Assembly (NCBI RefSeq): GCF_900117455.1
Contig: NZ_FPHO01000002.1
Coordinates: 186,001 to 250,000 of the forward strand
Direction: 5' to 3'
Origin: Hyphomicrobium sp. CS1GBMeth3
GTDB taxonomy: Bacteria; Pseudomonadota; Alphaproteobacteria; Rhizobiales; Hyphomicrobiaceae
DNA: 64,000 bases
Position numbers and translations under genes: made by a program. The notes below the pieces were generated by a model. The model saw only the letters and a program-made list of their open reading frames with translations, did no database searches and was not told the origin of the DNA. This document shows, piece after piece, positions 1-64,000 of this stretch. The stretch's first letter is position 1. Each line of letters begins with the position of its first letter.

Positions 1-2
1 CC

Positions 3-1757
3 AAGCTGTGCATATTTGCCTCATGCATCTTATGTGTATGGACGGCCGCGACGTCCGTTTTGGCGAAAGCTAAAGAAAACGACGGTCGAGGTTTTTCGGT
101 ACAGACCATTGGTGGATCTGTCTCCAGACTTCGGGCGCCAAAGTCCCTCACTGGTCGCTCGAAAAAGGTGCAGAGCTCGGATTATATTCTGAGACTGGTT
201 GAGTTGCGCGCGGACGGGTTTACACCGGCGCGCATCGCGCCGCTTGGCGGAGCTTTTCTTCTCGGTATCAGCCTGCAAAATGAGGCTGATGTTCAGCTCA
301 TCGATCTCGACCGCGCGCTCGCGTGGCAGCTTGGAAAGTTGCCTATCGCTGATGTCAGCGGGGTCGAAGCGTCCGTCTGGCCGAGGATTCTGGACCTTCG
401 CACATTGTCGGTCACGTGGGGGAGGGACGCCGACGATATCGAGCGCCCACTTAGCGCTGATATTCTGATATCCGGATCTGTCTTCGACGGCGCCGAGAAC
501 AAGCGCTGCCAGTTGGTTTTCGTCAAAACTCTCAAGATAACATTTGATGAGAAGCCGACGTTTGAAGCCGTCGAGGATTGGTTCAAGTCACCGTGCGTCC
601 CAGAGGAGATCGGAACCAATCACTCTTGGGAAAGCGGCGGCGGTCTTGAGCTGGTTCCGGTCAGTGCGCGTAGAGACCCCTCCAAGATTGAGTTCTATCT
701 CGGCCTCGGCCACTTCCATGCGATCCACGATACGGAGTGGTTGGGTACGCTATCGGAAGCGGATCGGCAGCTATTCACAGCGGTGATCAGAGTCGCCGCG
801 CCGGGTAATTCGCGCATCGTCGCAACGGGCATGCGCAATACGCAGGGGCTCGCCAATGTCTTCGTGCCGGGCGTTGCCGATCCGGTATTGGTCGGTACCG
901 ATCAAGGTCCGTACTCCGGCGATGAGATCAACATCATAACCGCGGGCGAAGACTATGGGTGGCCCCAGTCCACATTTGGTGCTCGCTACGACGAGAGGGA
1001 TCGCTACGTTGCAAAATCCGAGCGCTTTCACGCCAGCGGCACGCGGCCTGTCTATTTTTTTGCTGAATCCGGCACGGCGGCCAGCCCTATCATCCAAGTG
1101 CACGGCGAGGCGTTCTCTGATGCCTGGGCACCGAGGGAAAATACAGGCCTCGCCAATCTCATTGTCGGTGCAATGGCCCGTGGCTCGCTTTATCGGATCG
1201 TTTTCGATGGGCATAAAGTGCTGACCGCTGAGGCTCTCGATATCGGCTTCCGGCCGCGATCAATCGTCGATCTTGATGATCGTATTGCCATTGGTTCGGA
1301 TGAAGGTGTCGTGGCGTTTCTCTACCCCGAGCAAGTTCGAACAGCCGGCAAGTTTCGGCCTCTAAGCTCCGGTGTGCGGGTCGCCTTCGTGCCCAAAGGC
1401 GCTGGTGCCGAGCGCACGGACGTTCCAGTCGCCTCTGGAAATTTGCTCGATGGGGATGCCGCGCGCGGTGCGGTCGTATTCAACCGCTGCCGCAACTGCC
1501 ACTCGCTCGAGCAGGGCGGACAAAGTAGTGGTCCGTCGTTGCATGGGGTGTTTGGTCGTCGCCCCTCGGATACTGAGGATTATCGGTTCTCCGAGGCAAT
1601 GTTGAAGCTCGACCCCCGGTGGGATGCGGTTACTTTAGATCGCTTCATCGAGCGACCGCGCAAATTTGCGCCCGGCACCAAGATGCTCTTCCAAGGGATC
1701 GCCGATCCTCAGGATAGAGCGGATCTGATCACGTTCTTGAAGTCCGTAACAAACTGA
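3..1757 (+). CDS. Sugar dehydrogenase-like propeller fused to cytochrome c (5' end outside window)
   Basis: Probable periplasmic oxidoreductase of the glucose/sorbosone dehydrogenase (YliI/PQQ-type) family with a C-terminal class I cytochrome c. The frame is open from base 3. The codons before the TTG at 60 translate to a hydrophobic run ending SVLAKAKEN, which reads as a signal peptide and cleavage site, so the real start lies left of the window. Counting from base 60, propeller motifs TGMRNTQGL (about 254) and DEINIITAGEDYGWPQ (about 287) match the family. The haem motif CRNCH is near 477 and a likely axial methionine lies in TKMLFQGI near 540. By inference, electrons pass from the propeller's cofactor to the attached haem. 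The substrate cannot be read from sequence. GC is lower than in most of the window. Confidence 0.8.
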   Translation, partial: KLCIFASCILCVWTAATSVLAKAKENDGRGFSVQTIGGSVSRLRAPKSLTGRSKKVQSSDYILRLVELRADGFTPARIAPLGGAFLLGISLQNEADVQLIDLDRALAWQLGKLPIADVSGVEASVWPRILDLRTLSVTWGRDADDIERPLSADILISGSVFDGAENKRCQLVFVKTLKITFDEKPTFEAVEDWFKSPCVPEEIGTNHSWESGGGLELVPVSARRDPSKIEFYLGLGHFHAIHDTEWLGTLSEADRQLFTAVIRVAAPGNSRIVATGMRNTQGLANVFVPGVADPVLVGTDQGPYSGDEINIITAGEDYGWPQSTFGARYDERDRYVAKSERFHASGTRPVYFFAESGTAASPIIQVHGEAFSDAWAPRENTGLANLIVGAMARGSLYRIVFDGHKVLTAEALDIGFRPRSIVDLDDRIAIGSDEGVVAFLYPEQVRTAGKFRPLSSGVRVAFVPKGAGAERTDVPVASGNLLDGDAARGAVVFNRCRNCHSLEQGGQSSGPSLHGVFGRRPSDTEDYRFSEAMLKLDPRWDAVTLDRFIERPRKFAPGTKMLFQGIADPQDRADLITFLKSVTN

Positions 1758-1772
1758 TAGCTTGCGCTCATC

Positions 1773-2963
1773 ATGTTGGCCCGGCCTGCCGATCTTCCCA
1801 TGTCAAGAAACGAACGACGCGATACCATGCGGCCACAAGAAACCGAAGGTGCTGCTGAGCCCCGAGACATCGTCGTCTATCACGACTACTTCGCAATCCG
1901 CGGCGGTGGGGAACGGCTTGCCCTTACTCTTGCGCGAGACCTGCAAGCACACCTGGTGTACGGGTTCCGCACTGCGAGCAGCCATGACGACACGCTATTT
2001 CCTGCGCGCACAAAGTCGCTTGGGCTGGAGCGGACGCTCAACATTCCAGGCTTGAAGCTCATCCGCTTGGTCCTTGGTTTTCTCGGACAGCGCCAAGCTG
2101 CCGGAAAATTCCAGGTAAGGATCTTTTCTGGCGTTGCTGCGCCGTTCGCTGCGCCGAAGAAGGGGGGCGGCCTAAATATCTTCTACTGTCACACGCCGCC
2201 TCGATTTCTGTTCGATCAGCGAAAGCGTTTCCTTTCCGGATTCCAGCTCCCCGCAAAGCTAATTGCGCTTCCTTTGATGCGGATATTCGAAGGACTCTAC
2301 GCCCGCGCAACGGCGCGCATGGATGTCATCGTTACGAATTCGGAGAACACGCGCAATCGCATCAAGACGTATGTCGGTCGGGACAGCATCGTCGTCTATC
2401 CACCGGTCGACATCGATCGCTTCCGCTTTCTCGGCCAGAAAGACTACTACGTTTCTACAGCGCGTTTGACCGCCCTCAAGCGCGTCGACCTTATCGTCGA
2501 TGCTTTCCTTAAAATGTCGGACCAGCATCTGGTCGTCGTGTCTGGAGGCGAGGCCCGTGCTGCCCTCATTGCGCGCGCCAAAGGTGCACCCAATATCGCG
2601 TTTCTCGATTGGGTCGATGATGTCACGCTTCAAACTATTATCGGCGAAGCAATCGCGACCATTTATTTGCCCATCGACGAGGACTTCGGCATTTCTCCCG
2701 TAGAATCCATGGCGGCAGGAAAGCCTGTCATTGGAGTCGAAGAGGGAGGGCTGTTGGAGACGATCGTTCCCGGCGAAACGGGTATGTTCGTGCCGAAGAA
2801 CTTTACCGCGGACGACGTGGTTGCGGCCGTGCGGCGGATGGCTCCCGTGGCGGCTCTAGAGATGCGAAAGGCATGCGAGCAGCGCGCCCAGGAATTCAGT
2901 CGTAGCCATTTTATATCGCGTATGAAGCAGATTATTGAAATGCCGAACGTCAACGGCAAGTGA
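1773..2963 (+). CDS. Glycosyltransferase, family 1/4 (GT-B fold)
   Basis: Transfers a sugar from a nucleotide-sugar donor, most likely during surface polysaccharide assembly. The N-terminal domain opens with DIVVYHDYFAIRGGGERL, the usual acceptor-side glycine-rich start of GT4 enzymes. The C-terminal domain carries the E-x7-E donor-site motif in EDFGISPVE (about residue 302), followed by the typical SMAAGKPVIG and a GGLLETI loop. Length of about 396 residues is normal. The start is uncertain: ATGs at 1773, 1800 and 1827 are in frame and none has a clear ribosome-binding site; homology begins after the third. It follows the cytochrome-fused dehydrogenase by 15 bases, so the two may be cotranscribed. 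The acceptor sugar is unknown. Confidence 0.85.
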   Translation: MLARPADLPMSRNERRDTMRPQETEGAAEPRDIVVYHDYFAIRGGGERLALTLARDLQAHLVYGFRTASSHDDTLFPARTKSLGLERTLNIPGLKLIRLVLGFLGQRQAAGKFQVRIFSGVAAPFAAPKKGGGLNIFYCHTPPRFLFDQRKRFLSGFQLPAKLIALPLMRIFEGLYARATARMDVIVTNSENTRNRIKTYVGRDSIVVYPPVDIDRFRFLGQKDYYVSTARLTALKRVDLIVDAFLKMSDQHLVVVSGGEARAALIARAKGAPNIAFLDWVDDVTLQTIIGEAIATIYLPIDEDFGISPVESMAAGKPVIGVEEGGLLETIVPGETGMFVPKNFTADDVVAAVRRMAPVAALEMRKACEQRAQEFSRSHFISRMKQIIEMPNVNGK

Positions 2964-3254
2964 GGGCTACGCAGGTTTCGGGCCGCAGTGCCGAGTGATG
3001 AGAGCGATAGCGCAGCAATTCTCGACCGCCATGCGATCAAAGCGGCGATCGTGTCATTCTGAGAAGTTGAAGGACGCGACGGGGGCTGGAGATCCTTGCC
3101 TGCGCTTTGCCGTCTCAGGCTCAATTCCTCACACGCAGCGAGGACCAAGAATTTTATCTGGCGCTGGACGTACGTAGACCGCGTTGCCTGGGGTTTGTAG
3201 CCCAGCACGTCGGCCAAATCGAATTTTCAGGGGTGCTCCGGAGAACTAAGTCAT

Positions 3255-3329
3255 TGGCTCCGCGGGTAGGATTCGAACCTACGACCGATCGGTTAACAGC
3301 CGATTGCTCTACCACTGAGCTACCGCGGA
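3255..3329 (-). tRNA. tRNA-Asn (anticodon GTT)
   Basis: On the minus strand a full cloverleaf is readable: acceptor TCCGCGG pairs with CCGCGGA, the D arm contains GCTCAGTGGTAGAGC, the anticodon loop is CTGTTAA with anticodon GTT, and the T arm is GGTTCGAATCC. CCA is encoded. Its 3' end faces the lower-GC genes to the left, the side on which tRNA-targeting elements would integrate. Confidence 0.96.
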
Positions 3330-3576
3330 ATGCCGAGAGCCGCGCTCATAGCAGATGGTTGCGGCGAGGGCCAGAGGGTCCGTGAATTTTTCGCGCCACC
3401 GACCCTTTGCGCAAGGCAGATTGGCCGAAAAATGCCCGTGCCGCGATGACATTTGCAGGCTCCCGGGCTGGGCACATGGTCGCGGACAGGGGCGCGTTGT
3501 CCTGCGGGGTGGTGGCAATCGCACTGCGCAGCCGAGAGTGGGCCTTGAGCGCGATCGCGTTGAGCATGCCGCCCAT

Positions 3577-5163
3577 TCAATGGCTCGAGGCGGCCCCTGC
3601 GCCGATGCCGGTTTCCGAGCGCACGAACTGAGCCTCGAAGGAGGCACGCTCGGCCTGGGCCGTGGGGCTGCGGTCGAGCTTCGAGACGATGTAGATGCCG
3701 AGGAAGGCCAGCGTCATCGAGAACAGCGCCGGGCTGTCATAGGGAAAGAGCGCGCGCTCGAAGCCGAAGGTCTTGACCCAAACGGCCGGGCTCAGGATCA
3801 CCATGGTGACGGCCGAGGCGAGGCCGAGGAAGCCGCCGACGACGGCGCCGCGGGTGGTCGTCCCCGGCCAGAAGATGCTCATCAACAGCACCGGGAAATT
3901 GCAGCTCGCGGCCACCGCGAAGGCGAGGCCGACCATGAAGGCGACGTTCTGGTTCTCGAACACGTAGCCGAGCAGAATGGCGATGACGCCGATCACGAGC
4001 GCACTGATCTTCGAGATGCGCACCTCGGTTGCCTCGGAGTTGCGCCCGCGTGCGAAGACGCTGGCGTAGAGATCGTGGCTGACTGCGGAGGCGCCGGCCA
4101 GCGTCAGACCCGCGACGACGGCCAGAATGGTCGCAAAGGCGACGGCCGAGATGAAGCCCAGAAACAGCGAGCCGCCGACCGCATTGGCGAGGTGCACGGC
4201 GGCCATGTTGGTGCCGCCGAGCAGGCCGTTGATGTGATCATAAATGCCGCCTTCGCCGACCTTGAAATAGGACGGATCGTTCATCAGCAGCGTGATAGCG
4301 CCGAAGCCGATAATGAAGGTCAGGATGTAGAAGTAGCCGATGAAGATGGTGGCGTAGAATACGGATTTGCGTGCGGCTTTGGCGTCGCGCACGGTGAAGA
4401 AGCGCATCAGGATGTGCGGTAGGCCGGCGGTGCCGAACATGAGCGCGAGTCCGAGCGAGACGGCGGAGATCGGATCGCTGACCAGCTTGCCTGGAGCGAG
4501 GATCGAGAGGCCGTCGGGGTGTGTCTCGGTCGCCGTGCGGAACATGGCCTCGAACGAGAAACCGAAGTGGTAGAGCACGGCGAGCGCCATGAACGTCGCG
4601 CCGCCGAGCAGGAGGCAGGCCTTGATGATCTGCACCCATGTGGTTGCGACCATGCCGCCGGTGGCAACGTAGGTCACCATGAGACCGCCGACGATAACCA
4701 GGGCATAAAGGTAGGGGAGTCCGAACAGGAGCTCGATCAGCTTACCTGCACCCACCATCTGCGCGATCAGGTAGAACGCGACGACGGTCAGCGTTCCAAC
4801 GGCGGACAGCGTGCGGATAGGCGTCGTCTGTAGGCGGAAGGCGGCGACGTCGGCGAAGGTGTAGCGGCCGAGGTTCCTGAGGCGCTCTGCGATCAGGAAC
4901 AGCACGATCGGCCAGCCGACAAGCCAACCCACCGAATAGATCAGGCCGTCGAAGCCGGACGCGAAGACGAGGCCCGAGATGCCGAGGAAGGAGGCCGCCG
5001 ACATGTAATCGCCGGCGATGGCGAGGCCGTTCTGCGTGCCGGTGATGCCGCCACCCGCGGCGTAGAAGTCGGAGGCTGTCTTGGCGCGGCTTGCTGCCCA
5101 TCGTGTGATGACGAGCGTGGACGCCACGAACAGCAGGAACATGACAATGGCTTCGACGTTCAC
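3577..5163 (-). CDS. actP: Sodium:solute symporter, acetate permease (ActP) type
   Basis: Inner-membrane symporter of the SSS family, probably taking up acetate or another short monocarboxylate with a cation. Visible family signatures include [17 protein letters not shown] near the second membrane span, [12 protein letters not shown], and about 13 hydrophobic segments. The longest frame starts at 5388, but its first 75 residues are arginine/histidine-rich and overlap the upstream gene. A GTG at 5163 overlaps the TGA of the DUF485 gene by four bases (GTGA) and yields 528 residues, the normal family size, so I chose it. The DUF485-symporter pair is the known yjcH-actP arrangement. The exact substrate is inferred from the family. 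Confidence 0.9.
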
Positions 5164-5474
5164 TTGAGCCTCTCGATTATGCGCTCGGTGGCGAGGTCGA
5201 AGTCGGTGTTGGCCCGGCGCACATAGAGGCCAGTCAGGACGAACGCGGCGAGAATGACGCCAACGCCGAGGGGAATGCCGAGTGTGGTGACGCCGTCGCC
5301 TATGCGGGTTGCCAGCAGATCCGGGGCGAATGCGACGGTCAGGATGAAGCCGAAATAGATGGCGGCCATCGCCAAGGACAGGCCCCACGCGAAGCGCGCG
5401 CGGCGGCGCTCCAGCGCAAGAAATTCAGGATCGCGCTTGACCTTCTCGATCAGCGCGCCGATGTCGGCACTCAT
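5160..5474 (-). CDS. DUF485 (YjcH-like) membrane protein
   Basis: Small inner-membrane protein of 104 residues that usually accompanies ActP-type symporters. There is a soluble N-terminus of about 30 residues, then two hydrophobic segments (about 31-52 and 64-86) separated by a short loop, and a basic C-terminal tail. A purine-rich GGGGGGAAAG lies just upstream of the ATG. Its stop overlaps the GTG of the symporter, so translation is probably coupled. Its biochemical role is unknown; an accessory or stabilising role in transport is inferred from the constant pairing. Confidence 0.88.
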
Positions 5475-5681
5475 TCGTTCTTTCCCCCCGATGACGGGCC
5501 TTGTCCGGACCTGCCGGCGGCGTCTTTGCGTGGCGAGAGCTTAGCCGATTATTGGGCTAGGAAAAGATCTTCGTGTTGATGCGGTTATGCTTAAGTCGAA
5601 CGCGAAGCGGTCGACTGTCCACTATCGCAGAGGTATCGTCCGCTCCGCGAACATGCGGGGCGGAAAGCGCATTCAGGCGGT

Positions 5682-7658
5682 ATGCAGGATAAACCTTCCA
5701 CAATCTTCGATGCGTCGACCCAGGGGCGCGAGATCATCGCGACCTTCGGGGCGCTGGTACTCGTGCTGCTTTTGGCGTCGCTGGACCAGACCATCGTGGC
5801 GACGGCGCTGCCGGTCATCGTCAACGAGATCGGCGGGCTCTCGCATCTCTCGTGGATCGTTACTGCCTACCTGCTGGCGAGCACCGTCGTGGTGCCGCTC
5901 TACGGCAAGCTCGGCGACCTCTACGGCCGGCGGATCGTGCTGCAGGGGGCGATCTTCATCTTTCTCGCGGGCTCGCTGCTGTGCGGCCTGGCGCAGAACC
6001 TGCCGGAGCTGATCGTTTTTCGCTTCCTGCAGGGGCTCGGCGGCGGCGGGCTCATCGTCACGGCCATCGCGGTCGTCGGCGACATCGTGGCGCCGCGCGA
6101 CCGCGGACGCTATCAGGGCTTCTTCGGTGGCGTGTTCGGGCTTTCGACCGTGCTCGGGCCGCTGATCGGCGGCTTCATCGTCGACAACTGGTCGTGGCGC
6201 TGGATCTTTCTCATCAACCTGCCGCTCGGCCTCTTGGCGTTGTTCGTTATCAACCGCACCATTCGCGGCGTGCCGCGCAAAGGGGCAGCGGATATCGATT
6301 ACGTGGGTGCGGCTTTCCTGGCGTTGGCGCTGACGGCGATCGTGCTGATCACAAGCCTCGGCGCGACGCTGATTTCGGCTGCGCCCGTCAGCCTTGGCGC
6401 CATCGTGGCGCTGGGTGCGGTGGCGCTCGTGGGCTTCGTCTATGTCGAGGCGCGCGTCGCCGATCCGTTGCTGCCGCTGCAACTCTTCCGCGATCGCGCG
6501 TTCGCTATCGGAACGTCGGTCGGGTTCATCGTCGGCATGGCCTTGTTCGGATCGATCACGCTCTTGCCGGTCTACTTTCAGGTGGTCAAGGAGCTCGATC
6601 CGACGAGCGCTGGGCTCTACATGACGCCGATGATGCTCGGCGTGTTCGCGAGCTCGGTCACGAGCGGACAGATCATCAGCCGCATCGGGCGCTATAAGCT
6701 ATTTCCGGTCTGCGGGACGGCGCTGATGACGACGGCGCTGATCCTGCTCTCCACCATCGACGCCGAGACGCCTGCGAGCCGCGCCGCCTTTTATCTGCTG
6801 CTCCTCGGCCTTGGGCTCGGCATGGTGATGCAGATCCTGGTCATGGCGGTGCAGAACTCCGTGCCTTACGAGCGGCTCGGCGTCGCGACTTCCGGCACGA
6901 CGCTGTTCCGTTCCATCGGGGGCTCCGTGGGGGCGGCGCTCTTCGGCGGCATTTTCGCCTATTTCTTGGGGGACAGCGCGCAACTCGTCGTGCCGGGTGT
7001 CGAAGGGGTGTTGAACCCGGATGCCATCCGCGCGCTTCCCGATGCCGTGCGGTCGCGCTATCTCGCCGAATTCGTCCAGGCGCTGCACCCGGTGTTTCAT
7101 ACGGCGACGGCGATGGCTTTTGTCGGCTTCCTCATCACGCTCTCCATTCGCGAGGTGCCGCTCCGCACGACGATCCGGCCGGAGCCGGTCAGCGATGCGT
7201 TCCAGATGCCGCGCGATGCGACCTCGCTTGAGGAGCTGGCGCGCATCGTGACGCGCATGACGGCGCGCGAGAACCGCTGGCGCGTCTATCAGCGGGCGGC
7301 GGAGCGCATCGGCCTCAAGATCGAGCCGGATACGCTCTGGATGCTGGCGCGGCTCGGCGAGCGGCATGGCCGCGCGACGGTAGATGACATCACGGCGTGC
7401 TCGTGGATCGAAGGCGGCCAGTGCCGCACGCTGCTCCAACGCCTGGTCGCCGCCGGCATGGCGAGCGGGGCAGGGGACGACGGTCTCTTTACGCTCTCGG
7501 CCGAGGGCGCGGCCGCCTACGAGCGGCTGCTCCGCCGGCGCGAAGCGGATCTCGAGGATATGCTGGCCGATTGGGACCGCAACGAGCATCCCGAGGTTCG
7601 TGCGCTCATGAAGGAGCTTGCGAAGTCGTTTGCCAGTGTGCCGCCGGCCAAGGCGTAA
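5682..7658 (+). CDS. MFS drug exporter (DHA2/EmrB-QacA type) with C-terminal winged-helix-like domain
   Basis: Proton-driven multidrug exporter of the 14-span DHA2 group. The span-1 motif LDQTIVATALPVI, the motif A-like GKLGDLYGRR, and WRWIFLINLPLG are all present. The transporter part ends near residue 490. It is followed by a soluble region of about 140 residues (roughly 515-655) with RVYQRAAERIGL, TLWMLARLGERHG, CRTLLQRLVAAGM and LFTLSAEGAAAYERLL, which has the rhythm of a MarR-type winged helix ending in a wing and long helix. Normal EmrB proteins are about 510 residues, so this one is longer by that whole domain. It converges with the next gene, with 19 bases between them. Drug substrates are unknown. 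Confidence 0.88.
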   Translation: MQDKPSTIFDASTQGREIIATFGALVLVLLLASLDQTIVATALPVIVNEIGGLSHLSWIVTAYLLASTVVVPLYGKLGDLYGRRIVLQGAIFIFLAGSLLCGLAQNLPELIVFRFLQGLGGGGLIVTAIAVVGDIVAPRDRGRYQGFFGGVFGLSTVLGPLIGGFIVDNWSWRWIFLINLPLGLLALFVINRTIRGVPRKGAADIDYVGAAFLALALTAIVLITSLGATLISAAPVSLGAIVALGAVALVGFVYVEARVADPLLPLQLFRDRAFAIGTSVGFIVGMALFGSITLLPVYFQVVKELDPTSAGLYMTPMMLGVFASSVTSGQIISRIGRYKLFPVCGTALMTTALILLSTIDAETPASRAAFYLLLLGLGLGMVMQILVMAVQNSVPYERLGVATSGTTLFRSIGGSVGAALFGGIFAYFLGDSAQLVVPGVEGVLNPDAIRALPDAVRSRYLAEFVQALHPVFHTATAMAFVGFLITLSIREVPLRTTIRPEPVSDAFQMPRDATSLEELARIVTRMTARENRWRVYQRAAERIGLKIEPDTLWMLARLGERHGRATVDDITACSWIEGGQCRTLLQRLVAAGMASGAGDDGLFTLSAEGAAAYERLLRRREADLEDMLADWDRNEHPEVRALMKELAKSFASVPPAKA

Positions 7659-7677
7659 GGAGCGTCGACCCCAAAAG

Positions 7678-9249
7678 TCACTCGGCGGGAGCGCGCGGCG
7701 CTTCGAAGGGCTTCCACTCCGGCAGCGTGCGACCGTCTTGCGCCGTGAGGAAGACGTTCTGACGCTCCTTGCCGCGATAGAGCGCGATGTCCTCGACGCG
7801 GTTGTCGAGCAGCGACTTGTCATCGGCGAGGCAGGCAAAGAGCGTACGCATCATGTTGACGGGTGTCATGCCATCGTAGACTTCGTCGTCGCACCGGCCG
7901 CCAGAGCCGACCGCGATCATGATGCCGAAATCGTCGAGAGCCGCGACCTCGGGCGAAATGCCGGCTTCCTTGAAAGCGGCGTTCGGATCGTCGACGTCGG
8001 CGAGACGATTGTAGCGATGCGCTCCGTGATCGCCGAAGATCAGGATGACGGCTTCCGGGTCGGCTGCACGGATGCGGTCGATGGTGTCGAGCATGTTGAC
8101 GTTGGCGATTTTCGTCTTCTGCCGGAAGTCCTCCTCGAAGCTCTCAAGTTGTCTCCAGTGGACGTCCATATCGGAATGGGCGGGCAGGTTGACGTGCGCG
8201 AAGGTGAACCACGGGGGCTCGCCGGGCTTGGGCGTTGCGTGCAGCCTCGTGCGCAGAACTTCCATCTGCGGCTCGAGGCCGATCTTGCGCTTCATCCTCA
8301 GAAGCGGCGCGCCGAAGACGCGCAGCGCGCTGCTGATCGGCTTGTCCGGGAACACGTAGTCGAGCACGCCCTGCTCGTTTACGAAGTAGTCGATACCGTG
8401 GATGTACTGGAGCTGGTAGCCGTTCGATTTGAGCGTCGCGAGCACCGGGTTGTGCACGACGCCGGCGAGCAGCGGGCGGCCGCTCTGGCTGTCCGCGAGA
8501 CCTGTCTCTGTGCTGTAGAAATGGTGCTTGCCGAGGAAGACGCTGATAGCGGTCTGTAGCGTCGAATTGTAGTTGCTGAAGGTGTGCACGACCTTGATGC
8601 CGCGCTGGGCGAGATCGGCATAGTGCTGCGAGTTGTCGAAGTCGAACACCTTCTGATAGGCGTCGGCGCTGCTGTAGGCATCATAGATGAACAGGTAGAT
8701 GTTCGGCTTGTGCGTGAACTTTGCCTGCTCGAAATCCTGCCGGACCGATCCGATCCAGGACTGAGACGTATCCATTGTGCTCACGAGCCAGCTCGTAGCG
8801 GCAACCGCCGAAAGCACCGAGAGGAAAGCGTTCACGCGGCGCCGCGCCCCGGCGCGGAACGCCCACACGAACACGGCGCCGATCGCGATGTAGACGGCGA
8901 TGACGAGGATACGGTCGGGGACCGCGACCTTGATCGTCTTGGCCAGCAGAAGGCAGATGATGACGGTACAGACGACGCCGAACACGATGGCGCGCAACCC
9001 CGGAGATACCGGCGGCCGCTGCCACTTGGCCGCGATCCAATCGATGAGCCTCAGCGCGCCCTCGACGATCGCGTAGATTACAAGACCCGATACGATCGCG
9101 AACGCGACCAGGAACGCGGACTGCTTGGCCTGCAGCGCGTACCAATTCTGTGACAGTACGAAGAGCGTCGGATAGAGCGCGGCCAAAACGACCGAAGCCG
9201 CATAGCCGGCCCAGCCGTCTTTCACGATCCTGCTCAAGGCGGATGACAT
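7678..9249 (-). CDS. Membrane-anchored sulfatase-like (alkaline phosphatase superfamily) protein
   Basis: About five hydrophobic spans occupy residues 1-165, followed by a periplasmic domain of the sulfatase/phosphoglycerol-transferase kind. That domain opens with NIYLFIYDAYSSADAY (position of the first metal-binding Asp and the nucleophile region) and contains ILIFGDHGAHRYN, the typical second metal-binding Asp-His. This layout is shared by phosphoethanolamine and phosphoglycerol transferases and by true sulfatases, so the reaction is uncertain. Modification of a lipid or glycan at the outer face of the inner membrane is inferred. It lies 26 bases downstream of the kinase-like/methyltransferase gene on the same strand and is probably in its operon. 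Confidence 0.75.
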   Translation of the reverse strand: MSSALSRIVKDGWAGYAASVVLAALYPTLFVLSQNWYALQAKQSAFLVAFAIVSGLVIYAIVEGALRLIDWIAAKWQRPPVSPGLRAIVFGVVCTVIICLLLAKTIKVAVPDRILVIAVYIAIGAVFVWAFRAGARRRVNAFLSVLSAVAATSWLVSTMDTSQSWIGSVRQDFEQAKFTHKPNIYLFIYDAYSSADAYQKVFDFDNSQHYADLAQRGIKVVHTFSNYNSTLQTAISVFLGKHHFYSTETGLADSQSGRPLLAGVVHNPVLATLKSNGYQLQYIHGIDYFVNEQGVLDYVFPDKPISSALRVFGAPLLRMKRKIGLEPQMEVLRTRLHATPKPGEPPWFTFAHVNLPAHSDMDVHWRQLESFEEDFRQKTKIANVNMLDTIDRIRAADPEAVILIFGDHGAHRYNRLADVDDPNAAFKEAGISPEVAALDDFGIMIAVGSGGRCDDEVYDGMTPVNMMRTLFACLADDKSLLDNRVEDIALYRGKERQNVFLTAQDGRTLPEWKPFEAPRAPAE

Positions 9250-9275
9250 TTCCCTGCAACCTTTGCGCTAAACCC

Positions 9276-10709
9276 TCAACCCGGCTTTCTCGCCATCAGG
9301 TACAGGATGCGCTCGGTGCCTGGGATGGCGCGCCGCTCGACGACGTCGAAGTGCGTCGTGAACGCGCGCTCGAAGCCTTCCTGCGTGTAGTCGGGGAAGA
9401 TGTCCGGTCTGTTGGCGAGCAGCCGCTTCACTTGCGAATCCGATTTCGGCACGAACTCGATGATCAGATTCCCGGATACCGCCGCGAGGAACGCGGCGAC
9501 CTTCGGAAGCGGCAGATTGTTGCCGATGGCGAGATGATGAAAGAGCGCGAGCGCCATGGCGAGGTCGGGCGCTGTCCGCTCGAACAGCGCCTTACGCTCG
9601 CGATTGAAGAAGCCCAGGGCCGGTGTCGGGTTCGTCAGATCCGACAGAGCCGGAACGATGTTAGTGATGCGCTCCTTGCGGCACTGGCGATAGTTCAGGT
9701 CGACGGCGCGCGGGTCGATGTCGACGCACAAGATCTCGCCTGCGAGGTCGCGGACGGCGCGGGACATCTCGCCGTTGTTGCCGCCGAGATCCCAGAGCGT
9801 GCGCGGGGCGACCCGGGTGACGTAGTCGCGGATGATCGCCTTCTTGGCGTCGAAGGCGTCGCTCGAGTAATTCGTGTCGTTGTAGTAGTCACCCCATTCG
9901 GTGAACTGCGCCTTCGGCTTCAGCTTGGCGATCAGCCGCTTGAGCGAGCCGGCGATGGCTTTGTGCTGGGCCGCTGACAGCGTGCGCGTCACCGCCACTT
10001 TCTTACGTTCGTCGGCGTATTTTTGCGTCATGCGGCCGTGCAAATGCAGATGCATTTGGATAGCCGGTGATAGCCGTGTGCGGCGCGGTAGGAGCCGCGA
10101 GGCAAGATCGAGCGGGATGCCGTCGAGATGGACCTGCAGCAGACGGCCGAGCGACAGATCCACGTACGACATGAGCAGGAGCGGAGCCAGGAAGTGTCGG
10201 CAGAACTGGCCGTAGGCGGGCCAAGCGCTGTGTCCCTCCAACGGATCGAACGACAGATGGTCGATCAGTGTCGCGCGCCCATCGACGAACTGGATGTTGA
10301 AGGCGCTGGCGTCCTTCAGAAGCATGCCATGGTCGAGGGCCAGCAGGTGAAGATCCAGCGTCGTCAGCGCCGCGTCCTGAAGCTGGCTGAAGCTCCACTC
10401 GTAGGGATAGGTCAGCAGCGAGAGCTGGCGCGGCTTCAGCACTAACGCACCGGCTGGGTCGGCGCCTTCTGGAGAGAACTGGTCTGCGGGAGCGGTCTCG
10501 AACGGGAGCAGCAGTCCGGCGCGCGTTGCCTTGGCGAGCAGGCCCGTCTCCTCGGCGCGGCGGAACACGGGCACGTAGGCCGCTTCAATCCAGCGGTAGA
10601 TGGTTCCGTCCTGCCAGAACAAGAAACCGGACGGGTCGCGGAATGAGCTGAACTCGCGCGGCGCGGCTGCGCTGCTCGGTGCCGAGGGTGTGATCGCAGG
10701 GGCGCTCAT
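9276..10709 (-). CDS. Kinase-like / SAM-methyltransferase fusion (NoeA-related)
   Basis: About 477 residues. The C-terminal part (about 300-477) is a class I SAM methyltransferase: motif I is LWDLGGNNGEMS, followed by LCVDIDPRAVDLN and ALALFHHLAIGNNLPL. The N-terminal part contains HGMLLKDASAFNIQF followed by LIDHLSF. These match the spacing of the catalytic loop (D-x4-N) and the metal-binding DxD/DFG-like segment of aminoglycoside-phosphotransferase/kinase folds. Related proteins are annotated in rhizobia as NoeA-like. The longer frame to 11231 runs through tRNA-Cys and was rejected; the ATG at 10709 opens the conserved part. It is followed closely by the sulfatase-like gene. The substrate is unknown. 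Confidence 0.75.
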   Translation of the reverse strand: MSAPAITPSAPSSAAAPREFSSFRDPSGFLFWQDGTIYRWIEAAYVPVFRRAEETGLLAKATRAGLLLPFETAPADQFSPEGADPAGALVLKPRQLSLLTYPYEWSFSQLQDAALTTLDLHLLALDHGMLLKDASAFNIQFVDGRATLIDHLSFDPLEGHSAWPAYGQFCRHFLAPLLLMSYVDLSLGRLLQVHLDGIPLDLASRLLPRRTRLSPAIQMHLHLHGRMTQKYADERKKVAVTRTLSAAQHKAIAGSLKRLIAKLKPKAQFTEWGDYYNDTNYSSDAFDAKKAIIRDYVTRVAPRTLWDLGGNNGEMSRAVRDLAGEILCVDIDPRAVDLNYRQCRKERITNIVPALSDLTNPTPALGFFNRERKALFERTAPDLAMALALFHHLAIGNNLPLPKVAAFLAAVSGNLIIEFVPKSDSQVKRLLANRPDIFPDYTQEGFERAFTTHFDVVERRAIPGTERILYLMARKPG

Positions 10710-10924
10710 CCGGCGGCTCCCGACGCTTCGACGTTCCGGACTGCAAGCAGGGTTTGCTTGGGCACGATCCCTCTTCCCACCTGTTCGGCGAGGCCCCCAG
10801 ATGACAGAATTTTGACATCCTGTAAATGCGAGGCGGAACGGAATTAGGGCACCTCTGCCGCCGTGGCGCGGCGGGCGCTGTGTGGGGAGGAGGGTGGTCG
10901 TGGATCGTAGCGGGAAGGGTAAGT

Positions 10925-10998
10925 TGGAGGCCACAGCCGGAATCGAACCGGCGTGTACGGATTTGCAGTCCGCTGCGTCACCACTCCGCCATGTGGCC
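10925..10998 (-). tRNA. tRNA-Cys (anticodon GCA)
   Basis: On the minus strand the acceptor stem GGCCACA pairs with TGTGGCC, followed by discriminator T and encoded CCA. The anticodon loop reads CTGCAAA with anticodon GCA, and the T arm is GGTTCGATTCC. All arms close properly; 74 nt in total. Confidence 0.96.
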
Positions 10999-11172
10999 TC
11001 TGATTTGCGCCCGGACGGTCTCGTCATCGGACCTCGGCCGTCGTCGGACCGAGGCGCAAAACTGCGGTGCGCACGCAGGCATCTATCATATAGACAAAGC
11101 TTTGCACAAGCGCAGGGTCGTACTCGGGCCATTCGGCGTGCAAAACCAGGAAGCAGGGGCTCGCGCGGTGGA

Positions 11173-11571
11173 ATGCGGCAGGCACTGAAACGGGCCTTCG
11201 GGCAGCTCGAGACGCTGGCCAAGCGCGCCAAGCGGGATGGCCTCGCGCTTTACCTCGCGGCCCGTGATCCCCGCGTCTCGTGGACGGTCAAGCTGTTCGC
11301 GGTGCTGGTCGCGGCCTATGTGCTCTCGCCCATCGATCTCATTCCGGACTTCATCCCGGTGATCGGGTTTCTGGACGAGTTGATCCTCCTGCCCATTCTG
11401 GTCGGGGTGGTGGCGCGCTTCGTCGATCCAGCGCTGATGGCGGAGTTGCGTGCGGCGGCGGAGCGGCTCGCCGAGCGGCCGCGCAGCACTTTGGGCGCTG
11501 TGCTCATCGTGATCCTGTGGACGGCCCTGGCGGGGCTGGTCGCGTGGGCCTTGTGGCCGCGCGCGTCGTGA
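11173..11571 (+). CDS. DUF1232 (YkvA-like) membrane protein
   Basis: About 132 residues. The core AYVLSPIDLIPDFIPVIGFLDE is the DUF1232 hallmark, here embedded in hydrophobic segments (about residues 35-80). A further C-terminal membrane span (TLGAVLIVILWTALAGLVAW) is followed by a short tail. The frame is open from 10882, but that part crosses tRNA-Cys, so the ATG at 11173 was taken. The molecular function of the family is not established. It is divergent from the tRNA and followed after 117 bases by the methyltransferase gene. Confidence 0.85.
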   Translation: MRQALKRAFGQLETLAKRAKRDGLALYLAARDPRVSWTVKLFAVLVAAYVLSPIDLIPDFIPVIGFLDELILLPILVGVVARFVDPALMAELRAAAERLAERPRSTLGAVLIVILWTALAGLVAWALWPRAS

Positions 11572-11688
11572 CCGCATGTCCAGGTGTCGTATTATCCAGG
11601 TATCGGGGCGGTGGCCGACCGGATTGAGTTTGAGTATGGTCAGGCGAGGCTTCCGTCGGCCGGTGCAATCTCGGCCTAGCAGGGAAGC

Positions 11689-12372
11689 ATGCGGGAGGAC
11701 GCAGTGGACTACGAGACGCAGCGCAAGAACATGGTCGAATCGCAGGTGCGGCCCAGCGACGTAACCGATCGCCGGATCATTCGCACCATGCTCGATCTCC
11801 CGCGCGAACGCTTCGTTCCGGAGGCTTATCGGTCGCTCGCTTACATGGATGGGCCGGTGCCGCTCGCAGCGCCCGCGGGCCACGGCGCGCGACGGGCGCT
11901 GCTCTCCGCCCGCACGCTCGCCAAGCTTGTCCAGATCGCGAATATCGACCCGGATGCGGCTGTGCTCGATATCGGTGCGGGCACGGGGTATGGGGCGGCG
12001 TTGCTTGGCCGTCTCGCGGGGCGCGTGGTCGCGCTCGACAGCGACGCAAGCCTTCTCGGTGTGGCGCGCAGGGTTCTTCCCGAGCTCGGTGCGGACGACG
12101 TGACGGTGGTCGAAGGCGAACTCGCGCAAGGCTGGTCACCCGAGAGCCCGTACGATGCCATCGTCATCGAGGGGGCTGTCGAGGAAATCAGGCCGGATTT
12201 GCTCGATCAGCTCAAGGATGGGGGGCGGCTTGTGGCTATCGTCGGTGCCCCTGCGGCCGGGCGGGCGACGCTCTGGCGCCGCAATGGCAACACATTCGGG
12301 CAGGCGAGCATCTTCGACGCTACGGCCGATATCCTGCCGAGTTTCGAAAAAGCGCGGACCTTCGCATTTTGA
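11689..12372 (+). CDS. Protein-L-isoaspartate O-methyltransferase family protein
   Basis: SAM-dependent methyltransferase of the PIMT family, 227 residues. It contains the N-terminal helix with RKNMVESQVRPSDVTDRRI, the region ERFVPEAYRSLAYMD, motif I VLDIGAGTGYGAALL, and YDAIVIEGAVEEI. The usual PIMT repairs isoaspartyl residues in ageing proteins. This version lacks a clear match to the GGQTISQP substrate loop, having APAGHGARRALLS there, so its substrate may differ. The ATG at 11689 and a GTG at 11704 preceded by GGGAGGA are both possible starts. It lies upstream of tolC, an order common in Hyphomicrobiales. Confidence 0.85.
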   Translation: MREDAVDYETQRKNMVESQVRPSDVTDRRIIRTMLDLPRERFVPEAYRSLAYMDGPVPLAAPAGHGARRALLSARTLAKLVQIANIDPDAAVLDIGAGTGYGAALLGRLAGRVVALDSDASLLGVARRVLPELGADDVTVVEGELAQGWSPESPYDAIVIEGAVEEIRPDLLDQLKDGGRLVAIVGAPAAGRATLWRRNGNTFGQASIFDATADILPSFEKARTFAF

Positions 12373-12632
12373 AAAATAGTGCCGCCTACCCCTTGCGGAT
12401 AGCTCGAGCTTTTTTACTCTTCGAGAATGGGGCGGGCTGAGCCTCCGTGCTCGGTTTTTGTGTTTCTTTCCGATATTTCAATGAATTGAACGCGTGCACG
12501 TAAGCGCGGCTCTCGGAATTTCACGGCAAGTCCAGGCTCCGGTGTGTGGGAATGCGGCAACGCTCGCAAGTCCATGCTTGGACAGGACGATGTGTTCACT
12601 TCTGCGAATCGAGCCCGTGTTCTAGAAAAACG

Positions 12633-14165
12633 ATGCGAGTCGCCGTGCCGCATCTGCGGGGCGGCGTCACTTGCAGGGTGGTTGTCAAAATAAACACCAG
12701 GCAAAGTTCGGGGCTAGGTTTGATCTATCTCAGAAGGATTTGCCGGCTTGCGGTTGGTGCTGCTGGAGCGGTGGCCGGTGTCGCCGTTCTCGGTGCGCCT
12801 TCCGCGCTCAAGGCAGAGACGCTGAACGAAGCGCTTGCGGCCGCTTACCAGTACAACCCGCAGCTCGACGCAGAACGTGCGCGCCTCAGGGCAACCGATG
12901 AGGAGGTGACGCGCGCCCGCTCCGGATTCCGGCCTGTGATCACCGGCAATGCGGACATCAATTACGATTGGCAGAAGAACCGTACCAGCACCACGACGAC
13001 CGAGGACACGCTCAAGCCGGGCGGCTACTCGGTCAATGCCGTGCAACCTCTTTTCAGCGGCTTTCGCACCATCAATGCAGTGAACGAGCAGGAGGCCAAC
13101 GTCCGCGCCGGGCGTGAGGTGCTGCGCTCGGTCGAGCAGAATGTGCTCCTGCAGGCGGTCACCGCGTTCATGGACGTGGTGCGCGATCAGGCGATCGTTC
13201 GGCTGCGTGAGAATAACGTCAACGTGCTGACGCGCGAACTGCGCGCGACCGAGGATCGCTTCGCCGTCGGCGAAGTGACGCGCACGGACGTGGCACAGGC
13301 GCAGGCGCGCCGGGCCGGTGCGGTGTCGAATCTCGACCTTGCCAAAGCCAATCTCAAAACCAGCCGCGCAGCCTACGAGCGCGTGGTCGGACACGCGCCG
13401 CAGAACCTTATCGAGCCGAAGGGCTATGAGCGCTTCCTTCCTCGCTCGCTGGAAGAGGCGGTCAACGTCGGCACGCACGAGAACCCGGCGGTGGTCAACG
13501 CTCTCTATCTCGAGCAGGCCTCCAAGTTTGCCGTTGATCGGATCCGCGGCGAGTTGTTGCCGAGCGTTCAGCTCGAAGCTTCCTATTCCGATCGCTTCGA
13601 GACGACCCAGTCCATCAACGAGTCCGAAGGCGTGACCGTAACCGGCCGTCTGACCGTGCCGATCTATGAGGGCGGCGAGGTCTACGCGCGCGTTCGCCAG
13701 CAAAAGCATATTCACGTCAGCCGTTTGCAGGAAATCGAGCAAGCGCGCAGCGAGTCCGAGGAGCAGGTTGTTGCGGCTTGGTCGCAGCTTCTGGCGGCTC
13801 GGGCCCAGATCCAGTCCGATCAATCGCAGGTGGAAGCCAATACGACGGCGCTAACGGGCGTGCGCGAGGAAGAGCGGGTTGGACAGCGCACGCTGCTCGA
13901 TGTGCTCAACGCTGAGGTCGAGCTTTTGAACTCTCAGGTTCAGCTCGTGTCGACGCGGCGCAATCTCGTGGTGGCGAGCTATGCGGTGTTGGCTGCCGTT
14001 GGCCGCCTGGATTCTGTGAATCTCGGCTTCACGTCAGTTTCTTACGATCCTGAAGCAAATTATCAGGAGGTTCGGCGTAAGCCTTGGGGCACTTCGATAA
14101 CCCACTCTGACGGGCGTATCGAAGAGGTGCCGGCCGAGTCGGATTACTCCGGAAGCGCGAAATAA
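12633..14165 (+). CDS. tolC: TolC-family outer-membrane efflux/secretion channel
   Basis: Trimeric outer-membrane channel for type I secretion and RND/ABC efflux. A signal-peptide-like stretch (LAVGAAGAVAGVAVLGAPSALKA) precedes the mature start ETLNEALAAAYQYNPQL, the classic beginning of TolC proteins. Two long coiled-coil repeats follow, each with an outer-strand segment (for example QPLFSGFRTINAVNE and VPIYEGGEVYARVRQ) and helices rich in A/R/E/Q. The C-terminus carries GQRTLLDVLNAEVELLNSQVQL, the second family signature. The open frame begins at 12546; I chose the ATG at 12633, but an even later start at the signal peptide is possible. Likely partners include the RND pump at 54.9-59.1 kb. 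Confidence 0.92.
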   Translation: MRVAVPHLRGGVTCRVVVKINTRQSSGLGLIYLRRICRLAVGAAGAVAGVAVLGAPSALKAETLNEALAAAYQYNPQLDAERARLRATDEEVTRARSGFRPVITGNADINYDWQKNRTSTTTTEDTLKPGGYSVNAVQPLFSGFRTINAVNEQEANVRAGREVLRSVEQNVLLQAVTAFMDVVRDQAIVRLRENNVNVLTRELRATEDRFAVGEVTRTDVAQAQARRAGAVSNLDLAKANLKTSRAAYERVVGHAPQNLIEPKGYERFLPRSLEEAVNVGTHENPAVVNALYLEQASKFAVDRIRGELLPSVQLEASYSDRFETTQSINESEGVTVTGRLTVPIYEGGEVYARVRQQKHIHVSRLQEIEQARSESEEQVVAAWSQLLAARAQIQSDQSQVEANTTALTGVREEERVGQRTLLDVLNAEVELLNSQVQLVSTRRNLVVASYAVLAAVGRLDSVNLGFTSVSYDPEANYQEVRRKPWGTSITHSDGRIEEVPAESDYSGSAK

Positions 14166-14490
14166 TCTCCTTGAGCTTGCCGCACAGGGCAGGTTAGCTG
14201 AGCTGACCTGCTTGTCGATTTGTGTCGGCCTGTGGCATTGCCACATCGTTGCCCACTATGGCGCTTAGCTTGGCGCGCGGTGGGAGTCCCACACACAACA
14301 ATTGAATGATCGGGAGCTGGGTCGGTCGGCGGGTGGTGGCCGGTGACGTCAGCAGAAGAGGCCTCGTTGCCTACGCGCACCGAGGCTGGGGGGTGGCCGC
14401 ATAACTTCGTCGCGGTGCTCACTCGGGGCGGCATCCTATGCGGGTGGGATGTCGGATGTGCTTGTCGTGGAGTGCGTAGGGAGTGGCGTA
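14166..14490. other. Intergenic region between tolC and the first popZ
   Basis: This 325-base stretch has no convincing gene. Besides the hairpin at 14189-14211 it holds a second small stem, TGTGGC-ATT-GCCACA, at 14231-14245. The remainder is GC-rich leader for the first PopZ gene and contains the AGGGAG ribosome-binding site just before its ATG. Confidence 0.6.
14189..14211 (+). terminator. Hairpin after tolC
   Basis: GCAGGTTAG and CTGACCTGC pair over nine positions, including one G-T wobble, with a five-base loop, 24 bases after the tolC stop. Only a mixed TTGTCGATTTG tract follows, so termination is plausible but not certain. Confidence 0.45.
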
Positions 14491-15477
14491 ATGAACATGA
14501 CAGAGAAAAACGGCCAGCCGAGCATGGAGGAAATTCTCGCATCGATCCGCAGGATCATTGCCGAGGAGCCTACAACTCACCCGCATAACGGCGAATTTCG
14601 CGGTACGCCGATCGTGCTCAAGGGCGATGGCGCGCTGGAGGATGCCAGCGAGTTCGACCTTCCGTCGATTTTCCGTTCCTCTCCGCCGTCTACAAACGAG
14701 CGACAGATACCGCTGCTTGGCCGTCTCACCGATGCGATCCGCCACGCCACGTCTTCCGTCCAGCCCGAGGCTGCCGTCAACGGCGAGGCGCATGCGGCAG
14801 AGGCGTCGGCGTCGTCAGGTTCCGGGACGCCGTCTCCGTCAGCAGGGCTCAGCACTTTGAAGTCCGTCCGCCCCGACTTGCACACCGCGGCGGCCCCCTC
14901 CGAACCCGGCCGCCCCGCTGGCAGTGCGCCTGCGAATGGCGCTTCCGTCGCCAACACTCCGTCGCAGCCTGCAAGTCAGCAAAGCGGTCCATTCCCCGCG
15001 GCGGCGTCCGGTGGCCTGGAGCCGCATCGTGTCATGGCGCCTTTCAAGGACACGCATTTCTTGCGCATGTCGGGTCCAACGGTGGAGCCGTCGCCGCAGC
15101 CAACGGCAGCTCCTGCTCCTGTGCCCGCGGCGCCGCCCGTTCAGTATGCGGCGCCGGATTTCAGCGGGATCATCTCCGAGGTGCCGGAGCAGCACGCTCC
15201 CGTCTTCACGCCGCCGCCGGCTGCGGTGCCTCAAGAGCCGATCGCGATGCCACCGCCTCCGCCGCTGCCTCCGGTTGCTGCGGCGCACCCGCAACCTGCC
15301 CCCGTCGCCGCTCCGCCAGCGCCCACAGGCGAGCCGACGGGCACCATCGAGGATGCGACCGCCGATCTGCTCCGGCCGATGTTGCGCCAGTGGCTCGCCG
15401 ATAACATGCCGCGCATGGTCGAAAAGGCGCTTCACATCGAGATGGCCGAGAGCATCAAGGCGCCCCGCAAGCCTTAA
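14491..15477 (+). CDS. popZ: PopZ (DUF2497) polar organiser, first copy
   Basis: Cytoplasmic scaffold that in alphaproteobacteria self-assembles at the pole, tethers ParB-parS and recruits cell-cycle regulators. The protein has 328 residues. The N-terminal recruitment helix is [17 protein letters not shown] (residues about 9-25). A disordered proline/alanine/serine-rich linker of roughly 245 residues follows, then the C-terminal oligomerisation helices (TADLLRPMLRQWLADNM and VEKALHIEMAESI). The ATG at 14491 was chosen because AGGGAG lies eight bases upstream and the family begins there. A second full PopZ gene follows 241 bases later, then valS. The linker is not strongly acidic, unlike that of Caulobacter PopZ. 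Confidence 0.93.
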   Translation: MNMTEKNGQPSMEEILASIRRIIAEEPTTHPHNGEFRGTPIVLKGDGALEDASEFDLPSIFRSSPPSTNERQIPLLGRLTDAIRHATSSVQPEAAVNGEAHAAEASASSGSGTPSPSAGLSTLKSVRPDLHTAAAPSEPGRPAGSAPANGASVANTPSQPASQQSGPFPAAASGGLEPHRVMAPFKDTHFLRMSGPTVEPSPQPTAAPAPVPAAPPVQYAAPDFSGIISEVPEQHAPVFTPPPAAVPQEPIAMPPPPPLPPVAAAHPQPAPVAAPPAPTGEPTGTIEDATADLLRPMLRQWLADNMPRMVEKALHIEMAESIKAPRKP

Positions 15478-15718
15478 GCAGGATTTCGTGCGTCTGGCCT
15501 AAACTTGGGCCCGTCGCCTCGAAATCGTCGCATGCTTCGTTGAGCATATGGCGCGAAGTTTGCGGAAAGGTGCGGAGACGCATTGATGCCCGGCCGGCGC
15601 CGAGGTACGTCTTTCGGATGAAACATCAAATCGTTCGCTCTGATTTGCATGCTGCTGAGCTGCAGACGCCGATGTGCTCGCGGCGTGCATTGGAAGGCGG
15701 CCAAGGCGGCAGGGCAGC

Positions 15719-17281
15719 ATGAACAAACCGGATAAAGCCGGCGAGCCGAGCATGGAGGAGATCCTGGCGTCGATCCGCCAGATCATCGCCGACGAGCCGG
15801 CGGCCGAGCCGCCCGAGACCTCCATCGAAGCCAATCCTCTGGTGCCGCAGTCTCAGGCCGCGCCAAAGGTAGAAGCACCGCAGCCGCTTTCGGACCGGTT
15901 GAGCAACGTGCTGAAGTCGGGGCCGTTGCCGCCGACCAGTCCGTTCGGCTCGAAGCGCCCGTTCTCGTTCGATCAAGACCTCGCCGATATGTTCGACGAG
16001 GGCGACGCGGTCAACGGTGGTGCGGGCGGCGCGCCGAAGCCGGATCTGCGCGTTCCGACCGGGCTTTCGCATCCCATGTCGCGCAAGTCGTTCGTCCCGT
16101 CGCCTCCGCCGCGGGAGGAAGTGGCAAAGCCTTTCACGGATGGTGCCGCCGCGTTGCCCCCGCAGCTTGCTCCTTCCGAGACGGCAGTTCCTCCGCCGCC
16201 CTTTGGCAGCACCGAGCGACCTGCCGCGCCATCGCCTGCGGCCGGGCCTGCACCGGCTCCCTCCTATGGCTTTCCTCCGTTGCGCAAGACTAGCTTTTCC
16301 CCGCCGCAGTCGTCGGCTCCGTCCGCGCCTGCGCCAGGCGTGCGGGCCAACCAGCCGCCGGCTGGCGGGGTCATCAACGGCGCCAACATGACTGCATCAC
16401 CTTCGCCGGGTGCGGGGGCGACACCGGCGAGCCTCGAAGAAGCGCTGCGCGCAGCCCGTGCATCGACTGCGGCGCAGCCGGCTCCAGAGCCTAAGCCAAC
16501 ACCCGCTGCCAACGCGGGGCCGGTTTTGGGCACGGCACCCACGGATACGTTCGCCGCCGGCAACAGTAGCGCGGAGCCTGCGCCGTCGTCTCAGGCGCCT
16601 GCCGATACGAGCCGTCCGGCCTCGCCTTTCGCGGCGTTTGCGCCGTCGACCGCGGCACCGTTTTCTCCCGCGCCCACGGCGCAAGCCACGCCCGAGCGTC
16701 CGGAGGTCACAGCGCCCGCGTCGTCGCCCGCTTTCGGATCGTCGCGGCCCTTCGGCGCCCCGCAGGCGCCGGTTGATGAGCCCGCCGTGAGGCCGCAGCC
16801 CACGTACCAGCCCGCGAGCAAGCCTGCGGAGCCGCGGCCGTTCGCCGGGCCGATCACGGGGATTCCGCCCGAGTCACCGGGTTATTCATCGCAATCTCGC
16901 TTCACAGGGGGTGCCGATCCCACGAGCAGCGCTGCCGCGCACCAGGCACTCGATGCGCTGGCGCTTGGGCTTGCCGCGTCTGCCGCTGTAACGTCGGCGT
17001 CCGTATCGCCGGAGGCTCACTCACCGGCCATTCCATTGACGCCCATCGTCGAGCCTGAGCCTGCACCCGAGCGCGCGCCCACACCTTCGACGCTGCCCGC
17101 GACTGTGCCGTCCTACGGTACAAACGCGCCACCGCGTACGCTCGAGGATGCGGTTGCCGACATGTTGCGGCCGATGCTGCAGCAGTGGGTTGCGGAAAAC
17201 ATGCCGCGCATTATCGAGCGCGCGCTTCGGACCGAGGTCGCGAACACGATAAAGCCGGGCCAGAAGCCGCCGGGCACCTGA
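15719..17281 (+). CDS. PopZ (DUF2497) polar organiser, second copy with long linker
   Basis: Paralogue of the preceding gene, 520 residues. The N-terminal helix [17 protein letters not shown] and C-terminal helices [17 protein letters not shown] and [14 protein letters not shown] are nearly the same as in the first copy. The linker, however, is about 420 residues long and made almost wholly of P, A, S, G and T. The ATG at 15719 fits the family start; the frame is open a further 15 codons upstream without support. The position just before valS is the usual place of popZ in Hyphomicrobiales, so this may be the ancestral locus copy. Polar scaffolding is inferred from the family. How the two copies divide the work is unknown. 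Confidence 0.92.
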
Positions 17282-17484
17282 TCCCCCGGCCGCGCTGCAC
17301 GCCGAGCCTTCGAAAAATGGCCAGCTCTCGCCGATCAGGGTGTGGCTCCCGTATTTTCAGCACATTGACAGAGGCGGAGCGGGTTCGTAGGACGCCAATT
17401 CCCTCAAGTTTCCCCTGCGTCTCGCCGGATATTGACGGCTCCTTCCGAGACGACGATCCCACACCGCAAAGGCTTCCGCGCCCC

Positions 17485-20262
<2,778 letters not shown>

Positions 20263-20290
20263 TGGTGCACCGCTCGAGTGATGCGGATGG

Positions 20291-20875
20291 CTATGCGGGC
20301 GCAGTTTGCACAGAGCGCACGCGCAGCTCGGCGAGCTTCCATTCGAGACCGCGCAGCCGCAACAGACCGACGTAGTGGCGCGCCGGGTCGTTCTTGTCGG
20401 CCATCTCGATCTCGAAGGTAGTCGGGGAGTGGAACTCGGCACGCTTCACGCGCGACCAGAAGCCTCTCGCGCGCTCGTGCCAGGGCTGGGCTCTGAGTGC
20501 CGCGGCTTCGCCCGAGATGTTCTCGCGATGAAATTCGCGGGCGCCGAACAGCCGCGGCAGTCCCTCCGGCGTGACATAGCTCTCGACGATGTTGTCGACG
20601 GCGCGGCGGCTGATGCCGGCCTTGATCCGCTGCCAGAGGCCGGGTTTCGGCGGGTGAGCACCCGATGCCACCACAGGGGTGGGGCCGAGGGCATACTCGG
20701 TCAGTGAGCTCCGCAGCGTCTCGCGCACGGTCGGCCATTCGATCTTGGCATCGATGTAGGCGGTGTTGCCGGTGCGAACGGCTTCGCGGATGTGCCAGAC
20801 CGTTATCAGCGGGTAGGCGACATAGCCAGTCGCCAGCACCAGGGCGCCAGCCAAAGAGATCAGATACTTCCTCAT
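20291..20875 (-). CDS. DUF2939 protein with N-terminal anchor
   Basis: 194 residues. An N-terminal hydrophobic segment (KYLISLAGALVLATGYVAYPLI) acts as signal anchor, followed by WHIREAVRTGNTAYIDAKIEWPTVRETL, a typical DUF2939 opening in which a short helical repeat resembles a pseudo-TPR. A C-terminal beta-rich part (TTFEIEMADKND and LRLRGLEWKLAELRV) completes it. The family has no known function; an inner-membrane or periplasmic location is inferred. It converges with valS at 28 bases distance. Confidence 0.8.
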   Translation of the reverse strand: MRKYLISLAGALVLATGYVAYPLITVWHIREAVRTGNTAYIDAKIEWPTVRETLRSSLTEYALGPTPVVASGAHPPKPGLWQRIKAGISRRAVDNIVESYVTPEGLPRLFGAREFHRENISGEAAALRAQPWHERARGFWSRVKRAEFHSPTTFEIEMADKNDPARHYVGLLRLRGLEWKLAELRVRSVQTAPA

Positions 20876-21402
20876 CGTTCGAAGTCGGGACCTCCAGAGC
20901 CCGGCGTGTCCTTTACCATGAGCGGAGGATTGGGGCCGTGTTCAGGCCGGGCGCAAGCTTGCTGGTTTGGCGGTGACTGCCCAACTTTCCTGCACTTGGT
21001 CGCCGTAAGGCCCAAGTGGAGCCAGAGATCGGCCGAGATCGGATGGTAAACGCTAAAATAGCGGATATCGAAACCGGGCTAGGCTGCGGTACTGTGGTGT
21101 GATGGTCACTCCGGTAAAATAGTCCTAAAATCGGAGGGCTGAAATAAAGGTTGTTGCCGGGGTGCAACGAATTTCGGCGGTTGTGCCTCGGTTGGGCCAC
21201 AAATTGGCGCGACGAAGAGATGGAAGAACGGAAGCTTGCGGGGGCTTCAGGTTCGGACTGGGCGGTTGCGCGATTTTCAGGCGACCGCAGATCCAAGTTT
21301 CCGAAGCGGCCTTATCTGAAGACATTGCTTTCCGCTCTGACGGGACCCCTGCGTGTTTCGCGGGCGGGACCGGCGTAGACATAAGAGAATGGACGTGAGT
21401 TG
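20876..21402. other. Divergent intergenic region before ilvD
   Basis: This 527-base gap separates the divergent DUF2939 and ilvD genes. Two short frames (20913-21296 minus and 21151-21378 plus) lack ribosome-binding sites and family features, and I take them as chance. A modest AT-rich part around 21045-21150 could hold promoters. A small stem (GTTGC/GCAAC) lies near 21150-21166. I see no leader peptide with a run of Ile, Leu or Val codons and no recognisable riboswitch. Confidence 0.5.
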
Positions 21403-23127
21403 ATGGACGCGAGGACGTTCGACAAGTCTAAGTTGCCAAGTCGGCATGTTACGGAAGGTCCGTCGCGCGCACCTCACCGCTCGTATTACTATGCCATGGG
21501 TCTCACGGAGGAGGAGATCCATCGTCCCTTCGTCGGCGTCGTTTCCTGCTGGAACGAGGCCGCGCCGTGCAACATCGCTCTCCAGCGGCAGGCACAGTCG
21601 GCAAAGGCCGGCGTCAAGGAAAGCGGCGGCACGCCGCGTGAGTTCTGCACCATCACCGTCACCGACGGCATCGCCATGGGCCACCAGGGCATGAAGTCGT
21701 CGCTCGTCTCGCGTGAGGTGATCGCGGATTCGATCGAGCTCACCATGCGCGGCCATTCCTACGACGCGCTGGTCGGCATCGCGGGCTGTGACAAGAGCCT
21801 GCCCGGCACCATGATGGCCATGCTGCGGCTCAACGTTCCCTCCGTGTTCATGTACGGCGGCTCGATCCTGCCCGGGACGTTCAAGGGCCGCGACGTGACA
21901 GTGCAGGACGTGTTCGAGGGCGTGGGCATGCATTCGGTCGGGCGCATGTCCGACGATGAGCTGCACGAACTCGAGTGTGTGGCGTGTCCGAGCGCGGGCG
22001 CCTGTGGCGCTCAGTTCACCGCCAACACCATGGCGTGCGTGTCGGAGGCCATTGGCCTCGCGCTGCCGGGATCGGCCGGAACGCCGGCGCCTTACGAGAG
22101 CCGCGACCAGTATGCGCGGGCGAGCGGCGAGGCAGTCATGAAGCTGATCGCGCGCGGCATCCGTCCGCGCGACATCTGCACGCGCAAGGCATTCGAGAAC
22201 GCTGCCATCGTGGTTGCCGCGACGGGTGGTTCGACCAACGGCGCGCTTCACCTGCCAGCCATGGCTAACGAGTGCGGCATCGATTTCGATCTCTTCGACG
22301 TTGCCGAGATCTTCAAGAGAACGCCGTACATCGCGGACTTGAAGCCCGGCGGCAAGTACGTTGCCAACGATGTGCATGCCATCGGCGGCGTGCCGCAGAT
22401 TCTGAAAGCCCTGCTCGAGGGCGGCATCCTGCACGGCGATTGCCTGACGGTGACCGGCAAGACGATGGCCGAGAATCTGAAGGATGTGAAATTCAACACC
22501 GAGCAGAAGGTCGTCTATCCGGTCTCGAATCCGATCAGCCCGACGGGCGGCGTCGTGGGCCTTAAGGGCACGCTGGCGCCGGATGGGGCGATCGTGAAGG
22601 TCGCTGGGCTCAAAAGCCTCAAGTTCCGCGGGCCGGCGCGCTGCTTCGACTGTGAAGAGGATGCTTTCGCTGCCGTCGAGGCACGCGCCTACAAGGATGG
22701 CGAAGTGCTGGTGATCCGTTACGAGGGTCCCAAGGGCGGGCCCGGTATGCGCGAAATGCTGGCGACGACGGCCGCTCTTTATGGTCAGGGCGCGGGCGAC
22801 AATGTGGCGCTCATCACCGACGGGCGCTTCTCGGGCGCCACGCGCGGGTTCTGCGTTGGACACGTGGGGCCAGAAGCGGCCGTGGGCGGTCCCATCGGGC
22901 TCATCAAGGACGGTGACATCATTTCGATGGATGCGGAGGCTGGCACGCTCGACCTCGAGGTCGATGCGGACGAGCTCGAGCGCCGTCGCAAGGACTGGAA
23001 AGCTCCGCCGAACGCGTACCAGAGCGGGGCAATCAGAAAATTCGCGGATCAAGTGGGCCCGGCCCGTTTCGGTGCCGTCACCCACGCAGGCGGGAAGGCG
23101 GAAGTTGTTTGCTATGCGGACATCTAG
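21403..23127 (+). CDS. ilvD: Dihydroxy-acid dehydratase
   Basis: Iron-sulfur enzyme of isoleucine, leucine and valine synthesis; it dehydrates 2,3-dihydroxy acids to 2-keto acids. 574 residues from the ATG at 21403. The frame's apparent first codon is a TTG directly before it. Conserved cluster-ligand regions are visible: [22 protein letters not shown] and [17 protein letters not shown], plus [15 protein letters not shown] with [11 protein letters not shown] near the C-terminus. The size fits the shorter IlvD type. Its last 14 bases overlap the ExoR-like gene, so the two may be translationally linked. Confidence 0.97.
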
Positions 23128-24112
23128 GCTGTTACTCGGATTGATCGTGATTGCGTGCGTGCCGGCCGCAGCGCTGGCACAAAACACGTCCTTCAGCTCG
23201 CCGCGCGAGGCCCTCCGACAGGGGGTCAGCGCCTACCAAGGCGGGTATTACGAGCTTGCCATGCCGGCGCTGACGTTCTCGGCCGACAAGGGTGAGTTCA
23301 TGGCGAGTTACTATCTCGCCAAGATCTACCAGGACAGCACCGGGCCCTATACGGACCACGCCAAGGCCTACGCGCTGTTCGAAAAGATTGCCGACGAGCA
23401 TCTCGACGTGGATCCCGACGATCCCCGGGCGCGCTACGTGGGCAAGGCTCTGACGGCGCTCGCGGGCTACGTGCTGCGCGGGCTGCCCGAGATCGGGCTT
23501 CGCGCCGATCCGGAGCGGGCGGTGTTCTATCTCAACAACGCGTCGACCACGTTCAACGACGAGGACGCGCAGTTCGAGCTCGCCAAGCTGCAGCTCAAGG
23601 GTGAGGGCGTCGAGGCCAACGTGCCGCTTGCTCGCCATTGGCTGTCGGTTCTGAGCCAGAACGGGCACGCGGGCGCGCAGGCGTTCTTCGCGGACCTCTT
23701 GTGGCGCGGTAAGCATGTGGAGCCCGATCCGGCGCGGGCGCTGGCCCTCATCGCCGTGGCGGTCGACAATGCGCCTCCCGAGGACGCCATGTGGATCGAA
23801 GACATCTACCAGAACATTTTCTGCGGCGCGGCCGACGGCACGCGCAAGCAGGCGACCGGCATCGTGGCGCAGTGGGGCAACCGCTACGGCCGCAAGCCGA
23901 CCGCCACCTACGATCGCAGCGGGCTGCCGCAGCTTCCTGCCGGCCCGGTTCGGACCTGCAAGGATGGCCAACCCGTGGACGTCATCCAGATCCGCTCGGG
24001 TTCGCCGACCACGCCTCGTCTGCCGGTTGGGCCGCGCGCGTTCGAGTACGGCACCATGTCGGGCGACGCGCCGAAGCTGCGCGACGTCAACGCGCCGGGT
24101 GGCGCGCGCTAG
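23114..24112 (+). CDS. Secreted Sel1-repeat protein, ExoR-like
   Basis: 332 residues with a clear signal peptide ([18 protein letters not shown]). Several Sel1-like helical repeats follow, for example [34 protein letters not shown] and [19 protein letters not shown]. The repeat order and the C-terminal [16 protein letters not shown] resemble rhizobial ExoR, the periplasmic repressor of the ExoS-ChvI two-component system that controls exopolysaccharide and motility. The frame is open back to 22781 inside ilvD, but the signal peptide fixes the start at the ATG at 23114. A strong terminator follows 30 bases after the stop. Assignment to ExoR itself is inferred, because no sensor or regulator genes are nearby. 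Confidence 0.8.
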
Positions 24113-24141
24113 CCGAACGATCGCGGGTTTGTCTCATGAAC

Positions 24142-24171
24142 AAAGGCGGGTCTTTAAGGACCCGCCTTTTT
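24142..24171. terminator. Bidirectional rho-independent terminator
   Basis: GGCGGGTC and GACCCGCC form an eight-pair GC-rich stem with loop TTTAAG, extended by flanking AAA/TTT and followed by TTTTTC on the plus strand. It lies between the convergent ExoR-like and xthA genes and can serve both, most clearly the plus-strand one. Confidence 0.93.
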
Positions 24172-24187
24172 CGTTCGGTCGCGCCGC

Positions 24188-24967
24188 TCAGGTGAGCGTC
24201 GTCCACACCGGGGCGTGATCGGAGGGCTTCTCCCAGCTGCGCGTAAAACGGTCGATGCCAGAGGCGGTCAGGCGGTCGGCGGCCTGCGGCGAGAGAAGCT
24301 GGAAGTCGATGCGGATGCCGTCGTCCTTCTGCCAGGCGCCGGCCTGGTAGTCCCAGAACGTGTAGTGGCCCGGCTCGGGATGACAGGCACGCACGGCGTC
24401 GAGGTAGCCGACGTTGGTCAGCGCGCGAAATGCGGCGCGGCTTTCCGGCTGGAACAGCGCGTCGCCGCGCCATGCGTCGGGGCGCTTGGCGTCGATCGGA
24501 TCGGGGATGACGTTGAAGTCGCCCGCGAGCACGACCGGCATCTCGGATGCGAGCAGGGCGCGGGCGTGGGCGTCGAGGCGCGCCATCCATCCGAGCTTAT
24601 AGGGGAATTTTTCGCTGCCGACGGGATTGCCGTTCGGCAGGTAGATAGAGGCGACGCGTACCGACAGCAGGCCGTCGGTGATGGTGGCCTCGATGTAACG
24701 GGATTGGACGTCGCCATCGTCGCCGGGGAGGCCGCGGACAATATCCTCGAGCGGATTGAGCGCGAGTAGGGCGACGCCGTTGAAGCCCTTCTGGCCGTGG
24801 GTGGCGATGTTGTAGCCGAGGTCGGCGAAGGCTTCGGTCGGGAAGCCCTCGTCGACGGTCTTTATTTCCTGCAGGCATAACACGTCGGGGCGCGCCTCGC
24901 GCACGTAGGCCAGCGCACCCTCGATGCGCGCCCGGATGCCATTGATGTTCCAGGTCGTGATCTTCAT
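24188..24967 (-). CDS. xthA: Exodeoxyribonuclease III / AP endonuclease
   Basis: Mg-dependent base-excision-repair nuclease of the exonuclease III family, 259 residues, the normal length. It begins KITTWNINGIRAR, has the catalytic Glu in CLQEIKT, the substrate-binding region YLPNGNP, the Asp-Asn pair in VLAGDFNVIP, and ends with the catalytic SDHAPV. It cuts 5' to abasic sites and removes 3' blocking groups. It converges with the ExoR-like gene and shares the terminator; erpA lies upstream on the same strand, 40 bases away. Confidence 0.96.
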   Translation of the reverse strand: MKITTWNINGIRARIEGALAYVREARPDVLCLQEIKTVDEGFPTEAFADLGYNIATHGQKGFNGVALLALNPLEDIVRGLPGDDGDVQSRYIEATITDGLLSVRVASIYLPNGNPVGSEKFPYKLGWMARLDAHARALLASEMPVVLAGDFNVIPDPIDAKRPDAWRGDALFQPESRAAFRALTNVGYLDAVRACHPEPGHYTFWDYQAGAWQKDDGIRIDFQLLSPQAADRLTASGIDRFTRSWEKPSDHAPVWTTLT

Positions 24968-25007
24968 GGAGGTCTCGCGCTCCCCGCCCGCGGGCGGGGA
25001 GAAGGGA

Positions 25008-25355
25008 TCAGAGGGAGAAGCTGGTGCCGCAGCCGCAAGAGGCGGTGGCGTTGGGGTTCTGGATCTTGAACGAAGCGCCGATCAGGTCGTCGACGAAGTC
25101 GATCTCGGAGCCTGCCAGATACTCGAGGGAGACGGGGTCGATCAACACCTTTGCCGCGCTCTTCTCGATGACGACGTCGTCGCCTGCGGCCCCATCGACG
25201 AGGTCGAACTTATACTGGAAGCCCGAGCAGCCGCCACCTTCCACCGAGACGCGCAGCATTGTGCCCGCGGGCTCGCCGGCAACGATCTCGGCGATGCGGT
25301 CAGCGGCGCGGTCGGTCAGCGTGACGCTGGCGGTCGGGGTCAGGGTCTCGGACAT
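25008..25355 (-). CDS. erpA: Iron-sulfur cluster insertion protein ErpA (A-type carrier)
   Basis: 115 residues of the IscA/ErpA family. The three invariant cysteines are in GGGCSGFQYKF and SCGCGTSF. FKIQNPNA just before the last motif is typical of the ErpA branch. The protein carries clusters to apo-proteins. A GGAGG ribosome-binding site precedes the ATG. The dGTPase gene is divergent, with a 148-base promoter region between them. Confidence 0.94.
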   Translation of the reverse strand: MSETLTPTASVTLTDRAADRIAEIVAGEPAGTMLRVSVEGGGCSGFQYKFDLVDGAAGDDVVIEKSAAKVLIDPVSLEYLAGSEIDFVDDLIGASFKIQNPNATASCGCGTSFSL

Positions 25356-25503
25356 CGATATCCTCCGAGGCGGGGTTTCGCATCATGCGCAGGTCGCCTC
25401 GTGCAAGCAAAGTCTGATACGAAGATAGTGGCCGTCCGGTTCAAGTCAAATGCCGTCGCGAGCCGGCGAGAAGTCGGAATTTGGGTAAGTCTTTCAGGCT
25501 GGT

Positions 25504-26739
25504 ATGAGCAAGGCAAGGCAGGATCAAACGGATAGTCCGGCTGCGTATGGCGGTGCGCTTGCGCCCGGAGAGCGCTCCCCCGCGCCCTATGCGGCGAGCG
25601 CTGTCGCCTCGCGGGGCCGGCACTTTCCCGAGCCCGACTGCCCGACGCGCAGCCCCTTTCAGCGGGACCGTGATCGCATCCTACATTCGACGGCGTTCCG
25701 ACGGCTTATCCACAAGACACAGGTGTTCGTCTTTCACGAGGGCGATCATTTTCGCACGCGCCTGACGCACAGCCTGGAGGTGGCACAGATCGCACGCACG
25801 ATCTCGCGGCAGCTTCGACTCGATGAGGACCTGGCAGAGGCGCTGGCGCTTGCGCACGACCTTGGCCATCCGCCGTTCGGGCACGCGGGTGAGCGGGCGC
25901 TCGACAAGCTCATGGCGCGCTTCGGGGGCTTCGACCACAACGCCCAGAGCCTGCGCGTCGTCATGGCGCTCGAGCGCAAGTATCTGGCGTTCGACGGGCT
26001 CAACCTCACCTGGGAGGCGCTCGAGGGGCTTGCCAAGCACAACGGGCCGATCGTGGATGCTTTGCACGAGCCCGTGCGCAAGGTCATTCGCAAGCTTGAA
26101 GCCTGGCAGAGCCTCGATCCTGCGCGCTGGGCCTCGGGGGAAGCACAGGCGGCGGCGCTGGCGGACGATATCGCCTATGTCACGCATGACATCGACGACG
26201 GTTTGCGCGCCGGGCTGTTGACGCTCGAAGACCTCGCCAAGGCGCCGCTCGCCGGCTCGATCGTCGAGGCGCTGCCGGCGGGAGAGGGGCAGGGCCGACG
26301 CAGCCGCCTCACCTACGAAGTGACGCGGCGCATGATCACGCTGCTCATTCACGACGTGGTGCAGGAAAGCCGTGCCCGGCTTGCGGCGCTTGGCCCCCGC
26401 TCGCCGGATGACATTCGCGGGGCGGGCGACGCGGTGGTTGCCTTCTCGCCCCGCGTCGCGGCCGATCTCAAGGCGCTCAAAGCGTTCCTGATGCAGCGCG
26501 TCTACCGCAGCCGGAAGGTCATGCACGTCATGGATGAGGCGGAGGCGCTGATCGCGCGGCTGTTCGAGCGCTATCTGGAGGACGCTTCGGCGCTGCCGGA
26601 CGCGTGGCGGGCGGCCCAGGACGGGCTTTCGGAGCGTACGCGCGCCCGCGTCATTGCCGATTTCGTGGCCGGCATGACGGATCGCTACGCCATCGACCAG
26701 CACCGGCTCTTGTTTGACGCCACGCCGGAATTGCGATAG
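25504..26739 (+). CDS. dgt: Deoxyguanosinetriphosphate triphosphohydrolase-like HD protein
   Basis: HD-domain phosphohydrolase of 411 residues converting dNTPs to deoxynucleosides and triphosphate. The family start RSPFQRDRDRILHSTAFRR is modified here to SPFQRDRDRILHSTAFRRL. The HD metal site is read from FRTRLTHSLEVAQ and ALAHDLGHPPFGHAGE, with a further Asp in DDIAYVTHDIDDG. This matches the type 2 subfamily widespread in alphaproteobacteria. The argS gene follows on the same strand after 91 bases. Divergence from erpA and the order dgt-argS are usual in this group. Confidence 0.95.
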   Translation: MSKARQDQTDSPAAYGGALAPGERSPAPYAASAVASRGRHFPEPDCPTRSPFQRDRDRILHSTAFRRLIHKTQVFVFHEGDHFRTRLTHSLEVAQIARTISRQLRLDEDLAEALALAHDLGHPPFGHAGERALDKLMARFGGFDHNAQSLRVVMALERKYLAFDGLNLTWEALEGLAKHNGPIVDALHEPVRKVIRKLEAWQSLDPARWASGEAQAAALADDIAYVTHDIDDGLRAGLLTLEDLAKAPLAGSIVEALPAGEGQGRRSRLTYEVTRRMITLLIHDVVQESRARLAALGPRSPDDIRGAGDAVVAFSPRVAADLKALKAFLMQRVYRSRKVMHVMDEAEALIARLFERYLEDASALPDAWRAAQDGLSERTRARVIADFVAGMTDRYAIDQHRLLFDATPELR

Positions 26740-26830
26740 CCGGGCCGATGCCTTTCTGCCCGTTCCGGGCGAACCACGCGCACGACCTTGAGGTGGTAGC
26801 GCGGTAATGATCAGATCAGGACGCTATTCG

Positions 26831-28591
26831 ATGAACGTGTTCGCGGAGGTCGAGAGCCGGGTGCTCGCCGCTCTCAGAGGCCTTCAGGAAAAAGGTGTGC
26901 TGCCGGCGGAGCTCGACTTCTCCAATGTCGCCGTCGAGCAGCCGCGCGATCCGTCGCACGGCGACCTTGCCTGCAACGCGGCGATGGTGCTCGCCAAGCC
27001 CGCGCGCATGAAGCCGCGCGACATTGCCGAGGCGCTGGCCGAGGCGCTTCGGCTCGACGGCGACGTTGTGTCGGCCGAGGTCGCGGGGCCGGGCTTCCTC
27101 AACCTGCGCATGCGGGATGCATTCTGGCACGACGTGGTGGCGGCGATCCTGCTCAAGGGTCCGCAGTATGGCGCGTCTGACGTCGGAGAGCATGCGCGCA
27201 CCAACGTCGAGTACGTTTCCGCCAACCCGACCGGGCCGATGCACGTCGGTCATTGCCGTGGCGCCGTGTTCGGCGATGCGCTCGCCAACCTCCTGACGTT
27301 TGCCGGCTATGACGTCGCGCGCGAGTACTACATCAACGACGCCGGCGGCCAGGTCGACGTGCTCGCGCGTTCGGCGTTCCTGCGCTATCGCGAAGCACTC
27401 GGCGACGACATCGGCGAGATACCCTCCGGTCTCTACCCGGGAGACTACCTGAAGCCGGTGGGCTCGGCGCTCGCCGAAAGATACGGCCGCGCGCTGCTGC
27501 AAAAGCTCGATGACGAGTGGCTGCCGCTGGTGCGCAGCTTCGCCATCGATGCCATGCTGGCGATGATCAAGGACGATCTTGCTGCTCTCAACATCAAGCA
27601 CGACGTCTTTTTCTCGGAGCGCTCGCTGACGACGGGTCGCAAGAACCAGATCGAGGCGGCGATTGCGGCGCTCGAAGCCAAAGGGCTCATCTTCCAGGGG
27701 CGGCTCGATAAGCCCAAGGGCCACGACGACGAGGAATGGGAGGACCGCGAGCAGACGCTGTTCCGCTCGACCGCCTTCGGGGACGATGCAGACCGGGCGC
27801 TCAGGAAATCCGACGGCAGCTACACTTATTTCGCGGCCGACATTGCCTATCACTACGACAAGCTGCAGCGCGGCTTCCGGCACCTGATCAACGTGTTCGG
27901 CGCCGATCACATCGGCTACATCCCGCGCATGAAGGCGGCGGTGGCGGCGCTCTCGGACGGGCAAGCCGACCTCGACATCAAGGTCTGCCAGCTCGTGAAG
28001 CTTTTCAAAGCCGGCGAGCCGTTCAAGATGAGCAAGCGGGCCGGGACATTCGTCACGCTGCGCGATGTGGTGGACGAGGTCGGGCGCGATCCGGTGCGCT
28101 ATATGATGCTTTACCGGAAGAATGATGCGCCGCTCGATTTCGACTTCGCGAAGGTGACCGAGCAGTCGAAGGACAATCCGGTGTTCTACGTTCAATACGC
28201 GAATGCGCGTGCGGCCTCGGTGCTGCGCAACGCGCGCGAAGCGTTTCCGGATCTCGAGGTAATACGCGACGGCGTCATCACCGCCGACCTGTCACGGCTT
28301 ACGGACGCGGGCGAATTGGATCTCATCAAAAAGGCCGCGTTTTTCCCGACCCTGATCGAGGGCGCGGCGCGCGCGCATGAGCCGCACAGGCTCGCCTTCT
28401 ATCTCTATGATTTGGCTTCCGCTTTTCACGCCCATTGGACGCGTGGCAATGATTTGCCACAATTGCGCGTTATCCAGCCGGACGATCGGGGGGTAACGAC
28501 GGCTCGGTGCGGGCTCGTGGCTTCGCTCAAGCAGGTGTTATCCTCAGGGCTGACGGTGCTCGGAGTCGGGGCGCCGGAGGCAATGCGCTAG
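26831..28591 (+). CDS. argS: Arginyl-tRNA synthetase
   Basis: Class I synthetase for tRNA-Arg, 586 residues. The N-terminal Add1 domain is followed by the HIGH-type motif [15 protein letters not shown], a KMSKS-like motif [11 protein letters not shown], and a C-terminal anticodon-binding domain containing [14 protein letters not shown]. The ATG at 26831 is preferred over that at 26807 because CAGGA lies nine bases upstream and the protein then begins [12 protein letters not shown], as in homologues. The stop is followed by a 182-base gap and then the SPOR gene, an order typical of Hyphomicrobiales. Confidence 0.97.
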
Positions 28592-28773
28592 AATCTCGAT
28601 TCGGGGGCAGTGTCGAGACGCATCGGTCAACCGAACTTCGACATGGGGTAGAGAAGAAGCGTTGGCGGCCGTGCCGCTGGCGTTGAAGTTACCGCCGAAT
28701 GGCTTGCCGGCGGGGCAGCGGCTGCCGGTGCCGAGATCGTGCTTACTAGAGCGCGACGTGGGGTTCCGAAGAG

Positions 28774-30522
28774 ATGACACGGTATAGCAATCCTCTGCCG
28801 CACAATCAGATTCCCAACACGCAGGGACGCCCTGCTGGGGCTCAGCCTCAGGCGCCTCATGCCTCGCATTACGAGCAGCCGGGCTGGCCGCAGCCCGCGC
28901 AGCCGGCTTCTCCTCATCGCAATGCTCGCCCGGCGGCCCCAGCCTATGGGGATGCGGGCGCTTACGGCGCTGATCTTCAGTCCGGTGGGCGTGCTGCCGG
29001 CGGGTCGCAGAGCCACGATCCCTACGCGGCCTTGAGGCCGGACGGCTATGGGTATTCCCAGCCGCAGCAGCCGGCTTCGGATCCCTATGGTCTCGCGGGC
29101 TACACGGCGCCGCAGCCGGCGCCGAGCTATGCCTCCCGCGCGCCGCAGGCGCCGGCTGCTCCGCAGCCTTCCTACGGCACTCCGGCCGATCCATACGCGC
29201 CGTCGCTCAACGGATACGGGCAGGGGCAAGCGTCTTCGCCGGCACCCTCGGCCAATGGTTATGGCCATGCGAGCGGCGCATCGTCGGCCTATGCCCAGCC
29301 TCAGACGCGCGGCTACGAGCCGAGCTTCGGTGGTACGTCGGCGCCTGCGCCGTCCCCGCAGCTCTCCTACGGCAACGAATACGCGTCGGCACCCGGCGGG
29401 CAGCATGGCGCTGCCGGCGACCAGTGGGGCTCGCCCAGCCTCGGTGGTCTCGACACGCACGATTACGGCCAAGGCTATGGGGCCCAGGACCAATGGGGCG
29501 CTGATCCCTATGGCGACCCGCAGCTCGATCCTCAGCTTGGCCCGGCGCCTGGCTATGAGAATGGCCAGCAGCACGCGACGTTCGACCAGAGCTACGCCGA
29601 CGACGAGGCGCAGTACGAGGATGAGCCGCGGCGCGGCGGCTGGAAGAAGGTCGTGGGGCTCGTGGCCTGCACCGTGCTTCTCGGTGGCGCCGGCACAATC
29701 GCCTACAACAGCATCCTGGGGCCGAGTGGCAGTGACACGACACCGCTCGTCAAGAGCGCGTCCGGGCCGTCGAAGGTCAAGCCGTCCGAGCCCGGCGGCA
29801 AGCAGTTCGCTCATACCGACAGCAAGATCATGGGCCGTCTCGGCGACGGCGGCAGCGAGCCAAACTCCGATCCTGCAGGCGTGCGCCGCGTGCCGGTGAT
29901 GACGGTCGGTCGCGATGGCTCGATCCAGGCACCACCGACGGAGCCCGAGCAGCAGACGGCTGGCGCGGTTTCGGTCCCCGGCCTGACGGTGATCGATGGC
30001 TTTGGCAGTGGCCCCTCGCCGACGCGTTCGGCCGGGCCGGGCCAGGCTTCTCCGCCGGTGCAGATGGCGGCGCGGGCAGACAGCAGCGGGCCGGTGACGG
30101 TCTCGCCGCCCGCCAAGAAGATGGTCGACACGGCGCCTGCCGAGACGGGCGCGGTCGAAGCTCGGGCGCCGGCTGCCGCCGCTCCGAAGGCTGATCCGCC
30201 GCCGAAGAAGAAGGTCGCCGCCGCGACGCCTGCGTCCACTGGGCCGCGGCCGACCGGCGCCGGCTACGTGGCCGTGCTGGCCTCGGTGCCCGCCTCCGAC
30301 AGCAGCCGCATCGATGCGCTCAAGCAGTTTGCCGACATGCAGCAGCGGTATAGCTCGATCCTGGTCAACAAGACCCCGGACGTGCAGGAAGCGAACCTTG
30401 GCGAGAAGGGGACCTATCATCGCCTGCTCGTGGGGCCGCCCGGCTCGCGGGATTCGGCCAGCTCGCTCTGCTCGCAGCTCAAGGCCGAAGGCTACAGCGG
30501 CTGCTGGGTGACGGCATACTGA
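28774..30522 (+). CDS. SPOR-domain inner-membrane protein with long disordered cytoplasmic tail
   Basis: 582 residues. Residues 1-285 form a low-complexity region rich in Y, Q, P, G, S and A with repeated SYG, YGY and PYG patterns. A single membrane span lies at about 292-312 (VVGLVACTVLLGGAGTIAYN). After it come a periplasmic P/A-rich linker and a C-terminal SPOR domain (about 492-580, YVAVLASVPASDSSRIDALK onward), which binds denuded peptidoglycan at division sites. Its place between argS and nagZ is conserved. A role in septation or wall remodelling is inferred from SPOR. The unusually tyrosine-rich tail on the cytoplasmic side is noteworthy. Confidence 0.88.
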   Translation: MTRYSNPLPHNQIPNTQGRPAGAQPQAPHASHYEQPGWPQPAQPASPHRNARPAAPAYGDAGAYGADLQSGGRAAGGSQSHDPYAALRPDGYGYSQPQQPASDPYGLAGYTAPQPAPSYASRAPQAPAAPQPSYGTPADPYAPSLNGYGQGQASSPAPSANGYGHASGASSAYAQPQTRGYEPSFGGTSAPAPSPQLSYGNEYASAPGGQHGAAGDQWGSPSLGGLDTHDYGQGYGAQDQWGADPYGDPQLDPQLGPAPGYENGQQHATFDQSYADDEAQYEDEPRRGGWKKVVGLVACTVLLGGAGTIAYNSILGPSGSDTTPLVKSASGPSKVKPSEPGGKQFAHTDSKIMGRLGDGGSEPNSDPAGVRRVPVMTVGRDGSIQAPPTEPEQQTAGAVSVPGLTVIDGFGSGPSPTRSAGPGQASPPVQMAARADSSGPVTVSPPAKKMVDTAPAETGAVEARAPAAAAPKADPPPKKKVAAATPASTGPRPTGAGYVAVLASVPASDSSRIDALKQFADMQQRYSSILVNKTPDVQEANLGEKGTYHRLLVGPPGSRDSASSLCSQLKAEGYSGCWVTAY

Positions 30523-30536
30523 TCTGATCCAACTCC

Positions 30537-31571
30537 ATGGCCTATGCCTTCATCACCGGCCTGGCAGGCGAGACGCTTTCGCCGGCTGAAGCCAGCTTCC
30601 TGAGGTCCGCCCCGCCCGCGGGCCTCATTCTCTTCGCGCGCAACTGCACCAGTCACGAGCAGATCCGCCGCCTCGTCGCGGATGTGCGCGAGGCCGTCGG
30701 CGCAGGCGACGATTTTCTGGTGCTCATCGATCAGGAGGGTGGGCGCGTACAGCGCCTGCGGCCGCCGCTCGGGCGCGCGCTGCCGCCGGCACAATCCTAC
30801 GCTCGGCTTTTTGCGGAGGATCCGGCGCTGGCGCGCGAAGCGGCGTTCCATGTTGCGCGCCTTGTCGCCGATGATCTCCGGAGTCTTGGCATCAACACGG
30901 ATTGTGCGCCGGTGCTCGACGTGCCGATCCCGGGCGCGCATGACATCATCGGCGACCGCGCCTACGGCACCGATCCTGAGCAAGTGGCGGCGCTGGGGCG
31001 AGCCGTGGCCGAAGGGTTCATGGCCGGCGGCGTGCTGCCGGTCATCAAGCACATCCCCGGACACGGGCGCGCGACGAAGGACAGCCACCACGATCTTCCA
31101 ATCGTGACCGAGCCGCACGCGGTGCTGACCGCGACGGACTTCGCGCCCTTCAAGGCGCTTGCCGATATGCCGGCGGCGATGACGGCGCATGTGGTGTTCA
31201 CCGCCATCGACGAGGCGCAGCCGGCGAGTACGTCGCGCCGGGTGACGCGGGAGATCATACGCGGCGAGATCGGCTTCGACGGCCTTCTGATGAGCGACGA
31301 CCTCAGCATGAAGGCGCTCTCGGGGGCGTTCGGCGAGCGGGCACGGGCGGTGCTGGCGGCGGGCTCGGATCTGGCCCTCCACTGCAACGGGGTGCTCGCG
31401 GAGATGGAGGAGGTGGCTGCCGCCGTGCCGGAGCTTGCGGGGGATGCTCTGCGGCGATTCCACGCGGCTGCGGCTGTCCTCAGACGGCGCGATCCTTACG
31501 ATTTGGCCAAGGCTGAGATGCAACTCGGGCTGGCCATCGGAACCGACAGACGGCATGCTGAATCAGTGTAG
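30537..31571 (+). CDS. nagZ: Beta-N-acetylhexosaminidase, GH3 (NagZ)
   Basis: Cytoplasmic enzyme that removes N-acetylglucosamine from muropeptides during peptidoglycan recycling. 344 residues. GH3 hallmarks visible are LIDQEGGRVQRLRPP, TDCAPVLDVPIPGAHDIIGDRAYG and KHIPGHGRATKDSHHDLP, with the catalytic His/Asp loop in the last. The nucleophile Asp lies in LLMSDDLSMKALSG. It begins 14 bases after the SPOR gene and is probably cotranscribed with it; scpA follows after 63 bases. Confidence 0.95.
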   Translation: MAYAFITGLAGETLSPAEASFLRSAPPAGLILFARNCTSHEQIRRLVADVREAVGAGDDFLVLIDQEGGRVQRLRPPLGRALPPAQSYARLFAEDPALAREAAFHVARLVADDLRSLGINTDCAPVLDVPIPGAHDIIGDRAYGTDPEQVAALGRAVAEGFMAGGVLPVIKHIPGHGRATKDSHHDLPIVTEPHAVLTATDFAPFKALADMPAAMTAHVVFTAIDEAQPASTSRRVTREIIRGEIGFDGLLMSDDLSMKALSGAFGERARAVLAAGSDLALHCNGVLAEMEEVAAAVPELAGDALRRFHAAAAVLRRRDPYDLAKAEMQLGLAIGTDRRHAESV

Positions 31572-31634
31572 TGTGCGCACGAGATAGAGCTGGTGTGCAG
31601 CTTGCGCCTTTGATGGCGCCGTTCAGCAGGGCCA

Positions 31635-32498
31635 ATGACGGACGAAATCGGACAGCAGATCGGGGACGAAGGACCGGGCTGGGAAGCGCCTGATGGCGAC
31701 CTCGCGCCGGCAGCGTCCGAAGCGCTTATCGTCGATGTCGGGACCTTCGAGGGGCCTCTCGATCTCCTGCTGGCGCTGGCGCGTACGCACAAGGTGGATC
31801 TCTCGAAGATCTCGATCCTTGCCCTGGTCGATCAGTATATCGCCTACATCGCGGAGGCGCAGCGGCTCAAAATCGAGATCGCCGCTGACTATCTGGTGAT
31901 GGCGGCGTGGCTGACGTTTCTCAAGTCGCGCCTGCTTCTGCCCAAGGAGAAGGAGGAGGGCGAGGAGCTTTCCGCCGACGAGATGGCGCAGCGGCTGGCG
32001 TTCCGCCTCATGCGGCTCGAGGCGATGCGGCGCGCCATCGGCGAGTTGATGACGCGCAAGCGGCTCGGTCGCGACGTGTTTCCGCGCGGCATGCCCGAGC
32101 GCATCGAGACCGTGAGCGAAGTGCGCTGGACGGCCGAGATCTACGACCTGCTCAAAGCCTATTCCGAGCTGCGTCGGCGCACGGTCAAGGTCACGCACGT
32201 CGTCAAGGCGCGACGGGTGTGGTCGATCAAGCAGGCCCGAACCAAGCTCGAGGGTCTGGTCGGGCACGAGATCGGTGAATGGGTCGAGCTCGAGCAGTGC
32301 CTCAAGACGTATCTCGCGACGGAGGAGGAGGACAAAACGGTTCTCGCAAGCTCCTTCGGTGCCACGCTCGAGATGGCGCGCGAGGGCATGATCGAGCTCA
32401 AACAAGAGGCGCCGTTCTCGCCGATCTACATGCGCCGGCGCGAGGATGGTGCCGAGTGGGAGCGCGTGGAGGTGGTTCTCGGCGGGCCGCAGACGTGA
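31635..32498 (+). CDS. scpA: Segregation and condensation protein A
   Basis: Kleisin subunit of the SMC-ScpAB chromosome condensation complex, 287 residues. The N-terminal conserved block VGTFEGPLDLLLALARTHK is followed by DLSKISILALVDQYIAYI and LVMAAWLTFLKSRLLLP. A variable acidic segment follows, and the C-terminal winged helix contains FGATLEMAREGMIELKQ. It bridges the SMC heads and binds ScpB. It stands directly upstream of scpB, with about 80 bases to the preferred scpB start. Confidence 0.96.
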   Translation: MTDEIGQQIGDEGPGWEAPDGDLAPAASEALIVDVGTFEGPLDLLLALARTHKVDLSKISILALVDQYIAYIAEAQRLKIEIAADYLVMAAWLTFLKSRLLLPKEKEEGEELSADEMAQRLAFRLMRLEAMRRAIGELMTRKRLGRDVFPRGMPERIETVSEVRWTAEIYDLLKAYSELRRRTVKVTHVVKARRVWSIKQARTKLEGLVGHEIGEWVELEQCLKTYLATEEEDKTVLASSFGATLEMAREGMIELKQEAPFSPIYMRRREDGAEWERVEVVLGGPQT

Positions 32499-32580
32499 TG
32501 CAGCCCGCGTAGGATGAGCATGAGCGCAGGACGAGCGCGTGCTTCACAGCACGACCGCTGCGCCGGACAGGGAAGGCGAC

Positions 32581-33450
32581 ATGGTTCCGCCGAAACTCAG
32601 AGTTGTGACGCGCGACGGCGTCGAGGACGACGGCGCGCTCGATGAAACGGAAGCGCCCGAGGCCGTCGAGCTTGCGCGCGCGCTGTCGGAGGTCGAGGCG
32701 GCCGAGGCGGGGCTTGCGCCCACGCCAGAGCAACGGCTCGAGGATCAGCGCATCGTCGAAGCGCTGCTGTTTGCTTCTCCCACGCCGCTCGACGAAGCCT
32801 GGCTTGCACAGCATTTGCGCCACGGCAGCGACATCGGCGCGCTGCTCGCCGACATCAAGGCGATCTATGCGCCGCGTGGCGTCAACCTCCTGCGCGTTGC
32901 CGGCAAGTGGGTGTTCCGGACCGCGGAGGATCTCGGCTATCTGCTCGAGCGGCATGCCGTCGAGGAGCGGCGGCTGTCGCGGGCGGCGCTCGAGACGCTG
33001 GCCATCATCTCCTATCACCAGCCGGTGACACGGGCCGAGATCGAGGAGATCCGCGGCGTGACGACCTCGGTCGGGACGCTCGATATTCTCATGGAGGCGG
33101 GCTGGGTTCGCCCTCGCGGGCGCCGGCGTGCGCCCGGCAAGCCGCTGACCTACGGCACGACCGAGAGCTTCCTCGCGCATTTCGGGCTCGACAGCGTCAA
33201 GGATCTGCCGGGGCTCGCGGACCTCAAGGCGCAGGGTCTGCTCGACGGGCATCTGCCGCCCGGATTTACGGTGCCCGATCCCTCGATCGCGGCCTCTCTG
33301 ATGCCGGACGAATTGCCGCTGGAGGATGCGCCTGACGAGGCGGAAACCGGCGAAGAGGCCGAAGAGGAGGAGACGGCCGAGGACGAGGCCGTCGAGGGCC
33401 GCGCCGATGGCGACTTGCCGGATGGCGACGGCGAGAGTAAGCCAGACTGA
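32581..33450 (+). CDS. scpB: Segregation and condensation protein B
   Basis: Dimeric winged-helix partner of ScpA in the SMC complex, 289 residues from the ATG at 32581, which has AGGGAAGG five bases upstream; the longer frame from 32539 starts with GTG and lacks support. Conserved blocks are RIVEALLFASPTPLDEAWLA, VNLLRVAGKWVFRTAEDL and ALETLAIISYHQPVTRAEIE, then a winged helix with GVTTSVGTLDILMEAGWV. The last roughly 50 residues are strongly acidic and not part of the conserved fold. Confidence 0.96.
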   Translation: MVPPKLRVVTRDGVEDDGALDETEAPEAVELARALSEVEAAEAGLAPTPEQRLEDQRIVEALLFASPTPLDEAWLAQHLRHGSDIGALLADIKAIYAPRGVNLLRVAGKWVFRTAEDLGYLLERHAVEERRLSRAALETLAIISYHQPVTRAEIEEIRGVTTSVGTLDILMEAGWVRPRGRRRAPGKPLTYGTTESFLAHFGLDSVKDLPGLADLKAQGLLDGHLPPGFTVPDPSIAASLMPDELPLEDAPDEAETGEEAEEEETAEDEAVEGRADGDLPDGDGESKPD

Positions 33451-33607
33451 ACTTGTCAACTTTTGCAGGATTTCCTGCGGCCGTAGTCCTGTCCTCCTCA
33501 TCCGGACGCGATCCACCGAACGGACGTCTAGACTCGTTACGGATCGTTTGCGCGCCACGGCGCGCGAGGCTGGGAGGTCACGCTTCGGGATCGGGCCGGG
33601 TTCACGC

Positions 33608-34771
33608 GTGACGAATTGGTTCATCAGCACATCGGGTAAGACGCGCTCGGGCGAGCCTGCGCCCGGTAAGGCGCGCGTGCGTGCCGGGGCGACGTTCGCC
33701 GCTAAGCTGACATTCGACGCAGTTACGAAAACCTACGGGGAGCGACCGGCGGTCGACGCGCTGTCGCTCGAGATCGCGCCGGGTGAGGTCGTGTGCCTGC
33801 TCGGCCCGTCGGGCTGTGGAAAGACGACGCTGCTTCGGCTTGCAGCTGGCATCGAGCGCCTTACCAGCGGGCGCATTCTGATCAGCGATCGTGAGGTGGC
33901 GGGGCCAGCGCGTTTCGTGCAACCCGAGGATCGCAGCGTTGGCCTGATGTTTCAGGATTTCGCGCTGTTCCCGCATCTCAGCATTCTCGAGAACGTTGCG
34001 TTCGGGCTCAAGGGGTTGCCGCGCGAGGAAGCGCGGCGGGAGGCGCTTTCCATCCTGTCGCGTGTCGGGCTCGAGCGGTATGCGGACCAGTATCCGCACA
34101 TTCTCTCCGGCGGGCAGCAGCAGCGCGTGGCGCTGGCGCGGGCCATCGTGCCGCGCCCGGCCGTCATGCTGATGGATGAACCCTTCTCCGGTCTCGACGT
34201 GCAGTTGCGTGACGCCATGCAGGAGGAGACGCTGGCGCTGATCCGCGAGACGCGCGCAACGTGCATGATCGTGACGCACCATCCCGAGGAGGCGATGCGG
34301 CTCGGCGACCGGATTGCCGTGATGCGCGCGGGGCGGATCGTGCAGACAGGACGCGCCGAAGATCTCTACAACAATCCGGCGGCGTTGTTCGTCGCGCGGC
34401 TGTTCTCGGAGATCAACGAGGTGGAGGTGCCGGTGCGGGCTGGGCAAATCGCCACGCCGATCGGCCGGTTGTCGGCACCGGGGTTAGCGGACGGGGCGCG
34501 GGCGACGCTTTGCATCCGTGAGCGGAGCGTGGAGCTGGTGCCAGCGAGCGGCAACGGCAAGGACGCGGGAACGGCGCTCAAGGGGCGCATCCGGAGCGCA
34601 AAATTCCTGGGCGATGCCGTGCGTTACGAGGTGGCGGTGGAAGGCTTCGATGCGCCGCTGAACGCGCGAACGGTCTCGGGGCCGCAGCTCAAAGAGGGCA
34701 GTGAGGTCGCCGTGCGCATCGATCCAGTCGCGGCGCTCGTCTTTCCGTCAAATGACGACAAAACACCTTGA
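33608..34771 (+). CDS. ABC transporter ATPase (FbpC/PotA type), no permease nearby
   Basis: About 387 residues. An ABC ATPase domain shows Walker A GPSGCGKTT, Q-loop VGLMFQDFALFPH, signature LSGGQQQRVALARA, Walker B AVMLMDEPFSGLD and H-loop MIVTHHPEEAM. It is followed by a regulatory TOBE-like C-terminal region (about 270-387), as in iron(III), sulfate or polyamine importers. The frame is open into scpB (to 33326), but that part is frame-shadow; a GTG at 33608 is the best start, with moderate confidence. No permease or binding protein is adjacent, so the substrate cannot be inferred. Confidence 0.88.
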   Translation: MTNWFISTSGKTRSGEPAPGKARVRAGATFAAKLTFDAVTKTYGERPAVDALSLEIAPGEVVCLLGPSGCGKTTLLRLAAGIERLTSGRILISDREVAGPARFVQPEDRSVGLMFQDFALFPHLSILENVAFGLKGLPREEARREALSILSRVGLERYADQYPHILSGGQQQRVALARAIVPRPAVMLMDEPFSGLDVQLRDAMQEETLALIRETRATCMIVTHHPEEAMRLGDRIAVMRAGRIVQTGRAEDLYNNPAALFVARLFSEINEVEVPVRAGQIATPIGRLSAPGLADGARATLCIRERSVELVPASGNGKDAGTALKGRIRSAKFLGDAVRYEVAVEGFDAPLNARTVSGPQLKEGSEVAVRIDPVAALVFPSNDDKTP

Positions 34772-34907
34772 ATTTCAAATTGGTAATGCCCACGTGCGGG
34801 AACGTGGCGCGCTTGCAGCTCACAAGTGTTTCTGCGATAGTGCACGCGAAAAGACAGCAAAATTAAATGGCGCTTAGCGTCGATGCTGGCCCAGAAGGAG
34901 GCCCTCC

Positions 34908-35120
34908 ATGGGGTTGAGTGCGACCCATCTCCTGTTGTTGCTCGTCGTCGTCGTCCTCTTGTTCGGACGCAATAAGATCTCGGATCTCATGGGTGACGTT
35001 GCGCGTGGCATCAAGAGCTTCAAGAAGGGGCTCAATGAGGACGAGACGCCGATCGCTGCCGAGCCGAAGGTGATCGACAACACGGTTCAGGCCGAGCGCG
35101 ACAAGTCGAAAGCGGGCTGA
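34908..35120 (+). CDS. tatA: Twin-arginine translocase subunit TatA
   Basis: Pore-forming subunit of the Tat system that exports folded proteins, 70 residues. One N-terminal membrane span ([14 protein letters not shown]) leads into the hinge [20 protein letters not shown], an amphipathic helix and a charged tail. A strong AAGGAGG ribosome-binding site lies at 34895-34901, six bases before the ATG. First gene of tatA-tatB-tatC, which is followed by serS and surE as in other Hyphomicrobiales. Confidence 0.96.
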
Positions 35121-35155
35121 CCGCCTTCGGTGCGGCCGGAAATCGGGACGTTCCG

Positions 35156-35626
35156 ATGTTCGACGTGAGTTGGAGCGAGCTGCTCATTCTAGGCCTCGTG
35201 GCGCTTGTCGTCGTGGGGCCGAAGGAGTTGCCGCGTTTTCTCAATACGCTTGGCAAGTATGCGGGCGTGGTGAAGCGGCAGGCCAACGAGTTCCGTGCGG
35301 TCTTCGAGCAGGCGATGCGCGAAGCCGAGATGGAAGATATCCGCAAAGAGGTCAATTCGGTCCGCGACGGCGTGAAGGCTTCGCTGGATCAGGCGACACG
35401 CTCAGTCGAAGGCGTCAAGGACGCGGCCAAGGTCGATATTGCCGCCGCTGCTCCCCCGGCTCAGATCGCGTCTGATGGCACCTCGCCTGCGGAGAGTGTG
35501 CCGGCTGTGGCATCGGATGCGCCGCCGGCCGCAACGCCTGTGGAGCCCGATCCGGTTGCGGCACCGACAGAATCCGACAAAGAGCCTGAGGCGGTTTCCT
35601 CCACTTCCAAGGCAGGGGCGGCTTGA
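35156..35626 (+). CDS. tatB: Twin-arginine translocase subunit TatB
   Basis: Receptor-complex subunit of the Tat system, 156 residues. It opens MFDVSWSELLILGLVALVVV, with the TatB-specific Glu in the membrane span and the hinge GPKELPRFLNTLGKY. An amphipathic helix and a long A/P/E-rich tail (about 90-156) follow. Its TGA overlaps the tatC ATG by one base, which points to coupled translation. Confidence 0.95.
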   Translation: MFDVSWSELLILGLVALVVVGPKELPRFLNTLGKYAGVVKRQANEFRAVFEQAMREAEMEDIRKEVNSVRDGVKASLDQATRSVEGVKDAAKVDIAAAAPPAQIASDGTSPAESVPAVASDAPPAATPVEPDPVAAPTESDKEPEAVSSTSKAGAA

Positions 35627-36456
35627 TGCAGGAAAGCCTGCCGCGTCCAGGACAGGACGATATTGACGCTTCGAAAGCGCCGCTGCTCGACCACCTGATC
35701 GAGCTGCGTCAGCGGCTGATCTATTCGGCTGCCGCGTTCCTCGTCACGTTCCTGCTGTGCTTCTCGGTTGCACGCTATATCTACGAAATACTGGTGTGGC
35801 CCTACGTCTGGGCGTCCGGTAGCGATCATGTGCGCCTCATCGCGACGCACTTCCTCGAGCAGATCTTCACGCACTTGAAGCTCGCACTGTTCGGCGCGGC
35901 GTTCCTGTCGTTCCCGGTGGTCGCGGCGCAGATCTATAAGTTCGTCGCGCCGGGTCTCTACAAGAACGAGCGGCAGGCTTTTCGGCCGTATCTCATCGCG
36001 ACGCCGGTGTTCTTCGTGCTTGGGGCGGCTGTGGTCTACTTCGTCGCCATGCCGGTGTTGATCAAGTTCTCGATCGGGCTTGCCCATACGGCGAGCGCGT
36101 CGGGACCCGCGACCATCGAGCTGATGCCGAAGGTCTCGGAGTATCTGTCGCTTATCATGACGCTCATCTTCGGCTTCGGCATCTGTTTCCAGTTGCCGGT
36201 CGTGCTGACGCTGCTGGCGCGCGTCGGCATCGTTACAGCGGACACGCTGCGCCGCGGGCGGCGGTTCGCCATTGTCGGCATCTTCGCCGTGGCGGCCGTG
36301 CTGACGCCGCCTGACGCCATCAGCATGGTCATCATGGCGATGCCGACGGTGCTGCTCTACGAGCTTGCTATCATGGCCGTTGCCTGGGTTGAAAAGCAGG
36401 AGGCGGCGAAGCGCGCCGAGCAGGATGGATCGGCGCCCGGTGGGGCCGCGACTTAG
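35626..36456 (+). CDS. tatC: Twin-arginine translocase subunit TatC
   Basis: Six-span core of the Tat receptor that recognises the twin-arginine signal. 276 residues from the ATG at 35626, overlapping the tatB stop. Recognisable are LLDHLIELRQRLIYS at the N-terminus, the periplasmic loop with FLEQIFTHLKLALF, the fingerprint FVAPGLYKNERQAFRP, and LTPPDAISMVIMAMPTVLLYEL near the C-terminus. The short C-terminal tail is charged. A weak hairpin follows the stop. Confidence 0.96.
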   Translation: MQESLPRPGQDDIDASKAPLLDHLIELRQRLIYSAAAFLVTFLLCFSVARYIYEILVWPYVWASGSDHVRLIATHFLEQIFTHLKLALFGAAFLSFPVVAAQIYKFVAPGLYKNERQAFRPYLIATPVFFVLGAAVVYFVAMPVLIKFSIGLAHTASASGPATIELMPKVSEYLSLIMTLIFGFGICFQLPVVLTLLARVGIVTADTLRRGRRFAIVGIFAVAAVLTPPDAISMVIMAMPTVLLYELAIMAVAWVEKQEAAKRAEQDGSAPGGAAT

Positions 36457-36479
36457 AGCGCAGTCCCGCTCTCGTTTTT
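36456..36479 (+). terminator. Possible terminator after tatC
   Basis: GAGCG and CGCTC form a short five-pair stem around CAGTCC directly at the tatC stop, followed by TCGTTTTTC. The stem is short, so this is only a candidate. Confidence 0.4.
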
Positions 36480-36639
36480 CAGGATTTACGCTGCAGACTG
36501 GTAGGGTTCGCAACGATCGTGGTCCAGGTCTCTGGACCGCGCGCACTGGGCAGCCTATACCGTCGCCGTCGGTTCGTAGCGGCGCCCCACTCTCAGTTGA
36601 TACGTCCGGGTCAAGGCGAGAGCATTCCGCTCTCGCTGA

Positions 36640-37980
<1,341 letters not shown>

Positions 37981-38129
37981 GACTGCCTTGAACGGCGGTA
38001 AGGCTGCGACGAGCTGCGGCGCCTGCCGCTTGACCGACGTGCTATCCTGTCTCGAACTGGATGGCTGGCCAAGCGGAGCAAGGACACGTTCCGCATTGTG
38101 TCCGTAACGACGTTGGGTGCAGGTTTCGC

Positions 38130-38930
38130 ATGCGCATTCTGGTGACGAACGACGACGGGGCGGGCGCGCATGGGCTCTCCGTGCTGCACCAGATTGCACG
38201 CTCGCTCTCCGACGATGTGTGGATCGTGGCGCCCGAGATGAACCAGAGCGGCGCCTCGCATGCGCTGACGCTACAGGTGCCGCTTCGCTACCGCGAGGTC
38301 GGCGAGCGGGCTTTCGCCGTGCGCGGCACGCCGGCTGATTGCGTGATCATGGGCATTCGTCACGTGCTCAAGGACAAGGCGCCGGATCTGGTGCTTTCGG
38401 GCGTCAACCACGGCTCCAACCTTGCCGAGGACGTGACCTATTCCGGCACCATCGCGGGGGCCATGGAGGGCACGCTGCTCGGCGTCCGGTCCATCGCCAT
38501 GAGCCTCACCATCGGGTTCGATCCCGAGGGCAAGCAGCATTGGAAGACGCCGCTCGAGTACGGTCCGCGCATTGTCGAGCAGCTGCTGGCCGGCGAATGG
38601 CCGGCGATGACGCTCATGAACGTCAATTACCCGGACCTTGCGCCCGGCGACGTCAAAGGCATCGCGGCGACGCGGCAGGGACGGCGCGACCAGGGTGGGC
38701 TTCACATCGAGGAGCGCAGCGACACGTGGGGTGATCCCTACTTCTGGGTCGGCTTCAAGCGCCGACGCATGGACCCGCCTCAGGGAACGGACCTGCGTGC
38801 AATCGCTGATGGTCTGATCTCGGTGACGCCACTCCATCTTAACCTTACGCACGAGGCGACGCGTGAAAGTCTCGGAGCATCGCTATCGCTTGGCGAGGCG
38901 GAAGGGACGCGCCGCAAGGGCGCCGGCTAA
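38130..38930 (+). CDS. surE: 5'/3'-nucleotidase SurE
   Basis: Metal-dependent nucleoside monophosphate phosphatase, 266 residues from the ATG at 38130. It begins MRILVTNDDG, whose paired Asp bind metal, followed by VWIVAPEMNQSGASHALT, the gate motif GTPADCVIMG and VLSGVNHGSNLAEDVTYSGT. The upstream 23 codons of open frame lack homology. In many relatives a protein-isoaspartate methyltransferase gene follows surE, but here the next gene is the LysM/LytM protein. Confidence 0.95.
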   Translation: MRILVTNDDGAGAHGLSVLHQIARSLSDDVWIVAPEMNQSGASHALTLQVPLRYREVGERAFAVRGTPADCVIMGIRHVLKDKAPDLVLSGVNHGSNLAEDVTYSGTIAGAMEGTLLGVRSIAMSLTIGFDPEGKQHWKTPLEYGPRIVEQLLAGEWPAMTLMNVNYPDLAPGDVKGIAATRQGRRDQGGLHIEERSDTWGDPYFWVGFKRRRMDPPQGTDLRAIADGLISVTPLHLNLTHEATRESLGASLSLGEAEGTRRKGAG

Positions 38931-39097
38931 GGGATCGTTCGTCGGCTGAGTTAGCCGCCAAGTCGCCGAGATTTCTCCGTCATCGCAGCACAATCTCAGC
39001 GTACACGATACGTGTGCGGGGTACCGGATTTCCGGTCTGTTTGAGAGCGTCGACCTACCCACTCTTCCCGCTCAGGACGATTCGTGGATCGGCCCCG

Positions 39098-39113
39098 TTA
39101 AGGTTCCCTTAAC
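39098..39113 (+). promoter_or_regulatory. Perfect CtrA-type binding site
   Basis: TTAAGGTTCCCTTAAC matches the full alphaproteobacterial CtrA consensus TTAA-N7-TTAAC without mismatch. The reverse strand also reads TTAA-N7-TTAAC. It ends 41 bases before the ATG of the LysM/LytM lipoprotein gene, in the region where a promoter would be. CtrA control is inferred from the motif only. Confidence 0.7.
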
Positions 39114-39123
39114 GCGTTAAGGG
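39106..39123. repeat. 18-bp perfect palindrome overlapping the CtrA-type site
   Basis: CCCTTAACGCGTTAAGGG is a perfect dyad. It shares its left half with the right half of the CtrA-type site and adds another TTAA, giving three evenly arranged TTAA boxes in 23 bases. It could be an operator for CtrA or another dimeric regulator. Confidence 0.7.
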
Positions 39124-39154
39124 TTACCTGAAATGGGTATTCAGGGTGAGTGGC

Positions 39155-40846
39155 ATGTTTAGTTCTTTGCGTAAATGTCATCTATTCACCATTGAGGGGA
39201 TGAAGGCGGGGGTCGCGATAGCCTCTGCCTCGGCCGCTTTGGCGGGATGCAGCGCAGACATCTCCAGGTTCGACCTGGGGTATTCAGAGGGTGCGCGCGC
39301 CCAGTCTTCGGGTTCCTCCTATGGCACGACAGGGCGTACGGCTTCGGCCGAGTACGGCTCCTCCGGCTATGATCGCCCGACGAGCGGCGGCAGCAGTGTG
39401 TCGCGCTCCGACCTCGCACCGATGACGACGGCCGCCATCCATCAGCCGCAGCAGAGCGGTTCCTACGGCGGCAGCGGCAGCTACGGTGGGCAGGGTAGCT
39501 CCGGGCAGAGCAGCCAGGGCAGCGGCGGCTACAGCGCCGCCCCGAGCTACGGCTCCGGCGTGCAGCAGGATCGTTCCTACGACAATAGCTACAACTCGGG
39601 GGCATCCTCGCGCGGCTCCTCATACGGAAGCGCCTCGTACGGAAGCTCTGGCTCCTACGGCGGGGCTTCGACGAGCACGCCGCGGGCGCCCGATCCGGCG
39701 CCGCAGTACCAGACCGCTGCTCGTACACCGCCGAGCGCCGATATGGGCGCGTCGGGTGAGATGATCGAGGTGCAGCAGGGCGATACGCTCTATTCGCTGT
39801 CGCGACGTCACGGCGTCTCCGTCAACGCGCTCATGTCCGCCAACGGGCTCACCTCCAACAGCCTCAGGCCGGGGCAGCACCTGCGCATGCCGAGCGCCAG
39901 CACACGTCCGCCGGCGGCGACGGTTCCGGCGGCCCCGCCGCGCGAGAATTACGAGGTAGTGGCCGTGCGTCCGGCTCAGGCGGCGGAGGCGCCGTCCGAT
40001 TGGACGCGCCGGTACACCGTGCGCCAGGGTGACTCGCTCTACGCGATCGCGCGGGAGAGTGGCGTCAAGCTCTCCGATCTCGAGCGCTACAACGGCATTG
40101 CGGACTCGCGGCACGTGAAGCCTGGCACGGAGCTCAAGCTGCCGGCGTCGGGCTCTCACATGGCTGAGACGGACACCGCACCTTCGGCACCGGTCGCCCA
40201 AACCGCTCCGACCGAGGAGACCGTCGCGGATGCGGCGCCAGCGGCGCAGACGCCCGTGCCGACGCCCGGCGTGGTCAGCCTCGGCAGCCAGCCGAGCGCG
40301 CCCGCGGCTCAGTCCACACCGCGCCAGCCGACCTTGCTCAATGGCACCGGTACCGCAGGTCTGACGCCGCCCGAGCGTGAGCGCGTGGCACGCGTCGAGA
40401 CCAACACGGCAACCGATGCTGCGGTCTCGCCTATGTCGACGGACAATTCGACGGCGGTGGCGGGCTTCAGCAAGCTTCGCTGGCCGGTTGCAGGCAAGAT
40501 CATCAGCGGGTTCGGTCCACGTCCGGACGGAACGCACAACGACGGCGTCAATCTCGCGGCGCCGATGGGCACGGACATCCATGCGGCCGAGGGCGGCGTG
40601 GTGGCCTACGCGGGCGACGAGCTCAAGGGCTACGGCAACCTCGTGCTGCTGCGGCACGACAACGGCTGGGTGACCGCCTACGCGCATGCCGACGAGATCC
40701 TCGTCAAGCGCGGCGACCGCATCAAGCGCGGTCAGGTGATCGCCAAGGCCGGCCGCACGGGGCAGGTCGAGCAGCCGCAGGTGCATTTCGAGCTGCGGCA
40801 GGGGCAGAAGCCTGTCGACCCGTCCCCGTTCATGGAGCGGTTGTAG
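39155..40846 (+). CDS. LysM/LytM (M23-like) lipoprotein, probable division/amidase regulator (NlpD/DipM-like)
   Basis: 563 residues. An N-terminal signal with lipobox LAGC suggests an outer-membrane lipoprotein. About 45-185 is a Y/G/S-rich low-complexity region. Two LysM domains (about 201-246 and 285-331, each with QGDTLYSL or QGDSLYAI) bind peptidoglycan. A C-terminal LytM domain (about 455-563) follows. In the LytM domain the usual metal-site HxxxD reads NDGVN and the HxH reads QVH, so zinc binding is probably lost, as in NlpD/EnvC-type amidase activators. The ATG at 39155 was chosen for its upstream AGGGTGAG. A CtrA-type site precedes it. Function in septal wall splitting is inferred. 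Confidence 0.9.
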   Translation: MFSSLRKCHLFTIEGMKAGVAIASASAALAGCSADISRFDLGYSEGARAQSSGSSYGTTGRTASAEYGSSGYDRPTSGGSSVSRSDLAPMTTAAIHQPQQSGSYGGSGSYGGQGSSGQSSQGSGGYSAAPSYGSGVQQDRSYDNSYNSGASSRGSSYGSASYGSSGSYGGASTSTPRAPDPAPQYQTAARTPPSADMGASGEMIEVQQGDTLYSLSRRHGVSVNALMSANGLTSNSLRPGQHLRMPSASTRPPAATVPAAPPRENYEVVAVRPAQAAEAPSDWTRRYTVRQGDSLYAIARESGVKLSDLERYNGIADSRHVKPGTELKLPASGSHMAETDTAPSAPVAQTAPTEETVADAAPAAQTPVPTPGVVSLGSQPSAPAAQSTPRQPTLLNGTGTAGLTPPERERVARVETNTATDAAVSPMSTDNSTAVAGFSKLRWPVAGKIISGFGPRPDGTHNDGVNLAAPMGTDIHAAEGGVVAYAGDELKGYGNLVLLRHDNGWVTAYAHADEILVKRGDRIKRGQVIAKAGRTGQVEQPQVHFELRQGQKPVDPSPFMERL

Positions 40847-40863
40847 AACAGGTTTGAAACGGC

Positions 40864-40899
40864 GTGCTTCAGAAAGTCTTCTCCCCTTTCTGAAAGCAC
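40864..40899. terminator. Long hairpin after the LysM/LytM gene
   Basis: GTGCTTCAGAAAG pairs with CTTTCTGA-A-AGCAC over 13 positions with one bulged A and a nine-base loop, 17 bases after the stop. No T-run follows, so it may act as a processing or stabilising element rather than an intrinsic terminator. Confidence 0.5.
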
Positions 40900-40906
40900 A
40901 CTAGGC

Positions 40907-40970
40907 AACGGGCAGCAGGATGCGGGTCGCCGACAGCGGTCGGGTTATGGCGATCTCCCTGCTGCCCGTT
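40907..40970. repeat. 13-bp inverted repeat with 38-base spacer
   Basis: AACGGGCAGCAGG (40907-40919) and CCTGCTGCCCGTT (40958-40970) are exact reverse complements. They lie between the convergent LysM/LytM and DUF815 genes, just beyond another hairpin. Function unknown. Confidence 0.75.
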
Positions 40971-41001
40971 CTCGTTCTGGCGTCAGAGGACGATTAGGGA
41001 C

Positions 41002-41907
41002 CTAGTCCTTCGCCGCCGGCTCATCGAGTGTTTTGCCAAGGCGCCCTGCGAGATCCTGCGTGAACTGCCAGGCAACGCGGCCCGACCGGCCGCCGCGTGT
41101 CACGCTCCATTCCAACGCTTCGCGCACCAGCTCCTCGCGCGCAATCGGCAGAGCAAAGTGTGCCGCGTAGCCTTGCACCATGGCCAGGAACTCGTCCTGG
41201 CTGCAGTTGTGGAAGCCGAGCCAGAGACCGAAACGGTCTGACAGCGAGACCTTCTCTTCCACGGCCTCCGATGGATTGATCGCCGTCGAACGCTCGTTGT
41301 CGACCATGTCGCGCGGCATCAGGTGGCGACGGTTAGAGGTTGCGTAAAAGAGCACGTTCGACGGGCGGCCCTCGATGCCGCCTTCGAGCACCGCCTTCAG
41401 CGATTTGTAGCTCGTGTCGTCACGGTCGAAGGAGAGGTCGTCGCAGAAGACGATGAAGCGGTGCGGAGCGTCGCGCAGCATGGACAGCGCGGCGGGGAGC
41501 GTCGCGATGTCCTCGCGGTGAATCTCGATCAGCTTGAGCCCGGCTGCTGCTTTGCCTTTCCCCTTGCGCTTTGCAAGCGCGGCCTGTGCCTCGGCGTGCG
41601 CCGCCTTCACGAGGCTAGACTTGCCCATGCCGCGGGCGCCCCAAAGCAGGGCGTTGTTGGCGGGCAGGCCCTCCGCGAAGCGGTGCGTGTTGTCGAGCAG
41701 CTGGCGGGCTGCGCCGTCGATGCCTCTCAACAGCTGAAGCGGCACCCGATTGACGGTCGGGACGGGCTGAAAGCCGAGCGTCGCAGCCTGCCAGACGAAC
41801 GCGTCGGCGTCGTCAAAGCGCGGAGCCGTGGGCGGGGGCGGTACCAAGCGCTCCAGCGCGGCGGCAATGCGATCGAGGCGGGCGGCGAGGTCCAGGTCCG
41901 AGCTCAT
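41002..41907 (-). CDS. DUF815 AAA-type ATPase
   Basis: 301 residues of the DUF815 family of AAA-like P-loop ATPases. Walker A is GARGMGKSSLV (about residue 90). Walker B is in RFIVFCDDLSFD, followed by a sensor region LFYATSNRRHLMPRDM. The C-terminus has RSGRVAWQFTQDLAGRLG. Cellular function is not established. It is typically found, as here, between the LysM/M23 gene and yajC in Hyphomicrobiales, divergent from yajC with a 285-base gap that holds no gene I can support. Confidence 0.9.
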   Translation of the reverse strand: MSSDLDLAARLDRIAAALERLVPPPPTAPRFDDADAFVWQAATLGFQPVPTVNRVPLQLLRGIDGAARQLLDNTHRFAEGLPANNALLWGARGMGKSSLVKAAHAEAQAALAKRKGKGKAAAGLKLIEIHREDIATLPAALSMLRDAPHRFIVFCDDLSFDRDDTSYKSLKAVLEGGIEGRPSNVLFYATSNRRHLMPRDMVDNERSTAINPSEAVEEKVSLSDRFGLWLGFHNCSQDEFLAMVQGYAAHFALPIAREELVREALEWSVTRGGRSGRVAWQFTQDLAGRLGKTLDEPAAKD

Positions 41908-42192
41908 GATTAGGTTTGCTTTGTATTTCAGGCTTTTGGCGGGCGTGTCGCAGGCGACCGCCGGCCTTTTCGCCGACGCTCCGGCCCTCTATACTCCGGA
42001 TAGCGCCCAGCGGGCCATAGCACGTCTCGACGAGGTATTCGCGAGCCGCGTGCGAGGGTTGCAAAGCGGGGCCCGCCCACTATAGTCGCGCCGAACTTTG
42101 GCGGCGGCTTGCGGGGAGATTTCGCCCGGCAGGGCTCGTCGCGTTTTGCGTCATCCAAACCATACCGGCGATCCTGCAAGGACCAGTCCCAC

Positions 42193-42537
42193 ATGTTCAT
42201 CTCTTCGGCCTACGCACAGACCAGCAGCCCCCTATCGGATCCGTTTACCGGGCTCCTCATTCCGATGCTGCTGATGGTGCTCATCTTCTACTTCCTGGTG
42301 ATCCGGCCGCAGAGCCAGCGCCAGAAGCAGCATCGCGAGATGGTCGATAAGGTGCGCCGCGGGGATACCGTGGTGACCTCCGGCGGCTTCATCGGCAAGG
42401 TGGCGCGTGTGCCGGACAACTCGGATGAGATCGAGGTCGATCTGTCGGATACGCTCAAGGTTCGCGTGCTCAAGAGCACGCTCATCGACGTACGTTCGAA
42501 GAGCGAGCCCGTGAAGGACGCCACCGTCGCGAAATAA
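42193..42537 (+). CDS. yajC: Preprotein translocase subunit YajC
   Basis: Small accessory subunit of the SecDF-YajC complex, 114 residues. A short N-terminus with AYAQ is followed by one membrane span (LLIPMLLMVLIFYFLVI), the family signature RPQSQRQKQHREMV, and a compact SH3-like part with GDTVVTSGGFIGKV. The ATG at 42193 fits the family; the frame upstream has no support. First gene of yajC-secD-secF. Confidence 0.95.
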   Translation: MFISSAYAQTSSPLSDPFTGLLIPMLLMVLIFYFLVIRPQSQRQKQHREMVDKVRRGDTVVTSGGFIGKVARVPDNSDEIEVDLSDTLKVRVLKSTLIDVRSKSEPVKDATVAK

Positions 42538-42602
42538 GTTTGAGAGGCAGGGCGCCCCAGACGCGCCCGCACTCGACGTTTAGGGGATAGGTTCGTTCCG
42601 CC

Positions 42603-44240
42603 ATGCTGCATTTCGAGCGTTGGAAGATCTTCGCGATCGTGGCGACGGTGTTCGTCGGTATCCTGTTCGCGCTGCCCAACTTCTTCTCAAAGGAGACGGT
42701 GGAGTCGTGGCCGAACTTCCTGCCCAAGCGGCAGATGCCGCTCGGCCTCGACCTGCAGGGTGGTGCGCATCTGCTGCTTGCTCTTGATCAGAAGGAGCTG
42801 CGCACGGATTGGTTGAACAATCTGCGCGAGGACGCGCGCCGGAGATTGCGTGAGGCCAAAATCGGATTCTCCGCGATCGGTGTCGCGGGGGATGCCGTGC
42901 AGGTGCGTCTCGTCAAGCCGGAGGAGACGGACAGAGCAATCACCGAGCTCAAGAAGATCATTCAGCCCATCGGCAACCTGATGATGGGCACGGCGCGTAA
43001 CGATACCGAGGTCGAACGCGGCAACGAGCCGGGGCTCATTCTGTTGCGGCCGACCGAATTCGGAATCCAGGAGCGGCTCTCGCATGCGGCTGCCGCCTCC
43101 ATCGAGACCATCAACCGGCGCGTCAATGCACTCGGCACAGCGGAATCGACCGTCGTGCAGCAGGGCCGCGACCGCGTGCTCGTCCAATACCCAGGCCTGT
43201 CCGACACGACGCAGCTCAAGGAGTTGATCGGCAAGACGGCCAAGCTGTCGTTCCATGCCGTGCATCCGACCGTGACGGCTGACGAGGCGAAGCTGTCGCG
43301 CGCGCCGCCCGGCTACCGGATCTATGAGGCGGCCGAGGAGGAGGAAGGATACCAGTCGGCGTACGTGCTGCAGGACGTGGCGGTGGTGCAAGGCGACGAC
43401 CTGGTGGATGCGCAACCCGCTTTCGATCAGCAGACCAACGCGCCGATCATCACCTTCCGCTTCAATCAGTCGGGCGCGCGCAAGTTCGGCAACTTCTCAA
43501 AGTCACACGTGGGCGAGCCGTTTGCCATTGTCCTCGACGACAAGGTGATCTCGGCGCCTGTAATCCGCGAGGCGATCCTCGGCGGCTCGGGCCAGATCTC
43601 GGGCAACTTCACGGTCGAGAGCGCCAACAACCTCGCCATTCAGTTGCGCTCTGGCGCGCTGCCGGCGAAACTCACGATCGTCGAGGAGCGCACGGTCGGG
43701 CCGTCGCTCGGTGCTGACAGCATCGAGGCGGGCAAGCTTGCGGGTATTGTTGGGCTCGTCGGCACGCTCGCGGTGACGGTTTTCGTGTACGGCACGTTCG
43801 GTGTCTACGCGGTTATCGGCCTGCTTGTGCACGGCTTTCTCATTCTTGGCCTGATGTCGGCGATCGGTACGACGCTGACACTGCCCGGCATCGCGGGTTT
43901 CGTGCTCACCATCGCCATGGCGGTCGACGCGAACGTGCTGATCTACGAGCGCATCCGCGAAGAGCTGAGAGCAGGACGAACGCCGGTGGCCGCGATCGAG
44001 ACAGGCTTCCGTCGCGCGTTCACGACAATCATCGACAGTCAGCTCACCACGCTGGCCGCTGCCTTGATCATGTTCTGGCTGGGCTCCGGGCCGATCCGCG
44101 GTTTCGCCGTGACGCTGTCGCTCGGTATCCTGACGTCCGTGTTCGCGGCGGTCACGGTGACACGGTTGCTGGTCGCCATGTGGCTTAAAAATGCGCTTAA
44201 GGGCGCCAAGCGGACGACGTCGGTCTCTGTTCCGATTTAG
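42603..44240 (+). CDS. secD: Protein translocase subunit SecD
   Basis: Membrane subunit that uses proton motive force to pull exported proteins through the Sec channel. 545 residues. One N-terminal span is followed by the D1 motif LGLDLQGGAHLLLALD, a large periplasmic P1 region (about 60-360), and five C-terminal spans with VLTIAMAVDANVLIYERIRE (D4) and FRRAFTTIIDSQLTTL. It precedes secF by 15 bases and is probably cotranscribed with yajC and secF. Confidence 0.97.
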   Translation: MLHFERWKIFAIVATVFVGILFALPNFFSKETVESWPNFLPKRQMPLGLDLQGGAHLLLALDQKELRTDWLNNLREDARRRLREAKIGFSAIGVAGDAVQVRLVKPEETDRAITELKKIIQPIGNLMMGTARNDTEVERGNEPGLILLRPTEFGIQERLSHAAAASIETINRRVNALGTAESTVVQQGRDRVLVQYPGLSDTTQLKELIGKTAKLSFHAVHPTVTADEAKLSRAPPGYRIYEAAEEEEGYQSAYVLQDVAVVQGDDLVDAQPAFDQQTNAPIITFRFNQSGARKFGNFSKSHVGEPFAIVLDDKVISAPVIREAILGGSGQISGNFTVESANNLAIQLRSGALPAKLTIVEERTVGPSLGADSIEAGKLAGIVGLVGTLAVTVFVYGTFGVYAVIGLLVHGFLILGLMSAIGTTLTLPGIAGFVLTIAMAVDANVLIYERIREELRAGRTPVAAIETGFRRAFTTIIDSQLTTLAAALIMFWLGSGPIRGFAVTLSLGILTSVFAAVTVTRLLVAMWLKNALKGAKRTTSVSVPI

Positions 44241-44255
44241 GGAAGGTCTAACTCC

Positions 44256-45230
44256 ATGTTTCTGGTGCCCGATTTCAAGGGTCACGACTTCTTTCCACAC
44301 GGCATGCGGTTGCCGTTCATGCGGTTCAAGCTGCCGTGCTTGATCGCGTCAGTCGTGTTTTCCGTGCTCTCGATCGTGCTGATCTCTGTCAACGGCTTCA
44401 ACTACGGCGTCGACTTCAAGGGCGGCTCGATGATCGAAGTCCGTGCCAAAACCGGCAGCGCCGACGTTAGCGACATGCGCTCGACGCTCTCGGGGCTGGG
44501 GCTCGGAGATGTTCAGATCCAGAGCTTAGATACGCAGGGTGATGTGCTTATTCGCGTCGAGCAGCAGCCGGGCGAGGAAGAGGCGCAGCAGGCTGCGGCG
44601 AAGAAGGTGCTCGAGGCGCTTGGTCCGGATTTCGAGCTCAGGCGGATCGAGGTGGTCGGTCCTGCCGTTTCCAGTGAGCTTAGGACCACTGGTCTTATCG
44701 CCGTTATTGCCTCGATGGTGGCTATCGTCCTGTACGTCTGGTTCCGCTTCGAATGGCAATTCTCTGTCGGCGTCGTCGTAGGACTCATACACGACGTTCT
44801 GATTACGGCAGGCGTGTTCTCGCTGTTCTGGCTGCAGTTTGATCTTTCGATCGTTGCGGCGCTGCTCACCATTCTCGGGTATTCGGTCAACGACTCCGTC
44901 GTCGTGGCCGATCGTATCCGCGAGAACCTGCGCAAGTACAAGAAGATGCCGTTGAACGAACTGCTTAACGTGTCGATTAACGAGACGCTTTCACGCACTA
45001 TTCTGACCGGTGTGACGACGTTGATCGTGCTCTTTGCGCTGTTCTTCCTTGGCGGGGAGGTGATCCGGAACTTCACGTTCTGCATGCTGTTCGGCGTGGT
45101 ACTTGGCACGTACTCCTCCGTCTTCATCTCGGCGCCTCTGATCGACTATCTCGGCATTACGCGCGACTGGAGCGGTGATGCCGTGAAGGCACCCCCGAGT
45201 GCCGGTAAGCAGGCGGCAACGGGCTCTTAA
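44256..45230 (+). CDS. secF: Protein translocase subunit SecF
   Basis: Six-span partner of SecD, 324 residues. The N-terminal motif is NYGVDFKGGSMIEV. The later spans include ILGYSVNDSVVVADRIREN, the SecF equivalent of the SecD D4 motif, and NETLSRTILTGVTTLIVL. A GGGAAGG ribosome-binding site lies about eight bases before the ATG. The Mth938-domain gene begins 19 bases after the stop. Confidence 0.97.
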   Translation: MFLVPDFKGHDFFPHGMRLPFMRFKLPCLIASVVFSVLSIVLISVNGFNYGVDFKGGSMIEVRAKTGSADVSDMRSTLSGLGLGDVQIQSLDTQGDVLIRVEQQPGEEEAQQAAAKKVLEALGPDFELRRIEVVGPAVSSELRTTGLIAVIASMVAIVLYVWFRFEWQFSVGVVVGLIHDVLITAGVFSLFWLQFDLSIVAALLTILGYSVNDSVVVADRIRENLRKYKKMPLNELLNVSINETLSRTILTGVTTLIVLFALFFLGGEVIRNFTFCMLFGVVLGTYSSVFISAPLIDYLGITRDWSGDAVKAPPSAGKQAATGS

Positions 45231-45249
45231 GCCATCGAAGGCGGTTCCC

Positions 45250-45624
45250 ATGAGGGCACGTGCGCATCTTCCGCAGCAGGTGCCCATCGATGCCTACGGT
45301 AACGGCGGGTTCCGCTTCGGCGGCATGAGCCACAAGGGCTCGATCCTGTGTCTCCCTACCGGCATCTGGGCGTGGTCGGTCGCGAGTGTCGAGTCGCTCG
45401 ATGTGACCTCGTTCGGCGAGGTGCTGGCGCTGCGTGACCAGCTTTCGTTGTTCTTTCTCGGCACTGGAACGGCGCTCCTACCGACACCGCGCGACGTGCG
45501 CGTGGCTTTCGGAGATGCAGGCGTCGCGCTCGAGGCCATGGATACGGGCGCAGCGGCGCGCACCTATAATATGCTACTTGCTGAAGGGCGGCAGGTCGGT
45601 GCCGCGCTGATCGCGGTGGCGTGA
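45250..45624 (+). CDS. Mth938-domain protein (NDUFAF3 family)
   Basis: 124 residues with an Mth938-like (DUF498) alpha/beta fold: IDAYGNGGFRFGGMSHKGSI, TGIWAWSV and LFFLGTGTALLPTP are the conserved blocks. In mitochondria the homologue NDUFAF3 is a complex I assembly factor. The bacterial function is not proven. The gene follows secF and precedes a phytoene-synthase-like gene, the homologue of another complex I assembly factor. The longer frame overlapping secF was dropped in favour of the ATG at 45250. Confidence 0.87.
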   Translation: MRARAHLPQQVPIDAYGNGGFRFGGMSHKGSILCLPTGIWAWSVASVESLDVTSFGEVLALRDQLSLFFLGTGTALLPTPRDVRVAFGDAGVALEAMDTGAAARTYNMLLAEGRQVGAALIAVA

Positions 45625-45637
45625 GAGAGCGCTTGCG

Positions 45638-46513
45638 ATGAGCGATCCCGGTACGCGGATCTCCGAACAGGCGGCTGCCGCGCCCGAGCCCGTGCAAGCG
45701 GTTCTCGAGTCGGCGCGCAGGTATGCGCGTGATCGCTATCTCTCGGCGTTGCTGGCGCCGCCGGCCGCGCGGAGCGATCTTGTGATTCTCGCTGCGTATC
45801 TGGGTGAGGTCGCGCGCATCCCGTTGCTCACACAGGAAGCCGGCATTGCCGAGATCCGTTTGCAGTGGTGGCGGGATGCGCTCGCGGCTTCCGGCCCATC
45901 CGGGCATCCGGTTGCGGACGCTGTCCGCGACGTGCAGCACCGCCGGGGGCTTGACCCTGCTCTCGTCGCCATGCCGATCGAGGGCACGTCACGCGAGCTC
46001 TACGAGGATGGCATCGTGGATGCTCAAGGCCTCGAAGACTACGCTGCGGAGACGGATGGTGCGGCCGTCCGGCTTGCGCTTGCGATCTTGGACAGCGTCG
46101 AAGACCCCCATGCCGCCCGGCTCACCGAAGGTGCCGGTCGCGCTCTGGCTTTCACGCGGCTTGCGCTCGCCTTGCCGCAACATCTGGCCCACGGTCGGTT
46201 GCCGCTGCCCGCAACATTCCTCGGCTCCGAGCGCGATCCGCGCGGGGCGGCGCCGGCGGAAGCCCGTGCAGTCATAGGGGTGCTTCTCTCGCGTCTCGAA
46301 ACCGAAGCGCTAGGCGCTCGCGCGGACGTGCGGGGCCTGCTCGCCAGGGTTGAACGCCGGGTTTTCCCTGCAATTCTCCCGCTTTGCCTTGTTCGGCCCT
46401 ATTTCAAGGCCATCATGGCGCCAAAGCGGGATGTTCTCGTCGACCTCGCGGATATCTCTCCGCTGGGACGTGTGATGAGACTGTGGTTCGCTCACTGGCG
46501 GGGGCAGATTTAA
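45638..46513 (+). CDS. Squalene/phytoene synthase-like protein (NDUFAF6 family, probably non-catalytic)
   Basis: 291 residues of the trans-isoprenyl diphosphate synthase fold. The helix normally bearing the first Asp-rich motif reads LAAYLGEVARIPLL, and QWWRDALA follows. The second motif region reads ELYEDGIVDAQGLEDYAAET and lacks the full DxxxD pattern. This suggests loss of prenyl-diphosphate metal binding, as in mitochondrial NDUFAF6, a complex I assembly factor. It begins 13 bases after the Mth938-domain gene. True isoprenoid synthesis cannot be excluded from sequence alone. Confidence 0.82.
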   Translation: MSDPGTRISEQAAAAPEPVQAVLESARRYARDRYLSALLAPPAARSDLVILAAYLGEVARIPLLTQEAGIAEIRLQWWRDALAASGPSGHPVADAVRDVQHRRGLDPALVAMPIEGTSRELYEDGIVDAQGLEDYAAETDGAAVRLALAILDSVEDPHAARLTEGAGRALAFTRLALALPQHLAHGRLPLPATFLGSERDPRGAAPAEARAVIGVLLSRLETEALGARADVRGLLARVERRVFPAILPLCLVRPYFKAIMAPKRDVLVDLADISPLGRVMRLWFAHWRGQI

Positions 46514-46554
46514 GCCGGTCGAGCGGAGATCGTCTGGAACCTGAGCGAGGCAAG

Positions 46555-48651
46555 GTGCGGCTTTTCGTTTGCTCACTCGTGACGGCGGTCGTTCTGGCTG
46601 GCGCGGCTGCCGCGCAGCCTGTCGACGATGCCTACCGCCCGCCACCTATTCCGGATGCGGGCGGGTTCCGTCAGTATCAAGATCCGGCCGAAGCGCCTTC
46701 CACGCATCCGTCTCGTACACCCTCGTCGATCGGCGACGCTATCGATCCTCTGCTTGCGCCCCCCTCGTTCTATCGCGAGGCACCGCCGCCGCCGGCCGTG
46801 GAGATCGAATGGCGGGTCGAGAATCCCTTCCGGTTCTTCGTCGATCCGAAAGATACCGAGGTGCATCGGGCGACGTATCTTTCGCTGAGTCCCGAGCAGC
46901 GCGAGTCCGCGCCCGTGCTCGCGTCCGAGCATGCGCTTGCGCGCCGGCACGAGTCGGGCTGGGCGGAGAGCATGTACCGCAAGACGTGCTGGGCCGGATC
47001 GCGCAACCGCTACGTCTGTCCGGACAAGAGCGATTACGTCAACCCGCAGTCTCACCGCGTCGTGGTGACTCTCAAGGGCGTCGTCGAGCCCGACCTCGAT
47101 TGCCGCTGGGTGTCGGCCGAGCTTCGCGAACCCGGCGAGCAAGCGGGCGCGGAAAGCGCAATCACGCAACCGTGCGGCGCGCCCATCGTTCTGACCGCGC
47201 CTTATCCGACCGGTCTCGCCGTGCGTGTCGAAATCGGAGGCATGGCGGTTGCCTCGACTGAGGTCAAGGTCACGGACCTGTTCGTGATTGGCATCGGTGA
47301 CAGCTTCGGGTCGGGCGAGGGAAACCCGGATGTGCCGGTTCGTTTTTCGCCGGAGCGCACTGTCGAGTACGGAAAGGGCGGCGGGGGAAGCGGCGATCTC
47401 ACCGGCTATCCGGCGCGGGCGGGCTCGTGGAAGCAGATCGGTGATGCCAAGTTTTTGGAGGGTAATGCGCGTTGGCTCGATCAAGCCTGCCACCGCTCGC
47501 TCTACTCCTATCAGCTTCGTGTCGCGCTGGGGCTCGCGGTGGAGGATCCGCACCGCGCCGTGACGTATGCCGGCTTTGCCTGCTCGGGTGCCGAGGTCAC
47601 GTGGGGCCTCTTCCTGCGCTACAAGGGCAACGAGTGGGTGCCGAACCCGCCCGATCTGTCGCAGATTTCCGCTGCCGCCGACGCGCAATGCGGGAAGCAG
47701 GATGCGCCCAAGGTCGATATGCCCGAGGCGTATCACATGAACGGCGTCATTCCCGAGCTGCAGGGCGGGCTCACCCTCGATAAGTGTCCGGTGGAGAAGG
47801 CGCGCAAGATCGACCTCGTGCTGGTGTCGATCGGCGGCAACGACATCGGCTTTGCGCGCCTCGTGGCCAACGCGGTGCTCGCCGACAGCTCGCTCGTACG
47901 CAGCCTCGGCGGCTGGTTCGGGCAGGTGCACGGCAACCGCGAGAGCCAGGAACTGCTGACGCGCCTCGATCAACGCTACAAGGCGTTGAACCGGGCATTG
48001 CACGGCATCCTGCATGTGCCGTGGCAGGAGAGCGACCGCATCATTATGACCGCGTATCCGCCATTCGCGCTGCTCGACGATGCAGGCAACATGTGCCGGG
48101 ACGGTACCGCGGGCATGGAAGTGTTCAGCGAATTTCGCATCACGCAGAAGGCGGCGCTGTCGAGTTCGTGGCTCGCGGACAAGCTCGACCGGGTCATGAA
48201 GCAAAGCGCGAAGGCGCACGGCTGGACGTATGCCGACGTGCATCGCAGCACATTCATCGGGCGCGGCTTGTGTGCGGGGCATTCGAACGGGCTCGGGCCG
48301 CTCGTCGACGATCTTCGGCTGCCGAGGCTCCGGAATGGAATCTGGCAGCCCTACAATCCGGTGCACTACCAGCCCTATGCGGCGCGGCTGCGCTGGTTCC
48401 GCACGCCGAACGATGCGTTCCTGACCGGCAACTTCCATGCTGCGGGCTCGGTGATGCAGAACGTGCTCAAGCTGCAGAGCTTCTCCTGGTTCCAGGTGCT
48501 GCTCGCTGCGACCTATGGCGGTGCGTTCCATCCTTCCGCGGAGGGGCATGCGGCGATGGCGGATGCGGCGCTCCTGCGGGCGCGCGCGGTTCTCGCGCGG
48601 CATGGCCAGCACTCGGCGTCGACGCCTGAGGCCGTGAGCGCCGTGCCTTAA
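46555..48651 (+). CDS. Large secreted SGNH/GDSL hydrolase-like protein
   Basis: 698 residues with signal peptide (FVCSLVTAVVLAGAAAAQ). Residues about 25-240 are a proline-rich start and a beta-rich module. From about 245 an SGNH hydrolase domain begins: block I FVIGIGDSFGSGEGN with the Ser nucleophile, block III SIGGNDIGFARL near 428, and the catalytic Asp/His region FHPSAEGHAAM near 658. Such enzymes are esterases, lipases or acyl-glycan deacetylases; the substrate here is unknown. It is much longer than simple GDSL enzymes. The GTG at 46555, with GAGCGAGG five bases upstream, fits the signal peptide; the longest frame overlaps the preceding gene. Confidence 0.82.
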   Translation: MRLFVCSLVTAVVLAGAAAAQPVDDAYRPPPIPDAGGFRQYQDPAEAPSTHPSRTPSSIGDAIDPLLAPPSFYREAPPPPAVEIEWRVENPFRFFVDPKDTEVHRATYLSLSPEQRESAPVLASEHALARRHESGWAESMYRKTCWAGSRNRYVCPDKSDYVNPQSHRVVVTLKGVVEPDLDCRWVSAELREPGEQAGAESAITQPCGAPIVLTAPYPTGLAVRVEIGGMAVASTEVKVTDLFVIGIGDSFGSGEGNPDVPVRFSPERTVEYGKGGGGSGDLTGYPARAGSWKQIGDAKFLEGNARWLDQACHRSLYSYQLRVALGLAVEDPHRAVTYAGFACSGAEVTWGLFLRYKGNEWVPNPPDLSQISAAADAQCGKQDAPKVDMPEAYHMNGVIPELQGGLTLDKCPVEKARKIDLVLVSIGGNDIGFARLVANAVLADSSLVRSLGGWFGQVHGNRESQELLTRLDQRYKALNRALHGILHVPWQESDRIIMTAYPPFALLDDAGNMCRDGTAGMEVFSEFRITQKAALSSSWLADKLDRVMKQSAKAHGWTYADVHRSTFIGRGLCAGHSNGLGPLVDDLRLPRLRNGIWQPYNPVHYQPYAARLRWFRTPNDAFLTGNFHAAGSVMQNVLKLQSFSWFQVLLAATYGGAFHPSAEGHAAMADAALLRARAVLARHGQHSASTPEAVSAVP

Positions 48652-48669
48652 GTTTCGCTGCGCGCGCTG

Positions 48670-50586
48670 TTACTCGGCGGCTTCGCTGCCGAACTGAAGC
48701 TCGGAGAGGCGTGCATAAAGGCCGCTTTGCTTGGCAAGCTCGGCGTGCCTGCCGCTTTCGACGATGCGACCCTTGTCCAGCACGAGGATGCGGTCTGCGT
48801 TCTGCACCGTCGACAGGCGATGGGCGACGACGATGGTCGTCCGTCCCTTGGTCAGGGTTTCGAGCGCGCGCTGCACCGCAATCTCGTTCTCGGTGTCGAG
48901 CGCGCTCGTTGCCTCGTCGAGCAGCAGGATCGGCGCATCCTTCAGGATGGCGCGGGCGATGGCGATACGCTGGCGCTGACCGCCTGAGAGCGAGACGCCG
49001 CGCTCGCCCAGGCGTGTGTCGTAGCCGTTCGGCAGGGCGCGAATGAAGCCATCAGCCTGAGCGGCAACCGCGGCGCGTATGACGTCCGCCTCGCTGGCGC
49101 CGGGCGTGCCGTAGCGAATGTTCTCGGCCACCGTGTCGGCGAACAGCGCCACCTCCTGCGGGACGAGCGCCGTCACGCCGCGCAACTCGTCGAGGGCGAC
49201 TGTCGAGATATCGACGCCGTCGATCAGCACATGGCCGCCAGTCGGATCGTAGAAACGCAGGATCAGGTTGAGGATGGTCGACTTGCCGGCACCCGAAGGG
49301 CCGACGAGGGCGATACGCTCGCCTGGCGCGACGCGGAACGAGACGCCCTCGAGCGCCGGTGTGTCGGGGCGGCTCACGTAGCCGAAGCGGACGGCGCGGA
49401 ACTCGATCTCGCCTTTGACGGGCCTCGGCAACGGGACCGGGTTTGCGGGTGACTTGATCTCGGGCGCGATGGTCAGGAACTCGGTGATGCGCTCGGCCGC
49501 GCCGGCTGCCTGCGTGGTCTCGCCCCAGACCTCGGACAGCTCGCCCAGTGCGCTTGCTGCCAACAGGGCGTAGATCACGAACTGACTGAGGCGGCCTGCC
49601 GTCATCTCGCCGCTGACCACGGCGGCCGAGCCATACCACAGTACGCCGACGATGCTCGAGACGACGAGCAGGATGACGAGGCCGGTCAAGCCGGCGCGGG
49701 CGAACAGACGGCTCTTGGCGGCGGAGAAGGCGCGCTCGCAGGCGGTGGCGAAGCGGCGCGAGACCGCCTCCTCGTGGCCGAACGCCTGCATGGTGCGCAC
49801 GGCTGCAAGGTTCTCGGCTGCGTACGCCGAAGCTTCGGCGAGCGTATCCTGCGCGGTGCGCGAGAGACGGCGCACCGTGCGCCCGTATCCGATCAGCGGC
49901 AGCACGATGATCGGGATCGCAATCAGCACCAGCAGCGATAGGCCCGGACTCGTGATCAGCATCATCACGAAGGCGCCGATCAGCATGATGGTGTTGCGCA
50001 GCGCTTGGGAGATCGCCGAGCCTGCGACGGCTTTGATCTGCGTGGTGTCGGCCGTGAGGCGGCTCATCACCTCGCCCGAATGTGTGCGGTCGTAGAAGTC
50101 GGGGCCGAGGCGCGCCAGATGCGCGAACACGTCGGAGCGCAGGTCCGCGACCACGCGCTCGCCGATCCAGTTGACGAGGAAGAAGCGGGAGGCGCTGGCT
50201 ACTGCCAGCACCGCTCCGATCACGATCATCATCATGAAATACTGGTCGATCATGGCGCTGTCCTGGGCGCCAAAGCCGTGGTCGATGATGCGGCGGACCG
50301 CCATCGGCACGGCGAGCATCGCGAGTGCTGAGACGATCAGAGCTATGCCTGCGCCGACGAGGGGGCCGGGATGGCGGAGCAAATACGGTTTGAGGGCAAG
50401 CAGCGGACGCAGCGACCGGCGGCCAGATGCGTCCTGCTCGTCGTCAGAGGAGGGTGGGGAAGCCTGCCCGACTGCAGGCAGAGCCCCGGGGTTTTCCTGC
50501 CGGCTCACGTTTCGGTCTTTCGCGTTGGGCATTTCCTCGCCGCGCCCATTTGGGCACTTATTATTTTTCGGGACCATGCGCGACAT
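48670..50586 (-). CDS. ABC exporter, fused permease-ATPase (MsbA/LapB-like half transporter)
   Basis: 638 residues. A charged N-terminus of about 50 residues precedes six membrane spans (about 65-350), among them VGAGIALIVSALAMLAVPMAV. The nucleotide-binding domain shows Walker A GPSGAGKSTILNL, signature LSGGQRQRIAIARAI, Walker B ILLLDEATSALD and an H-loop VVAHRLSTV. Works as a dimer; substrate class (lipid, peptide or drug) is not readable. ATGs at 50586, 50577 and 50532 are possible starts. It is divergent from rpmE, a neighbourhood often seen in Hyphomicrobiales. Confidence 0.9.
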   Translation of the reverse strand: MSRMVPKNNKCPNGRGEEMPNAKDRNVSRQENPGALPAVGQASPPSSDDEQDASGRRSLRPLLALKPYLLRHPGPLVGAGIALIVSALAMLAVPMAVRRIIDHGFGAQDSAMIDQYFMMMIVIGAVLAVASASRFFLVNWIGERVVADLRSDVFAHLARLGPDFYDRTHSGEVMSRLTADTTQIKAVAGSAISQALRNTIMLIGAFVMMLITSPGLSLLVLIAIPIIVLPLIGYGRTVRRLSRTAQDTLAEASAYAAENLAAVRTMQAFGHEEAVSRRFATACERAFSAAKSRLFARAGLTGLVILLVVSSIVGVLWYGSAAVVSGEMTAGRLSQFVIYALLAASALGELSEVWGETTQAAGAAERITEFLTIAPEIKSPANPVPLPRPVKGEIEFRAVRFGYVSRPDTPALEGVSFRVAPGERIALVGPSGAGKSTILNLILRFYDPTGGHVLIDGVDISTVALDELRGVTALVPQEVALFADTVAENIRYGTPGASEADVIRAAVAAQADGFIRALPNGYDTRLGERGVSLSGGQRQRIAIARAILKDAPILLLDEATSALDTENEIAVQRALETLTKGRTTIVVAHRLSTVQNADRILVLDKGRIVESGRHAELAKQSGLYARLSELQFGSEAAE

Positions 50587-50848
50587 GGGCGCCCGGCGTC
50601 AACGCTAACCGGGGGCGTCGCGCGGAATGCCGCGCATTGGCCCAGGCGGCGCCGTCGGCGCGCTGCGGGATAGCTAACCCGTGCTGCCAGCTTGGGTTTT
50701 CGGCGCTTGTGCGCAGAGGGCATCTCGACTATAGAAGCGCATCCAGAAATTCGGGGTCGTGCCGTCGGGCATACCGCCCTGTGTTGGTGCGCTGCGCCAG
50801 TGTTGCGCGCGGTCTCACCGCCCGGCCCCCTGTAGCGAGCATGAGCCC

Positions 50849-51076
50849 ATGAAGAAAGACGCCGATGTGCATCCCGACTATCACCAGATCACGGTCAAGA
50901 TGACCGACGGGACGCAATTCGTCACCTATTCCACCTATGGCAAGGAAGGCGACGAGCTTCACCTCGATATCGATCCGTCGTCGCATCCGGCCTGGACGGG
51001 CGGCGATCAGCGCCTCATGGACCGCGGCGGCCGCCTGTCGCGCTTCAAGAAGAAGTTCGAGGGCTTCCTCGGCTAA
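50849..51076 (+). CDS. rpmE: 50S ribosomal protein L31
   Basis: 75 residues, small large-subunit protein bridging toward the 30S head. It reads [17 protein letters not shown] and [20 protein letters not shown] with a basic C-terminus ([14 protein letters not shown]). The zinc-binding cysteines of the C+ form are absent, so this is the zinc-independent alphaproteobacterial variant. No strong Shine-Dalgarno precedes the ATG at 50849. A strong terminator follows 25 bases after the stop. Confidence 0.95.
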
Positions 51077-51101
51077 GGGCGCTTTACACGGCTCAAAACA
51101 G

Positions 51102-51130
51102 AAAGGCCCGGTTTCGACCGGGCCTTTTTC
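51102..51130. terminator. Bidirectional rho-independent terminator
   Basis: AAAGGCCCGGT and ACCGGGCCTTT form an 11-pair stem closed by the stable tetraloop TTCG, with T-rich flanks on both strands. It separates the convergent rpmE and rcdA genes. Confidence 0.95.
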
Positions 51131-51151
51131 TTTGTGGGCTTTGGATTGCGC

Positions 51152-51703
51152 TCAGCGTGCGGCTGCGCGGCGGCCTGCGAAGGCGCGCTCCAGCGTGTCG
51201 AGCTGCGAGGCAACCGGGTTGAGGGCTGTTGACGATTGGCCGTCGGCGGCGACCGGCAGCATGGCACGGTCGAGTTGAACGATGCGGTCGTGGAGCTGGA
51301 AGCTGGCGTCGATCAAGTCGCGCAGTCCCTGGGGCAGCTCCGAGAAGCCCTTGGTGTGCGCCGGACGGCCGAGGGTCTGCAGCTTGACGCGGGCACGTTT
51401 AGTTTCGGCTTCTTCCGCCGTGATCTCGCCTTCCTTGAGGGCGCGGCGGATCAGGAGCCAGGACGCGAGCTCGAGCAGGCGCGTGGTGAGGCGCATGCTC
51501 TCGGTGGCATAGAGAACCGTGATCTGGCTCGGAAGGCCCTTGCTCTCGAGGCGGCCTTCGCCGTCGAGGTAGGTGGCGGAGCGCTCGACCAGGGCCATGC
51601 CCTCGGAAAATACGCGGTCGAACTGCTCGGAGGCCTGGAAGCGCTCTCCGAACGAAACCGTCTCGCTCGTAAACAGGGTTTCTACGCTGGAACCGTTGCT
51701 CAT
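51152..51703 (-). CDS. rcdA: RcdA-like proteolysis adaptor (DUF1465)
   Basis: 183 residues of the DUF1465 family, whose Caulobacter member RcdA delivers CtrA and other proteins to ClpXP together with CpdR and PopA. Conserved blocks visible are FDRVFSEGMALVERSATYLD, YATESMRLTTRLLELASWLL and RRALKEGEITAEEA. The rest is a helical bundle with a variable, probably disordered C-terminal tail. A GTG at 51718 could extend it by five residues. Convergent with rpmE. The 372-base upstream gap contains an inverted repeat centred on GTTAAC. Confidence 0.88.
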   Translation of the reverse strand: MSNGSSVETLFTSETVSFGERFQASEQFDRVFSEGMALVERSATYLDGEGRLESKGLPSQITVLYATESMRLTTRLLELASWLLIRRALKEGEITAEEAETKRARVKLQTLGRPAHTKGFSELPQGLRDLIDASFQLHDRIVQLDRAMLPVAADGQSSTALNPVASQLDTLERAFAGRRAAAR

Positions 51704-51718
51704 GACACGTATCGACAC

Positions 51719-52090
51719 AGACGCCTACTCTTTGATCACCATAACATCGCCAGATCCTAAGAGGCCAGAGTTAACAAAATTGGCCAGGAAAGAGACAATC
51801 CAGAGGAATCGGGCGTTCCGGGACATCTTTGTTGCAGCTGTGCAAGTCCCGCGCCGAAAAAATTGAGCCGCCTCACGGCGGCTCAGAAGTCAACAGGGAG
51901 GCGTCAAACAGGGTGGCTAGGCACCACCCCAGGATCCAGAATGACTGGATGACGGAAAGGGTACGCCCCGATCCCTAATGAACGCTTAATGGTTGACGAG
52001 TTCTGCCCGTTTTTCATTTCACGTTTGTTGCGGCCCGGAGCATTAACGGACCGATCGATGTGGCACAGCGCGGCGCTCGCGCGTTTAAGG
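51719..52090. other. Intergenic region between rcdA and the CorC-like gene
   Basis: No gene is supported in these 372 bases. Held here are the minus-strand terminator at 51856-51884, an inverted repeat GGCCA-N13-TGGCC at 51763-51785 that encloses GTTAAC, and an AT-richer stretch with several TTAA elements at 51980-52095. The part right of the terminator could carry a short transcript of its own, but I see no specific RNA family. Confidence 0.5.
51856..51884 (-). terminator. Rho-independent terminator, minus strand
   Basis: GAGCCGCC and GGCGGCTC (51865-51884) form an eight-pair stem with a four-base loop, followed on the minus strand by AATTTTTTC. It would end transcripts of the CorC-like gene before they enter rcdA, although it lies about 200 bases beyond that gene's stop. 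Confidence 0.8.
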
Positions 52091-53374
52091 TTAATCAGCG
52101 GGCGTATCGACGCGCGTTGCCAACACCTTGTCGATCCGCCGCCCGTCTAGGTCCACGATCTCGAACCGCCAGCCGCTGGTTTCAACGATCTCGCCGGTGC
52201 GGGGAATATGCTCGAAAGCGGCCAGCAGGAAGCCCGCCACGGTCGCGTAGCTCCGCTTCGGTGGCAATAAGATCGCCAGCTTGGCGGCCATCTCGTCGAC
52301 TGCCATTGAGCCCGAGAGTAGCCAGGAGCCGTTGGCGCGCTGAACGGAGTCGGGATCTTCCTCCTCTGATTTGAAGGCGCCCGCGATCGCCTCGAGCACG
52401 TCGACTGGCGTGACGAGGCCTTCGAAGTTTCCGTACTCGTCATGGATCAGCGCGATCGGAACATCCGCGTTACGTAGAGTGCTTAGCGCGTCGAGCGCGT
52501 CCATGGTCTCGGGAATGATCGGAACCTTGTGGATGTGAGAGCGGATCTCGAGCGGTTTGCCGGTCAAGACGGCGGCCAGCAGATCGCGCGCCCGCACGGC
52601 GCCGACAAGCGCGTCGATCGTCTCCTCTCCAATCGGGATTAGCGAGTGGGGGTTCTCGATCAGCTGCTCGCGGATTTCCTCCTCGCTGGCGGTGATGTCG
52701 ATCCACTCGACGTCCGTACGCGGCGTCATCAGCCCGACCACCGTGCGGTCGGCGAGACGCATGACGCCGGAGATCATCTCCCGCTCGGGTTTCTCGAGCA
52801 CGCCTGCGGCTTCAGCCTCGGCGATCAAGATGTTGATTTCCTCGTCCGATACGCGATTCTCGCTGGTTTCCGATTGTCCCATCAGTCGGAAGACAAGGCG
52901 CGTCGAGGCGTCGAGCAGGGATACCGCGGGGCTTGCGATGCGCGAAAACGCGGTCATGATCGGCGCAATGGTGGAGGCGATCCGTTCGGAATCGCGCAGC
53001 GCGATGTTCTTCGGCACGAGCTCGCCGATGATGACCGAAAGATACGTGATGACGGCGATGACCGTGCCGTAGCCGAGTGGCGTGGCCACGGTTTCCGGAA
53101 CGCCGGCGTCGCGCAGGGCCGCGTAGGCGTACTGACCGAAGGTCTCGCCCGAGTAGACGCCGTTGATCGTGCCGATCATCGTGATGCCGATCTGTACGGC
53201 CGACAGGAAGCGGCCAGGATCATTGGAGAGCGCGAGTGCGCTTTCCGCTCCTTTTCGTCCCGATGCGGCGAGCGCTTTCAGACGTGGTTGGCGCGAGGAG
53301 ACGATGGCCAGCTCCGACAACGCAAAAAGTCCGTTGAGGAGAATTAGGCTGAGAACAATCAGAATCTCAATCAA
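52091..53374 (-). CDS. CorC/HlyC-type membrane protein (CNNM DUF21 + CBS pair + CorC_HlyC)
   Basis: 427 residues. The N-terminal DUF21/CNNM membrane domain (about 1-190) starts MIEILIVLSLILLNGLFALS, with the ALSNDPGRFLSAVQIGITMI helix and VIIGELVPKNIAL. A CBS pair (about 205-330) begins RTVVGLMTPRTDVEWID and ends IALIHDEYGNFEGLVTPVDV. A C-terminal CorC_HlyC domain follows (about 345-420). Homologues take part in Mg/Co efflux or tolerance; haemolysin is a historical name. Ion specificity is inferred. It stands alone between terminator and divergent sequence. Confidence 0.92.
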   Translation of the reverse strand: MIEILIVLSLILLNGLFALSELAIVSSRQPRLKALAASGRKGAESALALSNDPGRFLSAVQIGITMIGTINGVYSGETFGQYAYAALRDAGVPETVATPLGYGTVIAVITYLSVIIGELVPKNIALRDSERIASTIAPIMTAFSRIASPAVSLLDASTRLVFRLMGQSETSENRVSDEEINILIAEAEAAGVLEKPEREMISGVMRLADRTVVGLMTPRTDVEWIDITASEEEIREQLIENPHSLIPIGEETIDALVGAVRARDLLAAVLTGKPLEIRSHIHKVPIIPETMDALDALSTLRNADVPIALIHDEYGNFEGLVTPVDVLEAIAGAFKSEEEDPDSVQRANGSWLLSGSMAVDEMAAKLAILLPPKRSYATVAGFLLAAFEHIPRTGEIVETSGWRFEIVDLDGRRIDKVLATRVDTPAD

Positions 53375-53559
53375 GGTTTTTGCGGCCGACTTGGTCGATG
53401 GTGCTTTGAATCAGGAAACACGTCTCCATCGCGGACCGAGATCCGTGATGCGTGTTTCGAAAGCACTCGTGCGTCGAGGCCACTCCATGTTGCGAAGAGG
53501 CGGAATGCTATCGGGTGGCTAGGCTGCGGTCAATCCGGTGCAAGCCCTATGTTTTCCAG

Positions 53560-53575
53560 GCATTTTCGAAAATGC
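53560..53575. repeat. 16-bp perfect palindrome
   Basis: GCATTTTCGAAAATGC lies directly after the stop of the DUF1192 gene (minus strand). It could fold into a small hairpin but has no T-run; it may equally be a protein-binding dyad. Confidence 0.6.
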
Positions 53576-53576
53576 A

Positions 53577-53774
53577 TCACGCTGACGGCTTCTTGAACAG
53601 AGCCGCGGCGGCGCTTTCATGTGCGCGCTTTTTGCTCAACTCCGCCTTCACGCGCTCGATCTCTTTCTCGAAGGCCGCGACGCGGCTCTCGAGTTCGGCG
53701 ACCGACAGCGTTTCCAGATTGTCTCCGATGCTTGCCGCCTTCTGCAGCGCAGGACGTGCCTCGTCCCAATCCAT
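53577..53774 (-). CDS. DUF1192 small protein
   Basis: 65 residues starting MDWDEARP from the ATG at 53774, which has GGGAGAA a few bases upstream; the longer frame to 53819 is unsupported. The middle (LETLSVAELESRVAAFEKEI) is a predicted short coiled coil typical of DUF1192, and the end is basic with KKPSA. No function is known. It is divergent from the quinone oxidoreductase gene, with 134 bases between, an arrangement often seen in Hyphomicrobiales. Confidence 0.85.
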   Translation of the reverse strand: MDWDEARPALQKAASIGDNLETLSVAELESRVAAFEKEIERVKAELSKKRAHESAAAALFKKPSA

Positions 53775-53908
53775 GGCGTTCTCCCGTCGCGGATGTCTTG
53801 TTTGGGATAAGCGTGGCACTTTCGTGCGCCTGTCTCAAGCGGTGCGGGTTGTCCGATTGTCGTGCTGCGGGTATGCACGCCTGCGAGATCTGCCACGAGG
53901 AGCCTTTC

Positions 53909-54913
53909 ATGACGACGCTGCCCGAGACCATGACCGCCATCGCCATCCAGGGCAAAGGCGGGCCCGAGGTTCTCGTGGCCGAGGAGCGTCCGGTGCCCAC
54001 GCCCGGCGCCGGGCAGGTGCTGATCAAGGTCGCGGCGGCTGGTGTCAATCGACCGGACGTGCTGCAGCGCAAGGGGCTCTATCCGGCGCCGAAGGGTCAT
54101 TCCGAACTGCCCGGACTCGAGGTGTCGGGAACCGTTGCTGCGCTGGGCGAGGGGGCGACGCGGTTCAAGGTTGGCGATCGCGTCATGGCTCTGCTCAACG
54201 GCGGCGGCTACGCCGAGTTCGCGCTTGCCGAGGAGCCGGGGACGCTGCCCATTCCCACTGACATCCCGTTCGCCAGCGCGGCGGCCATTCCGGAGACCTT
54301 CTTCACGGTCTGGCACAACGTGTTCGAGCGAGGCGCGCTCAAGTCCGGCGAATGGTTCCTCGTGCATGGGGGCACGAGCGGCATCGGTGTGACGGCCATT
54401 CAGCTCGCGGCTGCGCTAGGTGCGAAGGTCATCGCAACGGCGGGGTCCGCGGAAAAATGCGAAGCTTGCGTCAAGCTCGGAGCGCGGCGCGCCGTCGACT
54501 ACACGGCGGTGGATTTCGTCGAGGTGGTGAAGGCGGAGACCGAGGGGCGCGGCGTCGACGTCATCCTCGATATGGTCGGCGGCGATTACGTGGATCGCAA
54601 CATCCGCTCGCTCGCGGATGACGGTCGGCTTGTCAACATCGGCTATCAGTCAGGATCGAAGGTCACGGTCGACATGATGCGCGTGATGCTGAAGCGGCTG
54701 ACGCTCACCGGTTCGACGCTGCGCATCCGGCCGACGGCCGTCAAAGGTGCGATCGCGCGCGCCGTGGGAGCACACGCTGTGCCGCTGGTCGCTGCGGGCA
54801 AGGTCAAGGTCGTGATCGACAGCACGTTTCCGCTCGCCAAGGCAGCAGACGCGCACGCGCGCATGGAGACGAGCCAGCACATCGGCAAGATCGTGTTGAC
54901 GGTAGCGGAGTAA
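53909..54913 (+). CDS. NAD(P)H quinone oxidoreductase, PIG3/zeta-crystallin-like MDR
   Basis: 334-residue medium-chain reductase without catalytic zinc ligands. A GroES-like N-terminal domain contains AAGVNRPDVLQRKGLYP and LPGLEVSGTVAALGEG. The Rossmann domain has HGGTSGIGVTAIQLAAA for NADPH binding. The C-terminus ends with SQHIGKIVL, typical of the PIG3 branch. It reduces quinones or alkenals. The ATG at 53909, after GAGGAG, opens the homologous region; the longer frame overlaps DUF1192 on the other strand. Converges with the RND pump gene. Confidence 0.93.
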   Translation: MTTLPETMTAIAIQGKGGPEVLVAEERPVPTPGAGQVLIKVAAAGVNRPDVLQRKGLYPAPKGHSELPGLEVSGTVAALGEGATRFKVGDRVMALLNGGGYAEFALAEEPGTLPIPTDIPFASAAAIPETFFTVWHNVFERGALKSGEWFLVHGGTSGIGVTAIQLAAALGAKVIATAGSAEKCEACVKLGARRAVDYTAVDFVEVVKAETEGRGVDVILDMVGGDYVDRNIRSLADDGRLVNIGYQSGSKVTVDMMRVMLKRLTLTGSTLRIRPTAVKGAIARAVGAHAVPLVAAGKVKVVIDSTFPLAKAADAHARMETSQHIGKIVLTVAE

Positions 54914-54933
54914 GCCGCCGAGCTCATTCGTCG

Positions 54934-57900
54934 CTATTCGGCTGGAGCCGTGGCCGTGGGAGAGGCCGGCTCTTCTGCGTGGTGCGACGAGCCGATGAGG
55001 CTGAGGACCGTCGGGATCACGAACAGCGTCAAAAGCGTGCCGAGGGTCATGCCGCCGACGATGACCCAGCCGATCTGCTGGCGGCTTTCGGCGCCAGCCC
55101 CGGTTGCGATCGCGAGCGGCACGGCGCCGAGAACCATGGCACCGGTCGTCATCAGGATCGGGCGCAGACGCAGCGTCGCGGCCTCGATCACAGCATCTAC
55201 GCGCCGCCGGCCCGCTTCTTCGAGCTGGTTGGCGAACTCGACGATCAGAATGCCGTGCTTGGTGATCAGGCCGACCAGCGTCACGAGGCCGATCTGCGAA
55301 TAGACGTTGAGCGAGCCGCCGACGAGATAGAGCAAGCCGAGCGCACCGCACATGGAAAGCGGCACAGTGATCAGGATGATCAGCGGATCGCGGAAGCTCT
55401 CAAACTGAGCCGCGAGCACCAGATAGATGAAGGCCAGCGCCAGCACGAAGACCAGCGCCAGGCTCTCGCTCGAGGCGCGATAGTCACGGCTCTGGCCGTT
55501 GACGTCGGTCTGGACGGTGCGCGGCAGCACATCGTCCGCTGTCCGCTCGAGGTGATCGAGCACCTCGCCGAGCGCGTAGCCCGGCGTGATGTTGGCCGAT
55601 AGCGTGACGGAGCGCAGCTGGTTGAAGCGTCTCAGCTCCTTGGGAGCAACGCTCTCGATCACCTTCACGATGTTGGAGAGCTGGATCATCTCGCCGGTCG
55701 GCGAGCGCAGGAAGATCGTATCGAGCGCTGCCGGTGTCGAGCGGTCCGGAATGTCGAGCTGGACCATGACGTCGTACTGCTCTCCGTTCATCTCGAAGCG
55801 GGTCACCTGCCGGCCGCCGAGCAGCGTTTCCAGCGTGCGGCCGACAACGTTCACGTCGAGACGCAGGTCGGAGACCTTGGCGCGATCCATCTCGATGCGG
55901 AACTCGGGTGTGTTGAGCTTGAGGTCGGTCTCGATGCTCTCGAGTCCTCGATAGTTTTCTAGGGCCGCGAGTAGCTTGTCGGACATGGCCTGCAGCTCCT
56001 CGTAGGTGCCGGACGTCTGCAGCACGAACTCGACGGGGCGCGCGTTGCCGCGCTGCCCGAAAGCGCCGGGGTTCTGAACGAAGGTCTGGGCGCCTGCGAT
56101 GGCGCGAACTTTGGGTGTCAGCTCGCGGGTCAACTGCTGCTGCGTGCGCTCGCGCTCGCTCCAATCCTTGAGTGGCGCGAATATCAGGAAGCGCGAAACT
56201 TCCGGGGTACCGTTGATCACGAGACGGGAGCGGACCTCGGGAATCTCGGCCAGCAGTTTGTCGGCTTCGGCGCTGTAGCGGCTGACGAACGCCAGGGTCG
56301 CGCCCTCGGGGCCTGTGCCGCGGATGCGGATCACGCCGCGGTCCTCGACAGGTGCCAGCTCCGACTTCAGGTTGATGAAGAAATAGTAGCTCGATCCCGC
56401 GACCAGGGCAGCCAGCAAGATGACGACGGAGCGGTGCGCGAGCGTTGCTTTGAGGGCGCGCTGATAGCCGTGCTCAACCCCCGTCAGAATGCGCTCGACG
56501 AACGTGAAGAAGCGCCCTGGATTGGGCTCGTGACGTAATAGGCGTGAGCACATCATCGGCGTCAGCGTTAGCGCGACGAAACCGGAAACGATGACCGCGC
56601 CGGCAAGCGTCAGTGCGAACTCGAGGAACAGGCGGCCGGTCTTGCCCGGCGCGAAGGCGATCGGCGCGTAGACGGCGGCAAGCGTCAGCGTCATGGCTAT
56701 GACGGCGAAGCCGATCTCGCGCGTTCCCTTGATTGAGGCCTCGACGGGCTTCATGCCGCGTTCGATGTGGCGGTGGATGTTCTCGAGCACGACAATTGCG
56801 TCATCGACCACGAGGCCGATGGCTAGCACCATCGCGAGCAGTGTCAGCGTGTTGACGCTGAACCCGAAAACCAGCATCAGCGCAAAGGTGGCAATCAGCG
56901 AGATGGGGATGGTGACGATCGGGATGATGGAGGCGCGCAGCGAGCGCAGAAACACGACGATGACGAGCACCACGAGAAGGATGGCCTCGGCGATGGTATG
57001 ATAAACTGCCTCAATCGAACGCTCTATGAAGATGGAATCGTCGTTGGCGACGTCAGCCTGCATGCCGTTCGGCATCGACTGGTTGATCCGCGGCAGAAGC
57101 TCGCGTACGCCGCGCGAGACGTCGAGCGGGTTGGCGACGGCCTGCTTGATGACGCCAACGGCGATGGCGTTGTTGCCGCCGTAGCGACTTTCGCGGCGCT
57201 CGTCGAATGGTCCTAGCTCGACGCGCGCCACCTCTCCGAGTTTCACCTGATGGTTGCCCGAGAGCTTGATGACGATGTTGCGAAACTCCTCGGGCGTGAC
57301 CAGGCCGGTTCGCGAAAGCACACTGAATTCGCGCTCCGAGCTTTCGATGCGTCCCGAAGGCAGCTCGACGTTCTGCGCGCGCAGTGCGTTCTCGATATCC
57401 TGGACGGTCAAGGCGAGGGCGGCGAGGCGCTCGCGGTCGATCCAGATGCGCATGGCGTAGCGGCGCTCGCCGTAGATCATCACGTCGGCGACGCCGTTCA
57501 GGTTCTTGAGCTGGTCGACGACGAAACGGTCGACGTAGTCTGTGATCTCGAGGGTGGAGAGCACGGGACTGGTGAAGACCAGCATCATGACCGGCTGCGC
57601 ATCGGCTTCGACCTTGGCGATGATCGGCTCGTCGATCTCGTCAGGCAGGCGCCCACGCACGCGCGACACGCGATCCCTTACGTCGCTCGCGGCGACATCC
57701 TGGTCGATTTCCGGACGGAAGCGCACGGTGATGCGGCTGGCCTCGGAGCGGCTGAAGGATTCGAGCACGTCGATCCCGGAGATGCCGGCGATCGATCCCT
57801 CCAGAATTTGCGTCACCTGCGTTTCGATGATCCTGGCTGAGGCGCCTGGATAGCGGGTTTGCACCGAGACCACGGGCTCGTCGACGTTGGGATACTCGCG

Positions 57901-58002
57901 CACGGTGAGGCGCGAGTAGGAGACGATGCCCAGAAGGATCAGGACGAGGCTCAGAACAGTGGCGAAGACCGGCCGCCGAATGCAGAATTCGGACAGGCCC
58001 AT
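54934..58002 (-). CDS. RND efflux transporter, inner-membrane pump
   Basis: 1022-residue resistance-nodulation-division pump with 12 spans and two large periplasmic loops. It begins MGLSEFCIRRPVFATVLSLV. Span 4 carries the proton-relay Asp pair in GLVVDDAIVVLENIHRH, and EFANQLEEAGRRRVDAVIEA lies near the C-terminus. Porter-domain motifs such as YPGASARIIETQVTQ are typical of the HAE1 group exporting hydrophobic drugs. The ATG at 58002 lies one base past the adaptor's stop codon, so the two are translated together. The outer-membrane partner may be TolC at 12.6 kb; no channel gene is adjacent. Confidence 0.95.
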   Translation of the reverse strand: MGLSEFCIRRPVFATVLSLVLILLGIVSYSRLTVREYPNVDEPVVSVQTRYPGASARIIETQVTQILEGSIAGISGIDVLESFSRSEASRITVRFRPEIDQDVAASDVRDRVSRVRGRLPDEIDEPIIAKVEADAQPVMMLVFTSPVLSTLEITDYVDRFVVDQLKNLNGVADVMIYGERRYAMRIWIDRERLAALALTVQDIENALRAQNVELPSGRIESSEREFSVLSRTGLVTPEEFRNIVIKLSGNHQVKLGEVARVELGPFDERRESRYGGNNAIAVGVIKQAVANPLDVSRGVRELLPRINQSMPNGMQADVANDDSIFIERSIEAVYHTIAEAILLVVLVIVVFLRSLRASIIPIVTIPISLIATFALMLVFGFSVNTLTLLAMVLAIGLVVDDAIVVLENIHRHIERGMKPVEASIKGTREIGFAVIAMTLTLAAVYAPIAFAPGKTGRLFLEFALTLAGAVIVSGFVALTLTPMMCSRLLRHEPNPGRFFTFVERILTGVEHGYQRALKATLAHRSVVILLAALVAGSSYYFFINLKSELAPVEDRGVIRIRGTGPEGATLAFVSRYSAEADKLLAEIPEVRSRLVINGTPEVSRFLIFAPLKDWSERERTQQQLTRELTPKVRAIAGAQTFVQNPGAFGQRGNARPVEFVLQTSGTYEELQAMSDKLLAALENYRGLESIETDLKLNTPEFRIEMDRAKVSDLRLDVNVVGRTLETLLGGRQVTRFEMNGEQYDVMVQLDIPDRSTPAALDTIFLRSPTGEMIQLSNIVKVIESVAPKELRRFNQLRSVTLSANITPGYALGEVLDHLERTADDVLPRTVQTDVNGQSRDYRASSESLALVFVLALAFIYLVLAAQFESFRDPLIILITVPLSMCGALGLLYLVGGSLNVYSQIGLVTLVGLITKHGILIVEFANQLEEAGRRRVDAVIEAATLRLRPILMTTGAMVLGAVPLAIATGAGAESRQQIGWVIVGGMTLGTLLTLFVIPTVLSLIGSSHHAEEPASPTATAPAE

Positions 58003-58003
58003 A

Positions 58004-59149
58004 TCAAGTGCCTCGCGCGCCGGGTGTGCCGCTGACAACGACCTCGACGGAGGTGCCGTGCTTCAGCTTGTGCTGACCGGCGACGACGACCATGGCGTTT
58101 TCGCCGAGACCGTGTAGAACCTCGACCACGCCGTCGCTGCGGGCGCCGAGCTCGACCTTAACCTCGAGCGCCTGTCCGTTCTCGATGGTGTAGACGATCT
58201 TCTCCTCGCCACGCGGAACGATCGCCGCTTCCGGCACGACGAGCACGTTGCGCTTCACCTGACCCTTGACGCGCAGACGCGCGAACAGGCCGGGGCGCAG
58301 GATCAAGTTCGGATTCTCGAGCCGCGCACGGATGCTCAACGCGCGGCCGTTGACATCGATATGCGGGTCGATGGCGTAGATGGTGCCAGTGAAGGTCTTG
58401 CCGGGCAGCGCGTCGATCGAGATCTCGACTGTCTGCCCCGTTGCGACCTGGGCGAGGAACAGCTCGGGCAGTTTGAAGTCGATCTTCAGGGTATCGATCT
58501 TCTCGAGGTTGACGATGGGCTGGCCGGCCTCGACATAGGCGCCGGGCGACACCTTGCGAATGCCGGCAATGCCGTTGAAGGGAGCGCGGATCGCATGCTT
58601 CGACAGGCGCACCTTGGCGAGCTCGAGTGCGGCGCGCGTCGTCTCAGCGTTTGTCGAGGCTTCGTCGCGAGCACGCTCGGTGACGTTACCCGACTTGGCG
58701 AGCGAGTTGGCGCGTCCGAGATTGCCCATCGCGAGATTGTAGCGTGCCTGCGCGTCGGCGACCTCGGCCTTGGCCAAGGCATCGTCGAGCTGCACCATTA
58801 CATCGCCGGCCGAGACCGGGGTTCCTTCGGAGAGCAGAATTTCGGTGATGCGTCCTGCGATCTCGGAGGTGATCTGCACGCTCTCGTCGGACTGCAGCGT
58901 ACCGATGGCGCGCAAGTCCTGCGTGGAGGTGGTGGCGATTGCCGACGCGGCCTCAACGGCGACGCTCGTGGGGTCGGATATCCTGGGGCGCTGTTTCGCT
59001 GCCGGGGTCTCGGAGGGCGAGGACGCAGCCGGCTTCCACAGCGCTGCGATGTTCGTGCGCGCCGTGTCCCAGATCCTGCCGTCGGTGACGTAGAACGCAA
59101 CGCCGGCCGACAGGGCGAGCAGGGCGCTTGCGGTCCAGACCTTAAACAT
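58004..59149 (-). CDS. RND periplasmic adaptor (membrane fusion protein)
   Basis: 381 residues. An N-terminal anchor (VWTASALLALSAGVAFYV) is followed by a linker and the barrel-sandwich/lipoyl halves (QITSEIAGRITEILLSEGTP and IRAPFNGIAGIRKVSPGAYV), with an alpha-hairpin between them. A beta-barrel follows (TLKIDFKLPELFLAQVATGQ). It links the pump to an outer-membrane channel. The ATG at 59149, with AAGGTG upstream, is preferred to the GTG at 59158. It is the first gene of the two-gene pump operon. Confidence 0.93.
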   Translation of the reverse strand: MFKVWTASALLALSAGVAFYVTDGRIWDTARTNIAALWKPAASSPSETPAAKQRPRISDPTSVAVEAASAIATTSTQDLRAIGTLQSDESVQITSEIAGRITEILLSEGTPVSAGDVMVQLDDALAKAEVADAQARYNLAMGNLGRANSLAKSGNVTERARDEASTNAETTRAALELAKVRLSKHAIRAPFNGIAGIRKVSPGAYVEAGQPIVNLEKIDTLKIDFKLPELFLAQVATGQTVEISIDALPGKTFTGTIYAIDPHIDVNGRALSIRARLENPNLILRPGLFARLRVKGQVKRNVLVVPEAAIVPRGEEKIVYTIENGQALEVKVELGARSDGVVEVLHGLGENAMVVVAGQHKLKHGTSVEVVVSGTPGARGT

Positions 59150-59429
59150 GTGTGGCACCTTCGACCAGGGTCGGTTGCAGAGAACTGGCCGGACTTGTGC
59201 GCAACTGCGGACCCGAGTGGTCGTCCGCCAATGTCAGCTCCCCCAAGATGAGCCTAAACGGGTGAAGCGTCCACAATCCGTCGCAGATAGTGCGCTGTAG
59301 CTGAACGGCAGCTGAATGCGGCCAGCTCCGTTAGCTTTACGATCCAATTGTGGCAGGTGAGCACACATCCCGCTCGCCGGCGCAAGTCTTTCGAACTCGG
59401 GTGTTTTCCGGCGACCCTGTGGCCGGGTT

Positions 59430-60401
59430 TCAGTCCGACGAGGCCTGACGGTCGCCGGCCTCGGGTGCAGGCTCCTCCAGCCTTGTCCTGGCCGGAGGCG
59501 CCAGCTCGCTGACGGAGGGGTCGGTTCCGTCGGCCGTCGTCGGTGGCGGGACGGGGCCGTAGAACGGCACGAGGTGGCGGGCGGGAGCCTTGGCCAAAAG
59601 CGGCTGCAGCTCCGCGTCGAGCGTTCCGAGCGGCACGAGGTGAGATTTCGCATGCAGGTGCACGACCTTGAAGCCCTTCCCCTTGAGACCGGCGAGGATT
59701 GCGGGCAGGGCCTTTGCGGTTGGGCGCTTGAGGTCGTGGAACAGCAGGATGCCGCCGCGTCGTGCCGTCACCTCGCGGAGCGTCCGCTCCGCGATGCGCT
59801 GGGAGCTGCCGATGAAGCTGTCGTTGGAGATCACATCGACGGTGAAGCTCGCGATGCCGCGCGCCTGCAGGTACGTCAGAAGCTCATCGTTATCGTTCAG
59901 GCCGGGGAAGCGGAAGAACGGCGCGATATCGGCGGATGCGGCGAGGGCAACGGCGGCGAAGCCGCGCTCGATCTCGTCGTGGGCCTTTTCGGGCTTGAGG
60001 CGCGTCAGATTGTTCGGATGTGACCACGTGTGCGTGCCGACGGTATGACCCCGCGCCAGGACTTCCTTGACCATGGCGGGATAGGTCACGGCCATTTTGC
60101 CGACGGAGAAGAACGTCGCCTTGGTGCAGTATTTATCGAGCGTATCGAGGATCGGCTTGGTGACCCATGGCACGGGGCCGTCGTCGAAGGTGAGCACAAC
60201 CTCGTTCGGGGCTAGAAAGCTTGCTTCCTTCTCGCGCCGGGTCATGGAGCCGAAGATCGGCCCGCCCGCAGTGTCGATCTCGAGCACGCGCGAGACGCCG
60301 AGGGCCTTGGCAGGATTCGGGCATGCTGCCGCAGGCCAGGATGCGCACACAACCCAGGCGGCAAGCCCACAGGCGATCCAGTTTTTCCGTGCTACGCGCA
60401 A
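59430..60401 (-). CDS. Polysaccharide deacetylase (NodB domain), first of two
   Basis: About 323 residues. A signal peptide (IACGLAAWVVCASWPAAA) precedes the conserved N-terminal block GVSRVLEIDT. The NodB domain follows (about 80-270) with VLTFDDGPVP (catalytic Asp and metal Asp), HTVGTHTWSHP (metal-binding H-x3-H), FFRFPGLND and ILLFHDLK. A P/E-rich tail of about 55 residues ends it. The TTG at 60401, with GAGG six bases upstream, fits the signal peptide; the open frame reaches 60482. It probably removes N- or O-acetyl groups from an envelope glycan. It is a tandem paralogue of the next gene. Confidence 0.88.
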   Translation of the reverse strand: MRVARKNWIACGLAAWVVCASWPAAACPNPAKALGVSRVLEIDTAGGPIFGSMTRREKEASFLAPNEVVLTFDDGPVPWVTKPILDTLDKYCTKATFFSVGKMAVTYPAMVKEVLARGHTVGTHTWSHPNNLTRLKPEKAHDEIERGFAAVALAASADIAPFFRFPGLNDNDELLTYLQARGIASFTVDVISNDSFIGSSQRIAERTLREVTARRGGILLFHDLKRPTAKALPAILAGLKGKGFKVVHLHAKSHLVPLGTLDAELQPLLAKAPARHLVPFYGPVPPPTTADGTDPSVSELAPPARTRLEEPAPEAGDRQASSD

Positions 60402-60541
60402 GGCGGGCCTCGCTGGCGACTTCGACGGTACGCGGGACTGTCGGTGATTTCGGACGGCGCAACAAGCGCGCCGCCGCCGCAAGGGTAATTATATGTATCA
60501 GCGCGGCTTTTGGGGCTCGGTCCCTTGGGGGCGCTGCTGCC

Positions 60542-61666
60542 TTACTCCCAACCGAAGGAGCGCAGCTGCCATGGGTCATTCGAGGGGTTGGACCAGTCCT
60601 GCGGCTTCGCAGGCCGGTTGGCGGGCCGCGCACTGGGCGCCGATGGTTTTGCAGGCGTTTGGACCTCGTCGGGCTCGGGGCCCGAGACAGGCCACGTCGC
60701 AGAGCGCTCGGCCAGCGGTGATTTTGCAGCGGCCACGGATTTAGCGCGCAGCGACTTTTCCGCGATGGCGTCGTACTCCGGCAATGTTACGGCCGGATGC
60801 TTGCTGACCATATGCACGACCTTGTAGCCGCGCTCCTTCAGCTCTTCGAGCAGCGTCGCAAGCGCGCCTGCGGTCGACGGCTGGATGTCGTGGAACAGCA
60901 GGATGCCTTTCTTTTCCCGCCCGAGCCGCGTCAGGATGTTGTTGCGCACGACGGCGGGGTTCTTGGTGCGAAAGTCCGTGGAGTCCACGTGAATCCCGAA
61001 TACGCCGATGCCTCTGCTTCGGATATAATTGCGCGAGGCGTTGTTATGGCCGAGGTAGGGAAAGCGGAAGAATGGAGCGGCGGGGCTGCCGAGGGCTGCC
61101 GAGACCGCTGAAAGCCCAAGCTCGAATTCGCGCTTCATTGCCGCCGCGCCGAGTGCCGAAAGATTCTTGTGTGACCAGGTGTGCGTGCCGACGGTATGGC
61201 CACGCCGGGCGACCTCCTGCAATGTGGCAGGATCGGAGATCGCCATGCGGCCGACGGAGAAGAAGGTGGCCTTGACGCACTGCTCGTCGAGCGCCTCGAG
61301 GATCGGCATCGTGTAGCGGCGCGCGGGGCCGTCGTCGAAGGTCAGCACGATCTCGCCGGGCTCGAGAAATTTCGGCTCGGTCTTCGAGTACTGGTCGCCG
61401 AACTCGGGACCGGAGGTGGTGTCGATCTCGACCACGCGCGAGACACCGAGAACGTCGGAACGGCCTTCACATCCGGACACGCCCGTGCCCGGATGCGTGC
61501 GGACGGGTCCGACGGACACCTCCTGCTCTTGACTATCTCTGAGGTTCGCCGCGGCTTCCGCCGGGAAGCCAAACCCGGTTTCGGCCAGGGTCTCCGCTGG
61601 GGCCAGCGCCGCCGCCATTGTCGCGACAAATGCCAAGGCCAGCCATGTGCACCGACTGGCGCGCAT
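60542..61666 (-). CDS. Polysaccharide deacetylase (NodB domain), second of two
   Basis: 374 residues from the ATG at 61666, preceded by AAGGGGAG. A signal peptide (WLALAFVATMAAALAPAETLA) is followed by the shared block GVSRVVEIDT and a NodB domain with VLTFDDGPARR, HTVGTHTWSHKN, FFRFPYLGHNN and ILLFHDIQPS. The C-terminal tail (about 305-374) is P/A/S-rich and ends with WQLRSFGWE. All metal ligands and the catalytic Asp appear present. It lies upstream of the first copy on the same strand, so the two are probably cotranscribed. The glycan target is unknown. Confidence 0.9.
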   Translation of the reverse strand: MRASRCTWLALAFVATMAAALAPAETLAETGFGFPAEAAANLRDSQEQEVSVGPVRTHPGTGVSGCEGRSDVLGVSRVVEIDTTSGPEFGDQYSKTEPKFLEPGEIVLTFDDGPARRYTMPILEALDEQCVKATFFSVGRMAISDPATLQEVARRGHTVGTHTWSHKNLSALGAAAMKREFELGLSAVSAALGSPAAPFFRFPYLGHNNASRNYIRSRGIGVFGIHVDSTDFRTKNPAVVRNNILTRLGREKKGILLFHDIQPSTAGALATLLEELKERGYKVVHMVSKHPAVTLPEYDAIAEKSLRAKSVAAAKSPLAERSATWPVSGPEPDEVQTPAKPSAPSARPANRPAKPQDWSNPSNDPWQLRSFGWE

Positions 61667-61913
61667 CGGTCGTCTCCCCTTGCCCTCTCCAACCCCGCAT
61701 CGGATCTTTCGGGCCGTCGTAGTTTGCACCAGGTTCGTAAATGAGTTTGTAGCTAAATTGCAACCGCTTCGGGCCGCGGCGGATTTTTCGCCGATCGTAG
61801 TGTTGCGGATGTGACGGCTATGCTAGGGCCTCCCTCCGGAATGGCCCGCAGCTTGGGCCCTCCCGCGGCCGCGTCCCGGATGCAGCCGCTCAAGACTGCG
61901 TCTTGGAGTTCCG

Positions 61914-63293
61914 ATGACAGGTGTGGACGAGAAGCAGCCGCCCCCCGAAGCCGACGAGATCAGCGTGGCTGATCTGGTGCGGGACGTGGCGCTGGCGCTG
62001 CACGAGGGCGAGAGCCAGCGTGCGGCGGGGCTCGTCATCGATCTGCATCCTCGCGACCTCGCCGACGTCATCGAGCTTCTTTCTCCGGAGCATCGCGTCG
62101 CGCTGATCCAGGCGCTGGGGCCGGCCTTCAATTACGAAGTGCTGTCCGAGATCGACGAGACGGTCCGTGACCAGCTCTCCGAGGCGCTGCCCAACGAGCT
62201 TCTGGCGAAGGCTGTCACCGAGCTCGATACGGATGACGCGGCCTACCTGATCGAGAACCTCGAGCAGGCGGACCGGGACGAGATTCTGGCTCAACTGCCC
62301 AAGGGCGAACGTGCCGCCCTCGAACGGCAGCTCGAGTATCCGGAAGAGTCCGCCGGCCGCCTGATGCAGAGCGACTTTGTCGCCGTGGCGCCTTACTGGA
62401 CTGTTGGACAGGTTATCGACCATGCGCGCGAAACGGATGACCTGCCGGAGACGTTCTCCGAAATCTTCGTAGTTGACCCGGCTTTTCGCGTATTAGGCTC
62501 GATTGATCTCGCGCGCCTGCTGCGTAGCAAGCGCGACATGCCGGTGACGGAGATCATGGATACCGATCTCGATACCGTCCTGGCTACGGCCGATCAGGAA
62601 GAAGTGGCGCGTCAGTTCGAACGCTATGACTTGATGAGCGCACCGGTCGTCGACGAGAACGGGAAGCTCGTCGGCGTGATCACCGTCGACGACATCGTTG
62701 AGGTCATCCAGGACGAAGCGGACGAGGACATGAGGGCTCTCGGCGGCGTCGGCGACGAAAGCATCGGCGACACCGTGACTCAGACCGCGCAGAGCCGCGT
62801 GCCGTGGCTGATCGTCAACCTGGGTACGGCGGTGCTGGCGTCGTTTGTCATCAAAATGTTCGATGCTACGATCGAGCAGATGGTGGCGCTGGCCGTGCTG
62901 ATGCCGGTGGTGGCCTCGATCGGCGGCAACGCCGGCACGCAGACCATGACGGTGACGGTGCGCGCGCTCGCGACCAACAAGCTCGGCGCGGCGAACGCGG
63001 GCCGCATCATCATGCGCGAGTCGGCCGTGGGGCTCGTCAATGGCTTCGTGCTGTCGCTAATTATGGCGGGCATTGTGTTCCTGTGGTTCGGCTCGACCAA
63101 GCTCGGCGCGGTGATCGGAATGGCCATGGTCGTCAATTTGATGGCTGCTGCCTTGGCCGGCATCCTGATCCCATTGGCGTTGGATCGGCTCAAGCTCGAT
63201 CCGGCTCCTGCGTCCGGCGTCTTCGTCACGATGATCACCGATTGCACGGGCTTCTTCGTCTTCCTCGGCCTTGCGTCGTTGATCCTGCTCTAG
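61914..63293 (+). CDS. mgtE: Magnesium transporter MgtE
   Basis: 459 residues. The cytoplasmic MgtE_N domain (about 15-135) includes HPRDLADVIELLSPEHRVAL. A CBS pair (about 137-260) follows, with FSEIFVVDPAFRVLG, LDTVLATADQEEVARQFERY and LVGVITVDDIVEVI. Five membrane spans (about 300-459) include MPVVASIGGNAGTQTM, the Mg-selectivity signature. The N and CBS domains sense Mg and gate the channel in known homologues. GGAG lies about five bases before the ATG. The divergent neighbour is the second deacetylase gene. Confidence 0.96.
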   Translation: MTGVDEKQPPPEADEISVADLVRDVALALHEGESQRAAGLVIDLHPRDLADVIELLSPEHRVALIQALGPAFNYEVLSEIDETVRDQLSEALPNELLAKAVTELDTDDAAYLIENLEQADRDEILAQLPKGERAALERQLEYPEESAGRLMQSDFVAVAPYWTVGQVIDHARETDDLPETFSEIFVVDPAFRVLGSIDLARLLRSKRDMPVTEIMDTDLDTVLATADQEEVARQFERYDLMSAPVVDENGKLVGVITVDDIVEVIQDEADEDMRALGGVGDESIGDTVTQTAQSRVPWLIVNLGTAVLASFVIKMFDATIEQMVALAVLMPVVASIGGNAGTQTMTVTVRALATNKLGAANAGRIIMRESAVGLVNGFVLSLIMAGIVFLWFGSTKLGAVIGMAMVVNLMAAALAGILIPLALDRLKLDPAPASGVFVTMITDCTGFFVFLGLASLILL

Positions 63294-63398
63294 GTTTTCG
63301 GCCTGTGACGCTTGTATGACATCAGCTGCGCGCTTGCTGCTTGCGGACGCGTGGTGCGCCGTGGTTATCAGGGGCTCTTAGGATCGGGACCGATTGCC

Positions 63399-64000
63399 AT
63401 GGATCAAGACAAGCGGGTCAAGCATCTTCGTCAGATCCTCCTGTGGCCGGTTTACCTGTTACCGTCCGACGACGGCGCGTCCATACACGACCATTGGGAG
63501 CAGCTCGAAAAATCCGGTGCAGAGAACCCATGGCGCGAGGTGGACGACGAGTTCGGCGATCCGTGTGAATTCCAGGCACGCCATTACAACGAGTTCGTGA
63601 CTTTTCTGCCGCCGGTGCAGCGTTTCCTCTACGGGCAGGGTCTCGGGCGCTCCGTCAGGAAGGTGTACGGCGAGAGCCCGATCTGCGTCATGCGCCGGAC
63701 CGACATCGCTCAGGCACGTGTGACGCTCAACCGGGGCGACGCACCGATCACGCTCGACGTCGTGCATGTCGACCTTTACTTCTTCTTCGACATCGACGTG
63801 GCAATCCTCGCGCTCGAGGTCTCTGTTGACGGCGTTGCGTTCGATACGGCTCAGGACCTGATGTTCCGGTTCGGGCGTGCCTACCCCGCCTACTGGGAGG
63901 AGGCCGACGGCCGCGGCGGCCATTGCCCGTGGAAGGTCGAATGGCTGGCGGCCGACGGGCGTGTCCTCGCCACGTCCGACTACGAGAACCGCGAGAAGTT
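63399..64000 (+). CDS. Unrecognised protein, 3' end outside window
   Basis: From an ATG at 63399 the frame stays open for 200 codons to the right edge, so the gene is truncated by the window. It starts MDQDKRVKHLRQILLWPVYL and continues with PSDDGASIHDHWEQLEK. Later come a hydrophobic-aromatic segment VHVDLYFFFDIDVAILALEV and RAYPAYWEEADGRGGHCPW. The composition is that of a soluble or membrane-associated protein with conserved-looking tryptophans; GGATCGGGA precedes the start. I do not recognise the family. It lies 105 bases after mgtE on the same strand. Confidence 0.75.
   Translation, partial: MDQDKRVKHLRQILLWPVYLLPSDDGASIHDHWEQLEKSGAENPWREVDDEFGDPCEFQARHYNEFVTFLPPVQRFLYGQGLGRSVRKVYGESPICVMRRTDIAQARVTLNRGDAPITLDVVHVDLYFFFDIDVAILALEVSVDGVAFDTAQDLMFRFGRAYPAYWEEADGRGGHCPWKVEWLAADGRVLATSDYENREK

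Follow-up and report, generated by a model that had tools for sequence, protein, structure and literature searches.

What does a bacterium do with two unlike PopZ proteins that are encoded side by side? PopZ is a main model for the marking of the bacterial cell pole by a condensate, and in the accessible text of the work cited below it has been studied as one protein. The window, i.e. the whole stretch of 64,000 nucleotides of Hyphomicrobium sp. CS1GBMeth3 analyzed here, carries on its + strand popZ1 followed in tandem by popZ2, located between a tolC-like gene and valS according to the open frames and a comparison of gene orders. The first-pass annotation had recognized two complete PopZ paralogues in tandem before valS, and this is borne out by exact frames, with an ATG at 14491 and a stop codon ending at 15477 for popZ1, and an ATG at 15719 and a stop codon ending at 17281 for popZ2, as well as by family scores above the DUF2497 cut-off for both products. 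The genes of the locus are listed below, where the product names of the PIMT-like and the tolC-like gene are those that we take to apply and do not derive from a family search:

11689-12372, PIMT-like gene ahead of the tolC-like gene, from gene order across loci
12546..14165, + strand, tolC-like gene for outer-membrane efflux, adjacent on the upstream side, with an uncertain start codon, from gene order across loci
14491..15477, + strand, popZ1, encoding the short paralogue PopZ-B, 328 aa, DUF2497 match of 41.2 bits (cut-off 27)
15719..17281, + strand, popZ2, encoding the long paralogue PopZ-A, 520 aa, DUF2497 match of 43.7 bits (cut-off 27)
17485..20262, + strand, valS, conserved downstream neighbour, from its frame and gene order

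The names PopZ-A and PopZ-B were coined in the present analysis. The DUF2497 search shows that the first copy, popZ1, does match the PopZ family (41.2 versus 27 bits), and a PopZ-B profile, in which the window's own row was included, matches it over its full length with an E-value of 8.7e-81. Both products stay below the cut-off of the NCBIfam family PopZ_fam (125 bits; 60.3 for popZ1 and 74.4 for popZ2), and popZ2 is therefore assigned to the Pfam DUF2497 family and not to the NCBIfam subfamily. The genome contains exactly two DUF2497 matches and no third. In pairwise alignment, the two products share 24 of 48 residues in their N-terminal part and 44 of 97 at the C-terminus, and the middles are unlike.

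The bacteria of the Hyphomicrobium clade are budding, and the pair occurs in more of them than the genome of the window. In a census of 103 genomes of the family, own genome included, 93 had a DUF2497 match, with at least two matches in 45, one in 48 and none in the remaining 10. The two-copy genomes belong to eight genera, which are abbreviated here as g1 (the genus of the window's own genome; 8/8 genomes), g11 (22/22), g13 (4/4), g14 (6/6), g20 (2/2), g6 (1/1), g18 (1/1) and g15 (1/2). Beyond the family, an order-wide sample of 397 genomes of at least 90% completeness (26 from this family, 371 from others) and a class-wide sample of 387 genomes including our own were searched. More than one DUF2497 match was found outside the family in 2/371 genomes of the order sample and 8/386 of the class sample, and none of these 371 and 386 genomes had an adjacent pair on the same strand. 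The multi-copy genomes outside the family could be dismissed as pairs: in G390, a single gene was matched twice, the equal-scoring copies of G885 lie near contig ends in opposite directions and look like an assembly duplication, and the other cases had copies far apart or on separate contigs. With 45 of 103 family genomes carrying the pair and no tandem in the 371 others of the order, the tandem occurs, among the genomes sampled, in this family only.

For a comparison of loci, 80 fetched regions were added to the window, so that 39 of the 45 genomes with two copies, 33 of the 48 with one copy and 4 outgroups are represented; in the single-copy genome G085, contig ends cut the locus and left no usable PopZ frame. 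Wherever the contig is long enough, valS follows popZ, as it adjoins popZ2 in the window, the exceptions being the three g8 loci, for which the search gave no neighbour, and the extra copies at dispersed positions, L040, L054 and L055. In all 4 outgroups and at the majority of family loci, the PIMT-like and tolC-like genes lie upstream of popZ; exceptions occur, e.g. G017 and G098, in which no tolC-like match was seen despite about 5 kb of upstream sequence. All four outgroup loci, which come from other families, are ordered PIMT-tolC-popZ-valS, in line with the expectation that a single popZ beside valS is the usual arrangement. The two-copy loci have the order B-A-valS in g1, g6, g13, g14, g15, g18 and g20, and A-B-valS in all 16 g11 loci examined.

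Are both copies PopZ proteins of the same kind? The annotation had stated that both keep the N-terminal recruitment helix, which is correct, as helix 1 is found in popZ1 and popZ2 by alignment and by helices predicted at residues 12-25. It had also stated that both keep the C-terminal helices, and this holds for helices 3-4 in both copies, but not for helix 2, which is predicted in popZ2 only. PopZ-A comprises the following elements:

15746..15799, + strand, helix 1 of PopZ-A, from the alignment and the helix predicted at 12-25
15968..16000, + strand, acidic motif of PopZ-A, residues 84-94, its pattern occurring in 19/40 A, 2/32 single-copy and 0/39 B rows
16925..16990, + strand, helix 2 of PopZ-A, residues 403-424, predicted helix, with the block present in 8/8 A copies of the genus
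17141..17248, + strand, helices 3-4 of PopZ-A, residues 475-510, DUF2497 positions 34-72, predicted with pLDDT 87-95

The AlphaFold2 model of PopZ-A (mean pLDDT 53) has helices at residues 12-25, 62-66, 240-247, 403-424 and 475-510, and helix 1 as well as helices 2, 3 and 4 are thus present by prediction. Helix 2 reaches pLDDT values of 68 (401-410), 79 (411-420) and 54 (421-430) and is spaced from helix 3 by about 50 residues. The acidic motif is FDxDLxDM-like. A PopZ-A profile matches 6xry (Polar organizing protein Z) with an E-value of 1e-06, and the N-terminus of the same entry is matched by the PopZ-B profile (E 0.00098). The PopZ-B alignment (39 rows) contains five blocks, namely helix 1, two linker motifs termed M1 and M2, a proline block, and helices 3-4:

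14518..14571, + strand, helix 1 of PopZ-B, client-recruitment helix by homology, from the alignment and the helix predicted at 12-25
14650..14754, + strand, linker motif M1 of PopZ-B, EFDLPSIFR ... LLGRLTDAIR, residues 54-88, with 8 invariant columns in 29 aligned rows
15022..15072, + strand, linker motif M2 of PopZ-B, HRVMAPFKDTHFLRMS region, residues 178-194, from conserved columns in 39 rows
15247..15273, + strand, proline block MPPPPPLPP of PopZ-B, residues 253-261, with P256 and P260 conserved in at least 90% of 39 rows
15352..15453, + strand, helices 3-4 of PopZ-B, residues 288-321, DUF2497 positions 31-70 of 75, predicted helix

In the AlphaFold2 model of PopZ-B (mean pLDDT 55), helices are found at residues 12-25, 76-88 (in M1, at low confidence), 188-193 (in M2) and 288-321, and the rest is without secondary structure and mostly of low confidence. 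The pLDDT is 87 over residues 11-20 of helix 1, whose presence is also indicated by the 6xry match, and 88-95 over residues 291-320 of helices 3-4; in g11, helix 1 of PopZ-B has diverged. The stretch 288-321 is the only C-terminal helical element of this model, which shows no helix 2 ahead of helices 3-4. As modelled, PopZ-B does not have the full trivalent oligomerisation domain of helices 2, 3 and 4, and it is a PopZ paralogue that apparently differs from a standard trivalent PopZ.

This contrast in helix 2 is evident in just a part of the clade, since no helix 2 was found in the A copies of g11, neither by pattern nor by a helix 2 profile made from the eight A copies of g1. With that profile, single copies are detected in g19 and g21 (E 2.9e-5 to 6.7e-4), the signal is marginal for g12 (E 0.0081), g6 (E 0.028) and g4 (E 0.06) and not significant for the g20 A copy (E 0.17), and the best score for any B copy is 2.6 bits (E 0.74); as the profile also missed the standard helix 2 of the outgroups, its misses in B and in g11 A are weak evidence. 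In the family search, the DUF2497 match starts before profile position 26 in 16/45 A copies and in 0/45 B copies, and the outgroup matches begin at profile position 1-3.

The linker motifs are the other characteristic of PopZ-B. M1 has the consensus [DE]F[DE]LP[AS][IM]F[KR], then GRL[ST][DE]A[IL]. Its first half is found in strict form in 34/39 B rows, which belong to g1, g6, g11, g14, g15 and g20, and M1 is degenerate in the 4 g13 B copies and unrecognisable in the g18 B copy. The second half (GRLSEAL-like) occurs by pattern in 34/39 B rows, in 11/40 A rows and in 0/32 single-copy rows, and the g20 A copy is matched by the M1 profile (E 0.0024). The idea that this second half is B-only was thereby refuted, and it looks as if the B-specific part of M1 were the first half only. 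At an E-value of 0.001, a search of 385 genomes of the class with the M1 profile gave a match in our own genome only, with at most 17 candidates scored per genome. M2 follows the consensus RxMxxFxDT, with D187 invariant and R180, M182 and F185 conserved in at least 90% of 39 rows. Among the best 120 of 1,037 database homologues of PopZ-B, M2 is present in all 120, both M1 halves (12-17 residues apart) together with M2 in 119, and a helix 2-like pattern in none; because these homologues were chosen by a profile that contains the motifs, the counts show constancy and are no independent test.

How old is the pair? In a valS tree of 69 rows, made by a quick method and without two rows of less than 400 residues and the genera g3, g8, g16, g17 and g24, all eight two-copy genera fall into one 50-row group (SH-aLRT 99), inside which the single-copy genera g7, g10 and g19 are nested. 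As this tree unites the two-copy genera, it suggests a single old tandem duplication of popZ with later losses. The PopZ-B profile matches in the same 45 two-copy genomes, in 42 of them full-length and in 3 full-length in two pieces; rows from 39 of the 45 were used to build it, and 6 are thus independent. For a comparison of linkers, copies were labelled A or B by gene order beforehand, and HMMs from linkers without the end helices were run on 9,045 open frames. An HMM from 16 g11 B linkers ranks the other 23/23 B copies first (E 4.6e-10 to 0.019), the first non-PopZ frame follows at E 0.12, and the best 40 matches listed include neither an A copy nor a single copy. In the opposite direction, an HMM from 18 B linkers of g1, g6, g14, g15 and g20 found 19/21 non-seed B copies, namely 16/16 g11 B copies at E-values of at most 3.3e-9 and three more; of the g13 copies, G078 was in the noise (E 1.9), as was an A fragment (E 3.1), and G075 was not among the best 40 matches listed. 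On the basis of this mutual recognition, PopZ-B is a separate orthologous lineage across genera, and the g11 gene order is most simply explained by a later swap. A tree of the terminal helices, which the annotation had proposed, does not unite all B copies, as g11 B stands apart from the others, yet the AU test does not reject one clade for all B copies (p-AU 0.351). This tree, from which five rows lacking the C-terminal pattern were left out (G014 A, G010, the third copy of G068, the first part of G094 A, and G001), is with its 68 columns too short to date the duplication, and the linker HMMs and the valS tree were therefore used.

Selection was estimated by dN/dS between the window and 4 of 7 congeners, with synonymous change near saturation in places, so that the values are rough. 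The ratios are 0.07-0.22 for the C-termini of PopZ-A and PopZ-B, 0.04-0.12 for helix 1 of PopZ-B and 0.18-0.69 for that of PopZ-A (with few synonymous changes), 0.12-0.18 for M1 (4 comparisons) and 0.10-0.23 for M2 (one value undefined), and 0.24-0.43 and 0.31-0.58 for the whole linkers of PopZ-B and PopZ-A. Within the limits of such sequence comparisons, purifying selection on the helices and on the B motifs is shown.

The linkers had been estimated at about 245 and 420 residues, and with the boundaries used here we measured 252 residues for PopZ-B and 441 for PopZ-A. Neither is strongly acidic, as had been noted: acidic residues make up just 7.9% in both, at net charges of -8 and -9, and proline 20-21%. 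In four outgroups, single PopZ linkers have a mean of 178 residues with 25% acidic residues. The difference between two scaffolds with unlike linkers, which the annotation had emphasized, is conserved throughout the clade, PopZ-A being longer than PopZ-B in 39/39 pairs, with contig ends truncating two of the A copies. The tuning of PopZ condensates by linker length and charge, also invoked there, is published for Caulobacter: in its available portion, PMC9512792 ascribes condensate cohesion to the C-terminal helices and fluidity to the linker, and describes for PopZ homologues that lower linker charge accompanies a longer linker. PopZ-A fits this rule of a long linker with low charge, with a helix 2 in this genus. 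The most conserved differences between A and B are the B linker motifs and the apparent absence of helix 2 from B, rather than bulk linker length.

The PopZ of Caulobacter crescentus resembles the proteins of the window in having helix 1, a disordered linker and C-terminal helices (PMC9512792, available portion), and differs from PopZ-B, for which no helix 2 is predicted. The linkers of Caulobacterales have a mean of 93 residues and 29% acidic residues according to the same portion, compared to 252 and 441 residues and 7.9% here. In a control DUF2497 search of 14 named genomes, Caulobacter was the one match, its copy number not being given. For Brevundimonas, the text portion of PMC9512792 mentions no second copy, and the accessible parts of the papers on Agrobacterium PopZ (PMC5553026) and Magnetospirillum PopZ (PMC6414705), which belong to the same family by name, mention no tandem copy. 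The budding relative Hyphomonas neptunium has a popZ in a Caulobacter-like genomic context; as far as the accessible text goes, one PopZ is described, whose focus leaves the old mother pole for the bud, and the authors call for unidentified factors that mark the four poles (PMC6650430). The PopZ pair is a candidate for such a pole-marking factor. In titles and abstract openings of the open-licence literature, two PopZ copies in one organism were not found described, and our comparisons suggest that this two-subunit version of PopZ is old and has been maintained; we found no published description of it.

What could two such subunits be good for? The explanation that we tentatively put forward, with a confidence somewhat below even, is that PopZ-A is the condensate scaffold, and PopZ-B an adaptor subunit that assembles with it, carries additional client motifs and has a lower valency, both resulting from an old tandem duplication. 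The duplication would have taken place in the ancestor of the Hyphomicrobium-centred clade and would have led to two specialised subunits. PopZ-A, with its canonical helix 1, very long low-charge linker, helices 3-4 and, in this genus, helix 2, would be the main scaffold. PopZ-B would join the polar condensate of PopZ-A via helices 3-4, which is allowed by the fact that the end helices of A and B in the window are still alike; its predicted lack of helix 2 would lower the mean valency of the condensate, and M1 and M2 would recruit further clients. Instead of co-assembling, PopZ-A and PopZ-B might form immiscible condensates at different poles, e.g. at the mother pole and at the bud, on account of their unlike linkers and oligomerisation domains; distinct polar hubs had already been suggested in the annotation. 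The length difference in all pairs, the valency difference predicted from helix 2 in this genus, and the moving PopZ focus of H. neptunium with its four poles in need of marking factors (PMC6650430, accessible text) would agree with separate hubs, but A and B still have similar helices 3-4, which probably form the surface of assembly, and the two linkers of the window are equally low in charge; we regard this arrangement as rather unlikely. The sequence itself shows no sign of two separate hubs, and the B motifs together with the apparent absence of helix 2 are explained no less well by a mixed scaffold that contains an adaptor.

It is clearly unlikely that the two copies are largely redundant and serve dosage or backup, with the motifs being kept for folding or stability and not for clients. 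Helix 1 and helices 3-4 are indeed kept in both copies of this genus, and B can be lost, as g7, g10 and g19 have no PopZ-B match and yet nest among two-copy genera; plain redundancy, however, would not keep a strict M1 in six genera amid a drifting linker. One could also imagine that PopZ-B is no longer a scaffold and caps or disperses PopZ-A condensates, as a built-in solvent at some stage of the cell cycle. The helix 2 missing from the PopZ-B model would suit such a role, as would the Caulobacter deletions of residues 102-132, 133-156 or 157-177, which result in fewer visible condensates and more fluidity (PMC9512792, available portion), residues 102-132 being taken here as holding helix 2. 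As the same features are equally expected of a co-scaffold, we consider capping quite improbable. Separate duplication events in g11 and among the other genera, followed by convergence of the short copies, would account for the opposite gene orders and for the separate position of g11 B in the end-helix tree, but the reciprocal linker recognition would then demand a convergence of two motifs in the same order, which makes this origin extremely improbable. A clade with two PopZ subunits of unlike kind, maintained over a long time, is a natural experiment on the division of scaffold parts between subunits, which can address whether the mixing of two proteins sets valency and linker length, and whether specific clients are recruited via linker motifs. 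Small and adjacent, popZ1 and popZ2 lend themselves readily to tagging and deletion.

Once M1 was known, a likeness of EFDLPSIFR to the C-terminal peptide of FtsZ, which is ASEIPVFFK here and DAELPVFFR in two congeners, was spotted by eye and tested afterwards. Run against 12 genomes, of which 8 carry PopZ-B, the M1 profile detected no FtsZ at E-values up to 10, and its weaker matches lie at positions that differ from those of FtsZ. When a nine-residue score of FtsZ tails was compared with 746 background C-termini, two carriers of B, G063 and G067, scored above the entire background. The fraction of background C-termini that score at least as high was 0.7% for G000, 1.3% for G079, 1.7% for G095, 2.4% for G014, 5.0% for G044, 5.6% for G041, 61% for G086 and 80% for G047, all of which carry B, and 0.9% for G093 and 0.8% for the outgroup G112, which do not. 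As genomes without B score alike, M1 resembles FtsZ tails in general, and mimicry was dropped as a supported reading in view of these scores and of the negative profile search. That PopZ-B couples a polar or bud-tip condensate to the division machinery by an M1 that mimics the FtsZ tail and competes for its binders is thus very improbable; if true, one subunit of a pole scaffold would carry a docking motif of a division protein.

Between popZ1 and popZ2 there is a gap of 241 bases. A scan of 13900-17800 for sigma-70-type promoters gave 0 matches, and of four CtrA-type sites (TTAA-N7-TTAA with at most 1 mismatch) in the window, none is near popZ. An alignment of the 8 intergenic regions of the genus contains conserved blocks:

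15516..15615, + strand, conserved non-coding blocks (CTCGAAA-CGTC, TGAGCATA, GGTACGTnTT)

It is possible that these blocks constitute an own promoter or leader of popZ2.

PopZ-B, the short paralogue, is retained in G041 and G047 (genus g11) and in G086 (genus g15), despite the fact that the FtsZ proteins of these genomes (loci L129, L128 and L122) lack the ELPVFF-type C-terminal core that is present in several other members of the Hyphomicrobiaceae.

Genes with matches to DUF2497, the Pfam family of PopZ, also occur in dispersed positions. G068, which belongs to the same genus as the window, has a third such gene (251 aa, L040:4999-5751), near which valS was not found; its product contains DFELPAMFRR, a motif resembling the PopZ-B linker motif M1, and the gene looks like an extra PopZ-B. 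Four matches were found in G089 (genus g18; loci L053, L054 and L055). Two of them lie at the valS locus; other contigs carry the remaining two, in both of which the N-terminal recruitment helix is strongly diverged. In family f161, G688 and G777 carry, besides the standard match, a second one on another contig (loci L177 and L178), situated in long open frames of 466 and 452 aa.

Directly 5' of the popZ1 (PopZ-B) start, a stretch of about 27 bases (14463-14490), TGTCGTGG-x2-TGCGTAGGGAGTGGCGTA, is near-invariant in eight genomes of the genus, and this conservation exceeds what a ribosome-binding site would need. Away from the popZ genes, the window contains a perfect TTAA-N7-TTAA site (39098-39112), which we take to be CtrA-type.
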